A stretch of 64,000 nucleotides of DNA. Source: Sipunculus nudus. Its lineage: Eukaryota > Annelida > Sipuncula > Golfingiida > Sipunculidae. Positions 1 to 64,000 of this stretch are shown in pieces. The DNA lies in NCBI GenBank assembly GCA_026874595.1, contig CM049317.1, positions 50,756,118 to 50,820,117 of the forward strand, written 5' to 3'. Position numbers and translations under genes: made by a program. How positions within the stretch are numbered: the first letter of the stretch is position 1; every line of letters begins with the position of its first letter. The notes below the pieces were generated by a model. The model saw nothing but the letters and a program-made list of their open reading frames with translations. It was not told where the DNA came from and did no database searches.

Positions 1-463
1 CCCCTAGGATTGAGAAACAGGGAGAAATAAACCTGCCACAGTTCAATATACGATGTATGATATATAAAAATACTCATAGGACAGCGGTCAGGCAAACATC
101 TATATGCGGATAGATTTCGATGGCAAGGCGATCCGTATCGGCAAAGTATAGCGCGGAATAACGATTTTTTTTAACACGGCCAAAACCTCGAATTATAAAA
201 GGGCTGTTTATCTTTGGCTCCGTGTCTGTCTCTGTCTATTTATTTATAATATTGTACTTAAATGAGGTATTTAGGTATTGTTTTAAATGACTGCTCTGAA
301 TTGGTCTGATCATATTGAACTTTTGTCGTTCACAGTATCATCTATTCAGAGCTAGCAAACTTTTAGAAAAGGGAATGTTATCAAATATATACAAAGGTTT
401 TATTCAGCCTGACTAAGATTTTGGGATAACTCTGTAATTTTTAAGGTTATCTTTTTTTTTCAG
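1..463 (+). other. Intron upstream of the transporter exon
   Basis: No exon seen. It is AT-rich and ends in a T-rich tract followed by CAG at 461-463, a strong 3' splice site. The transporter's earlier exons, with the start codon and first membrane helices, must lie left of the window. Confidence 0.6.
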
Positions 464-1456
464 GTATCCCCATCGGTGCCCAGTTTGTGTGCTCCATGAA
501 CACGCTCAACAAATATTTTGTGAGGCGTCAAAGTCTAGTGAATGGTATATGTTTTTCCGGAGGCTCCTTTGGGTCGATAATCTTCCCTGTTTTGTTTGAG
601 CAGTTCTGTGACAAATACACGTTCCGAGGGACCATGGTTTTGTTGGGCGGTGTCTGGTTGAACTGTGCCGTGTGTGGGATGCTTCTCGTGCCTGTAGAGG
701 GCGCTGAAGAATTATCAAGATCGGTATCTGAGGCCAAGACAGAGAAAGGGCCTGAGAGAAAAAGTTTGGCGTCCATTGTTAAAACGGGAGTGCTGGATTC
801 AAGTCGCGTGCGAAAGACGTATGAGCTCAGCGCTGAAGACTTAAGACGCAAATCTTTAACAGTCAGCCCGTCAGAAGACAACCAAATAGCAGTGATTAGT
901 TTCAAATCATTATCCAAAATACACCCTAATTGTGAAGAAGAAACCTCTAGCGTGTACCAAAACTCATCCTCAGATCAACACGCGGTTCAGAAGCATTTGA
1001 GAAAGGTTTTATTTTCCTGGGACTTTGTGTTGTATTTAATTTTCTGGACATTTGCTTACACTGCAACCGGAACGACATACATTTTACCGGCTTACCTTGA
1101 AAGTGTTGGACTCACAAAACAAGATACAACGGTCGTTCTAGCAACTATAGGTTCAATGGAAATTGTTGGTCGATTTTGTTTGGGATATTTAGGGGACAAA
1201 TCTTTCATGGATCAGCGGCTCGTGATCAGTTTCAATTTTATGGCGATAGGTGTCGCCACCTGTGTCCTTCCCTGGACGAACAGTTTCGCCGTTTTCATAG
1301 GATATGCCGTCTTGATGGGTCTAATTGGAAACAGTTATTTTGCTTATGCTTCCTACTTCACACACGAGGCTTTCGGTCCAGGAAATGTCGGTTTTGGTAT
1401 TGGTTTTTGGTGTATGTATTCGGGCCTGATACCAGCACTGACGTATTTGCTGTTTG
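464..1456 (+). CDS. Transporter penultimate exon
   Basis: The 3' splice site is CAG at 461-463 and the donor is GTGAGT at 1457. The exon is phase 1 at both ends. It codes about 331 residues from the second half of the N-terminal bundle through most of the C-terminal bundle. Confidence 0.88.
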
Positions 1457-1769
1457 GTGAGTACATGCCTCTAATGCGGGATATCGCTAATGCCGAACTC
1501 TCGTGTTTGGAGGCAGTAAATGACTCCCTGCCTTAAAATTGCAGGCTGACAAGTTATACCCCTTAGCGGCAAGCCTGACCAGCCAATTCATTCAACACAC
1601 CTATGTGTGCACTGGACAGAGTGTTTTCTTTGCAGATCATCATGATATATATTATTTATCATAATAATTAAAAAATGTAAAAAAGAAACATGCTGTGTTA
1701 AAAAATATTTAAAAAAACATTAAAAGACATGAGATTTGCTACATTCGGCACAGTTTTCATTAGGATTTC

Positions 1770-1831
<62 letters not shown>

Positions 1832-2135
1832 TTCAGGTGTGAACACTGTTACCTTAAACATTTTATATGTACTTTCAGCTTTAATCAGTCCTACCATGAA
1901 CATATTTATATATGTGTTTTCAGGTATTTTCACTGTTATAATGGACATTTATATGTGTACCTTCAGATATTATGACTATTTTCATAAACATTTTATATAT
2001 CCACTTTCAGGTATTATCACTGAGGTCACAGGGAAGCACTACTACAACTTACTACTCACCGCCGGTTGTTACATTCTCGGGGCCTTCACCATGACAGTGG
2101 ACAGAATGACGTTATCGAAAAGAAGACGGAAATGA
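464..2135 (+). CDS. SLC16-type monocarboxylate transporter, 3' part (two exons)
   Basis: Partial membrane transporter of the major facilitator superfamily, SLC16 (MCT) branch, expected to move monocarboxylates or related small solutes across the plasma membrane. Exon 464-1456 joins 2011-2135; the join is phase 1 (G|GT, glycine) and restores the conserved end of helix 10 and a D/E-x-TG element (IITEVTG). Seen in order: two or three helices beginning GIPIGAQFVCSMN and FSGGSFGSIIFP, a long charged cytoplasmic loop (about 100 residues), then six helices starting WDFVLYLIFWTFAY and containing GRFCLGYLGD, which corresponds to the conserved arginine region of helix 8. The C-terminus is short and basic (SKRRRK). 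The substrate cannot be told. If the donor at 1457 is not used, the frame runs to a stop at 1536, giving a truncated C-terminus. The MCT family call is firm; the exact member is not. Confidence 0.88.
1773..1829. repeat. (TA)n microsatellite
   Basis: About 28 uninterrupted TA units inside the transporter's last intron, ending directly at the first splice-acceptor-like unit. Confidence 0.97.
1831..2010 (+). repeat. Tandem array of five 3' splice-site-like units
   Basis: Diverged units of about 43 bp, each ending in a T-rich tract plus CAG. The CAGs end at 1836, 1878, 1923, 1966 and 2010 (spacing 42, 45, 43, 44). The shared core is an ACATTTTATATGT-like stretch, then a TTTCAG end, followed by a GTATTATCACTG-like start. 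The last unit is the true acceptor of the final transporter exon. The transporter frame is open from 1837 to 2135. The first, second and third CAGs would add 174, 132 or 87 nt in frame; the fourth adds 44 nt, out of frame. Confidence 0.85.
2011..2135 (+). CDS. Transporter last exon
   Basis: It starts after CCACTTTCAG at 2001-2010. It codes the last membrane helix (HYYNLLLTAGCYILGAF) and a basic tail, with stop TGA at 2133-2135. The same frame stays open leftward to 1837 through a repeated splice-acceptor array (see the entry at 1831-2010). Confidence 0.85.
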
Positions 2136-2178
2136 GCGAATTAACCATAGCCAATGCACAGTCCGATTTCCTGTCGAT

Positions 2179-2194
2179 GCCCCCCCCCCCCCCA

Positions 2195-2225
<31 letters not shown>

Positions 2226-2226
2226 C
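2179..2226. repeat. Poly-C run followed by (CA)n
   Basis: Two cytosine homopolymer blocks broken by one A, then a short CA array. It lies in the presumed 3' UTR of the transporter. Confidence 0.95.
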
Positions 2227-2285
2227 CGGGGGTTAAATGGGACCGTTGAGCGAATCGATCAGTTGCCTTTAAAAAGAAATTTGAA

Positions 2286-2291
2286 AATAAA
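2286..2291 (+). promoter_or_regulatory. Polyadenylation signal AATAAA (transporter)
   Basis: Canonical AATAAA about 150 nt after the transporter stop codon, followed by GT-rich sequence (TCGTGTGTATTC). It is the best candidate 3' end. Confidence 0.55.
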
Positions 2292-4084
2292 TAGCTTTTG
2301 AATCTATTTAACACTCGTGTGTATTCTTTACCTATATGAGCTTCATTCGCTTGTTCGGTCCCGAGTAATATGCAGCCTATATACACGTTTGTGAATGTCT
2401 GTTGTTGGCGCCACCGTGTGTCAGTGTCAGAACCTATGTTTTTGACATTCGCTGCACAGCTATGAAATGGGATATTGCAATGATAATCCAATAAACCTAG
2501 AGCTTGGCCTCAGGAGGCTGGTGTTATAGAATATGGCGCCCATGTGTAACGTATGAATGGCAGCTCTATGCCGTATGTTATTATATCCATTCCCTATTTG
2601 TATGTAAATAAGAGCCGTAAATAGTGCAGTGAAGCTTTTTATGGAAAAACAAACACTGCGGACAGATATAATTGAAATATAATCAGTGGCATTAAATGGA
2701 TATACTATAGTAATCATATATACTCATAGCGCCAGTGTAATTGAGAAATTTTAAATAGATTACATCTTACTGCTTTATAATGACAGTTCTGAGATATTTA
2801 TATTTCTTTCCAGTAGGTGAAAATGTCAGAACATTTATGAGCACCCCGTCTTTACAGCATGAAATATTTTATCTATATATTATGAATATTTCACTCTATG
2901 AAGTTTCTGAAGACATTTTTAAAGGTGACACGGCTAGTTTGTGTATTAAGATGAAGATGGATTTTATAATATTTATGGTACAAGCTCCAACTGACATCCG
3001 GGAAACGTCCATTACAATATGACCTTGACCCTGGTACTTTAAATTTAGTCAGCATGTCGTTAAAGATATATACGTTTTTTTTCAGATTATAACAGATTAC
3101 TTTAATTAACTTAATCATTTTTAAGTTACGGTGAAGGTTTCCTCCTGAATAATAACTGCATGGGGTACCTGATTCATTCATTATCAGGTCATTAAAAAAC
3201 TGGTTTAAAAAAATTCAAAAGAACACTGTTTTCTGTTTAGGGTTGTATTGTCAGAACACTCTTTCATTTTTTTCAGATCTGTTCGACAATTCAAAGTCAT
3301 ATTTTTTATCTTTTATACGCCTGTGGACAATTATTGAAACAGTTTGCTTTAAAGTACAAGTACTTTAAATATATATGATTAGTAAAAAGTGAGTTCAAAA
3401 GTGACAAATCTTTGCTTCATTAAAGTAATATAAACATAAATGGATATCTCTGAAAATAAATAACGGTATGAAGAGGTTTTTATAAAGATTTATTTGTGAT
3501 TTATTTTATAATTGAGATATTATAATTGGAAGCATTCCTTGAAAACACAACTTGCAGATTGTTATGAATGTAACTACTACAGTTTTCGTTATTATCTGGT
3601 TATTATATGGTTTCTCTCTTATTGAATGGTGGGTGTATACGTGCGCGAGCGAGTGATGGAGGGTGTGTCTGTGTGTATGTGTGTGTGTGTGTACGCGAGA
3701 GTTTGTAACAAATTCAATAAAATACACGCAAGGACGGTGCAGCTGTCTGGTGATGTACGCATATTTCCATGAAAAGTACGTAGTTTCGAGATAATTTGAT
3801 AGAGGGCGCTAAAATGCAGGCACTTTTCTGCTTTTCACTTCTCTCTTATTTAAATTCTGGCACATTCTTGTTTCGGTTTTGTCATTTAACCCTATATCTG
3901 TACAATCAAGAGTCCGTTTCAACACTGTCGTCTTGAACGTCACAAGGCTTTTTTTATTTATATTCTTGTGACCCTAACAAGCCCATTTGTTCTCATCAAG
4001 GACGGCAACAGGGTGATGCATGATTGATTTAACAATAAATTAGTTAGTCTGACTTTCCTGTAAACCCATGCTGATCGTCATACC

Positions 4085-4088
<4 letters not shown>

Positions 4089-4134
<46 letters not shown>
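4089..4134. repeat. (TA)n microsatellite
   Basis: Uninterrupted TA array in intergenic DNA. Confidence 0.97.
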
Positions 4135-4135
<1 letters not shown>

Positions 4136-5864
4136 CATATAGGCTGTAATGGTAATCGGAAAAATAAGAGTTGTGAACAAATATGTGTTACAGTGTTGCA
4201 AATTACTTCAATATTTATGATTTTGTTTTATTAAAGCAACGACTACGTTAAAAAATAACTGATAATAATATGTTTTTCGGCCGTTTTCCTGATATTATGG
4301 ACAATTGGCGTATCAAAACGGGTGCCCCCCCCCCCTAAAAAAAAACAAAAAACTTCAGAACTTTTTAGCCAAAGATTTTCATTCTTTTCTGAAGAGAGAA
4401 TATTCCACTTTAACTACAAGAAATTAGTTCCATATTATTTCTAATTTTAATGAACACGGCAAACCCTTTCAATCCCTCCAAGCACATCGGCAAAAAACAA
4501 ATGTGTGTGTGTGGGGGGGGGGGGGAGGGGGGGTAATACTAGTATACACTATTGCAAGAGAGGAGAGGGAAGGGTAGTTTTGATTCGAAGTCTCCCCCCC
4601 CCCACACACACACACACTCGCGCATCGTTGTGCCCCTGGTTTAATTTGACATTTCAGTACATAAAAAAAAATCCTGATCTTTTCTGAATATAAAATATGG
4701 AATTTGAGAAATTTGCCTGACACACCTACCTTTTCGATTGCATGGATTTCTTATTAGCACCTCCCTAAAACGCTAGACCCTAACACCATATTTGACTAAA
4801 TGAAAAAAAAATAACTGTGTGGTTCATTAAAAACAGAAACATCTAAAGAAATAACATTTATTTTGATTCTTACAACCTTTTTTTTAAATATTTTTCTGCA
4901 TGTGCAGTTTTTCATGCATGATTTTAACTGCCTGTTTCATAAATGACAGTTTTTTCCAAAGTATCGGAATAGTGTGCGTTTGAATGTCTAAACGATTGAA
5001 AGAACGAGAGACATGACACATACCATAATGCTCTCTATAACAGAACGTTATTACTGGATTAATTCTGTCCTCCTGAAGATAAAACCCGAAGTGTAATTAA
5101 GGGCGGACACACGAAATAAAAGGGAGGCGGGGGGGGGGGACAAATCCTTGACATTCATAGACGGACCTTCTGTGTGGAGAATAACCTGCACGTGAGGCGC
5201 CCTTATCTGGTACTCGAAAATTCTATAACAGTTATTTCCGTCTTGTGCTGCCACCTTTTGGCTGGATCTGTAAATATACCAAAGTGAACGTCAGCAAAGT
5301 TGACGCGGGAACATGCGCCTCTTAGGCTTGGAAGCCTTTTCATTCGGTGTGCTCCTGATGTCATCATTGCCGGAGTGTCTGGACCGGTTTCTGCTGATTG
5401 GAATCCCTAAAGGTTGAGCAAACCTATACCAGATCCCATTGTATGACCATGTGACAATTTTCCCCCTAGAAAATAAATTTCTATAGATTTTTCATAAACC
5501 GAGACCATTTCCTGACAGAATAAAAATCTATTTATATTTACACTAAAACACAGAGGTTGTGTAATTTGTTCAGGAGCTATCAGCACCGGCATGAGCACTT
5601 TCAACTATGTAGTTACGTCAGCCACAGGAAAACCCCATGTGACATGGAATTCTAAATCTCAGTAAAAACACAGCATTTCTACCACTGTCAGTCCCACATT
5701 TTCAGGACAGAATACAAACAACATGTATTACTAGATCTAAGTTGTTGATAAAATTATGTCGCTGATGTCACACTTGTACCAGCCAATCATATCGGAACAA
5801 AGTATCTGATCTGCTTGCAATACCTAACAAACGCACTTGTAATACGTCTCCTTCACCTTAACAG

Positions 5865-6045
5865 ACCAGTCAGTTTTAGTTTTACATTGAAACCGTCGAA
5901 ATATAGACCACCAGTTGAACTGGAAAAAAGGAGTCTTAAATCACAGTCGGTCTGATTAGAAAAACCTATTAAAACCAATGTAAATGTTTTCGGTTAACTT
6001 CACGGGGTCTTAATCAGGTGGTCTTTTTAAGCAGATGGTCGTTGT
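5865..6045. repeat. GACCACC-type dispersed repeat copy
   Basis: It shares with 15140-15310 and 36395-36545 the succession ATAGACCACC, TCTTAAATCACAG, GTCTGATTAGA, ACCAATGT and GTGGTCTTTTTAAG. It is diverged; no clear terminal repeats or target duplication were found. Confidence 0.55.
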
Positions 6046-7177
6046 ATATTGATAAAGATAAATAGCTAAAGACTAACGTTTAAAGGCTGACTATCTAGTG
6101 GTCAAGGGTTTATGTTTAGTCTGATTACTTCACATATTTACTGTAGCGTTTTACTTTCCAAATCTGTAAAATGGGGGTAAAACGTTTATGGCTTGGCATT
6201 CCGAGATATAAGAAATTTTCTAATATTATAATAAAATCAGTTGTACTGGTGAACTCTATATATATAATTCCTTTATGGCTGATACGTTGTATCACACACA
6301 CATTCACACACTCAGAGACACACACCTGCAGATGCGGTGTATTGGTCTATGTCCGAGACCATTTTTTAAGTTAGTTTTTTATAAGTCTCCTATTCAAGGA
6401 TAACAGCATTTTGTTTTCACAGGTCAGACCAGTTAAGAAAATTGAGTATACTGTTTTAAGTATTTGATCAGTACAATACTTTTGTGAACTGGTATCTATG
6501 CAAATATTTTTTTAAATGCAACTACAGCAAGAAAATTGCTGTTCGTGTATCTCAGATACACACAGATCTGCCGTCCCTGTATACCATCAAATGAATGAAA
6601 TACTACTGTAAAGTTTAGCTGCTGCGTATTTTATAATTGCCAGTGGTAATCGGCAGTTTTACATACGAAGGACTCCGATATCTTGGTTTTAATTTTAATT
6701 GCGTTATAAATGCGTTTCAAGTGTAGGACCAGTGGTGTATGTGGGATTTTCTTCAGGGTTATTTCGGAGCATTCGGCGAGTTCAAGAAGTGTTCCCTCCG
6801 GACGATGTTAGAAAAATATATTAACAGAATGCGTGAAATTTTGCGGCACGTATATCAGCCGTATGTATCCGTCTCAATACTATAGGGCTCGTACTTGGAC
6901 ACTGATCGAAGACGCTCTAATTTCAGAGGGATGAAATGGCGCTACGCTTTTAAAAGATGATGCGTTTGTCTATATATGCGCGAGCGATAAAAAGGATCGT
7001 GCACCCTTTACTCCCCCCCCCCCCCCCCCCCCCCATAGACACATGTCACTTTTATGTTCCTCAGTACGTATATTTGAGTGTATCTAAACAATTTGTTCTC
7101 TATTGTTTCTTCTCTCAAAACAGACATTTCAAAACAGCACATGCATAGTCAACAATGATAGTCAGTTGCACAGTGAA

Positions 7178-7183
7178 TTTATT
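7178..7183 (-). promoter_or_regulatory. Polyadenylation signal AATAAA (BRICHOS-like gene)
   Basis: AATAAA on the minus strand, about 160 nt past the stop codon at 7344. It is a plausible 3' end for the gene running leftward. Confidence 0.55.
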
Positions 7184-7343
7184 CATTAGAACGATACAGC
7201 TACAAAAAAATATTCATTCAAGGTAAAAGATTAGAAGCAGACATGCTTTGATAGTAAGCGAACTTGCAATAGTTTTAAAAAAGTGAAAAAGGTGGCAGAA
7301 AATATATGGGATTTTTTTTCTTATTCAGTTCCCAATGGTCTGT

Positions 7344-7597
7344 TCACTTCATAATGATACAGCCTCCAATGCACATTTCAGGAATCCATTCATTTGGGCA
7401 GCACAAACACCTGTAGAAGTCAGAGCCGTGGTAGTGGTCAAACTTACACGAGCTGCGAACACCCAGGTTTCCGCACAACACCAAACGGTTACAGAATGGA
7501 GTGGTACGTGCGTAGCGACTGATTGGGGCGCCACCTCCAGGACAATGAAGAAACTGACGTTTCTGTTTTTCCTGCGCCTTGTTCAGGTCCAGCTTAC
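7344..7597 (-). CDS. BRICHOS-like gene, last exon (cysteine-rich tail)
   Basis: The acceptor is TTCTTTCAG. Phase 1 joins exon 4 to make G167. It codes KQKR, then nine cysteines in 62 residues, including CLCC and a final CIGGC, with TGA at 7346-7344. The first part, from CPGGGAPI to FYRCLCC, faintly recalls lustrin-type cysteine-rich modules, but I would not assign it. Confidence 0.8.
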
Positions 7598-9980
7598 CTG
7601 AAAGAATACGTATTAATCAGTGATTAATGCTAGAGATCACAAAGGTAGCCTCCAGTCAGTGACAACCTTGAAAAGTATGTCACGATAAAAGACAAATAAA
7701 TCAGTCATGGGCGGCTCTGTTGCAACCACTATTGTAATAACGTTCACTATTGTAATATTTATTACAATAGTGGTTGGAAAGGGCCAGTTTTTGCCAACCA
7801 CTATTGTAATAACGGTTACTTTTGTAACAATTATTACAATCGTGGTTGCAAATGCAACCACTATTGTAATAATTTTTTATTACAATAGTGGTTGATGTTG
7901 CAGGCGGAAATTTTTCCCAGATTCGTCGAGATTCTTCCAAACAAATGACATTCCCGAATAAAAAACACACAATTCATTCTCAGTATCCCCAAAAACGCAT
8001 CAGATTGTATTTTATATGTTATTACACTAGTGAACTTTATTACATTAGTGACCGTGTCGAGAAACCACTATTGTAATAACGGTCACTATTGTAATAAAAA
8101 CTAGCGGCTACCTTTATTTCACCTCTGAAGAAATAATTCTATCGTCGTTCATCTTGAAATGCCACCATTGTTTTAAATTTTAGTTCAATTCTAAAATGCG
8201 GCAGAATTGTAGTATTTCAAACTTTATAATCCACTCTTACATCATTAATTATAGCAATTACGAAATTTATTACAATAGTGAACGTTATTACAATAGTGAC
8301 CGTGTCAAGCAACCACTATTGTAATAACGGTCACTATTGTAATAAAAAATAGCCGCCACTTTTATCTCACCACTGAAGAAATAATTTCCCTCATATTCCA
8401 TCTTGGAAAGCTATCCATCTTGTTTATATTTGTGTTCAAGTGTAAAATGCTCGGGAATTATAGTATTCCAAATGTTGTAATCCATCCTTACTTAATTAAT
8501 CATACTATAAAAATATTTATTACAATAGTGTACGTTATTACAATAGTGACCGTGTCGAGCAACAACTATTGTAATAACGGTCACTTATATGTAATAAAAA
8601 ATAGCCGCCACTTTTATCTGACCACTGAAGAAATAAGTTCCCCCACTGTTTATCTTGAAATGCCACCATTGTTTTATATGTCTGTTTAAGTGTAAAATGC
8701 TGGGGAATTATAGTATTCCAAACGTTATTATCCACTCTCACGTCATTAATTATACCTATAACGAAATTTATTACAATAGTGAATGTTATTACAATAGTGA
8801 CCGTGTCAAGCAACCACTATTGTAATAACGGTCACTATTGTAATAAAAAATAGCCGCCACTTTTATCTCACCACTGAAGAAATAATTTTTCCGAATTTTA
8901 CGAATTTAATGAAATTCATAAAAGTAAAAGGATAGGGATCTTTATTATTCAGAATACATTTACAATCCTCTCATACGTGTTTATATATGTCACAAACGAC
9001 ATTTATTACAACAGTAACAATTAATGCAATATTAAAGGCATATAGTTCGTCCCATTTTTAATGTTAAAATTGGAGTTCTTTTATAATTTTGTGGTCTTGG
9101 ATTTTCATTTTTTATTTACCACGCTGAGCCAACGTTATCTCGCTATCTATATCAGTATAATAAAACACTGGATTAACGCAGTGTCATCTTATCCTCATCA
9201 TTCATGCTGCAAGTTTGGTGACTGTAACTGAAACTCTTTTTGATTTTTTGCTTTAAAATCATTTCAGCATTATCGCCGCTGTGACCTTGAAAAATGGGCC
9301 AAGGTCATCTATGTTCGAACTTAGCCATTGATTAGGTGCATCAAAGCTGCATATTTGGTGTCTGTACCTGAAGATCTTTTCCAGTTATTGTGTTAACATA
9401 ATTTTAGCATTATCGACACTGTGATCTTAAAAATGTGTCAAGGTCTTCCATGTCCAAGCCCTTGATAAGATGCATCAATGCTGCATGTTTGTTGGCTGTA
9501 TTTCATATTCTTTTTGAGTATTTGCGTTAACATCTATTGTGACGGACGGACGGCACGACGAACGGACGCTGACCATTTCTATAGAGTTGTCAGGGGATAA
9601 TAATAACCCAATCAATGGGGGCGTAGCCAAGTAGGCCCACAGGGCCACGCCCCAACCCCCGGTCCTCCCTTCGGTACTACCAGTTATCCCGGGATTTCTC
9701 TTTGTCTAATCATAAAATTCCTGTGCTTGCATGGCACTGATGTCAGTTCACATGCAGATACATTGAGCTACATCCTTAGGATGAAATATCGGAGTTTGCC
9801 AGGAGATATCCAAGAAAACTTTAACCCCATAACTTATAAGACGGCTGAGATGTCTGTGAAACATGTACGCATTGCAAATGCAGTAATTAATATATCATTT
9901 ATCGATAACGCTACACAGCATATATATTAAAATTTTTTATTTATTTATCTTGCACAATAGTTCTAATTGTAATAAAATTA

Positions 9981-10030
<50 letters not shown>

Positions 10031-10154
10031 ATGGAACAAATGGCTACCTGGTATGATAGTACAGATTGCGATTGGGATTTGTACCAGTAAAAGTTACTAA
10101 TAGAGATCTGTACTGGTACAATTGCCAAGCGTACCAGATTGCCATTGTGTACCA

Positions 10155-10213
<59 letters not shown>

Positions 10214-11716
10214 ACCACATACCTCGAACGCAGTTAAACAAAACAAGGTTGAAACCAACTTGGCGGCAATTTCGCATTTACATTTTTACAATGTCTGTCA
10301 TACGGGAGTGAGAAAGTAACAAATAAAATTAATTTCTTGTAATATAAATATAATATAAATATAATCATATAATAATTGTTAGGATAAATAAAGACGTATC
10401 TGTGTTCACATGGTTCACATGGTAACATTCTAAATGACATAAGATACAACTCGAGTGCACTGGATGTTAGGATGTCTATATACATACTAGTTTGAAGCAA
10501 CATATGTTGGTCATTTAAAATCAACCGCGCATTTATCAGCAGCTTGCCTCACAGTATATCACGTGATCTCATCAAGCACTGAATCCTTGTCAGCCATGAA
10601 GACACTTTGGTTTCCAGGTGTTTATATCGAGCCGCTTCTAAACACCCGGGTGTTTTTACTGCTCATGTTATAGGGGCGGATGAATTATGTACAACGGAAG
10701 GGCATTATAAGACCTATTATACCTCGAATTCCCGATAAATTATTTAACAGCAAATATATCAAATATATATGGTCAAAATCAGTATTGACCCCTGACAATA
10801 ATGCTTGACATACGTCTATGTATATTAAATATTTTTTTTAAAGTTCATTTACACAAATTTGAAACTATTACAATGTATTGAGACTTATTTTGACAGAATG
10901 TTACCACTTTAAAGGGACCTTTAAACATGTTGGTAAAAGCACGTCTTTTGTCTTTCAGTAGACACCAGTGTTTTCTGCATGGTCATGACCCCATTTAAAT
11001 ATACATCATCCCATAACTGATATCTATGTATACATATAATATAATAGAAATCTTTCCATTTGTTTTTGACTTATAATCCTTACAGTACTGTCAAGTGGCA
11101 CTGATCGGGATATTATACGGCACGAAAACAAGAAAAGGATAATAGGTGGCGCCACCAGTTTCCGGTATATGACCTTACTATCCAAGATCTTCGGTCAACT
11201 TGATTTTTGGAGCAATCCATGCAAAATGTCTATATATATATTAAAGAATGAGTGTAATTTTCCCAAAAAATTGACCTGTTCAAGGTCAAGGTCACTCTCC
11301 TAGTGAATGTCATGACCCCATTTTAAATAGGCTCCGTCTTTTCAGCCATATCTATGCACATGTCAAGTTAGGTAAAGATCCTGGAAATATTTTTATCTCG
11401 CTTGAAAGAAATCTCTGCGGCGGCGGCGAAGGCGGAGGCGGCGCGACCGTGTCTGAGCCAAAGTAACACCACTTTGTCTGGGGATACAATAATATGAAAC
11501 ACGTTCCCTGTTTACCCCCTTTTTATGAGGCGTACAAACATGAAAATATGTGTTTGAATGGTCTAGTTTTCTTGATGACGCATACAACGTCATGAACGAC
11601 ATTATATAGCGGAAGACATACATTTCTAGTAAACTAGTAATATGGGTAACCAAGGTATTCATGCAGTTGCGGCAAATTTTATGAGTGGAGCAATGCGTCT
11701 CTCTCTCTCTCTCTCT

Positions 11717-11784
<68 letters not shown>

Positions 11785-14700
11785 AAATAAATAAATTTTA
11801 TAGACAAACTAATTTTTTTAATCCGAGCTTTCAAGGCGCACAGGATTCTTCATCACGTGGTGAGAGAGAACGGGTAGAGAGGTGTTTTTACATATCAGAG
11901 TAATAATGTATGGAGTCCATGGTGCAAGAAATATTTTGCACAAATATGAAATATAAGTGAAATTTGAAGATATACGATAAGGAAAAATTATTTCTTCAGT
12001 GGTGAGATAACAGTGGCGGCTATTTTTTATAACAATAGTGACCGTTATTAGTGGCTGCTCGACACGGTCACTATTGTAATAAATTTCGTTAAAGGTATAT
12101 TTAATTAAGTAAGGATGGATTACAACGTTTGGAGTACTATAATTCCCCAGCATATCACACTTGAACACAAATATAAAAAGATGGTGGCATTTCAAGACAT
12201 ACTATGAAGGAAATTATTTCTTCAGTTTTGAGATAACAGTGGCGGCTATTTTTTATTACAATAGTGACCGTTATTACAATAGTGGGTGCTCGACACGGTC
12301 ACAATTGTAATAAAGACACTATTGTAATAAATTTCGTTATAGGTATAATTAATTAAGTAAGATTGATTTCAACATTTGGAATACTATAATTCCCCAGCAT
12401 ATCACACTTGAACACAAATATGAAAAGATGGTGGCATTTCAAGATGAACTATAAGGGGAATATTCTTTAGTTTTGAGATAAAAGAGGCGGCTATTTTTTA
12501 TTACAATAGTGACCGTTATTACAATAGTGGTTGCTCGACACGATCACTATTGTAATAACGTTCACTATTGTAATAATTTTCGTAATTGCTATAATTAATG
12601 ATGTAAGAGTGGATTATAAAGTTTGAAATACTACAATTCTGCAGCATTTGAGAATTGAACTAAAATTTTAAACAATGGTAGCATTTCAAGATGAACGACG
12701 ATAGAATTATTTCTTCAGTGGGGAAATAAAGGCGGCCGCTAGTTTTTATTACAATAGTGACCGTTATTACAATAGTGGTTTCTCGACACGGTCACTAATG
12801 TAATAAAGTTCACTAGTGTAATAACATATGAAATACAAACTGATGCGTTTTATATGTATATATGAAGAAAAACAACACTATAAATTCACAGAACACTTTC
12901 AAGGGATGGAACCGGATCCTGAGCTGAAATGTTATTTGATTGGACCTGACGGCATGATTAGCATATTGTGACGTTGCAAAATTACGTTCAATCGTACCGG
13001 ATATAGAGAAAAGTGACTAGCATTTGATCCTCATGTCTCTGGGAAGAACATTTTGTGTTGTCGGGGGAACACACAGTGTTGTGACAGAGCAGGGGAACCA
13101 GGGATCATTAATGCTATTTTTTTTACATTTCAGAGTGGATTTGTTTTGATGGCGGCATTTAGAAAGAATTTCTGCTCTTGATTTCTACAATATACAGTGA
13201 AACTTCATCTATCGACGACCTACATTTAGTGACCTCCGCAAAATGATGACCACTTGTTTATAGTCCCAATTCTGTTAAGCTCTTTATATCAGATGTAGCT
13301 TATACGATGAACCGAAAATGCGACCTCATTACTGAGGTCAAATCGATGGTCGTAATTTTGCGGTTTCACAGTATATTGCTGTAAAATGTAGCGTAAGTGG
13401 CCAGTTTGCAAGCTCTGTAGATATTTTTATCTCAAATGTACCAACCTTTCAGGATCACAGCGTCCTTAGGTAGCGGTTCTTCCCGATAGAGGGCGTAACT
13501 TCCCACGGCACGTCCCATCCGTTTGCTGAGGATGGACAGGTCCTTAATTTTCTCAGTGACCACCATGTCTTGGCGGACATCTTTCTCCAGTTTCTCTTCT
13601 TTCTCCGGGGAAATGTGAAGTGCCTGCGAAACAGAATAAAAATCAACATATCGGGAAAAAAACACTTTTATGGAGCATTTTATGATATGAGATGTGTATA
13701 AAGGGGGGGGGGGGCAGGTTCCCCTGTCCCTCGAAGCACGGCCCTTGCATCAAAAGACATTTCTCCCTGAAAGAGCGACTAAACAGACGAACATGGTGGA
13801 TTCTTAAAGTCCGTCCGTCCGTCTTCATCAGTGAATGGTAGTTAAAATGTGACGTGATATTGTCATTCGTGTGTGCGTGGTCTGGTCGTAAAGTACAGGC
13901 ATACACTAACCTCAAACTGCTTGATATCAACCTCTTCTTCTCCAGGATTCGGAAATTCCTTTGTGTTAAAGTTTCTCAGGTAACATCGTTTGATGGACGG
14001 AGTGCAGCGGAGAACACGGCCCTGTAACGTTAACACGATGGATAAGTTATAGTAGTAAGCGGCCCCGGAACTGGATACGCGGCCCCGAAACGTTAACATG
14101 ATTGATTTCAGCACAGTTACGGCACAGGAACATGCATACGACGCCCTGTAACGTTAACACAATAGATAAGTTATTGCTTAGTAAGCGGCCCCGGCAAATG
14201 GATTCGCGGCCTTGGAACGTTAATATGATAGATACGTTATAGCTTATCAAGCAGCCGACGTACATGGACACGCCGCCCTGTAACATTCACATAAAAGATA
14301 AGGTCTAGCTTAGTAAGCGCCCCATGCACATGCAAACGTTGCCCTGGAATGTTAACATGATGGATACGTCATAACGAAGTAAATCAGCCCGGGAACATGG
14401 ATATGCCGCCCTGAAATTTAAACATGATAGATATGTTAAAGCCAAGCAAGCGGCATTGGATATGAATACGAAAAAAAAAAAAACAACAAAAAAAAAGCTC
14501 TGCAAAAGGAACACGTTATATAAGAAAAAGCGGAGAACAACACTTTTAATTGAACATCACATTACAGCCAGCTGTTCAATTTTTTTAGAATTTGTAATTT
14601 CTGATTTACACAGCGTACATATTGATAAAATGTACATAATTCCAGCATAGAAAGAATTGTTATCTATAAGTGTTGTTAGTGAACACGGTACATGCGTCAA

Positions 14701-16571
14701 TGTTGATAAACAGAAATTAAAAATATGCAACCTAAGGTGGAATAGGTGCAAAAGTTGAGGGCAACAAGTTGAAACACGTCACTTGCAAAACTCTGGTTCT
14801 TCTGACTTGCCGCCAGATGTCGTTGTTGGATGTGTTTGGATAATTAAGGTTGGATCCCAACTTAAAGAAAAGTGGATATGAACAAAAAGTACAACCTTTT
14901 AAAGAGCATTAGGACGTATGGTGGTATAATACCAACAAAATTCAATGTATGGCAGGCGACGAAACAGTCTTCCATCGCAGTTCATCTGACGTTACGTCGC
15001 TGAAGACGACTCAGTCACGGTGAGAGCTTGATACAACAGGCCGCCCAAGGAGATAAGGAGAATTATTATTAGATTTTGCCGTTGTTAATCTGTGCCTGTT
15101 TGTTTTTCTGATCCTCAAGTTCAGTGGAGCCTGATCGAAAGACCACCTGTCTACTAAGACCACCTGTCTACTAAGACCACCTGTCTACTAAGACCACCTG
15201 TCTACTAAGACCACCTGTCTATTAAGTCCACCCTTAAGTTAACCGATTCACATTGGTTATCACTGACTTGTCTGATAAGACCACATGTGAATTAAGACCA
15301 CTTTTTCTGGTGGAGGTAACCACCTACATTTTTAATGCGTGCTTAACTAAGTATTATGTACATCTGCAGAATTGCATTCTGGTTTCGGACTAGCTGACAG
15401 GGGCTTACACGTAATAATTCTGGCGTCAACCACGCTCAGTGTCTCACCCCTGCGGGTCCTTGGTGTGTGTCAGCCCTATTAATGAGTCATATGCATAACA
15501 CCGAGGAACCCCGGAAAGCGCACTCGTTTGCGATTGAAACTCGACTGTTGGGCACAGTCTCCCCATTAATCCTGCAGAGCGCTCACCCCGGTTGAGGCCA
15601 ACCGTGAAAAATCTCGCCGCCTCGGCTGAGATTCGAACTCACGATCTCCCGGCAGAAGCCAATATTAAGACCACTTTATACCAGTTCCATGGGTGGTCCT
15701 ATTTTACAGGTTTCCCTGTATTACATATATTTGATGTACCGGTATTAGTATGTTTTATACACTCACCGTGCTGAACTCGTACATGACTCTGCTTTCTGGA
15801 AGGTCCCGGTGAGCGGGGACTTTGATGTAAATCACTTTGTTCTTCACGTCGATGTACGACTCCTGTTTGAACAACACCCCTTTCTCTGAAACCGTCAGGG
15901 AGTGGTGCTGCAATGATATAAAATCTCTAAATATCATGCCTATCTGCCTAGCGTATCTCACCGTCCGTTCGTCCGTCCTTCCATCAAACCACCGATCAAA
16001 ATGCTTATTTTTTTTTATTTTGGTATGCAACCGATACATTGCAGGAGATCATGCCTGGTAAAATGTTTAAATGATTTACTTCCGTGAAAATCAATGGAAA
16101 CTGCTATACTTTTACCATGAACCACTTGCTGCAATGAAGATAATATATACTACCTATATTTTTTATAAGCAAAAAATCAAGACTATATACAGATTTGTAA
16201 TATACATCCTGCAGTTACTTATTTTATTTTGTTTCCATAAAATATGGTAATTCGGGTGAATTATTTAGACGACATTAATTAGTAACCCATATTGAGGGTA
16301 TATATATGTAAGAATGTAATAACTCCATTGATCTCAGGCCAACAAGACCTGCGGTAACTGTTGAAAGTTTTGTAGGGCTTCAATGAAAATATTACATGAG
16401 ATATAACTTGTAATATAAAGCTACAAAGACTCAGGATATACACTTAACCTTAAAAGTAAACTGTCAAATTATAATGGTTTTTCTAGTGATGTGATCACCT
16501 ACCTTTAAAGTAGCTCCAAGCGACAGTGAAACCACAGCGGTTGCAAAGAATACGGACACCAAACTGGTCAT
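7344..16571 (-). CDS. Secreted BRICHOS-like precursor with nine-cysteine C-terminal domain
   Basis: I assembled five coding exons whose phases agree at every join (0, 0, 0, 1): 16571-16503, 15907-15767, 14021-13911, 13623-13446, 7597-7344. Product 250 aa. Residues 1-20 form a signal peptide (MTSLVSVFFATAVVSLSLGA). Residues about 41-166 resemble BRICHOS domains of the ITM2 type: strand-rich YIDVKNKVIYIKVP, a YEFSTG element where the family has (H/Y)DF-x-x-G, KRCYL matching the first BRICHOS cysteine, and MVVTEK then GSYALYRE near its end. The second canonical BRICHOS cysteine is not visible; C76 and C83 lie close together instead. KQKR (177-180) looks like a furin site, followed by a 70-residue tail with cysteines 185, 202, 208, 217, 230, 232, 233, 242 and 246. 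BRICHOS proteins are chaperone-like precursors that release a C-terminal peptide; annelid members release antimicrobial peptides. Secretion is well supported, the BRICHOS call is moderate, and function is inferred. Confidence 0.75.
7722..7893. repeat. Nested short palindromes built on CACTATTGTAATA
   Basis: At least three local inverted repeats of the form CCACTATTGTAATA ... TATTACAATAGTGG, separated by short spacers. They use the same motif as the large foldback arms but lie about 100 bp outside the left arm. They sit in the last intron of the BRICHOS-like gene. Confidence 0.85.
7995..8895 (+). repeat. Foldback left arm
   Basis: Four ~250-bp units, each with TATTACAATAGTGACCGTGT followed by its partial inverse, then a conserved block GCCACTTTTATCTCACCACT and GAAGAAATAATT. 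The outer edge begins AAAACGCATCAG. Confidence 0.85.
8896..11974. other. Foldback loop, no gene seen
   Basis: Contains a dispersed repeat with GTGACCTTGAAAAATGGGCC and a GACGGACGGACGG tail (about 9055-9600), a related AAGGTCAAGGTCAC copy (about 10910-11450), three (TA)n arrays (9984-10027, 10157-10211, 11719-11780), a GTACCAG/CTGGTAC inverted repeat (10080-10135) and a GGCGGCGG-type tract (11415-11445). No reading frame longer than about 100 codons outside simple repeats. Confidence 0.65.
9055..9600. repeat. GACGGACGG/AAGGTCA dispersed repeat
   Basis: Internal near-repeats of about 125 bp, each with an AGCATTATCG(C/A)C(G/A)CTGTGA core and an AAGGTC element, ending in GACGGACGGACGG. This kind of element is common in mollusc DNA (from general knowledge). 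Confidence 0.55.
11975..12855 (-). repeat. Foldback right arm
   Basis: Reverse complement of the left arm, again with four units. The outer edge reads CTGATGCGTTTT, and the inner edge is near GGAAAAATTATTTCTTCAGT. The two arms are similar enough to align by eye over their whole length. Confidence 0.85.
13193..13373. mobile_element. Short inverted-repeat element, copy 1
   Basis: The ends are inverted: TACAGTGAAACTTC... at the left and ...GCGGTTTCACAGTA at the right. Interior GACCACTT, GAAAATGCGACCTCATTACT and TGGTCGTAA are shared with 37569-37747 and 54210-54353. Non-autonomous, no coding capacity. It lies in the BRICHOS-like gene's last intron, about 70 nt from exon 4. Confidence 0.75.
13446..13623 (-). 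CDS. BRICHOS-like gene, coding exon 4
   Basis: The acceptor is TTTCGCAG and the donor AAAG|GTTGGT. It is 178 nt, phase 0 to phase 1, and codes residues 108-166. It is charged and helical in composition (PEKEEKLEKDVRQ). Confidence 0.82.
13911..14021 (-). CDS. BRICHOS-like gene, coding exon 3
   Basis: The acceptor is AACGTTACAG and the donor GAG|GTTAGT. It is 111 nt, phase 0, and codes residues 71-107 with the CTPSIKRCYL cysteine pair. Its acceptor is the last unit of a seven-unit tandem array. Confidence 0.82.
14021..14420 (-). repeat. Tandem array of seven 3' splice-site-like units
   Basis: On the minus strand each unit carries an AACGTTACAG|GGC-like junction near 14021, 14084, 14145, 14210, 14277, 14343 and 14410 (spacing about 60-67). 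Six of the seven retain an AG at the junction. The unit at 14021 is the real acceptor of exon 3, and the first bases of exon 3 (GGCCGTG) match the unit start (GGCCGCG). Upstream junctions would lengthen exon 3 by about 124, 189, 256, 322 or 389 nt. Only 189 keeps the frame, and that extension meets a stop. Confidence 0.85.
14685..14880. mobile_element. Relic of the TTTAAAGG inverted-repeat family
   Basis: Shares AATGTTGATAAAC, CACTTGCAAAACTCTGG and TCTGACTTGCCGCCAGATGT with the copy at 22674-23141. The ends are not preserved. Confidence 0.55.
15125..15320. repeat. GACCACC repeat with a 17-bp tandem core
   Basis: The unit GACCACCTGTCTACTAA is repeated about five times (15140-15225), then a block shared with 36395-36545 (ACATTGGTTATCAC..., TCTGATAAGACC). 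There are no spacers between units. Confidence 0.85.
15345..15665 (-). mobile_element. tRNA-derived SINE, copy 1
   Basis: On the minus strand the head has a B-box-like GAGTTCGAATCTC, then a body shared with 47235-47610 and 59310-59600: CGAGTGCGCTTTCCGGGGTT, ACACACCAAGGACCCGCAGG, CCGAAACCAGAATGCAATTC and a CTGCAGATGTACA end. It lies in intron 3 of the BRICHOS-like gene. Confidence 0.75.
15767..15907 (-). CDS. BRICHOS-like gene, coding exon 2
   Basis: The acceptor is CATTGCAG and the donor ACG|GTGAGT. It is 141 nt, phase 0 at both ends, and codes residues 24-70 (HHSLTVSEKG to YEFST). Confidence 0.82.
16503..16571 (-). CDS. BRICHOS-like gene, coding exon 1 (signal peptide)
   Basis: ATG at 16571-16569; codes 23 residues and ends AAG|GTAGGT (phase 0). 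A 3' splice site, CCCCCAG, ends at 16594, so this exon starts at 16593 with 22 nt of 5' UTR. Confidence 0.8.
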
Positions 16572-17234
16572 GTTGGTGTTACTTGATGGTTTCCTGGGGG
16601 AAATGAAAGCTTTGATTCCCAAAATTAATACACAAATAAGGAAAAAAAATACGAACTACACCTAAAACAACGTGTAACAAAATGTATCACCACATGTCGG
16701 GACGAGAGTCAGTTCGAGTCTTGACGTCGACACATATATCAGTGCCAAAGTTTAGACGAGTGCTTTTTTATTCAAGGGTTTTAGCTGCAAACGTGTTGTA
16801 TACGCCGGACGAGAAAAGTCTAAACGAAATTACTAATAGTCCGTTTGCATTTTTTAATTGACAGGAAACTGTTTTGAATTTACACAACTTCATATGACAG
16901 TTTAACTCTAAAAATCGACATGTGCATTTCAAATATAACTATTTCAAAGAAATATACATTGATTATGCAAGATCGAGATCTGTCTCATGACACTTCTGAC
17001 TGGGGAAAGAAATATGAGTGGTGCTTAAAATCAGTTAGTAATTTCTCGTTTTATTGTTAACATGATCATAAATTCATCATATATGACATGTAGGTAACAT
17101 ACAACATAAATATGATAAACAATGATTAAAAAATAAACAAACAAAAAATGTACACAAAGCCACATTATCTAGGTAAATCGTAATTTCACAAAGTGAACAC
17201 ATGGAGTTCATTTATCCTGACGACAGAGCTTCGT

Positions 17235-17460
17235 TGAGTTGCTAACCAGGATCTTCTAACTTGTTCGTGTGTGTGTCTGTTTTCACAACACAGCTAACGA
17301 AATCTTGAACGGAATCTTATGACATGTTCAGGGCATTTCGGGGATGAGGATGAAGAATCGAATTGAAATTAGAGTGGACCCTGCACATGATTCCGACTCA
17401 GGAACGTCACCAAGGAATACACAAATTCACAGTTATTTATCCACGAATGAACCGGGAATA
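17235..17460. repeat. Dispersed repeat, partner of 23455-23755
   Basis: Shares CTTGAACGGAAT, a GGGATG/GGGAATGG block, ATCACCAAGGAATAC-like text and CACGAATGAACC with the second copy, in the same orientation. No coding potential. Confidence 0.55.
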
Positions 17461-18649
17461 TGTATGTACTAGTATATATGAATCCGCCAGAATTGCTTAT
17501 AAAGCGTGGACCGATTTGGACACACTTCCCTGTTAACCCCCCCCCCCCCCCCCCCCATATGGCCGCCCCTCCGTCAATCCATGTATTATTATTCGTCGAT
17601 TATATATGCGTGACACCGTTAGGATTCCCCGTCATATGATCCATTTGACCAATGGACTATAAAATTTTAATTTTGTGCGAGTCTTTTATGTATAACATGG
17701 AACCTAATTTGGACGCCGAGTTGAAATGTAAGCATCCTTGCCGTAAACTTAAGTAAAATATTAACCTACTAATGAATTGCCTAGTTATAATTTCCCGTTT
17801 CAATTTTAATTATTTGCTAGGTACATATTCGTTGCTGCACAATGGCTAAACCTGCCTCAAACGATTCTGATAATAAGCGATCCATCACATGGCGCCGCCA
17901 AATGCAATTTTTCGAGGGCTATTCCAGACTATTGTTTCCGCAAAACCATAGTGTTTTAATTGTACACATATGATATTGTCTTTGTATAAACTGCTGGCTG
18001 GAATGATCTGCACATAAGCACACACTCCTTGATAGATATCGGGCTCTTCCACAACCATTTACCCCACTCTGCATGCAGCCGAACTGGGGCCATCTTCTTA
18101 CAATAGTATTAATGCGGAACGGGAATCTTTCATAAGGGCAGAGACGATTAAGACTGTCTCTGCTAATCTTCGAAGCCCCCACCCCCTCCGCATGCCCCAC
18201 ATGATTCAAGACAATATGTCATATCATACACCTTAATATCACCTGAACTATTTTTTTCTGTTTTTTTTTATCCTAGGGCTTAAGAAATATATAGCATTGC
18301 TTTAGATTCCAGTGAATAAGTAACTGTTGTAGATGTCTTTTGAGCGATAATCGGTTAATGATTCACGCAAGTCAATATTGACAATGACTGATTACATTAT
18401 TGTTGTGACAGTTACTTTATCCGTCGCATCAGTAATTTGTTAATCAAAACGGCTCATAATATGGGTCCTTTATTTATCAGACATATATTATTTAATGAAT
18501 AATATGAGAATTCAAATGATAATGTTTGTTTATATTTATTACTTTTTTTGTTCAACTACAAATCTACATTTTCATGATTGTAATATTAAGATTAAAGATC
18601 TTTATTTTTTTATTCTTGCAGGGTGACATGGTGGTGTACACGATACAAT
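17461..18649. other. Intron 1 stretch, nothing recognised
   Basis: Part of the first intron of the BRICHOS-like gene. Holds a poly-C run (17538-17557) and a perfect 8-bp hairpin, GCAGAGAC/GTCTCTGC, with a 10-nt loop (18138-18163). No exon supported. Confidence 0.55.
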
Positions 18650-18789
18650 TTTTACAATTTTAAATAATAAGCTTGGTTTACATAGAGAAATGTGACTGCC
18701 CTGGTCGATTTTACAATTTTAAATAATAAGCTTGGTTTACAAGGAGAAATGTGACTGCCCTGGTCGATTTTACAATTGTAAATAATAAG
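18650..18789. repeat. 59-bp tandem duplication
   Basis: About 2.3 copies of a unit containing AAGCTTGGTTTACA and GAAATGTGACTGCCCTGGTC; the copies are nearly identical, so recent. Confidence 0.92.
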
Positions 18790-19909
18790 AAAGCAACATG
18801 TTTATGTAAGTTATATAAATATATCTTTTTGAAAACTCGTGATATTAAATTTCTTTAACTGTTTTATTAGTAAATTCAATATATATTATAGACTTCCAAT
18901 ATATTTAATGAGATTGTGGTTAATTTATTATATTGCCTAGTTTAAAGTTAACTATTTTGTCACCCTATAATAGAAAGTGTAATTAAATCCCAACTGAAGT
19001 AAGTTATGAATTTTTGAGAAACGTGTCATAAATTTTTAAAGATAATTTTCCATATAAAATTTATCCATGTTTCATTAAATTGTAATAAAAAACTCGGATA
19101 ACAGTTAAGGGATGATACGTTTGCCACAAATGATATTTATATTTATTTCTTAAATTTCTTATGAACTGTTCATTATAGGTATATAACTTGTGCCCTTTTT
19201 AACAGTTATATGACTAAATATAAACCTTCAGCAAAAAACATTTCTTGTTTGTATATGCATAATTCACATAATGTTATAATTGTAATAATTAATATGAATA
19301 GTATCAGAACAATTATATACTGTGTTCACTAACTGTTTAACTGTGTATAATATAGGGCATTTATATACTGTGTTCACTATTCTTCCATATTTTAGCACAT
19401 ACAGTTAACCACATACTTTGCTAGTATGTTCACATGTTTCTGTGTGATACATCCCCAAACACTACCACCATAACACCTAGCTCTCATTGGCTAATACTCC
19501 AGCCATTTATATTTGCATGGAGTACCCCACCCCAGCTCCTGTTAAATTAGCCTCGCCCTACCACTGCACAAGAAATGGAGCTAAATTAGCCCACACTATG
19601 GCCTGTTCAGTAGGAATTTAAAAGCCTTTTTTATTATTTTGTACTTTTTTATTTAAATAAAGTGTAAACAATATTTAATTATGCATTTTATAATCTATCG
19701 GATGAAGTAATTTAATTTTCTTATTAGTGATTTTGATTTATTTCTGATATACCTAGAATATGGGGCGAATATGTAAATGCAATCACGAGTATGGGAACAT
19801 CCCAAAATATGGACCCCCACAAGGCGGAGGCTTACATTCATTAGAATGCAGATTTTTAGTTATGAATTGTTACAGTGCTCCATAAATAAAATAATCACTT
19901 TGATCTAAA

Positions 19910-19967
19910 CTTACAGCCTAATGTCGTTACAGCCTAATGTTGTTACAGCCTAATGTCGTTACACCCT
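19910..19967. repeat. 17-bp tandem repeat
   Basis: TTACAGCCTAATGTCG is repeated about three and a half times. It lies about 60 nt inside the first intron of the BRICHOS-like gene. Confidence 0.92.
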
Positions 19968-20023
19968 GTTGAAAAGTTTCTGCATTAAATCCAAACTTAC
20001 AGGTTAATTATAAATCTACCTAC

Positions 20024-20066
20024 CTGATCTTCAACTTGCACTTCTGTATCTGTGCTGCGATTCGTG
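20024..20066 (-). other. Putative 5' UTR exon of the BRICHOS-like gene
   Basis: It lies about 30 nt downstream of a TATA box and ends in CAG|GTAGGT. It contains no ATG. It would splice to the orphan acceptor at 16594, so the first intron is 3.4 kb. The start near 20066 is estimated from the TATA spacing. Confidence 0.55.
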
Positions 20067-20088
20067 TGGTTTGTGGCCAGATACCACC

Positions 20089-20097
20089 CTTTTTATA
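20089..20097 (-). promoter_or_regulatory. TATA box, BRICHOS-like gene
   Basis: TATAAAAAG on the minus strand, the only strong TATA element near a matching 5' UTR exon. It suggests a regulated, sharp-start promoter. Confidence 0.55.
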
Positions 20098-20558
20098 TTG
20101 CTTTCCATGACAGATCATGTGGGTGGGGGTGTGTCTACAGGTTGTTCACCCCTGCAGTGATTTGTTTAAAACGTGGCTTGATAAAAACGTTTCGTTATAC
20201 ATATTCTCTTTCCCTTGCGTTTTCAACTAGTAGTATAGATGATTTATTTCACTTTTATTCTTTATTTATAGAATGTCAAGGGTTAGTTAAACAGAAACAA
20301 AGGCGTCAAATCGTGGGAAACACGTTATAGAACGATTACATATACGCTAAAAGGGCCATTTGAGTATAAGGTTATGACAGTGTGTCATGGCGTATTTGTG
20401 GGCTTGCTATAATTACATCTTTAGCTCTGTTAACTTTCCAGTTGCACATACACAAAGTTGAAGCCCATTTAAACATTCACAGATTGTACTTGCCTGTACA
20501 GTTGACATATATAGATATGATTTGATTGCGATCATCAAGCCCCTTTAGGGTGTTGTTT

Positions 20559-20561
<3 letters not shown>

Positions 20562-20612
<51 letters not shown>

Positions 20613-20700
20613 TCTTTCCATCTAACTATCTCTCTCTGTTTATATATACATATGTACATATATATGCATCTATCTATCTGACTATATGCACATATAGGTG

Positions 20701-20750
<50 letters not shown>

Positions 20751-20756
20751 CATATA

Positions 20757-20806
<50 letters not shown>
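20562..20806. repeat. Cluster of three (TA)n arrays
   Basis: TA arrays at 20562-20609, 20705-20738 and 20760-20806 with TATC/CATA-rich spacers. They lie about 500 bp upstream of the TATA box of the BRICHOS-like gene. Confidence 0.95.
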
Positions 20807-20809
<3 letters not shown>

Positions 20810-20892
20810 AAATCGAGTGTATGGACTTTACGCCAACCTAATGTTTTTATCATTTAATTTTAAAGCTATGTTTAAATAAAACACATAGATAT

Positions 20893-21250
20893 ACAGCAGC
20901 AGAAGAAGTTTACGCTCGTCGAGCAGCTACAGGTTGCTGTGGTCAAGACCTCAGCCCTACGCGCTCCTTAATAAGCATGTTCTCTGAGCCAACAGACGCG
21001 ATGCCACACCAAGCCAAGCAAAGAGCCGCGAGAGACCGCCACCGTACATCCCGAACCGCTGACCTTGCAGGAAAGCTACAGCATCCACAGCCGCAAAGGC
21101 AGAAGCAGCCTACATTCCCTCTACCGATCCCAGCAGCGGAGACCCAGCCAAGCCATTCGAGAGCCGAGCTCGATCTTGTAAACGACAGTGTTTCGAGACG
21201 GATCGCCCTTTTATGCTTGCAGTTTCAACCATTTAGACCGTATTAGCAAG
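20893..21250. other. GC-richer island of unknown nature
   Basis: Clearly richer in G+C than its surroundings, starting with an AGCAGCAGAAGAAG block. One frame is open for 89 codons (20977-21246), rich in Q, R, P and A, with no recognisable domain, splice borders or promoter. It could be an exon, a retrocopy fragment or part of a repeat. Confidence 0.3.
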
Positions 21251-22673
21251 TTTAGCAAGTTTTTTCGTCATCAGAACGTAGATATACAATAATCTGCAAG
21301 ATTACTTTTTTTGTTAACACAAGTCTTCCATATATACAGGAAGAAAGAGTGTATGTGACCCCCCCCCCCCCACACGCACACACATTTTGCTAATAAAACG
21401 AATATCAATAATCACCAAAAATAGGCTCTTGTTGTAATTCGTAAAATGTGTCACATGCAGTGTTGCAATGTTCAACAAGTATAAATGAACTGCTGTCTTT
21501 TAGACATAATAAAATACCAACAGGACTGATAATATGACATGATACTCCTTATTTCAACGACGTTATTGTAAACCGTGCTAAAAAACGCTCGAATTGAATA
21601 ATAGTCACGTAGGTTAAATAGACTAGTAATTTAGGGTAAAGGTTTTTACTTCTTGTTTGTGCCTGAAGGAAAAGTATTCCTTGTTATTTGACCCAAATTG
21701 CTTCAATATTGCATATAATTTTAATTCAAATTAAAAAAAAAAAAACTAAAAAAAAAAAAAAAAAACATAAAAAAACAAACCCTGCCCGGGAGATACATAC
21801 TCTTGACAGTCATGCATCCTTGTAAATATTTGCCTCCCCAGATATGTGTTCACCACTGCTGATAATATATTTACACTATATTAACAAAATGAGCATGGCA
21901 AAGGTAGGGTGTTGTTGTAATATACTGTATACCTGGTTACAAGGACCTGTGTGAAGGCGGGGGTGGGGTGGGGTGGCAGTATTAGCCCCCCCCCCCAACA
22001 ACTTTTACACATTGCGAGAGGAACTTGTGCCCCTGACCTCCGTGCACACAGTGACAGAACATACAGACAAGTAAACATTGATGATGTAATACAGTACACA
22101 ATCATCACATCGTTCTTGTCTGTAATACTCTTTGGTTTTGTGATTCTATATTTATATTTCCCAGACTGAAGTTATAAATAAGTTTGCTTTTACTTTGCTC
22201 TTTCTGTATGCTTGTGGACCATCATGAATGGCCATTTGGAAACCTCGTCATATCATACGATGTCTTTTTGTGGCCCTGAAAAGCGGAGAAAGTTTAACTT
22301 TTTTCAGCTTTGCTTTGTGGCACAATTAGGCGTTTGGTGTGGACACTCAAGTGTATTTGCATGTAGTCAACATTTTAAGTCGACAAGCCTTAACACGCTT
22401 GTAAACTGTTGTAGGCTTAATGTTTCGCGAGGGTTTCAAATTCGCGATATTCGCCAAAAGGAAATTATCCATAATTTCTTGGCCAAGATGGCGGCAGCTG
22501 TGGTACGTCAATACAAACAGAAATTTGACCGATGAAGTGTAGTGTTTATACATTTATTACTTGTACCCTTCATCAACATACTATAGAAGTGGTTCTCTAT
22601 TTTATATTTTGTTCATGTTAGTCAGACTGTTCTATATGTCCCTCTGTCTACCTGTATATTTTCGTGACAGTAT
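21251..22673. other. Intergenic stretch, no gene seen
   Basis: Contains poly-C/CA (21360-21385), A-rich (21734-21777) and G/C runs (21958-21996). A TTTCGCGAGGGTTTCAAATT-type element (about 22405-22470) recurs near 47820-47875. Confidence 0.55.
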
Positions 22674-23141
22674 TTTAAAGGTGCCCATTCACCTACCTTT
22701 TGTAAAAGAGTTTATGTGATTGTTGGCTTCCTCTGTGTATATATTAATGATCTAAGGGTAATTTTGGTTTTGAAAGTTCTTATATGGCCTTCATTAAGGA
22801 TGTGTGTTCTTGTTTATCAACTACATGTTGGTAAACACAGCAATGTTGATAAACGGGAAAAACATGTAAACTAAAGTGGTAGGTGGCGTATATGCGGAGG
22901 TAGAAAGGTGACCTATTACAAAACGTCATTTGCAAAGCTCTGGCTTATCTGACTTGCTGCCAGATACCCTAGTTGCATTTGTTTTGAATATTTTGGCAGG
23001 CCCCACATTTTATACACACGTAGATATAACAAAAAAAAGCAGCCCGTGTGCGGTGATATCCACGTTTTCTGGTCTATTTTTAAAGCTCCAACGGATTACC
23101 TTTAGTTTATAAAGGTCAGAGAGGTATTAGGCTCCTTTAAA
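22674..23141. mobile_element. TTTAAAGG inverted-repeat element, copy
   Basis: The left end TTTAAAGGTGCCCATTCACC and the right end (reversed) TTTAAAGGAGCC are inverted. The interior is the reverse orientation of 35863-36318 (TCATTTGCAAAGCTCTGG, GACTTGCTGCCAGATACC, GCAGGCCCCACATTTTAT). Non-autonomous. Confidence 0.75.
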
Positions 23142-23454
23142 TTAAAATGCATCCCATTGGATGTAAATGTTGACCCAGGACAGGCCTTCATGGTGTTGGT
23201 TTTGCTTTTCTGCTATTACCCGTGATAACATCTGCTGGTGGATTTTGGTATTATTACTGATCATTCATACTGAATTTTGATCCCAAAGAATCGAAATTTA
23301 TGACAATTAACTGTTTTTAATGATGATATATGCGCTCTCCGATAGTGATGATTTTCTTCTGATTGAAATGGCGCATGCTTCCTATAGTCTATATTTAATG
23401 ATTGAAGATAAACGAGGACACATGTTCCGTGACACGCTTAATTTGCCTAGGTCT

Positions 23455-23755
23455 GGTGGATCTGCGTTCATTCCCGTTCGTGTGTTTGTGCGTTTGTTTG
23501 TCTGGGTGTTCACAACATAACACTGACATGCGTATATTCCCATTTGTGTGTTTGTGCGTTTGTTTGTGTGGGTGTTCACAGCATAAATCATGCATTCTTG
23601 AACGGAATTTCATGATATATTTAGGGTTGGTCGGGAATGGCCAAAGAAGATGGAATTAGATTTTGGTGTGTATCCGACACATAATCTGGATCCAGGATTA
23701 TCATCAAGAAATATTCACAAATGTAAAATCACTTGTGCACGAATGAACCAAGTAA
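23455..23755. repeat. Dispersed repeat with an internal 66-bp duplication
   Basis: Two copies of a GTGTGTTTGTGCGTTTGTTT unit start at 23471 and 23537. The rest matches 17235-17460 (CTTGAACGGAATTTCATGAT; GCACGAATGAACC). Confidence 0.75.
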
Positions 23756-24194
23756 TATGGGCCTAATAAGGAATGGCAGAGACTTGCAATGATTAGAATG
23801 CAGAACAGAGTTTTAAAAAATGTTACATACTATATATAAATTATGTAGCTTGTGTAAAACGTGTTAACCAGGGTGGGCCAAAGAATGTATATTTATCCCT
23901 GCGAAATTCTACCGAGGACCGAGAAGATTGTACAGTAGCCGACTACCTTTATCAAAACCAGTCCAAAAACTGCTTTGATACCTGCAAACTGAATCTTACA
24001 TTACGTGTACAGGATAATCAGATAACAATATAATAACATCATATATAACATATACTGACACAATAATGACGTGAGTATTGAAAAAAATGATTTATTTACT
24101 TTGACAAAGATCTTCTCTTCTTTTAAGACGTTTCAAATTCTTATTCAAACTCCAAATTAGTTCTTTTCATCGAAAGCCATTATCAACATACAAA

Positions 24195-24196
<2 letters not shown>

Positions 24197-24267
<71 letters not shown>

Positions 24268-24330
24268 CAAATTCTTGTTCGATCTTCAGATTTGTTCTTA
24301 CCATCGAAAGCCATGACCAACATACAAACC

Positions 24331-24365
<35 letters not shown>
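24197..24365. repeat. Two (TA)n arrays with a repeated flank
   Basis: TA arrays at 24197-24264 and 24332-24365. The sequence before each (CCATCGAAAGCCATGACCAA-like, CATACAAACCTA) is duplicated, so the array and its flank were copied together. Confidence 0.9.
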
Positions 24366-24369
<4 letters not shown>

Positions 24370-27300
24370 TCTATATATACCTTTATATATAAATATATCT
24401 TATACGTATATTTATATATACCTATATAAATACACACACACACGCACATATATATACAATATTTTACTGAGTACGGTTACGAAAGCACACCTATACCGTC
24501 GTTTCCCACGCGCGTTGGTTCACTTATCCAGGCTCTACATTCACACTGAATCCATTTCAGACAAAGGTGTCAAAACCAACCTTTCCATGAATTATCTGTG
24601 AGACGTGAGGTCAGCTAAGAGACCTTTCGGTTTTCGTATCTCGTACATAAACACTGATGGCTGTTCAGCTATATATCTTTCCTGGCTCAAAGAGACTTGG
24701 CTTAAACTTTCATTTTGTCTCTTTATCCTATCAGTCATTGCATGGCAGAACGTTAATGTTGTAATGTATTCACACTTTCATTTCTGCAGCCAGATAAAGA
24801 ACCTTGAAATTGTTCAATAGGAAACGCCGGCTAATTACACACAGACACAGACAAACACATATATGTGTGTGTGTGTTTGTCTCTCATGATAACCTGTCGA
24901 TGATAACTGCACATTGGTATTCGTCTGTGTTATGACTATGTTTCTTATATCAGGTGTGAGCTCACTACTGTTTGATCCCCTTTGATCAATATACCAATAT
25001 CTTTAATCCGAAATGTGTCCATGTGGCTGACTTTCTCTGTAGTAGTCTGATGTACTTAACTGGTATTTCCTTGCGTTCACTTACATGTATATGCCTATAA
25101 TTCCAGGTGACTGGAATTCAAATTCACGGATATCGGATTAATAATGAAAGAATGCAGATCATTTCTATTATACTGTGATAGATCTGAGTTAATTAAAGCA
25201 TATCTTTGCCTCTTACCCATCTTAACATTTTTAAATTGGTCCGAGACAACTGCTATAATGCTAGGTGAGTTTGTAAGCGAAGAGCCATTTTGTATGAAAC
25301 AGCATAAATTCGGAGCTGAGACACTTGCTTGTTGAAGGTCATTATACCTGAGCAGGTGGCTAGAGGTATTATTACACTTTATCCTCTATTTGTCTGTAAG
25401 CAAATTTACGCAAATATTTTGTAACATATTTTTTGAGTTTGGAAAACATCCAGGGAACAATAAATGAAATTTAAGAGGTAACCTTGATCACCATAAAAAT
25501 TAACATTAAAGGATTTTGTGACACTGTTTTCTTATAAAAGAGCCATTGATTGGTATTCGCAGGCGGCCTTCTGCTGGAGGTGACTTGGGATGTGTACAGC
25601 TACACAGTAGAGAGGACCATCCTATGTCATGTCATTATGACATGTCTTTGACATCATTTTGTTATTTTTATACTCTGGCGTGAATCTTGTAACTTTTAAC
25701 AAAACGCGCAGTCATGGCTGTATAGGCAACAAGATATAGCAGTCGACCGTTAGCGCAGTGAACAGAGAACGGGCTTGGATGTAATGGGCTGGTGCAAAAT
25801 GTAGAATAATTTAAATCTAGCAATACATATCTTTGAAAAATTTACTCCTGACAGTGTCATAGTCATAAATAATAAAACTTTTTTCAGTAGAGGATCGGGG
25901 GGGGGGGGGGGGAAGGGGGGGGGGGGGTTGGTCCCGCCACCCACCTTAACAGCCGCTGCAACTTTTTTTAGGGTTTCAGACCATGTAATTTTCGTTAAAC
26001 CCCGCCAAAATAATCGAAACACACCAAGTAGGAAAAAATTGTCAGCAAGTCAGTCGAACCAAGAGATTTGCAAATAGAGTTTTGCAATAGTGACCTTTCA
26101 GCGTCCGGATATGTGCAACTACACCACCTTCAATTACTTGGTGTAAATAAACATGGTATAGTTTTGTCACTGAGGCCGTAACAGATATTTATATATAAAC
26201 GAAATTACATATATTCCACAAATAAGCCAGATGAATATCTGGCTTTAAAAACAAACCGTATTTTAGATACAGCATTTTAGAACTTAATGACCAATGACAG
26301 AAATATTGAAAACAAGACATTCATCCTGTTGCCTATATGTTCCTGTTTATTATTGCAACAAAACAAATTAAGAATTTCAGAGAATGCACGATAAAAGGAT
26401 CTAACTTTAAATATATGCAAACATTTAGATATAAAACAAAATATATAAAATTGATGCTTGTAAGCGCCGAGAGATCACTAGAAGTCCATCTCATGTCCCC
26501 CTACGCCTGCAACTGAGCGACAGTAAGGAATATGTTATGGATTGTACGATCTTGGAATTTAGGTCAATGTCAAAAATTAACATCAGGTGCAAATCGGTTC
26601 ACCTGTATATTGCGCTGACCAAGGAGTTTACATAAATTTATGTTATTTCCTTGCTCTGACCAAAGGTTAGTTTCTTCCCAATAAAAAAAAAACTTTGCCC
26701 AAATATTCAATAACACCTGAAGTTCTACCATGGCATGGTTTGCACCCTTTTCCTGGTTTTCACCCCAAACAAAGCGCAAACCATGCCATAGAATAATTAA
26801 CTGGGGTTGAAGGTGCACGGACAGGGCAGCTTCCCTGTACTAGATTAAGGTACCAAGAGTATTCTCGTGCTGTACCCTCCCCAAATATCAAATTTAAATA
26901 TGAAATATAATTGAAATGAGCCCAGAGCTGGCTCACACTCCCTCTCCCCTAGTTATTTAGTCTATTGCATAGTTTGCACCCTGCCCCGGGTGTAAACCAT
27001 GCCATGGCTGCACTTCAGCCCCTAATCCAAATATTGATAGTGTCCATCCTTTCCCTCACTCAAACAACAAATCCGACTGAATGGCAAGGCATCTTTGACA
27101 CCTACTGGCTTGATACTTTATACTTAACTTCATACCACATACCCTGTACGCCGCGCATGCGCTGCCCGAGTTTCATGATTTACGTGGGAGCACTAGGAAA
27201 GTTTTTTGTCTATCGAGTGTTACACTTCATGTGATACATCAAACTAAAGCTCAATTCATGCACTTTTGTATTGTTCCAACTGAAGATTAATAATGGAGGG

Positions 27301-27717
27301 TATAGGTAATTATCTTTAGAATTAACACTCTTGAAATAAAAATGAAAAGTTTGGCGAGTTTTGAGTCGCGAACGAAGGAAGACTGCGTTTGTATAATGCA
27401 ATCAGTTTCAACTACCCTTGAGTCTGATTAGGTAACAGTGTAAAGATACTTCATCAGTTAGAACAAAGTTATATAAGATAACAAATAACACATCCATAAT
27501 ATTTTTATAACATAACATGCTAACATACTTATCTCAATATTATGTTTCCCATGGAATCCTGTGTACTGCTTTATTCAAATCCTTCAAACCAATTCAACGC
27601 CCATATTATGCTACAGCAGACGCTTTACTCTAGCAGGTCAGTTGTAAAATTTACTATGAAACTGTTTAACAGCAGAGAACTTATAAATACGTGGTTATTG
27701 TGTGACATACGATATTC
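24366..27717. other. Intergenic stretch, no gene seen
   Basis: Holds a relic of the TTTAAAGG family (about 25965-26150; TCAGCAAGTCAG, GAGTTTTGCAATAGTGACCT), G-rich homopolymers (25898-25927) and two related hairpins (26731-26788, 26967-27002). No supported exon. Confidence 0.5.
26731..26788. repeat. Hairpin, 13-bp perfect stem
   Basis: TGGCATGGTTTGC (26731-26743) pairs with GCAAACCATGCCA (26776-26788). A second hairpin at 26967-27002 uses the related arms GCATAGTTTGCACCC and GGGTGTAAACCATGC. Confidence 0.85.
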
Positions 27718-29640
27718 ATGTCAAAGACAGCTAAGCGTAAGAGTGAAAACGGTGGAGGTTCCAGCTTCAAAAGCGCCCAGCGGTAAGTTGCATATTACAT
27801 GTGAGTGGCATTCATCATGGCATATTAACACTACTTAGCAATGTCAAGGGATCTGCCAATGACAAGCTGCCTCAGCTGCACCAAATTCGTGACAAACGAA
27901 TTAGTTAGCCTCAAGTTTCGCCGAATCGAATGGAGGATGTCTGTAAATGGATTCCAGATAGTCTTGAGGGTGCAGATTTGGAAGTTATTGGGAACCATCG
28001 AGGTTGGTACCTGTACTTTACTAAAAACCAGGATCGCTTGACTTGCAGTGAAACTCCTAAAGAGACCGCAGCATCACGATCACCGCGAAAGCCATCATCA
28101 TCCTCACATTTGCAGCTCTTTCCCCCCGGAATGCATATTTTGCCAAAGAGTTGATATTAAAGTGTCGGGAAAGACTGAGAGATGTATCAAGTTCCCAGTT
28201 TTTAAGAACAGAGGAGGAGCTTTGAGAGAACCTTCTTGGAAACAGATTGAGCCCCGCGCTCTCGAACTCGGTAACGTTCGTCTTCATCATAAGGTACAAG
28301 GAGAGGACCTGTTTGCGAGGGAGGCCCAGTTCCACCAGTCTTGCCGGAGGTCCTTTAACTTAAAATACCTAACTCTCCTGAGAGATAAAGCCAAATTCGC
28401 AAATCGTCCAATAATAGACAGTTAGCAAGATCGTAAGTCTGTTTGCACATATGAAAACATTAAATGTTGTGATCGGTTCCATACAGGACCGAGTTATTGA
28501 CAGAACGAAGTTGTGCAAGTCCAAGTCCAAGTAACTGCCCTGGACTCCCACAGCTGACGATCTTGAAGCCTAGTCCCAAGGTGAACTTCTTTCGCGAGAC
28601 CTTGTTAAGTTCCTTGGTCTCATCATCTCTGGTGACGCAAATTTGGAGAAGTGCGAGCAGACCAAACAGGTCGCGCTGTCTATAGGCCAGGTATGAGATA
28701 TTCCTCAATTACAAATTTTTCCAGGGTGATAAAGAGATATGTGTAACAACATTTTTATTTTGAATCAGGAGAGCTGTTTTGATTGAGATATGTCTAACAA
28801 ATTTTTAATTTGCATCATTTTGAGAGGTTTTTTGACTATACATATGCTAATTGTTTTCTTTATTATTTAAGGACATTTACCGTGCTGTGACAAAGGGAGA
28901 ATGGAAGTTATCAAAGCACATTCTCCTCTGCACTACAATCCGGCATCTTTACCGCAGTAAATAACTCATAAACATTCTCAGTAGATTAGGCTATTGCGAA
29001 ACCTATGACTTCAGCCTGGGATTGGAGACCGCCCTAGCCGGTGATCTTAATGAGGTTTCTAACTCGCTTAGTCGCAGGATAATTACAGGTGAAGGCAATA
29101 CTGTGTTCCATCTTGAGTGGGACAACCTAAACAAAATAACGACAAATGTTCATGGCCCAAACGTGGTTAACAGCACAGGTGGGATCATGATACAGTAGGT
29201 GAAACCCGGGTTTGAGGCGACCACGCAGGGTCATCCGCTACCTCTCTACACGCGGAGCAAGTCACGTTCCCTAAAAGTGAATACACCAGAAACCCTGGCC
29301 TCTGTTCATATCTACGGTCGAGAAGGGCCAAGATTTCCTGCTGGAGCAGTGTTCACTCCACCTCGAAGGGCATCAAAGATTACCGTGCCTGGTCACTTGC
29401 ACGAGTATTGGGGAGCAGTGGAGACAAGCAACCTGTTCCTGGCTTAAGTGGTTTCGTCTCAGCCACTGGCACTAAGCCTACACGGAAATCAACTATTGAA
29501 TACTTCACCCCGATCAATTAGCCATTCACGGAGTATTCGGTCATAAAAGAACTACTAAGGCTGTCAGAAGAAGCAACAACGGAAGTGCATCCAATATCAA
29601 TATTCCTTTACTGGGCACTTTTGGGAACACGAAAATGTAA
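27718..29640 (+). pseudogene. Decayed copy of a multicopy intron-containing gene
   Basis: Plus-strand pieces line up in order but not in one frame. The first exon starts MSKTAKRKSENGGG at 27718 and ends at a GTAAGT donor (27782). A second part includes WYLYFTKNQDRLTC; a CIFCQ...HQSCRRSFNLKY zinc-binding-like block is at 28130-28370. SGDANLEKCEQTKQ, then an apparent intron 28689-28871, is followed by DIYRAVTKGEWKLSKHILLC, WDNLNKITTNVHGPN near 29120, and an EYFTP/EYSVIKELLRLSEEA block near 29500. This combination recalls a large uncharacterised family seen in molluscs and cnidarians (memory, not verified). Whether it is host or transposon-borne is unknown. Confidence 0.55.
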
Positions 29641-29784
29641 GTTAGAAAAAGATATCATCTGGGTGCATGGGGACCCCTTCTTCCGACTAGACTATAGGTA
29701 CATACAAATATTCAGTGATTGCGGACAATTTTTTCCGACATAACATGTATGGAATCAAAAATGTTTAAGAACAACTATATATAA

Positions 29785-30174
29785 TGTTACGAAGACAAAT
29801 AAACGAGGGGTAAATCCTGGACCGATCCCGGTTTCGAACCCAGGTCGTTGGCGTACAAGTCCGGCCGTCCAAACCGCTTCGCTAGCAAAGCAAGCTTCAC
29901 CAGCTTATTATCGCTTCACCAGCGATACAGTTCGGTCCGCTTATATATCACCCCGTAACACCACCCCTCTTAAAAGCGTTCTGCTATCAGAACAAGATTA
30001 ATTATCCCAAAAGTCACACTTTGGTGAGCTTATTCCCTGGGACACAAAGTTAACCGTCACGTTAGACGAGCCCCCATTTTGTTACGAAGAGGGGAAAGCA
30101 CTCGGCCGATCCGGGAGTCGAACGCAGCTTTACTAGCGAGACAGTTCGGTCCGCTTTTATGTCACCCCGTTACA
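29785..30174. mobile_element. Miniature LTR (TRIM-like) fossil with a tRNA-like block
   Basis: Two end repeats, 29785-29960 and a shorter 30080-30174, both open with TGTTACGAAGA and close with CACCCCGTAACA or CACCCCGTTACA. The flanks share a 4-bp duplication, ATAA. The interior of about 120 bp is non-coding. Inside the left repeat, on the minus strand, lie an A-box-like TAGCGAAGCGGTTTGG and a B-box-like GGTTCGAAACC spaced as in a tRNA (about 29825-29890). It looks like a non-autonomous LTR-element relative and is not intact as an autonomous element. Confidence 0.65.
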
Positions 30175-30799
30175 ATAATAAGTGTAGTTCCCATGGTAGC
30201 AGGGAAAACTTGGGGAAAATAACCAAGGAAACAAAGCATTGAAACCGAAATTGGCAGATTTTCAGTCTAACCCATCTAATATTTGGACTTTTGGTATAAT
30301 ATGCCTGATTAAGCAGACAGTTTTGACTAACGATGAAAGCTCTGAATTATAAGAATTAATAAAATAATTAATAAAATCCTTTAATAAGGAGGGGGTCATC
30401 CTGAGCATATTCCGGTTTTCTAGGATTTGGCTGGAATTTTATTTCTAGTAATTTTAGTTTGAAAAGTAAATAAAGAAGACCACAGTCTTTGACATTATAT
30501 ATTTTATTTAACGATATCGGTTGTACCGATGCCATATTAAATTTGTTATTATTAGTTCTTCACGATTTCATCCTATTCTGTATTTTAAGAGCAATAGATA
30601 TTTATATGCGTCACCCGGCTGTTGTTAAAAGTACAAAAGTATTTGCAATAATGGAATAATTTGTGTATTTCCTCCGCTATTTGTGACCGAATACAAAAGT
30701 TTTCTTGTAAAATCATCTCGGTACATGGACTTACTGTCTCAAGTTTATTTATATTATACTGTGTTATGTGTCCACATGTATCTGTTTACATGACTGCGT

Positions 30800-31040
30800 G
30801 AACGGAGGCCCGAGCTTGTCTCCAATGCGCAGTAAATCTAAAACAATTAAAATAATTATGAAAGAAGACAGAAGAAATACCGAATGGAAGCTTGAAAAAT
30901 CTAATCTAGATTTGTGAAGTTGCGCGGTACGGGTACTAGGTGGCGCTATGTTTATGTCGCCCGGTGCAAGCTTTTTTACCCTCTTGTTGTACAGGAGTAA
31001 GCAAACGGTTTAGAAAGAAATATTGTCAGATATCATAATC
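30800..31040. repeat. Dispersed repeat, left of GGACT
   Basis: Shares with 34990-35175, in the same orientation, GAAGACAGAAGAAATACCGA-like, ATTGGAAACTTGAAAA-like, GGTGGCGCTATGTTTAT and CTAAGCAAACC-like segments. The two copies flank the GGACT gene. Confidence 0.5.
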
Positions 31041-31334
31041 GTTTAAGTAGAAAACGCTATATGTATATTTAATTTAGCTAATATGGTAATAGGTCCCATA
31101 TATTTGTTTTTTTTTTGTCCCCCTTGTCCCAATGGCAAATCTGTGCAATTTAATAGGCTTGCTTCATCAAAAAATGGATCCAACAGTCGATCGCACAGCA
31201 TGAGATTGCACCAATTGCAACATTTGCAACATTTTGGTGTAAGAACCTGTTAATAATAAAAAGTTGTTTTTTGAGTACAGCCAGTATTCATGATAGTCAC
31301 TTGCGTCCGCTATCGCCATCTGCTGAAGGCTCAC

Positions 31335-31679
31335 TCAGATATTTTTTTTTACCTCTTCCACGATGGAATTCCTATTGACGTCATCGTCCTTTACTCTGAT
31401 AAATTTTAAATTCGGATCCTCTGGTCGATCCACGTATTCTTCGTAAAACTTTAGTCCCATTAGCCATTGATGAAAATTCTCAAGGATGTACACAAAGCAC
31501 GCCTGCGTAACACGTACTTCCGGTTCAACTTTCGCGCCTGAATCATTCCTAGCTTCCGCTTGTTCTGGTATCATCTCAACCTGTATGGTCGTTCTGTGCA
31601 TATACCGGGGGACGGCCTCGAATTTATCGCAACTAGAAAGCATCTGATCGTCAAATTCATAGACCTCACCTACAACGTG
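31335..31679 (-). CDS. GGACT: GGACT exon 2
   Basis: The acceptor is CTGTGTTTCAG. Codes residues 62-175 with E82 and stops at 31337-31335 (TGA). An alternative donor-like GAG|GTAAAA close to the stop is not needed. Confidence 0.9.
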   Translation of the reverse strand, partial: HVVGEVYEFDDQMLSSCDKFEAVPRYMHRTTIQVEMIPEQAEARNDSGAKVEPEVRVTQACFVYILENFHQWLMGLKFYEEYVDRPEDPNLKFIRVKDDDVNRNSIVEEVKKNI

Positions 31680-31727
31680 CTGAAACACAGAACAATATGT
31701 ACACCATATAATAAATAAATAGAATAA

Positions 31728-31763
<36 letters not shown>

Positions 31764-32608
31764 TTCATATGCTTAAGGTGCAGATAACAACGCGGTAGTG
31801 GGGCTTAACATTTATTTCACTAATGTGAACAAAAGCTGTAATTATAAACGAGGGCCGACAGCAGGCCCAAAGGAAAAAAACATATATCAATGCAGCAAAC
31901 ATATATCATTACAGCAAACCATTGCTTTAAAAAAACAAGGAAAATTATATTATACTTTATCACTTTATCAAGTCGTGTAATGAAAAAGAGAGGGTGGGTA
32001 GGGAGGGACGACAAAACAAGTACGTGTTCAGCGTGGACACGAGCTGAACGATCCGGCCGTTGCGCGGGGATTAGTCTCGGGCGACGGCACAGTGAATGAA
32101 GCGGAACGTGTCTATATTACTGACCCGCAAATAATAATTATTAACTAATTTAATAAACACACACACACACACGTATATGTATAAAGGGGCGTATCCAGGG
32201 GGGTGCCGCAGGGGCAATGCTCCCTCTCCCCCCCCCCCACCCCTCCGACTTTGCATTTAATATTGAAGGAAAATATTCCAGAAAGTAATTTCTACTAAGA
32301 AAATTAAAGCATAAAATATATATATGCAAATTCTGCAAGGGAATAGCCCCCCCCCCCTTCTATTCAGTTCTCCCCGTCTCTAGAGGAGTTTTATATTTTT
32401 CTAAAACACATTCATGGAATTCTTGTTACTGGTATCCGCAGATTTGGGACTTATTTCAACATGAAATATTGTACATTAAGTTTATTAATGTAATTAATGT
32501 AATTGATAATTCTACATTTCAATAGGGTTGATCCTGCAGATATGATATTTTTTATTTATTCATCTTGTACGACTAATATTTCTAACTGGAATTTAAACCT
32601 GTGAGGTG

Positions 32609-32690
<82 letters not shown>

Positions 32691-32841
32691 GTGTGTATGT
32701 GTGTTTATATATATGCTTAAATTGCATTTGCCGAATATTTCGGCCCCCTCCCTTAGGCCCTCCCTCAATCACTTTGCAGATAACAAACTTTTCTTCTTGA
32801 TATCAGTCTTAAAATCGTACAAGGATACTGAAGTAGGCTGC

Positions 32842-32915
<74 letters not shown>

Positions 32916-34531
32916 ATCATATATGGTTATTTCTTTACTATTATACGTTAAAAGAAAATGCGTGTTTCATTGTTTAATATTTATGACTATATCATGATTC
33001 TCCAATTGAGCTCCGGGGCTGTGACATTTAAAAGATAACTTTTGATATATATTATGATATGTAGCACCTGAATGTGAATCTTTAATATTACATTCTCCGT
33101 TTAAACAATTACCAGTGGCCTGCATTTTACCATTCGAGTCTTTCAAGAGAAATAATAAAGGTTTCAACACGAACCTCATTTGTTTTAGCTAAGGAAGGTT
33201 TTCTACTCTAAGCATTTGATCTTAAACAACAAATTATTGTTCTGGTCAATATAACTGAAACTCTTGAGTGTCATAAGTTAGTGTCCTTGGTCACAGTCGG
33301 GATGACCTTGACCTTTACGTGCATGGGAATAAATAAAAAATGCTAAATTTGTCGGAACCAAAGGAATCATCCAACCACACACCTTCCAGTGAAAGTCTGC
33401 TCAGTATCTGAAGGCAGAGCAAATAAAATCCATACAAGTGCATTTTTAATATGAAATTTTCCATTTTCCATTAAAATCCCTTAATTCAGGAGACGCCATA
33501 CTGTGCAAAGTAGGTCATTAAGGACGAAAAGCGATATTGATCTGTAACCGGCCATCATCTAAGAATACTGAAAATCAATATCACTCTGAACGTCAATATC
33601 TGCAGCAAGAGCCAAAAAAGTCCGTATGAGTTCAAGGGCCATCATACTATCAGTAGTATGTCAGCGGGACAACAATCGAAAATCGAAAATAAAGTCAAAA
33701 CTTTTGTATTTCGGAATGTCGAACATGGGTGGTTGGGGTATAAAATATCAACAACACAAGAAAACCAATGACAGAATTTGTACTGTGATCTATGAATAAA
33801 CATACTGTGATATATTCACCAAGAAAGACGTGTTCCAAATACAAGTCGGACGTGTCACAGCTGTTAGCCGCAAAGGTAAATCTCGACATAACCTCAGAGA
33901 TCCCTGTATGTCTTAACGACCGGCTGTGACGTCTTGAGTATATATACCAGCCCTATGGATATGAAACGTGTACAACAAAGGATTGATAACAATAAATCAT
34001 TCTTATTATATTTTTCTCATTCAATAGGCACTTCCCGAAACAGCTCAAGGACCAGTTTAAGTCGAATACTGTTGTAGGTTTTTTTATAATGCTAACTTTA
34101 GAGCTACTGTAGATGTTGCCCGATCAGAGAAATGAAGGTGATACAGAACAATGGAGTCCAAAAGCCTAGCCGGTTTGAAGAAAGCGACATCGCTTAAAGT
34201 AGCTTTAAAATTGAAGATGACCCTTGCTCTTATGAAAAATGATATTATTTTTCAGTATACAGAAGCAATGTCTCCCACCCTTCCTCTCTCTCTCTCACAT
34301 ACACATGCCTGATTAGTTTGTTTAAGTTTCGTCCCTGTGTAAACTCACATAACCAACTCCCGGCACATTCAGTAGATGTGGTGCATGGTGTTTTGATGCT
34401 ACAACCAGGGGGAACTTCTCAACAGTTCGGGCTGTTCCGATAAATCTGGCAGTGCCTCGGTTCCTATCGTTCAGGATGTAATGGTTTGGTTGGTTCCTCT
34501 TTAAGGTGCCATACACAAACACGTTACGCAT
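31335..34531 (-). CDS. GGACT: Gamma-glutamylaminecyclotransferase
   Basis: Cytosolic enzyme of the gamma-glutamylcyclotransferase/AIG2-like fold. Family members cleave L-gamma-glutamyl-L-epsilon-lysine, left after breakdown of transglutaminase cross-linked protein, to 5-oxoproline and lysine. Two exons, 34531-34349 and 31679-31335, join in phase 0 (GVGY then HVVGEVYEF), giving 175 aa; vertebrate GGACT has about 150. The substrate loop [14 protein letters not shown] is at residues 4-17. The catalytic glutamate is E82 in DKFEAVP, the same position as in human GGACT (DDFESCP, E82). [15 protein letters not shown] and CFVYI also match. The extra length is a linker (residues about 98-115) and a longer tail. 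ATG at 34531 directly precedes [11 protein letters not shown] possible ATTAAA signal lies at 31154-31149. Both active-site signatures are intact, so this is probably functional. Confidence 0.92.
31680..34348 (-). other. GGACT intron, repeats only
   Basis: The 2.7-kb intron holds (TA)n arrays (31731-31758, 32611-32690, 32845-32909), a GGGGCGTATCCAGGGGGGTG fragment (about 32187-32230) with poly-C runs (32226-32236, 32347-32357), and a block near 33240-33690 with GATGACCTTGACC and other dispersed-repeat text. Confidence 0.6.
32611..32909. repeat. (TA)n arrays
   Basis: Arrays at 32611-32690 (with TTTA interruptions) and 32845-32909. Confidence 0.95.
34349..34531 (-). CDS. GGACT: GGACT exon 1
   Basis: Codes residues 1-61 with the YGTLK loop; the donor is TAT|GTGAGT. 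The A-rich leader before the ATG shows no TATA box nearby. Confidence 0.9.
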
Positions 34532-34989
34532 GGTGAGGGTTTTTATTTTGCAGTGATTGTCTGTTTCAAAAACTTAAACTCACCCCTAAATGCTACACTG
34601 ATTCTTTTGAACAATGGACGGTGTTTTTCATAAATGTAACCTATAAACAAAGGTCGTCGTCCTGATCAGCATGTCGGCGTATTTTGATTGAATAATTGTG
34701 ACGCACAAATGAATAATCCTGATCAGGCAATAAAAAATTACGTGACTAAAAGAAGAGGTCAACACATATAGTTTGAAGGTACAGAACCATTTGGTATAAT
34801 ATGAGTATTATCTCATATTATTATTATGTTGATATTTGATGAATACAAATAGTTCAAAACAAAAACTAAATGCAGACACACGATGTAAGATCTCCAGTGC
34901 ACCTGTTTTATACACGGGCGTGGTTCTATGGTGAGAAAGCACGGTCCACATTTATCTGCTTACGATAGCAAGACTGGGTGATCAGAGGT

Positions 34990-35175
34990 TCGTTCTTGTG
35001 CATGCGTACACTCACAAACAAGAAGATGACACCTGAAGGGGGAAACATCGATTGGAAACTTGAAAATCAGGATTGTGTAGTTGTTCGGAACGGCCGCCAA
35101 GTGGCGTGCCAGTTATGTTTATTCTTTGTGCAACTGATTGTGGCCGGTGCATGTTTTTACTAAGCAAACCATTTT
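34990..35175. repeat. Dispersed repeat, right of GGACT
   Basis: Same family and orientation as 30800-31040 (GACACCTGAAGGGGGAAACA, AAGTGGCG, GTTATGTTTATT, CTAAGCAAACC). Confidence 0.5.
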
Positions 35176-35431
35176 GATTACAATCATTTCCCGTATTCCG
35201 TTAAATAAACAATAAGATAACCATAATCGAATGGTAATCATGCTAGGTTCCCGGTTATTAATTTATCAACATATAAATATATATTTTATTCATAGAACAG
35301 CCCTTTTGACTGATTTTAAAATAAAGCCAAGTCACTAAATACAAATAAATAGCAAACTATTGTAAATTCGTTATACCTATGAAGAATACATCTTAAATTG
35401 TCATTACTTCCGCTTATAAAGATTAGAATTG

Positions 35432-35434
<3 letters not shown>

Positions 35435-35491
<57 letters not shown>
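35435..35491. repeat. (TA)n microsatellite
   Basis: Uninterrupted TA array in intergenic DNA. Confidence 0.97.
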
Positions 35492-35494
<3 letters not shown>

Positions 35495-35862
35495 TCATAT
35501 ACAAAAGTGGCTATAACCCTGTATCAGCGGTGCCTTCGATCGTTTGTTGCTTGCCGGAATCAGAGATTTCGGCAAGTATGTTGGTCAGCCCCGTATGACT
35601 GTTTATATGTTTATCTGCACTCTACAGGCCGCAATTTAGCAGCAATTACCCTGAAGCTTATGTAGATGGTATAAATCGTCCTGAGCAGAAATATGACATA
35701 AAAATCGTGAGTGTTTTTTATCTTTTTCCACGCGATCATGCGCCTTGCGCATTGTGGTCGTCTGCTGTGTTCGGGTCCAAAGATCCATTAGTGTTGATTT
35801 TGTTCATTGAAATTAAATAAAAACAAGAGGATCCGACAGGTAAGACAAATTGCAATATTCAC

Positions 35863-36318
35863 TTTAAAGGGGCCCAATCACCTATTTGACCTTTTTAACT
35901 TAAGGTTATCCCTTGGAAGTGTAATACAAAAAACCCAAAAATTTGCTGCTTGTATAGTTTATATCATGGTATTTATAATATGTGGGGTCCTGCCGAAATA
36001 ATCATAACAAATTCAAGAAGGGCAACTGGCAGCAAGTCAGAATAGTCAGAGGGTTTGCAAGTGGCGTTTTGCAGCAAGTGACCTTTCTACCTCCGCATGA
36101 TTGTACGCAACCTACCACCTTTGACTACATTTTTCCCGTTTTTCAGCATTGCTGTGTTTACAATCATGTTGTTGATAAACAAGTTCATCAATCCCTCACG
36201 GAGGCCTTATAAGCAATTTTCACAACCACAATACCCTTCGATCATTAATATATTCACAGAGGAAGCCAGAAATCACATGAATTTTTTTTCAACAAATAGG
36301 TGAATTGCACCTTTAAAG
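35863..36318. mobile_element. TTTAAAGG inverted-repeat element, best copy
   Basis: Terminal inverted repeats of about 25 bp: left TTTAAAGGGGCCCAATCACC, right (reversed) TTTAAAGGTGCAATTCACC. The interior has CTTTCTACCTCCGCATGATT and GTGTTTACAATCATG. It is flanked on both sides by a 41-bp direct repeat (35827-35867 and 36327-36367) beginning GAGGATCCGACAGGT, far longer than a normal target duplication. Confidence 0.8.
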
Positions 36319-36389
36319 AAAAACTTGAGGATCCGACAGGTGAGATAGGGTGTAATATTCACTTTAATCATCTGAGATATTCAGAAAAA

Positions 36390-36550
36390 CCTATGTTATA
36401 AGGACACCTAGGAAATGGTCTTAAATCACAGGTGATCTGATTAGACAGGTTCGTTATAACCAATGTGATGCGTTTGTTTCAATCAAGGGTGGTCTTAACA
36501 GATAGTTGGGTCTTATTAGACAGGTAGTCGCTCAGAGAGGATCCTCTTTA
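36390..36550. repeat. GACCACC-type dispersed repeat copy
   Basis: Shares ATGGTCTTAAATCACAG, GATCTGATTAGACAGG, ACCAATGTGATG and GGTGGTCTTAACAG with 5865-6045 and 15125-15320. It ends at an AGAGGATCCTCT palindrome. Confidence 0.6.
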
Positions 36551-36659
36551 TCAGAATATGACATTGCTTGTCAATATAATGAATCTGCCGGTGCAATCAG
36601 TGTCAGTTTCCGCAAGCAGAAGTAGTCATAATTAGCAGACTGGGAATGGTCTATTATTG

Positions 36660-36800
36660 TATATTGCCATTAATTTCTTCCGCATGCAGATACTATACAA
36701 AGACATATATGATTCCGAGAGAATGAGATACTTGTTTTGCGTCCTGTTAGAGCTTTCATCAACAATCAGCGAGACGTTTAAGATTGTCAAGATAAGGCGA
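36660..36800. repeat. Dispersed repeat, partner of 38405-38530
   Basis: Shares GCATGCAGATACT, GACAT(A/G)TAT(G/C)ATTCCGA, TGTTAGAGCTTT(C/T)ATCAACAA and CAGCCAGA-like text with the second copy in the same orientation. The reading frame here is therefore not counted as a gene. Confidence 0.65.
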
Positions 36801-37568
36801 TCAGTGTTGGAGTCACGGGGGACTTTTCGTCGTTTGCGGCATCAGTGTCTATGGAGAATCTGTTTGGTGCAAATTAAATTGTTTTGTCAGGTTGGCCTGA
36901 TATTGGCAGTGAAATATGGAGCTTGCGAGAGATGTGGGAGATGATAATACCTGCTCTCTCTCTCTCTCTCTGATCGCGGCGGTATTTGAACACCTGGTTT
37001 AAAACAGAACGCTGACCTCCATAACCGTAACATCACTTTTACATATCAGTATGCAGTAGTTTTTGAGCTAGGTTAACTGTATTGCTTGTTTGTCGAGTCT
37101 TGATCAGCGTATAGTTGAGTGTTTTAAAGGTGAAGGACAATATTTATATACACAAATCAAAGTGCAGTTTAAATCCGGCATTAATTACTAACTGAAGCAT
37201 TCTGTTAACTAAGGTTATTACAGTATCTGCTTTGCATAGGCCTACATATACTTATAAATACGGTGTTTCCCACCTTAACCTGCATTGCCACAAAACATGC
37301 GGTCCGGACACGGATACGGCGACGAATATGGGTCGTTTCCACTATAGGTATGTGGCATATGGAAAAGAGACCCGGGAATCTGATTTTCTTCGGGTAAATT
37401 TGATTTTCGTGTAGTTCATATTAAGTTTATTTGTTTTAAAGCTGAGGACATTGGGAATAAGGCGTGGGGCCTTTCCGAAATAAATTGAGTCATTGAGGGA
37501 GAACCAAGACGAAGTTGAAAACGACGCCGGAGGAGGAGGCTTCCTGGCAGAGTCCTGAGATTGTTATG

Positions 37569-37747
37569 CAGTAAAACCTCACCTAACGGCTATATTCAGG
37601 TTAGCGACCACCTCAAAATAACGACCGTGTTTGACGTCCAAATTCTCATTTGCTATCTATATCGGACCTCGCTTATACGACCACCTTGACAATGCGACCA
37701 CATTATCGAGGTCCCGTTGCTGGTCGTAAGGTTGAGGTTTGACTGTA
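37569..37747. mobile_element. Short inverted-repeat element, copy 2
   Basis: The left end CAGTAAAACCTCACC and the right end GAGGTTTGACTGTAT are inverted. The interior has TTAGCGACCACCTC, CTCGCTTATACGACCACC and AATGCGACCACATTATCGAG. This is the best-preserved of the three copies. Confidence 0.8.
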
Positions 37748-37958
37748 TATAATGAGGCATACGGCCTATACACGTATCCGTGACAGTGTACAAGTGGAAA
37801 CATTCCATACAGGTCTATATTGTCATATTTAAATCAACCGGTCCTCTTTCCGTGGCCGGACATGTTGGAATATAGCATCGTCCTCTATGGCATTCTGTAT
37901 GAAAATCGTATTTAGAGTAATACTCTGAGATAAGCAAATGTATTACAAGTAAGTTATA
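37748..37958. other. Spacer between two inverted-repeat elements
   Basis: Unique-looking AT-rich DNA, no exon seen. Confidence 0.5.
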
Positions 37959-38335
37959 TCCCTTTCACAATGCAAGTGCAATGCGGTTTCTAACCGTTCT
38001 GAATGCGCATGCGAGCGTTTACGCAGCAACCCAAAGCGTTTTCAAACCGTTTGTTCAAACCGTTTTGGATTAAGTCAGGAGGGGGGTTTGACCCGTTTTG
38101 AATGCGAATCGTTTTATCCGCTTTACTGAAGTGTCGTGCGAACGCCCTTGAACGGTTTGGACCCAAGTTTCATGCAGCAACTCGGTATCAGCGCGAAAGC
38201 GAATGCTTGTGTCAGCATGTGGTTACTTTTGGAACTGACGCATGCTGCTGAATGCCCGTGTGAACGCACTAAACCGGTTTTGCCAAACCAATTTGCCCAA
38301 ATCGGTTTAAAAAACGTTTTGTTTGTGAAAGGGGT
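37959..38335. mobile_element. Inverted-repeat element rich in AAACCG motifs
   Basis: The left end CCCTTTCACAATGCAAG and the right end TTTGTGAAAGGGG are inverted. The interior is GC-richer with at least eight CGTTTT/AAACCG motifs in both orientations. It has no coding capacity; one 67-codon frame inside is not credible. A non-autonomous DNA transposon is the likely class. Confidence 0.7.
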
Positions 38336-38404
38336 TTAAGTTTCGTAATCTTCCCACAGGTATCGCTAATGAGCTGGCTACGTCTATTAATTATTACTAA
38401 TTGC

Positions 38405-38530
38405 ATAAATTAATGCGGCATGCAGATACTTCAAGGACATGTATCATTCCGATGGAATAACATGCATAGCTGGTTTCGTGTTAGAGCTTTTATCAACAAA
38501 CAGCCAGATGTATACGGTTGCTAAGGTAAC
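38405..38530. repeat. Dispersed repeat, partner of 36660-36800
   Basis: Second copy of the GCATGCAGATACT family, ending GGTTGCTAAGGTAACACG. Confidence 0.65.
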
Positions 38531-39185
38531 ACGTGCGCTTGATATGGAAGGCGCAAATGAAAACATCTTACTCAGAGTTATACCTTTGCGCTGAGCATAT
38601 TCATTAGGCCTTTAAGTGAGCATGTTCGTTAAAATCCCACAGTAAAATCATTTGATGAAGTATTAAACACGCCGCCATTTTATCATATGCCGAGAATTAT
38701 TCATAAAATATTCATAAACGAGGTCTAATGCCGCTGGTTGGGGTCAAGTATTGCCAGTGTTGGAGGTCTAAAGCATGTTTACCCGGACCGTTTAACCTTC
38801 TTTTTTTAACCAGAGTAATAGGCTGGGAACCCTGCCTTGCAGGTGGTTTTGAACTCTGTAGTATCATTTATTATTATCGTTGTTGCTTAACCATTGACTT
38901 GTGTTGTAATGTGTACCTGAGTTCTGATACAATGAGTGCGTCATCAAAAAAGACACCATCTCTACTTTACCACATTAAACCAAAGGCAACCCGGACCATT
39001 ACTTGGTAAACGCACCCTTATTCAAGATGTATCGGTAAGGGGCAACGTTATCGGATGAGATAGTAAAATAAACCATTAAGTTGGACAGGAGGAATTCCAA
39101 TAACACATTTTGATAAAAAAAAAGGAAAATGAATACATTATGTATTTTAAATAAAGAATATATTTATACTCCCGCGTTCCCAAAA

Positions 39186-39222
<37 letters not shown>

Positions 39223-39392
39223 TGTAAGTCTGTAGTAGAAGTGTAGGTAAAAAGAAAGAGTAACACCTGTTAGAAAGAACAACTTTTTATTAACACAATA
39301 TATTTGTAACCACGTATTTTTCGTCATACAAAATGGCCTATTCTCTCTCTGTCTCTCACTCTCTCTCAATCTCTCTCTCTCTCTCTCTCTCT

Positions 39393-39428
<36 letters not shown>

Positions 39429-39963
39429 TTATATAATGAGAATAATAAAATCAAATGATGTAATGAAAAGATGGGATAGTGGTGATTTGTCGCGGAAGAC
39501 ATCAGGTGTTCCCACGTTAATTAACCAGGTGCGTTTGCTAAAAGTGCTATACGTAATCTTTACAAACAAATCTTTACAAACAAAAGTTTACATCACTAAA
39601 TATCGTCTAAAAAGAAGAAAATCGTATTTACATATTATCAGGAAAATGATATGCAGCTAGCATGATTATTTTGTATTCAATCTGGCATACCAATTATTCT
39701 GGCAGATTCACTTATCGATGTGATGTGAACACTTTCTTTGACACGTTTGACAATAGTATATTAGACACAAGAAGATGTCAGACGTACCTGTCAGTGCTGT
39801 TATATATCCTGTAAATCATCGACAAACAAATAATCGTCTGATCGTCTCATATATTCATCTTAAGTGTGAGACTAGATTAAAATTTGCTGATAATAACATA
39901 TTCAATATAATTTGTATAAATTTTCATTGATATATAAATTGGAACACAAACATATATTTAATG

Positions 39964-40037
<74 letters not shown>

Positions 40038-40500
40038 TTCCATCTTTATACCGACTAATTATTCGGAGTCTTTCAGTTTTATAACCCTTCAACATCATTT
40101 CGTTGCACCGAATTTATTAATTACCTTACCAGAAATATCTATTGAATAAAACAACGCATTTACAGCCATTTGACAAACAGGACTGTCATTAAACGGATGT
40201 ACATGAAGCAGAGAATTTTACTTTACAGTTTGGTGTCAATTAATTGCTGATTAAACGTTTCGGTCAATCAAAGTAATCTTGGTCGCTTGTTGTCACTCTC
40301 AGGTAAATCGATATCTGGGGCATCTTTAAACTGACATATCTATTCTTCGGAAAATGAAAGAATATAACAAGCACATTGGGATGCAGTGGATCGCTTTTTT
40401 TAAACGCCCATTAATTTTTTATGGTTATGGATTAATCATGCCAAAGAAGATCTGAGCTATGAATAGCCTAATGAATTTCTTGTTGATGAATTTAATTGAA
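38531..40500. other. Intergenic stretch before the lectin cluster
   Basis: Contains a (TA)n at 39189-39218, a long (CT)n tract (39340-39427) and a (TA)n at 39966-40034. No exon supported. Confidence 0.55.
39340..39427. repeat. (CT)n tract
   Basis: Nearly pure CT dinucleotides with a few CTCCCT interruptions. Confidence 0.95.
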
Positions 40501-40509
40501 TATTTATAA
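40501..40509 (+). promoter_or_regulatory. TATA-like box, lectin A
   Basis: TATTTATAA lies 89 nt before the ATG of lectin A, giving a predicted start near 40530 and a short unspliced leader. Confidence 0.35.
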
Positions 40510-40597
40510 GTCAATGGAATATTTTTTACCTGGACTGTACCAAAGGCTTCAGCTTCAGCACCAACATCGCGACAGAAAAGGCGCGACAATAAGAAAT

Positions 40598-40634
40598 ATG
40601 AAAATTACAATAATTTTCTGTTTCCTTCTTACCG
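40598..40634 (+). CDS. Lectin A exon 1 (signal peptide)
   Basis: ATG AAA ATT..., 12 codons plus one base; the donor is G|GTAAGT. Too short for ORF calling; found by its frame, hydrophobicity and match to lectin B exon 1. Confidence 0.75.
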
Positions 40635-40661
40635 GTAAGTGCATAAATAAGATAAAATAGT

Positions 40662-40730
<69 letters not shown>

Positions 40731-43367
40731 TGATAAAAGTATTACATACAATAGTATATGCATTGGCTAACTTATTGTAAAATAGACGATCACAAGCACA
40801 GTCGTGTCGCCCTTATTCGGCGCCATCTTGAAATAAAATTATCATACCAAAAGAAATCTGAATTTGTTTCAGATAATAATATTTTTATCTTGCGATATTT
40901 ACCTTCATCAAGCAGGGGTGAGGTTATCGTCGGTGTTGGTTCATTTATCTATCTGTCTGTCAGTTAGCTACATTACGCAAACAGTTATTACCGGAATTTG
41001 AAGAAATTTTCAGGATTGCTCGGCATGATACAAGGAACAATTGATTAAATCTGGGGGTGATCCTGATCACCATCAAGGAATTTGTCATAGAAAAAAATGC
41101 TGCATTTTTGATAATGCCTAATGGCGGAAGTCTCCTCTCTCTGAGTGCACATTTCTAGTTAAGTAATGTGTTTATGCAGTTCCTATTACAAGTGTAAGAT
41201 AATGCATAAAGTACAACGGAAAGAAAACAAGACATTACAGGCATGTTGAAGTCTGATATATCTTAGATGCATTTTGCAATTGACATTATTACAATGACTT
41301 GTCGTTAGCTCTTTTTCGGAACACTTGCTGCATTTGTTACCTCTGGGTAATATGGTAATTGCGAGTTGACAAGTGGAAAGTTGCGTTCGACACGTGGTCC
41401 CAGTGGTATTTACACCTGGCGAAATTGCGCTTGTCGGAGTAACCCCATTGGTCCCACATGGCGATCTTCATCTTTATCTACGCCAATTTTTAATATTAAA
41501 AAAAAAGAGTTTTTAAAGTCAAATAAAATTGGAAAAATGTGGCATGAAACACATATTATAAATCAGTTCCTTTTTGGTTACTATGACAACCTAGATATCC
41601 GGTCATTGGGTCTTTTATTCTGTTATTGGGTACCGAACGGTTGCAATCATTTGAACTACTTGAATTTGCACGTAATGAATATTACTTCAGAGAGGTAACG
41701 GATCGAACATCAGACATTCTCGTGTCTATCGAGAGCCTAAATTAGTGTGGACGAGAACCTGTACGACTCGATGACAGGGGCGGATCCAGGATTTAGTTAA
41801 AGGAGTGGTCCAACCTAGGAATAATGACAAAGCCTAAAAAAAGTAACCAAGTCAAGAAAGGGTGGGGGGGTCTCAGGCCGAAAAATTGGTCTGAAACACT
41901 TAAAAAAAGCTTGCGGCTGCTGAAAAGGGGAGGGGGGGGGTGTCCGGATCACCTGGACCCTCCCCCTGGATCCGGTTATGGATGAGCATGAGGTTCAGGT
42001 ACGCTGTCACTAAACATAAGCCAGACCAATCTTTAAATTATCTGTGTACATTCTAGTAAAACCTGCCATATGGGTAACCCCCCCCCCCCCCCCCCCCATG
42101 GTTGTGGAATTACTGATCGCAAGACTACAAGCGTTGCTGGCACGGGTTACTGGGTGATAGTATATATTCGTACACGTCACAGGAAATGGCTTGTTACCAT
42201 AAATATGAATTTTTCGAGATCACGTGTATTCTTAATTGTTAATTAATCACTCGTAGCCTAATGAATGTCGCGATATGGATGCATTTTTTTTATATCGGTG
42301 CAATATGACAGATGGCTATTGCAACGCATTCCAATGTATGGCTTGTGTCCAACTCAGATAGGCTTACAAGTTCATTAGAAATGCCTATTGAGTTGTGTAT
42401 TCACGGCTAAGTTGTCCTTAAACGTAAGGTTACATGACAGTACACATATTTTACATAATTTGCCCATATTTATTCTCATTCTTACAGGGCACTGTCTGAA
42501 GGAAGCAGGTGTCACGGGTAAAGCAGATAAGCACAAAGACCTTATTTTGCGGAAGCGGCTATTCACCTCGGATGTTCTAACTATCTTAAAGCTGATTGGA
42601 CAATTACATCCTACGTCACGTCGGCGATTATGCAGTGAAGGTATCATGTTAATATCATGGACATATCATAATATATATAATAACATACATTGATTCTCAG
42701 ATAAATACTGCATTAGTTGATAATTTCCACTTATACACACACTATACAAAAACACACATATACAAAATTATAAAATTATACAAAATTACAAGATTCGACA
42801 TGAATAATAGAGGCTGACAACGATATCAGTTACAAGCGTCGTCGAAATAGCTTAGTCTTGCGTAGTTGCCCTATACACCACTGATACGAGATAACTGGTT
42901 TAAATAATCCATCAACGGTCAAATTAATGAAAAATGTATTCATGATAATCCAATTAATATCCAACAGTTACATGACTATGGTACTTTACAGCTATAGAAC
43001 TTTTCTACTTTTCAAGTGACGTGGGTTAAACTATTTGGCGGCAAGACGAGAGACATGCTATTCTTATGTAAATTAGATGGTTACACAAATATACAGTGCA
43101 GTTCGTAAGCCTACAATTACATCAAATTAGGCCTACATTGCACACAAGATAAACTGTTACAAAGTACCAATAACATCAAGATAACAGGAGTATATTAATT
43201 CCAATTACAGAGCAGTCTTATACAGTTAGATTGTTTTTCCCAACCTGTGTGACAACAGAATTACATCTGTTGTGACGACCTATTATTACATGTATACCGT
43301 AAAAGTGACTACATTAATCAAACTTGTTGTATTTGACAAAACAAGGATTACATAAATCACACCCTGT

Positions 43368-43442
<75 letters not shown>

Positions 43443-43992
43443 TTATATATATATATATATAATTTATATTCCCGCTCCCTTTTTGCCGTAATCTCAGCAT
43501 TAACAATCAAGCTTGTGCTCCTCCATTTATAAAACCTAGATACACCCTTGCCTAATGTATGTATGTGTGGGTGTAGACTTACCGAAGTCCACATACATTC
43601 ATTATGTCATAACAATACAAATTAAGATGATTTTGTGATTCTTTGAAGGATGTGAACCACCTTTCGGCTATCTGTTCAGAAAGGATGCACAGCTTACGAA
43701 TTCCTGCTACATGCTTTTGCCATCCCCATGGGTTGTTTTCAAGAAGGCCCAACACAAATGCTGGACACACAACTCAAACTTGGTCAGCATCGAAACAGAA
43801 GATGAGATGGAACACCTAAAGGAGATCATTAAGAAGAACAAAAGCCTGTCTATAAAACGTAATGTCGTTAATCTATGAACAATGACGTCAATTTTTCTTC
43901 AAGGGTAGGGCGGGGGTGGGGGGGGGGGCGTGTATGACTCGTCATAGGACAGTATTCATGGCTGAGACCTTTTTTTGTAAACACACACACAC

Positions 43993-44024
<32 letters not shown>

Positions 44025-46229
44025 TATATATATATCATATATATTATATATACACCTTATATTGTCTGTGTGGTAGATTTTAGATAAATTACAGTTAAGA
44101 ATAAGGTTTAATCACGTAGGGTATTATATTTCCTTTATAGGTTACTTCTAAACCAGATATTTAGCTATATAATATTTCAGAGAAAACTCGGAAATGGAAG
44201 TCTAATTCAGATGATTAATATATATCATATACAATATATAAATAAAATCTTTGAATAGCAAATGGGATGATTACATTGACCATTTCCTGGTTAAAATGTG
44301 TATCCCCCACCCCCTACTGTACTGGCGCCCTTTCTCAGTACCACAAGTTGTGAATTATTATTCGAAAATAAAGTTCACTGAATTTCAAGGCCTATATTAT
44401 TGGCGAATAACATTTGAATTAAACATTCTTAAAAAAACGTTTAAGACAACTCAGTGATGTATTAACTGATTAATCGATATATACACGTATCTCAAAATTT
44501 AATATTATTTATTTTACTCCCTTGAAAATGAGGACAACAAAAAATTCTCTCTTCCCCGCCCCTAAAAAAATGCCCCAACTCTCTTCCTGACACAAGGACC
44601 ATGCAGATTATGAAGGAGAATGAGGTGGAATAAATATTCAAACTTTCATCATTAATGCGTTTAAAAGTTTAAGAACGCGAAACCACTGGTCATTGTTCAT
44701 ATTATTTCCATCTCACAAAAAATAGCTGAAATATTTACGTTGCGATTATATCAAGAATGCAAGCGGAATCCTAAACTGATGTTTTGTCTTATGATATAAT
44801 GGTAAGTTATAACCTTTCGAGGATACAATGAAGATAATATATAACTAGAAAATTACATTACAAGGGACATTCACTCATTCACTCATAATTGACCGAACAT
44901 CTGTGTATATTCCTTGAGGAAGTTCCTGAAACCACCACGGTGCGGATCCACACCACAATCTAATCGATTCTTCTTGTCCTATTAAAGAAATGTCCCGTAA
45001 ATTTTCTGAGATTTCTTTCATGATTGCGTGAATTTTATTGTGTACAAACACACACACACATGCAGACAAATGGGAATAAATGCATACACTCCTGGATCAT
45101 TTATATACCATTCACGATAAAAAAAGCACACATTTTATATGTATATGGTATATGGAAGCAACACAAGCTCTAGTCCATTTACTATGATGCATTTATGAAG
45201 TTTTCAGATATCGAAGAAAATACTCACATAGGAACGCTACCCATTACCCAAGACTTCGTTTTTATCTTAAGAGGGACGAATCCATAGAGCACTTTAAGTT
45301 AAGGCCTCGGAGGACTTATATCCCTCTCGGTGTTATTTTTATATCTGTTTTATATCTTATTAAGATTTTTTGTACCAGTGATGTCCATTAGTAAACTCTC
45401 TTGTTAAACTTCCGAAACGGCGCACAGGAAATCTGAAAAAGCTTTAATGCAGGTAGTGTTCTATGGAACAGCCTTACGATAAAGCAAAAAGTGCCAACAA
45501 TCAAAAGATCTTTAAAATCCTAGCGCTCTTATTTTCTTGAATAAAACAAAAATGTAGAATAATTTCCTTTTCTTTTTCTTCTTGTTTTTTTGTTAGATTA
45601 TACTAATATATGAGCGTCATCTAATTCTTTTTATTACCGTATTAATGAGTATTTCTTCTAGACTTTAACATACTGATTTGGTTTCATTTGCACACTGTAT
45701 AATGTGCTTTTAAAAAAGCCGCGTTTTATGTATTTATCAACTCTGTACATCAATTTTAGCTTTGCTTACGTCAAAGTTTTTTGGCTTAATATCCTGTGAT
45801 AGTATGATGTCATTTAAGTTTAATGGACCTATGCTGAAAACTGTATTTTATTGTGATTACTCCATGTATTACAGGGCCCATCTGTAAACATAATTTATCC
45901 TGGTAAAGGCTATCCTCGAAGATGTTTTGATATATAAATAAATACATCTGTTATATATCTGTGATATTTTCTTTTATGTATCTGCAGCCAATCTGTTCAA
46001 ATTCCGAGGATACTGGACCGATGGAACTGATGAAGCTACAGAGGGTGAGTGGAGGTGGGGCCCCACTGGTCGGAAGTTTGACATCAAATTGTGGCGTGAA
46101 TACGAACCAAATAATTTTTTATTCAAAGAAAACAATATGGCGTTTCTAACCTCGGATTTCAAATGGTTTGATACCCTCAAGAATGACGAACATGGCATTC
46201 TCTGTGAGAAAGGGGTTTCGTGCTTTTGA
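40598..46229 (+). CDS. Secreted C-type lectin A (EPN type)
   Basis: Four exons with matching phase-1 joins: 40598-40634, 42488-42640, 43649-43858, 45988-46229; 213 aa. Exon 1 is a signal peptide start (MKITIIFCFLLTG). Exon 2 codes a basic spacer (residues 14-63) with C15 and C61. Residues 65-207 are one C-type lectin domain: CEPPFGYLF...SCYML (the extra N-terminal cysteine pair, C65/C83), KAQHKC (C101), LVSIETEDEMEHL, GYWTDGTD, EGEWRWGPTG, the sugar-site motif EPN (173-175), FKWFD where the family has WND, and GILCEK (C206). EPN usually indicates mannose-type specificity. The inner long-loop cysteine pair is absent (ENNMAF; no cysteine after WFD). It has a paralogue at 52506-59989. A role in recognition of microbes or glycans is inferred. 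Confidence 0.9.
40667..40726. repeat. (TA)n microsatellite
   Basis: TA array in lectin A intron 1, about 30 nt after the donor. Confidence 0.97.
41775..41980. mobile_element. GGGGCGGATCCAGG inverted-repeat element
   Basis: The left end CAGGGGCGGATCCAGGA and the right end CCCCCTGGATCCGGTTATG are inverted. The interior has G runs and GCTTGCGGCTGCTGAAAAGG. A fragment with the interior in reverse lies near 25890-25990, and another end near 32187. A short non-autonomous element in intron 1 of lectin A. Confidence 0.75.
42078..42097. repeat. Poly-C run
   Basis: Twenty cytosines in lectin A intron 1. Similar runs occur at 17538, 21360, 32226, 32347 and 52651. Confidence 0.95.
42488..42640 (+). CDS. 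Lectin A exon 2
   Basis: The acceptor is CATTCTTACAG and the donor GAAG|GTATCA. It is 153 nt with an LILRKRLFTSDVLTILKLIG core that is amphipathic, perhaps a short oligomerising helix (inference). Confidence 0.72.
43373..43460. repeat. (TA)n microsatellite with TTTA breaks
   Basis: TA array in lectin A intron 2, 190 nt before exon 3; another TA-rich block follows exon 3 (43993-44050). Confidence 0.95.
43649..43858 (+). CDS. Lectin A exon 3
   Basis: The acceptor is ATTCTTTGAAG (weak) and the donor AAAAC|GTAATG, the same donor type as in lectin B exon 3. Codes the first half of the lectin domain. Confidence 0.85.
43859..45987 (+). other. Lectin A intron 3, nothing else seen
   Basis: AT-rich, with a G run (43906-43928) and a TA block (43993-44050). 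No further exon or known repeat recognised. Confidence 0.5.
45988..46229 (+). CDS. Lectin A exon 4
   Basis: The acceptor is GTATCTGCAG; stop TGA at 46227-46229. It is 242 nt, exactly the length of lectin B exon 4. Codes the sugar-binding half (GYWTDGTD to GILCEKGVSCF). Confidence 0.9.
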
Positions 46230-46340
46230 GGAAAGAAAAGCCAGATAACATGATTGAGAAACTATAGGACTGATTATATCATGAAGGTCAGAGATCCCTA
46301 TTTTGGGAAAAGTACACCTCCTTGACAGAAGAACTCTAAA

Positions 46341-46346
46341 AATAAA
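46341..46346 (+). promoter_or_regulatory. Polyadenylation signal AATAAA (lectin A)
   Basis: AATAAA 112 nt after the stop codon, in an A-rich stretch. Confidence 0.45.
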
Positions 46347-48528
46347 CAAAAATAAAAAAAAATGGTGTGAGTAGATGATGTGGAAACTGTGAGACACCTT
46401 TTGGTGAAGTGCACAGAAAACGATTCGTAAAGTGGATTATGAGAAACTTTGGATTGTAAACTGTGTTCCGCATTTTGTTCGCTACTTTTTCGAATTCTCC
46501 ATACTCGAGAAATGGAAATTATCGCGCAAATAAACCTTCTTGAGTAAGGCGCCCCAAATAATACACGTGGGAACATTTGTTTAAACTGTAGCCCCACTAA
46601 CATCTCGTACACATTATCTATACCTGTAATGTCGCAAATAAAAAAAAATTATATATATTATTAATATAAACAGATGTGTTTTATATGGTCTGTATGTCAA
46701 AGAATTATATTATGAATAATGTAATATCTTTAACATTATCAGTCTTTAACTGACAAGAATTTCCATTTCTTCAATGTCCACTTGGTCATTCCAGAATAGT
46801 AAAGATTTTTTTTTTTTGCATCATATTAAATAGGATATACAATTAATCACATATTATGTCGAATCTTCACAAAGCACATACAAAATGGAAATTGCAAAAA
46901 TTTAACCTCGCGATAATAAAGTCAACTACAGTTTTACTGACAAATGTTATTAATATAAAATTCGGCGTAAGTTAGTGAGCGTTAATTGTGAAATAAAACC
47001 AAAACAATACGTAAAGTTTGACCTGACCAAAAGAAAATTACTAAAATTAATGTCAGGCCGGTACCACCTGTAGAAATACGAAACCGAACCATCAGGACTA
47101 AAGAAGCAACACCTAAATCTATGTAAATGCATGTAAATAAACATTGGATTCATATGATGATAGCTTGTATCCACAATATCATAACAAAGAATAAACCCTT
47201 CAACAGACCTGAGGATTTTTCACTGTGTTTTCATTAGTTCCCCTTGTTTGGGACCGGCCTCCTCCATGGTCTAGGGGTTGAAGACGGGGCCGGATGCCAT
47301 TAGTTCGTGATTTCGAAACTCACCAGTGGAGTGGTGAGGTTGTCTTTTTTCTTTTTCAAGGTCGGCCTCCTCGCAGGGTGAGCGGCTTGCAGTCTTATTG
47401 GGGAGACCAACAGTCATGTTTCACGAACGAACGAGTGCGCATTTCGGGGGTTCCCCTGTGTTATGACCCAGCAATAGGAATGACACACACCAAGGGCCCG
47501 CAGGTGCAGTAGACAGAGCCTGGGTGACACCCGAATAGTGTGTAAGCTCTGTCACGAAGTACGAAACGGAATGGAATTCTGCCGATGTACAGAGTAGTGA
47601 TTGAAACAAGCAAAATAATGGAGGCGGTTAAATAAAACCTTCCGGAGACGCGATTATCTGTTTACGGTGTGTTCCATGATCCCGGTGGGAAACACCCCTC
47701 CTTTCAACCGCCGATAATTGAAGCCGTTGTCTGCGGAGGGACCTTAGGTCCACGATTTTGAGACTTGCACCATATCTCTGTCTACATGTTGAGGTTTGGC
47801 TTTATATTTGCTGGTTTAAATTTCGCGATTCTCACTTTTACAGTGTTTTGCGAGGGTTCCATTTTCGCGATATAACAATACAAAAGACCTGTGTACAGTG
47901 TATAGCCATTATGAAGGGAATTAATTATATAAAATATTATGTGCAGATAATCTGATCAAAAATACTGTTTGGTTTTAACAGACAACTGGAAAAATCTTAA
48001 ATCATTTAAATATCAATCGTTGAGTTTACAAGACCAATATTTAATAATAAAGTCAAATTTTTCTTAATTGTCAAATTTGCCTTCGATGATTCGACTTCTT
48101 ATTTAGGAAGGTTATATTTTCGTAATAATTCACCCACTGTCTCGAATGTCGCGAACAAAAAGGAAAACACAGTAGTGGACGCTTCCACGTCATAACATCA
48201 TAACGTAAATATCTATATACTTGAGACTGTAATTACATTAACGTCTGGGTCGACATGCATGATTATTCAATAAACATCATTCAGGTCTAAATTCGCGAAC
48301 TTAGGGTCATTTGTTCATACATTATAAGGAAAAGAATCCACATTTATTACCCCGCATATATTTACATATACCAGGCCTCCTGTTCCCACAACATCAAAGG
48401 GACATAATCACGTATTAAGCAAGTTGAAATAACAAGAAAAGTATTGTCTTCTCTTTTATTGTTACAGGTGCTCTTTTTATTGTGTGACACGGGCGTAACT
48501 CGTGTTGTGACACCCTCGCCGGGTCGTT
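46347..48528. other. Intergenic stretch between the lectins, left part
   Basis: Holds a SINE (47235-47610) and CGCGA-type repeat fragments (47820-47875, 48095-48165, 48290-48310). No exon seen. Confidence 0.55.
47235..47610 (+). mobile_element. tRNA-derived SINE, copy 2
   Basis: The head has an A-box-like TGGTCTAGGGGTTGAAGACG and a TTCGTGATTTCGAAACTC B-box-like block. The body shares CGAGTGCGCATTTCGGGGGT, ACACACCAAGGGCCCGCAGG and ACAGAGCCTGGGTGACA with copies 1 and 3. Confidence 0.78.
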
Positions 48529-49260
48529 TGTTACATTCTCAGTTTAATACATACTTGTAGAACTCTCGTTGTCATGCTAGCCTTGGGCTTTCTCGCCTGG
48601 TCGTAAGTCAAGTGTGGACCCTGGTATGTAGAGACACACACAGCGATGTTCTTCTAGATGATTCCTGTAACGCGTGTTTTTATGTATTGTGTTAGATTCT
48701 TCAAATGTTCGAGAAAGAGAAGCTTCTTGGCTTGAGGTAAAAAGTTATTTAAGGGGTTTGTGTTATAGAGCCGAGAGAGAGCAGCAGAGACGATTTCCAG
48801 CGGACGCAGAAGCGTGTGTGTCAGTTTCTGGGACCTTATAGATTTTCTTCAGACTTTCTCCTGGATTTTGTGCATTTGGATTTCAGTTTACTTTCTGGAT
48901 TGTTACAAGAGCTTTACACTGGACTGTCTTTCTCCGAGAGTTTACATTTAAAGAACTTATCGTTGTGACGGTGGTGGTATTCAGGTACTGTGCACTTTGT
49001 ATATTTTACTGTTTGATTGTATTGATTTGTTGTTATACCGCTGTTTTACTGTATAATTGTATTGATTTAGTGTATTGTAATGTAAGGGTTGTTTTAAGTA
49101 TATATTATGGTTATTTGTTAACAAAAAACACTGACTTCTTTATTCATTCCCCTACACATTTCACGCTGCCTAGTGTTACAGAATCTGATTTTTTTTATCT
49201 CTATTACAAAAGTTGGGTTCATCACGCATACGTGATCTGTTTATATTAGGTTCCGTAACA
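48529..49260 (+). mobile_element. LTR-like repeat, copy 1 (fossil)
   Basis: About 730 bp with short inverted ends TGTTAC...GTAACA. It aligns over most of its length with 56471-57327: GTAGAGACACACACAGCGAT, TAGAGCCGAGAGA, TTTATTCATTCCCCTA, CACGCATACGTGATCTGTT, TAGGTTCCGTAACA. No internal coding region is attached and no clear target duplication was found. Best read as a solo LTR of an LTR retrotransposon; the end coordinates are approximate. Confidence 0.65.
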
Positions 49261-52200
49261 TTATATACCTGGAGCCTGCTAAAATATTTCCTTGAAACCG
49301 TTGGCTTTCTCCTCCACACGAGTGTTAAAAAGAGTGGACCGGACGCGATCACTGGCACCAACAATAAACAGAGCACTTGGGACTCTGTGCATCGCCCAGG
49401 CCTCGACACAAGTCAATCAGAGGATGCACTGACTGATTTTGTGTAAAATAAAATACCTCGGGCCGCACTATGCTGCGCGTTATATTTCAGCTGAGGCCCC
49501 TGGATGATAGGTTCTACCATGAATTTACATTCGGACAATGGACCTGCGTGCTAAGATGGTTTTGTTGGAAAACTTTTGGATAATGTAAACCTGAACTGAT
49601 ATTGTGAAAGAATAGGCATAAATTGCACTCAATTATTTCAATTTCAGTCTTTGGTTTACATGCTAAAGTCAGTTTGAACCCAGATGATTAAGGCCTTGAT
49701 TGTCATACACTAGTCGGCCTGAACCAATATCAATAAGGAATTGATCCATATGCTTGAGGCCGTCTGTAAAGGCTTTGGCATGTATGCTCCAGGCAACAGG
49801 TACCCATATAATCAAAGCATTGATCGATATACTTTAGCCCTGCCAGGGCTTTAGTATTTATGTTTACTATTAAAAAGAGTAAAATAAAACGGGATTCTAT
49901 TTACCGATAGATATATTTCAGTCCCAGCTCTTATCACTAAAGTCCTGAAAGGTGTGTATAGTCAGTCCTTGATGTTTGCATGTTAGGGCATCACAGCGCT
50001 CTTTACGGACCTGACGTCCGTATTCACGAACAATGCATTAGTTCATTTACTGATTTAACATTAAACATTACTTATTTGGTGAAACCAGTGTCCCGTCATC
50101 CTCCCCCTTGTTAATATTAACTCCAATATATTAATACCATAAATAAAAGACTGCTACGTGAATATACATATTTTAATTCACTAATGTATATCCGATGGTT
50201 TTGATTTATTCAGGTTTCTTGGTTGGAGTTTAAAGTAGGTCAGGGAATGGCTATATATGAATGCATTCGTCTTTTAACGAATATATGGTTTATAATATAT
50301 TTGATTTTTAAAAAAAGATATACAAAAGAAAATTCTTGTTCATTTATGAGACAGCTGTATATAAAACTACCTATGTGGAATCTGTGTGCCTATCGATAGA
50401 CAGTTCCAGTTTGACAAAATTAGATCGAGTTATTTACGATCATCAAAACATGAGTGGGCGGATGAAAAGCGTGCATGCTGCATGAAGCACAGTGAAATAA
50501 ATGTCAAACATGTAGAGTTTTATTAACAATACCCGCCGGGAAAACATGACGAACTTTGGACTGTTTCCTTTCATGATCGTTTGATCACTTGACATAGCTC
50601 CACTTCTGGTTAAACTGTCCTTCACCTGTAGCGGGTTGCCCATGTAAAGCATGTCAGGTATTGATGGGTCTATTCAAAAGGCGCCAATACTCTCTGTGTA
50701 CGAGACAAATGGTATTATATTGCTGTATTGGTATAGACCAGATTTAATGTGTTTAGTTTAGATACGTCATTAAACCAGCAGCTGTCCGGGCGCATTGCAA
50801 AACATCATTTTAACTGTCATATACTAAAGACTGGAAAACAAACATATGACCCTATTTACGCAGGTAAATTTGAAGATTATTTAAAGATGAATTTAGAACA
50901 AGCAGCAGCATATATTATTTCTGTCTTTGTGTGAATGTGGGGGAGGGTGAGATGACAGATAAAGCTGTGATATTCTTACTTTGGTGGAGTAGATTATTTT
51001 ATTGTATATCATATAATATTGTGTGTTGTATGCATTTGGTGCTTTTTCAGTTTTAACGCTATTCTAATAATGTTTTGGTGTATTTTAGTTACAATGATTT
51101 ATGATTTTTGTTTTTTTATGTAGAATGTAAGTTCCTTGCAAGAGATTAATGTAGTAAAGAATAATTTATCTGATTTTAAAAGGTTCAATAAATTAAGCCT
51201 TAGTAAAGCGGTTCGTAATTTGCTTCATTGAGACCAGAACTAGTGGTCTGATAGCAGGGTGTTCGTGTTACATTGGTGGTCGTTTGGCTGGAATCCATTT
51301 TGCGTCTACACCACCCTTCCGGCAAAGGTCGTTTCCACTCAACACTCTTTTTGATAGGCAATGTGAGACGGCCGCGACTACTTTTTTCGGCTGTCAAACC
51401 TAAGAATAATTTGTTTTCACATTTCAAGGAAACATTTTCTGTTTACATTTTAAATGCGCATGCTTGCAAAATATCGCTAATATTCATTGAAGCCCATGCG
51501 ACAAAAACACCCATATTTATGTTAGTTGCACTGGAACATTTCTTATCCAACATATTAGAACGGACTTCATTTCCCATTTCACTACAATTATTCCTACGGC
51601 ATATGTGTGTTTAGAAGCCGCGGTGCATTGTGGCGGTCATATTGTGACGCCAACGAACCCTTAGCAGTCGAGTCGTAATTTTATGTGTTCGATTCTCTGC
51701 TGTGTTGGTCTACACTAGGGTCAAGCGCGGGGCGTGTTTTGACCCGCAGACCGCGCTCCCCCCACTTTGGATTCTGTGCTGAGCGGCACATTCTAGAATG
51801 TGCGGGGCCGGGTGGGCTGCGAGGTGACAAACTGATCAGGCAGTTCAGTAAAACATGAATATAAAACTGTAAATGGTAAATATTGCTTATGTTTTAAGGT
51901 GGTGTAAATATTGTAACATGAAAAGATAAATGTAAATACATTTAAATTTATTCCTTGTAGTCTTTACAGTGTAAGCTCCGACTGATTATTGGAAGAAACG
52001 CTGTGTAAATGTGTTCTTTATAGGTAAAAATTTAGTTAGTCATATAAAAATATATAAGGCATTATTAATTTGATTTATATTATCTATTTGCCCATGACAG
52101 TTTTATCGGCAGCTAGTCTTAACTTTGAACAAGGTGGCCTGGCCTTATATGTTGTGCATAGACTGTAATCCATGTACGCGTACTTGTGACAGGTCTTACA

Positions 52201-52298
52201 TTTTGGCGGGATGCACAATGCGATTCTACGATCTCATTGGTCTGCATGATTACAATTCTCTGCGTTTGGCCCTGACGTTCGAACGCAGATAAACTTGC
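49261..52298. other. Intergenic stretch between the lectins, right part
   Basis: No gene seen. A GC-richer block at about 51610-51840 (GACCCGCAGACCGCGCTC, ATTCTAGAATGTGCGGGGCC) with a GTTCGATTC element could be another SINE, unproven. Confidence 0.5.
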
Positions 52299-52377
52299 TA
52301 TACAAAGCAGCGGTGACACGAACGGATGTCTGGGATGACTGTAGTGTATAACCGCTGTCTGATGAGCCTACTTAAAG
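52299..52377 (+). other. Possible TATA box and 5' UTR exon, lectin B
   Basis: TATACAAA at 52299-52306, then a stretch ending AAAG|GTAGAA (donor at 52378). An acceptor, TTGCATTGCAG, ends at 52479, so a short UTR intron of about 100 nt is possible. The stretch contains ATGs, which weakens the call. Confidence 0.3.
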
Positions 52378-52505
52378 GTAGAACGAGTGTTTTGCGATTT
52401 GTGTTAACCAAAGTTGATATTAATACTAATATAAAATGCTGATCAAGTAGAGAGTGGTTTATGTTTTCTTGCATTGCAGTCAGCGTGAAGCAAACAACAG
52501 AAGGC

Positions 52506-52539
52506 ATGAATATCTACTGGATACTTCTAACAATCACGG
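52506..52539 (+). CDS. Lectin B exon 1 (signal peptide)
   Basis: ATG at 52506, 11 codons plus one base; the donor is G|GTAAGA. Phase and hydrophobicity match lectin A exon 1. The hydrophobic run is short unless exon 2 extends it (INVIA). Confidence 0.7.
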
Positions 52540-55500
52540 GTAAGATTAACTTTTGACCCTTCAATCCTAGTCGCTAGTGTTCAGTCAATTAGACGACGCC
52601 TGGTATGGAGACTGGTACCCAGCGCTTTTGCCTTTATTCAACCCTTCAACACCCCCCCCCCCCCCGTTGCCAAACTAGGGCCCGGTGAAATACATTATAA
52701 TTATGTCTCGAGAATACTTCCCCATTATTTCTGATTGGTTGCTAGTGACGTCATAACATGTCCGGCATGTTCAGCATTGTCTATGAAACAATATATGTTG
52801 TTCCATATCATTTTAACAAGGTGAATGTGGTTTGGTGAGAATACTTCGGAAATGAATTTGTTTCGTGCTTGGTCGTTGTATGTCCCGGATATTATAAAAC
52901 ATTTGTCTATTTCGAATACTCTACAGTTGATGATTCTCCAGGTATTTTCTCCAATTATCAAATTGTTCTCACCCAACCCCTATCTAAAATAATGGGTTTT
53001 GAGTGATATATAACCCTGGTTTTAATATTGCCGCCATTCATCCATGTTGGCGCAAGAAAATATGCAAACATCGATTTTTGGTTATATTATGATCAAAAGT
53101 TATAAAAAAGCATGATTGCAAAAAATCTATATAAATTCCATAGAATGACACAACCGTATACACTACATGATTTTATGCATTATCTGTAAATTAACAAATT
53201 TCTCTTCTCTTTTCCGTTACAAATTCCTCTTGGACGAAGCCAAGTCCATAATGTCCATATTCCCAAGTCTGTGTCAGCCCCGGCTCTCCAGAACTTGAAT
53301 CACTGACCTGACCAAGCGTCTCTTTCCTGAATTATAAACATACTGCAAGTGCTCCAATCGAAATCCAAATTGACGATTAGACCCGACGAAAAGAATTTAA
53401 ACAGTACACTGTTCGCACTGTTACACATGACCACCAGAAGCGGGACCGGCTGACATGGCTTAATGTGATTGGTCAAATTCTCGATACCCTGTCTGTAGTG
53501 CTAAAGGTTAGGTCCAAAGTCTAGAACAAGATGACGCGAGTTATATGATTGGTTCAATTGCCTTGTTCATTATTCATAAAATAGACGCCAGAGTGGCTCG
53601 CTGAATCAAGGTCTGTGAAAGCGTGGTTGCCACAGATCTGGATACCCTAGATCTTTTTAAAATACACACTGTCAAAATCAAATATGGTCACCAGAGGACG
53701 ATCAGAGATTTTATGTTGCGCACGTTATAACAAATAGACCACAATTGGAAATTTTCTTTGGCACATATTTTCACAAATACAATATCTTTGATCCTTGTCA
53801 AGTTCACAGGGATGCTTAGTATGTTTGAGTACTCAATCCCTATTAAATGAGGAATTTGTCCAAGATCAAGTACGGCCGCCAGAGTACAATTAGTGATTTT
53901 GTATTGCAAACATTATTTCAGACATATCTTCTTTCAGAGTAAAAACATGTATATACCAGTTTGAATGATGTTAATTTTTTATGAATGTTAGTTATTTTTT
54001 TTCATTATTTTAACAGGTATCAACGTTATAGCACCCAAAAAAGCCGAAGGAAAAGGAAATTCTACACAGGCTCAGAATAAAGGGAGGAAAAAGTGTTTAG
54101 GTCTGTGTGCTGTCGGTTGTGGCGACCAAGACCTATTGACGCAAGTAACATCCCTGTTTACCCTGATAAATCATGTCGCCAGGAAGACACACCGTAAGTG
54201 TTATGGTAATACAGCAAAAACTCGCCTTACGACCACCTCAGTTTAGCGACCACCTCAAAATAACGACCACTTGTTCACGGTCCTGATTCTTTTTGCTCAT
54301 TATGTAAGACTTCGCTTGGATGACCACCTCGAAAATGCGACCACTACTGAAGCAGGAGAATTTCACAACAGGTCTCATAATGTCCAAACAGTATTTTAAC
54401 TTATGAAAATAATAGAAGAGAGAGTAAGAAAGGAAACACAAGCATCCGATATGCTGGTCAGAGTTCATGGGCGATAATAGGATAGCAATGAAAGGACCAA
54501 CTTTTATATGAGAGTTGAAAAATAATACTTCATTTAGAAAAGTATTTACATGTTTAAATTATATTTGCCCCAAATGTCAAGTACCTCTGTCCAAACTGGA
54601 TGACATGTATTGATGAAATGGAGAAAATCATCAGATTCTAAATTACATTTGAATAAAAGGGGTCCAATTTTTTTAAGCTGAACATCAAATATTTGTCTCC
54701 ATCCCTCATTTGTCGGTCCCAAGACAAATCTTTTGAATCCTCCCATTTTTAATGTTTCCATTTTGGATTTTAGATGTGTAATATTAGGCCCTACTTTATG
54801 CATCGGTGCAATTAAGGTCGTTCTTATTTATCTTTTCTTGACCACCCCACTTATACAAGAGTACTTCAATTTCTTTTAAATAATTTAGCGAAGGATTTGG
54901 TAAAACTTGAAATGCATAGGTTAATTGTGACAAGATATTGGCTTTTATAATAGTAATTTTACCTGAGAGAAACATTGTTTTTGTTTGCCATATATTTAAA
55001 ATGGCTTTGATTTTACTTGATATTTCTTTGTAATTGATATCTTTCATTTTTCGCCAGTCTGGGTGTATATATATACCAAGAATCTTTATGGGTTATGTGC
55101 ACCACTTAAGTCTTAAATTGTTCATACTGTCACATATATTTTTAGTGTTTTCTTTTACTTGCATAATAACAGTTTTATCTAAATTCACCTTAAGTCCTAA
55201 TATTTTTGAAAATTTTGAAATGTAAAAATGGCTTCTTTTATTGATTCTTGCCCTCCTGTGAGGGAGAGAGCAGTATCATCTGCATATTGGATTAATTTAT
55301 ATTCTTTACCAGCATCATTTATCCCTCTTATTGTTGTTGTGTTGTTTCGTATTTTAATTGCCAATATTTCTGAAGCTATTATAAATAAGTATGGAGATAA
55401 ATGGGGCACCCTGGTCTAAAACCACGCGTTACTTGAAAATAGTTGGTTGCCCATCTTCTGTTTAGTACACAGCTACTGATGTCAGAATATAATATATTAA

Positions 55501-58500
55501 TATATTTCTTAAATGCAGATCCAAAATTAAACATTTGTAAAGTGTTTTGAATATGAGACCATTCTAAAAAATCGAAAGCTCTCTCAAAATCTATTGACAA
55601 GACATAACTCTCTATATTATGTGTGTTTGAATGAGCAAATAAATCTATAATCTTAACTATATTCTCCCCAATGTATCTATTTTTAATAAAACCTGTTTGG
55701 TCTGGATCTATTAAAATGTGTAAAACTGATTTTAGTCGATTAGCTGGGGTTTAGACAATAATTTTTAATCAACGTTTAACGTTGAGAGAGGGCACCGGTT
55801 CTTTAAAACTAGAGTATCTTTATCTATCTTTGGTATTAGGCAAAGGAAGCCTTGGCGCATAGTGGTTGGCAAGGATCCAGTTTCAAGAGTTTTTAATTGC
55901 ATTTATATATTATCCTTTAATATGATCCCAAAAAACTCTGAAAAATTCAGCAGGGAAGCCATCTGTACCTGCTGTCTTCTTCATCTGAAGAGATTTCAAT
56001 GTACTTAATAGCTCTGCAGGGTTACTTTCTTTGTCACACATTCGTTTATCTTCCTGTGGCAGAATTTTAATGTTATCTAATGAATCATAATTATCTAAAG
56101 AATTTTCCCAGTTAACAGTGGACTCTGGTTGTATATAGAGATTTATAAAATTACCTGTTCTTCTAGAATATCTTTCGTATCACTTAGTATTTTACTATTA
56201 TTAATTTTCAGTTTGTGAATCGATTTTTGTTCATAGTTTCTTCTTTCATGTTTAAAAAGTATTTTGTTGTTGAGAGAGGCAATGTTACAAGTGTCTGTCA
56301 TATAAAAATATTAACTATCAGAGTTCAGTCTCTGCTGAGACCTACTTTTTATTCCTGAATCCCTCTATAGTAAAGATTGCTTTCGGCTTTTATTTTCAAA
56401 ACAAATAATACATGATATTACATATGTCTGTTTTATTGTGAGCTGTTGACATGTCTCTTTTATTGTGCGCTGTTGACATTCTGATGCGTGTTTGGCTCAA
56501 GCCCTGGCGTTGCTATGCTACAGCGTTCCTTGTTCTAGCTGGCCGGGTGCGGCCCACGTGTAAACACAGCGGTCAATGCTAGTCTGGGGATTTCTCGGGT
56601 GGCCGAGCCAGGCAGGCCCACGTGCGAACCCTGTTAGGTAGAAACACAGCATTCGTTTTTCTAGATGTTTCCTGTAACTTGTGTACTATTGGGATCTTTG
56701 GATTGTTCGAGAAATGGAAAATTCTCGGCTTCGGGTGAGAATTTATAAATAAGGTTAAGGGGATGTGTTTTAGAGCCGAGAGAAGAGGTGAGAGAATATT
56801 TCAGCGGACACAGAAGAGTAGACCTCTTCTGATAAATGCAGCATTTATAAATTTTCTTCTAAACTTGTGACGCATCTTATAAAGTCTTCAATTCGCTTTT
56901 GGGATTATAACAAGAAATTCACTTTGGGATCACAACGGATTGATTTTGTGACTGAGCTGGACTGTTATTCTCTTTATGTTATTTATGTGAACTTTTCATC
57001 TGGGTTTTACGTTATAAAGGAATTGTTGTTGCTGTGACAGTGGTGGTATCCAGGTACTGTATACTTTATTTATATACTTGTATTGATTTACTGTTGTACT
57101 GTTGTTATACTGTGTAATTGTATAGATTTAGTGAATTGTAATGTTAGGATTATTTTAAGAATAAATTATAATTGTTTGTTAACAGAAAACCACAGACTTC
57201 TTTATTCATTCCCCTAGACATTTCACTCGCGCTGCCTAGTATTACAGAATCTGATTTGTTTTATCTCCATTTACAAAATTTATGTTCGTCACGCATACGT
57301 GATCTGTTGATATTAGGTTCCGTAACAATGTTCATATTCAGCATATGTTGGCAATAATGAATAGGAACATATGAATATCAAAAAGTTCAATATAAAGGTA
57401 GTACATAAAAGGACAAAGGACAATACAAGATACATAAGCTATGAAAAGAGAACATATAGCACATACACTTCCACAGGTCAATTACTCCAACAGTAAGTCC
57501 TATCCTTATTAAGGTAGAAAGAGTGCTAACCATATAATATGGCGGAAACTGATGTACTTGCCAGTTGTGTTGTAGGTATAGTACCTGGAGTACATCTAGC
57601 AAATTAGTATGAGAGATCCTCCCACACATTTTCCACATTTTTATTAATGACTGTATCAATTATTCTATATGCAAATTTTATGATCTTTAAATATAAAGTA
57701 TAGAATAGGGATCTTTTATATTATTTTTTTACCTGGTTATAAAGATTTGTACCACGAAATCTAATTAAAAAAGAAGCAAAGCAAAAACACCCAGGGAAAT
57801 TGATTCTTTGGAGCTTTAGAGACAGAAAATCTCTGTAATGTATGTAACAATGAGTCAATGTAAATCTTAATCATTAACTTACAAGCTATACAAGCTATGC
57901 ACACTGGCTCTATTATCAAGGTAATACATATCTTGACATTCCTTATAAACAGTATTTATACTAATGACTATGCCTATGATGACAAAAATAGAAATTATAA
58001 GCTCATGACCTGTCCCCAATCGCATTGTTGAAGTTTTCCCAAAGAAAAAAACACAGTTTTCTGTATATATGTTGTACAATAGTGGCCCACTGATCGTTCT
58101 TTGTTATCAATCCTTTGGATTATAGAATCTCTAAATGTGGCAGATGCACAATTAAAGATACTGTTTTATGTAAAGTATTTAAGTAAGAGAGCTGTCCAAA
58201 GATTGACATAAATATTAATGGAAAGAGAATTGGTTGTTTCGAACTCTCTTCATAAATACAGGTGAAGTACTAGGGTGTTGGTTTTATATGATAATATCGA
58301 TTTTAAGGCAACATTTAGATCTAATTAGAGGTATACAGCTAACCAACTAAAACAAAGAGAAAAAGTCAGTCGATTTGAGCTTATTCTAATACCATATGTG
58401 GATCATTTTTTATGCAAAATTTATATAATATAACCAACAGTATCTTATGTTTAATGCAAATGCAACATATTAAAACTGGCAGTGCATTTAACTTCAGTTA

Positions 58501-59606
58501 TGGTGTGTTTTGGTCTAAGTAGGCAAGATCCGTACTTTTCATAAGTGCCATGACATAAGCAGTAAGAACATATTTGTGGCTGCGACATTACTTTGGGTAC
58601 TATTTTATAAGAAAATAGACATATTTAAACAGAGCATGAATGCAATAAACTAACCATAAAAGAACTTTGTCTTAATCAAATGAGATAATGATGGGTTTTT
58701 CCCTTTTGCAGACACAGGTCGTACGAAGCTTAGAATCCCACGAAAATGCATATATGGGGGTGATGACTAAAATGTACTCTAAAATATTGTGAACACTAGT
58801 CACTCTTGGAAGCTACGCAGTGTTCCGCCCTGACTCGTCATTTACACCACTAGTAAAGAGTTATTTTTATTCCTCAGGTCGTGACTGTGATGGCGACTTC
58901 GGATATTCCTTCACAGATGAAATGCTTGGAGTGACCTCTTGTTATGAATTCAGTCCAGCCAAGGTTGACATTGAAAAAGCCCGCAAGAAGTGCCAGGAAG
59001 TTAATGCTACCCTTGTTAGCATCGAATCCGAAGAGGAAATGGTTCATCTTCGACGTACCATTGAAAACAACCCAAGTCTTATTGTAGAAAGTAATGACTT
59101 ATAATCATATGTGGAAAATCAAATAACTTATAACTATATACATCGGGAAACCACATGCAAAAACATATACATGAATGTCAATTCTTTATTTAGCTTTATT
59201 TAGCTCTTTAATACCTCATGTCTAAATAATGTTCAAATGATGACTCGACACCGACAGCAATAAAATTTTAATTTGAGTCAAGTGTCCATTGCCTCTTGTG
59301 AGAAAGATGTGTTTTTACCGGCTTCTTTGGTCTAGGGGGGGCATAGGCAGCCCAGCCGGGAGTCGAATCTCAGATTTGTCACGGTCGGCCCCCACTGCAG
59401 GCTTTATTGGAGGCTGTACCCACACTCGTGTCACTCACAAACGGGTGCCCCTTTCGGGGGTTATCGGTGTTACACACTCAGGACCTGCAGGAGCTGGACA
59501 CAGAGCCTGGTTGGTTCCAGGATAATCATTTGTTTACGCCCTGTCATGACGTCCGAAACCTGAATGCAATCCTGCAGATCTACAAAGTACTAAATTTAAC
59601 AAACAT

Positions 59607-59670
<64 letters not shown>

Positions 59671-59989
59671 ATACATGAATATTCTGCATAAATATATATA
59701 TTTATAAGTGTGTGTATAAACCCATGTATCTTTTGTGTATATTTTAGCTCCCCTTAAGGGATGGAGAGGCTACTGGACATCCGGAACTGACGAACAATAT
59801 GAAGGTGAATGGATATGGGCCGCCACAGGAGAGACCATCATGTACAACAAGTGGGCCTTCAACCAACCTGATAACTTGTGGTTTAAGGAACATTACTTAG
59901 CTTTTGAAACCGGATACTTTAAATGGTACGACATTGTTTCTGAATACAAACAGGCTATCCTGTGTGAGAAGCAGGCCACAAGAATCTAA
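52506..59989 (+). CDS. Secreted C-type lectin B (QPD type)
   Basis: Four exons with phase-1 joins: 52506-52539, 54017-54193, 58878-59090, 59748-59989; 221 aa. Exon 1 is a short hydrophobic start (MNIYWILLTITG). Exon 2 codes a Lys/Gly/Asn-rich spacer with CLGLCAVGC. Residues 74-216 form one C-type lectin domain: CDGDFGYSF...SCYEF (C74/C92), KARKKC (C109), LVSIESEEEMVHL, GYWTSGTD, EGEWIWAATG, sugar-site motif QPD (181-183), FKWYD in place of WND, and AILCEK (C214). QPD normally indicates galactose-type binding, unlike EPN in lectin A. As in lectin A the inner long-loop cysteine pair is missing (HYLAF). Intron 2 contains a LINE and an LTR-like repeat; intron 3 contains a SINE. Confidence 0.9.
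54017..54193 (+). CDS. Lectin B exon 2
   Basis: The acceptor is ATTTTAACAG and the donor ACACC|GTAAGT. It is 177 nt, basic and low-complexity, then a CxxxC...C cluster and a hydrophobic LLTQVTSLFTLINHV helix. Confidence 0.75.
54210..54353. mobile_element. Short inverted-repeat element, copy 3
   Basis: Starts TACAGCAAAAACTCGCCTTA, 16 nt after the exon 2 donor of lectin B. Shares TTAGCGACCACCTCAAAATA and TGACCACCTCGAAAATGCGA with copy 2. The right end is lost, probably through the neighbouring LINE insertion. Confidence 0.7.
54540..56330 (-). mobile_element. LINE retrotransposon, 5'-truncated and decayed (L1/Tx1-like)
   Basis: Minus-strand pieces of reverse transcriptase in order: about 56300-55640 N-terminal text; SIDFERAFDFLEWSHIQNTL near 55600; RGFRPGCP near 55420; the catalytic QYADD at 55289-55275; then LSGKITIIKANILSQLTYAF near 54950 and KKIGPLLFKCN near 54670, typical of the region after the palm in L1-type elements. 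The pieces lie in several frames with stops between them, so it is inactive. The endonuclease region is not seen. It sits in lectin B intron 2, antisense to the gene. Confidence 0.85.
56471..57327 (+). mobile_element. LTR-like repeat, copy 2 (fossil)
   Basis: Same family and orientation as 48529-49260, ending TTCCGTAACA. It includes a TTTATAAATAAG TATA-like element and an AATAAA further on, as LTRs have. It lies in lectin B intron 2. The start is approximate; no coding interior is attached. Confidence 0.65.
57328..58877 (+). other. Lectin B intron 2, right part
   Basis: AT-rich, no known repeat or exon recognised apart from the acceptor of exon 3. Confidence 0.5.
58878..59090 (+). CDS. Lectin B exon 3
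   Basis: The acceptor is TTATTCCTCAG and the donor GAAA|GTAATG. Codes the first half of the lectin domain. Confidence 0.87.
59310..59600 (+). mobile_element. tRNA-derived SINE, copy 3
   Basis: A GGTCTAGGGG A-box-like start, GGGAGTCGAATCTCA as B-box, body CACAAACGGGTGCCCCTTTC, GGACACAGAGCCTGG, GTCCGAAACCTGAATGCAAT and end CTGCAGATCTACA. It lies in lectin B intron 3. Confidence 0.8.
59611..59675. repeat. (TA)n microsatellite
   Basis: TA array right after the SINE tail in lectin B intron 3. Confidence 0.95.
59748..59989 (+). CDS. Lectin B exon 4
   Basis: The acceptor is GTATATTTTAG; stop TAA at 59987-59989. Codes GWRGYWTSGTD to ILCEKQATRI, the sugar-binding half. Confidence 0.9.
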
Positions 59990-60029
59990 AAATAGAATTA
60001 CAGTTATGAGTTGACAAATACAATATTCA

Positions 60030-60035
60030 ATTAAA
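60030..60035 (+). promoter_or_regulatory. Polyadenylation signal ATTAAA (lectin B)
   Basis: The variant signal ATTAAA lies 40 nt after the stop codon. Confidence 0.4.
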
Positions 60036-60639
60036 CGGGATCGACTGTATATTGATATTTGCATTCGTCCACCTATATGGGCAATTGTGTAAACATAATG
60101 TAATGCTATGTGAGACCGATTCTGTGCAGTCTACTCAAAATCGACCTATCTGGTTCAAGCAAATAGAAACTATTCCAAAGACAACCGAAACAAGTCGCCA
60201 TACTTTTCTATACTGCTATACTTTTCAGGCATGAATTCGAGGTAGAAAGCAACCACGACTTTGCAGTTCAAAGAAAAAGAACCCTGATCATTCAGTCTTA
60301 AAGTAATAGTGTGCAACTGCATAAACGTCTTTTTCTTTTGCACTTATAGTCAATTCAAAGTACTAGTGAAATATAATAATGCAAAATATCCATTCTGAAC
60401 TTTGTAAGTGTAATGAATGTATATAAAAGATCATTTCAGTTGGTATTCGGGAGATGCCCGCGTACAAGGACTGTGGATTTTTTCCTTAAGTACATCCAAT
60501 ACACTCCCTCTTGTGCAGTTTTCTTTATGTCTGCATGTAAATGGTGAATAGAGGTTTTATCTCGATATAATAAAAAGAAAAGGTAGAGTTCTTACAGTAA
60601 TCGCAGCTCCTATTCAGCTGTAATGTTATTGTGTCCGTA

Positions 60640-60900
60640 GTATCCGAGTCAAAGTGCTATTCAAAATTAAGGCCATTCGAGTCCAAATTTAGGCCTGAAT
60701 CCAACTTTTTTGTCTTTCTTTTAAAAAGGAAATTATAGTATATCAAAGAAGTATGTGAGTTTTTATTTTAATGGACTCGATGTGGGCTGGGTCTGATTTA
60801 TTGTGTCCTCAGCCCCGAGTTCGAACACATGTCCGAGTCAAGGACCCTCGAGTCCATATTCGAGTCCCTGAAAAAGAGTCCAGACTCGATTCCTGCATTA
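60640..60900. repeat. GAGTC/GACTC-rich dispersed repeat
   Basis: More than ten CGAGTC or GACTCG motifs (for example CGAGTCAAGGACCCTCGAGT), irregularly spaced in both orientations. It lies between lectin B and the lectin relic. Confidence 0.7.
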
Positions 60901-60954
60901 CTAGTGTTCAGGCCTTCTAGTCATACTGAGCAGAGAATTACTATACCAGATTAG

Positions 60955-61075
60955 TTTCTTTCATTCGGACAACGTTCTCTTTAACGAACATTACCTCTTT
61001 CGATCCGGTGTCCTTCGAAGGTGGTTACACATTCCAACATTACGGGTTGGTTGTCTTGTGTGAATAAAGGTTCAA
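60955..61075 (+). pseudogene. Relic of a third C-type lectin last exon
   Basis: SDNVLFNEHYLF aligns with PDNLWFKEHYLAF of lectin B exon 4. About 90 nt later, in a shifted frame, VLCE and a stop match ILCEK. The region between keeps only partial similarity, and no upstream exons were found. It shows that the tandem cluster once had at least one more copy. Confidence 0.7.
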
Positions 61076-64000
61076 AAGGATTTTAAAAACCGGAACCGGA
61101 AGGTTCATCTAGACTTAAATGGTTCAAATGCAATACTGAATGCTGAAACAATAAAGGCTCTTATTCTACATAAGTGTGAGTGGGTGTATGTGTAATTCAT
61201 GATGTGGCTTATTTAAAGTCCTTATGTGACGTACGTATTACACACCTGTGGCGGCCTATCTAATTGTAAGAAAAATAGAGATGGTTGAATTATTCTTAAG
61301 CGCATGTCCTTAAAATAAACATTGCATTTCATTCGGTTGCAACGTAATGACGGTATGTCTCACAAGAAAGTGTGTGTATGTATGTAAATATATATGTATG
61401 TTTGTGTGTGTATATATATATATATATATTTGTGTGTGTGTTAGCCAACATATATTTGTGTATGGGTGCTGCTTACGTGCTGATACTCTTAATGTGAAAC
61501 TCAGAAGTATTTTTGTCAGCAGTAATGTTATATCTTATATTATTACATTTCTTAGGATACAAGAAATTTTAGCAAACTGAGCTGTCATTGATGTAGATAA
61601 GGTCGTAGTTAGTTGACCGTAAAATAACCACCAGCAATCGTTGTATTATTAAAGCACAAAGTTGAACCGTGAAGATACTGTACCCCTTTAGTGAAACCAG
61701 ATGCCGCTATATATGGAATTTAGGACGAGTTATTCTGTTTTAATGCATGTATAGGTGTTAACGAACACAGTCAATGATCATAGTCCGAAACCGCAGTCGC
61801 CCTCGGGCTAGATGACGTAAATAAATATATCCTAATATACATAATTATAGTAAATGTTATAAATTAAATGATGTGTAAAAGTATATAAAACATAGATAGC
61901 CAGTCAGCGGCTTGGTTGTGGAGAACCCACTCTTTCTATTAGGGAGATTGTACGTAATAAGATTCCAAACTGACCAATGTGTGCGCCAAGCTATGAATAC
62001 CGAAGTTTTTTGTGACAAATACGCGGAAGTTGAAAGGTTCATGGTTGCAGAACAACATTTCGAAAGTTTGGTTCGTCTAACTTACCTCCAGATGTCCTTG
62101 TTGAATATGTTTGCATTATTTTGTCATCCCCCCACCAACATGTTAGAAACATGTGGATATAAGCAAACGGAACAGCCTATGTACCTAGGGATCGGCATTT
62201 CTAGCATATTTTTTATGCAAAGGTTAAATTCCTTATATTTTTCTCGTAGACTTCAAATATCGAAATAGGTCCCTTCAACATCGGTCCGGCCTTAGAAATA
62301 TTTATGTAGTTACCGTATGAAGTTTAAACATGTTTCGGGTTTCTTTTTAGAGCATTTATGACACACAAATACAAGGGATTTATTCTGACGATTGCTTCCT
62401 AGACATACGTGCCTCTTGTAAAATATTGACTGGTTCACCTAACACAATAAAGGCATATTCGGTGTGGCAGTGTCATTGTATTACAGACACATTAAGACAG
62501 CAACATGGGTGAAAATATGGTAACGTGCGCCAAACAATAATCAAACATAAAAAACACTATAACCGAATTGATACACAGTGCATGATAATTACGGTGAAAT
62601 GAATATACCACTATTCGGTCTGATGTTGATTAATTATCAAATTCTAGTTCCCACAAACAGAATTATTTACGAGTCGCTTGTAGAATTTGAATATCCCTTC
62701 CTGTGTATCAGTTATTCACCATAATATATGACAGAAAGTATGAAAAAGGGAATGTCATATACGTTTTTGCAGCCTACAGGCGGAGAACGGGCGCACGATC
62801 CCGATGCCTCCATGTTTTAGTAAATCTGCAATGCCATTGTTTGAATCACAAAATGGATGTTTAACGAATCTTTCTAATTATCTGAATTCAGATTTTCATA
62901 AAGAACGGATATTATTTTATCCACGGCACCGAAACGGAAAGGGAATCCGCCTTTCATAGAACTATTTGTAGATATCATGCAGCGGATTTTTAAAATGTTC
63001 TAGTTCAATAAATGGAATTATAGTAAATTAAACAAGCCTGGCATCCTGGAGACCGCAACAGCATTCCCCAGGTAAGGACAGTTAACTGAAACTTTGCCAG
63101 TTAATCTGATATGATACTTCCCTTACATTTTCTGTCTGAGACGAAGTACTGAGCACAGTAGGGGAAGGTAAAAGTTAATTAGCAATTATCCCATGATCTG
63201 TGCACTCCCACTATATACCAAGTAATAATGCTACAGGATGTCTAACTACATGGGTTTTACCTAAGCACACCCGCTGCAGAGTGTATCCTGGAAAAAAAAG
63301 TCATAATGTCAAGTAAGTTCCCGATTAATTTCTTGATAAGGTAAAAAATGTCAGTTAATCTGCAAAAACGGCCATATATCTCTGTACACTTCTATTAAAA
63401 ATCTATATTTGTCTCACTTATATACTCAAATGAAGATACGTTAGACATATTCAGTACTTATACTTTAGCTAATGCGCTCATCACACAGCGGTTATACACT
63501 GCAGTAGTCCCAGATCTCCTTTACTCCTTTACAGACCAATGGGAGCATGGTTTCGCTTTGTGCATCCAGCTCCAAATTTTAAACATGCGACATTCGCTCT
63601 CGTTGGTCCGGTGAATGTAACCAGTCCTGTTTTCAAGTGATATGGTGTTTGCAACAGGTTGTAATTTTTATAGTTGCTTTAAGAATGGTTAATTACATTA
63701 AATAACCCAATCAGCAGATTTAGAATGTAATTTTGCATGCATTTGACCAGTGACCATGCGCCGAAGGGGTTAAGATGCTAGATGCTATACACATTCGAAC
63801 GAAAGAACGAAACGAGAAAGTGGAGTCGACTACATTGACTCCGGGGCCCGCAAACTTCTTAGAAATAGATTGTTTCCAGGTAATTCGCCTCCGAGAAAAA
63901 CAACAACAATATAGTTGAAGTCTATGACGATATTTGTTGATGCCACAGCAAACCAAGATCCAAGACGCCTTCCCTGGTTAGCTTCCGTATACTGATATCA
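61076..64000. other. Right flank, no gene seen
   Basis: Contains (TA/TG)n at about 61387-61445 and a relic of the TTTAAAGG family (about 61960-62275: GCAGAACAACATTTCGAAAG, CTAACTTACCTCCAGATGTC). No exon supported to the window end. Confidence 0.5.

Follow-up and report, generated by a model that had tools for sequence, protein, structure and literature searches.

A probable non-autonomous DNA transposon of Foldback-like build in the last intron of a Sipunculus nudus gene

The palindrome and its host gene

The window, that is, the whole 64,000-nucleotide stretch of the Sipunculus nudus genome analysed here (contig CM049317.1), contains a gene whose five minus-strand exons join into an open frame of 250 amino acids, with GT/AG borders at all four introns. 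The N-terminus of the protein is signal-like, as judged by eye, and its match to the BRICHOS family (PF04089) is weak (E = 0.0013; 19.3 bits, below the cut-off of 25). On this exon model and translation, the gene appears to be intact and would encode a secreted-type protein. The exon model agrees with the initial annotation, in which the palindrome lay in the last intron and the gene was apparently intact. The element described below (7718–12851) takes up 5,134 of the 5,848 bp of this intron (88%). The features, in window positions, are as follows.

7344–7597, minus strand: last exon of the host gene
7598–13445, minus strand: last intron (intron 4) of the host gene, 5,848 bp
7712–7717: left target-site copy, CGGCTC (NNGCNN type), placed by its position relative to the aligned tips
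7718–7985, plus strand: outer flanking domain of the left terminal inverted repeat, starting with TGTTGCAACCACTATTGTAATAACG and containing three small hairpins (26 aligned family ends; self-complementary blocks; first hairpin folded)
7986–8018, plus strand: junction segment, TCCCCAAAAACGCATCAG.., leading from the flanking domain to the array (its pattern has 62 exact genome matches; reversed control, 0)
8019–8892, plus strand: left tandem array, about 3.5 units of about 248 bp (self-BLAST, TRF)
8266–8346: example of the near-perfect hairpin that heads a unit, with a 14-bp motif four times, two per strand (RNA fold, −42.5 kcal/mol, z = −11.5)
8893–11980: loop, with segments common to other copies (mean ungapped identity 92.6–94.8% per segment; gapped, 85.8–86.8% to seven copies)
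9204–9533: tandem repeat of 140 bp × 2.4 within the loop (TRF)
11981–12851, minus strand: right tandem array, inverted, about 3.5 units (self-BLAST, TRF)
12851–12852: breakpoint where family homology ends; the right flanking domain (about 270 bp) and the right target copy were not found
13446–16571, minus strand: exons 1–4 of the host gene (16571–16503, 15907–15767, 14021–13911 and 13623–13446)

Self-comparison of the window bore out the palindrome: positions 7992–8892 and 12851–11981 form an inverted repeat with 88.7% identity over 902 columns (self-BLAST), and the outermost 389 bp of the two arms (7992–8380 and 12463–12851) are 96% complementary. The arms are tandem arrays, as had been proposed, but each holds about 3.5 units of about 248 bp and not four; TRF reported a period of 250 bp and 3.5 copies at 8019–8888, and a period of 247 bp and 3.1 copies at 12068–12824. 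Between them lies a loop of 3,088 bp containing three long AT runs. The start of the structure, initially set at 7995, had to be moved outwards to 7718, the hairpin-bearing segment at 7718–7985 being part of the left arm. The right counterpart of this segment is missing in the window copy, and neither CGGCTC nor GAGCCG, sought as a second target copy, is present within 12801–16000. The window copy has a single tip (left, at 7718), and a target duplication can therefore not be read from it.

A dispersed family with common ends and a target preference

The genome (1.43 Gb, 153 contigs) was searched with a 506-bp stretch comprising two units. This query returned 424 candidate places, 40 of which were scored, giving 472 matches. 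Twenty stretches over 17 places were taken for comparison, and in all 17 of these places, which are the best-scoring matches and not a random sample, loop segments of the window copy were found beside arrays. An alignment of 26 family ends revealed homology beyond the boundary drawn in the initial annotation: 20 ends reach the common tip, TGTTGCAACCACTATTGTAATAACG, at full length, and in the other six the outer segment is shortened or broken, as read by eye.

The exact tip pattern has 120 matches in the genome (57 on the plus and 63 on the minus strand; none for the control), and the exact inner-end pattern has 62 (30 and 32). Merging of ends that lie no more than 20 kb apart places the 62 inner ends and the 100 listed of the 120 tips in at least 89 clusters. 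Adjacent inner ends within 20 kb are ordered plus then minus in 13 of 17 pairs and minus–minus in one; the remaining three, ordered minus then plus, lie between four successive copies on contig C5. Among the tips listed, adjacent ones within 20 kb are ordered plus then minus in 23 of 25 pairs, with one plus–plus and one minus–minus pair; the two lists overlap, some copies being counted in both. A genome-wide search for the 250-bp unit, which had been proposed as a check, uncovered other inverted pairs as well as target duplications, and the prevailing order of the ends shows that the unit is not just a direct tandem satellite.

The distance from tip to tip, among the tips listed, ranges from 0.15 to 17 kb. 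Unit number is likewise variable. At one extreme, a 0.7-kb miniature copy (L054), which has both tips and the duplication AAGCGT, contains a single unit; at the other, no fewer than 14 were counted in 3.5 kb of copy L046. Pieces of two tip pairs, L045 and L051, lacked homology to the family loop, L051 giving matches of only 16–35 bp; L055, from the tip pair of L051, is a unit array. No relatives were found in viral contigs with the one pattern searched, and two phage records, from one phage, matched at AT runs judging by position. Three sequence strings of the family had no match in the literature searched; an entry in a transposon database may still exist.

Three observations define the insertion signature. 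First, the tips have the form TG..CA. When the compared loci were searched with the tip, 77 matches were obtained, of which 42 were internal, partial or cut and were set aside; the 35 that we kept begin with TGT, their 12-base flanks being complete. Second, the elements are flanked by 6-bp target duplications, perfect in 11 of the 12 copies having both tips (GAGCGC, GAGCTG, AGGCAT, GAGCCC, TTGCAC, ACGCTC, TGGCTT, AGGCTT, AACCAC, CAGGCA and AAGCGT). In the remaining copy, five of the six bases agree (GGGTAT/GGGCAT). The chance of a random 6-bp match is p of about 4e-4. Third, the two central bases of the target are GC at 18 of the 23 sites and CC or GG at the other five, in a hand count that enters each insertion once, L044 by its GC side, and includes one imperfect tip of L032. 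The frequency of the GC dinucleotide in the window is 3.4%.

How might such a palindrome arise without transposition? A satellite array of units of about 250 bp could have been inverted locally, and the tandem units themselves, at least 14 of them in the piece of L046, together with similarity at longer periods, are in keeping with such an origin. It would leave unexplained the inward orientation of the arms, the homologous loop, the exact common tips and the 6-bp duplications, and no free-standing array was met among the 40 scored of 424 candidates. We therefore regard a local inversion as extremely improbable.

Motif, coding content and divergence of the copies

A 14-bp motif, CACTATTGTAATAA, recurs in the unit hairpins; in the tip it starts at base ten. 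When as many as two mismatches are allowed, it occurs 40 times in the window as against 2.1 expected from shuffles (largest shuffle, 8), and 37 of these 40 occurrences lie inside 7718–12851. Over 135 units, conservation is 95.7% in the 56 motif columns (four copies per unit) and 88.9% in the other 193 columns (rank test, p = 1e-4, the columns of an alignment not being independent). Three single-unit hairpins gave RNA-fold z-scores of −6.5 to −11.5. On account of this higher conservation, and given the precedent of Galileo considered below, we take the motif to be the likely transposase-binding site. Its conservation could also stem from hairpin-mediated conversion instead of protein binding.

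The loop had been described as lacking a transposase, in agreement with our six-frame Pfam scan of 8893–11980, whose one match (E = 0.94) falls far under the cut-off. Scanned in the same way, with X at stops, the loop of L021 gave one match below the cut-off (E = 0.18) and that of L043 none; there was no integrase domain, polymerase domain or THAP/P-type transposase among the Pfam matches of these three loops. No transposase, of Mutator type or otherwise, was seen in any copy read, on the basis of ORFs judged by eye and of Pfam on the same three loops; the ORFs of L043 and L044 were among those judged. In the 20 compared stretches some frames appeared retroelement-like by eye (e.g., L039 and L040), and an 18-kb copy on C17 has reverse-transcriptase-like frames, taken by eye as a nested retroelement. 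Of the pieces of two 17-kb copies, L045 has a gypsy-like frame and L046 is a unit array, and L051 contains no recognised gene. Positions 3900–7000 of L023 gave 21 Pfam family rows, five of them above the whole-protein cut-off (best, 38.3 bits), with no single stretch passing by itself and no family name denoting a transposase. Because this region is mostly a 279-bp × 8.4 tandem array, we took these matches to be repeat artefacts and not genuine domains.

Two types of inner end occur genome-wide, ..GATTGTATTTTATATG and ..GTTTGTATTTCATATG, and the window copy has the former on its left and the latter on its right. Compared with the 20 stretches, which are mostly of the ..GTTTGTATTTCATATG type, 5 to 20 of them entering the mean for each segment after filtering at 60% coverage, its segments have mean ungapped identities of 91–95%, the arms being about equal to the loop. 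An apparently far better conservation of arms than of loops among close copies proved to be an effect of gapped BLAST and was discarded. A difference between arms and loop remains only against two copies of the other subfamily, L043 and L044, which have ..GATTGTATTTTATATG at both ends: here identity is 91–94% in the outer end segments, 86–88% in the inner units and 78–91% in the loop segments, with one or two copies compared per segment. These values fit a family that spread in a burst and whose copies then decayed independently, and the two copies suggest that the ends may change more slowly than the loop between subfamilies.

The similarity of the two arms within a copy was also compared with their similarity to other copies. 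In all seven copies tested, the two arms are less alike than the best match found elsewhere, and in six of the seven they exceed the mean to other copies; for the outermost arm segments of the window copy, the corresponding values are 96.2%, 97.0% and 94.0%. For L043, a copy outside this set, each arm finds its best match in the other. Because the arms fall below the best match elsewhere in seven of seven copies, homogenisation within a copy does not seem to be strong, and at most a weak tendency may exist.

These comparisons bear on a different possibility, namely, that the palindrome is a module useful to the host, whose arm duplex in the pre-mRNA would feed ADAR or small-RNA pathways and regulate the host gene. 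In the minimum-energy fold of the intron 4 RNA (5,848 nt; a single fold without shuffled control), 812 base pairs join the two arms, and, again without shuffled control, the arms have a folding energy of −1214.5 kcal/mol together versus −217.1 and −259.1 kcal/mol alone; single units also fold by themselves, with the z-scores given above. However, minimum-energy folding disregards local hairpins that form first, and the window copy has the appearance of an ordinary decayed copy: arms and loop are about equally like other copies, its own outermost arms are less alike than the best match elsewhere, although above the mean, and one tip is lost. We consider a host module of this kind very unlikely. 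No Rfam family reached the gathering score over 7600–13450. Effects of double-stranded RNA at the host intron, such as the hairpin in every pre-mRNA, the ADAR editing, the small-RNA production and the slowed splicing proposed in the initial annotation, are possible, and the locus presents a natural intron made up to 88% of an inverted-repeat element within an apparently intact gene.

Interpretation and relation to known systems

The palindrome in the window is, with high probability, a copy of a non-autonomous cut-and-paste DNA transposon of Foldback-like build that has lost its right tip, presumably by deletion. From the outside in, the element consists of the 6-bp duplication, a TG..CA tip, a flanking domain of about 270 bp, an array of units of about 248 bp and a non-coding loop, followed by the mirror image. 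The family combines a known architecture with an insertion rule of its own, and it is apparently undescribed within the searches made. As the copies read contain no recognised transposase, the elements would move in trans: a transposase supplied from elsewhere would recognise CACTATTGTAATAA at the tip and in every unit, bring the two ends together and insert the element into NNGCNN through cuts staggered by 6 bp. Arrays would gain or lose units through unequal exchange or slippage, and the window copy would have entered the last intron of the secreted-protein-like gene and lost its right tip afterwards. What seemed an isolated curiosity thereby becomes a mobile family with measurable rules, namely, its tips, 6-bp duplication, NNGCNN target and motif array. 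It is conceivable, if unlikely, that TG..CA tips, 6-bp duplications, a strong NNGCNN preference and arrayed units headed by near-perfect hairpins of about 81 nt with four putative binding motifs mark a cut-and-paste group that has yet to be described, whose transposase may read an extruded hairpin array and not a single tip.

Target duplications are 8–10 bp long in Drosophila FB, 7 bp in Galileo and 8 bp in the sea urchin TU, whose arms contain short tandem repeats, and Polinton ends start with AG. The initial annotation had likened the palindrome to Foldback/TU elements. The likeness holds for the architecture, both marks of the Foldback-like structural class being present, that is, inverted ends made of tandem repeats and dispersed copies with target duplications. 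It does not extend to membership: a 6-bp duplication, perfect in 11 of 12 copies, differs from the 8–10 bp of Drosophila FB, Tetris and Tm1, and 6 bp together with units of about 248 bp sets the family apart from TU.

The family might instead derive, as a non-autonomous form, from a known superfamily that makes 6-bp duplications, IS3EU or GingerRoot being likelier than Polinton or Dada; we regard this as possible but doubtful. Duplications of 6 bp, as found in this family, are described for IS3EU (usually), GingerRoot and Polinton, and the ends are TA..TA in IS3EU and mostly TA..TA, occasionally TG..CA, in GingerRoot (PMC10045372). The TG..CA ends found here thus disagree with IS3EU and resemble those that GingerRoot has at times, but GingerRoot is defined by its transposase, and none was found in the copies read. 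The three loops scanned (L021, L043 and the window) contain no integrase or polymerase domain, which weighs against such a derivation, and tips starting with TG are a further contrast to Polinton. As for Dada, the available text describes Dada-U6 and Dada-U1 as being without terminal inverted repeats and Dada as inserting in small-RNA genes (PMC3706591), in contrast to the long inverted ends of the present family and to an interval, 7600–13450, without any Rfam family at gathering score.

Among elements with repetitive ends, Tm1 of root-knot nematodes (Mutator/Foldback) has composite inverted ends of 13–15-bp tandem repeats, MITE-like short forms, arms that average 93% alike within a copy, a known putative transposase and mostly 9-bp duplications without target preference (PMC3169594). 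It shares composite tandem-repeat ends, short forms and closely similar arms with the present family and differs in repeat size, in its mostly 9-bp duplication and in lacking a target preference. In Galileo of Drosophila (P superfamily), the tandem repeats of the ends contain extra binding sites for the transposase, through its THAP domain (PMC3688188); its long, internally repetitive inverted ends are similar to those described here, and its repeated binding sites are the mechanism that we propose. In contrast, a P-type transposase has been identified for Galileo, and none was seen in the copies read here. In the available text of clam and oyster satellite papers, Foldback is mentioned once in each, citing Tetris (PMC5139131, PMC8268682), and the former also lists a pair of putative MITEs from a clam.

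The closest likeness in plan is to Tetris of Drosophila virilis, each inverted arm of which has an external flanking domain and a variable number of tandem repeats of about 220 bp. Its middle is without protein-coding capacity, its repeats share a stretch with the flanking domain, and, according to the available part of the source, its transposase was not found; target duplications are 8–10 bp, and units also occur in long satellite arrays (PMC4079207). The flanking domain, tandem units, a stretch common to both of these, non-coding middle, variation in unit number and lack of a detected transposase all recur in the present family, as a likeness of plan, whereas the duplication here is 6 bp and no satellite array was met among the 40 scored of 424 candidates. 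A Tetris-like architecture occurs here outside Drosophila, in a seemingly independent lineage, and this family allows a re-test of the proposal that tandem repetition within transposon ends collects binding sites for the transposase and gives rise to satellites.

Tandem arrays at probable splice acceptors

Two cases of a tandem array lying across a probable splice acceptor were observed within the window. The first, at 1819-2022, has a period of 43/87 bp and presents several consecutive acceptor-like sites; judged from its sequence, the repeated CTTTCAGGTATTATCACTG-like stretch resembles the 3′ splice acceptor, together with the first bases of the exon, of a transporter-gene exon near 2011. 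A long open frame at 445-1536 has the look of a major-facilitator (monocarboxylate) gene and would encode a putative membrane transporter. The second array, at 14019-14454, has a period of 66/132 bp and adjoins exon 3 (13911-14021) of the host gene, and its unit carries the acceptor-like stretch AACGTTACAGGGCC on the minus strand.

Arrangement of family copies and their arrays

Elsewhere in the genome that holds the window, four family copies stand in a row on contig C5 (G000:C5:72988459-73017718), with their starts spaced 7.8-8.1 kb apart and their inner ends, at the junction of flanking domain and array, about 2.6 kb apart; this row looks like a segmental tandem duplication. In another copy, in the stretch L023, the loop itself contains a second tandem array (L023:4336-6670; 279 bp × 8.4 copies, 95% match).

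A long array of family units

L046, a piece of one copy, comprises an array of 14 family units (L046:1-3501), in which units five, eight or ten places apart are more alike (93.6-95.7%) than neighbouring ones (87.2%). This pattern resembles that of higher-order satellite repeats.
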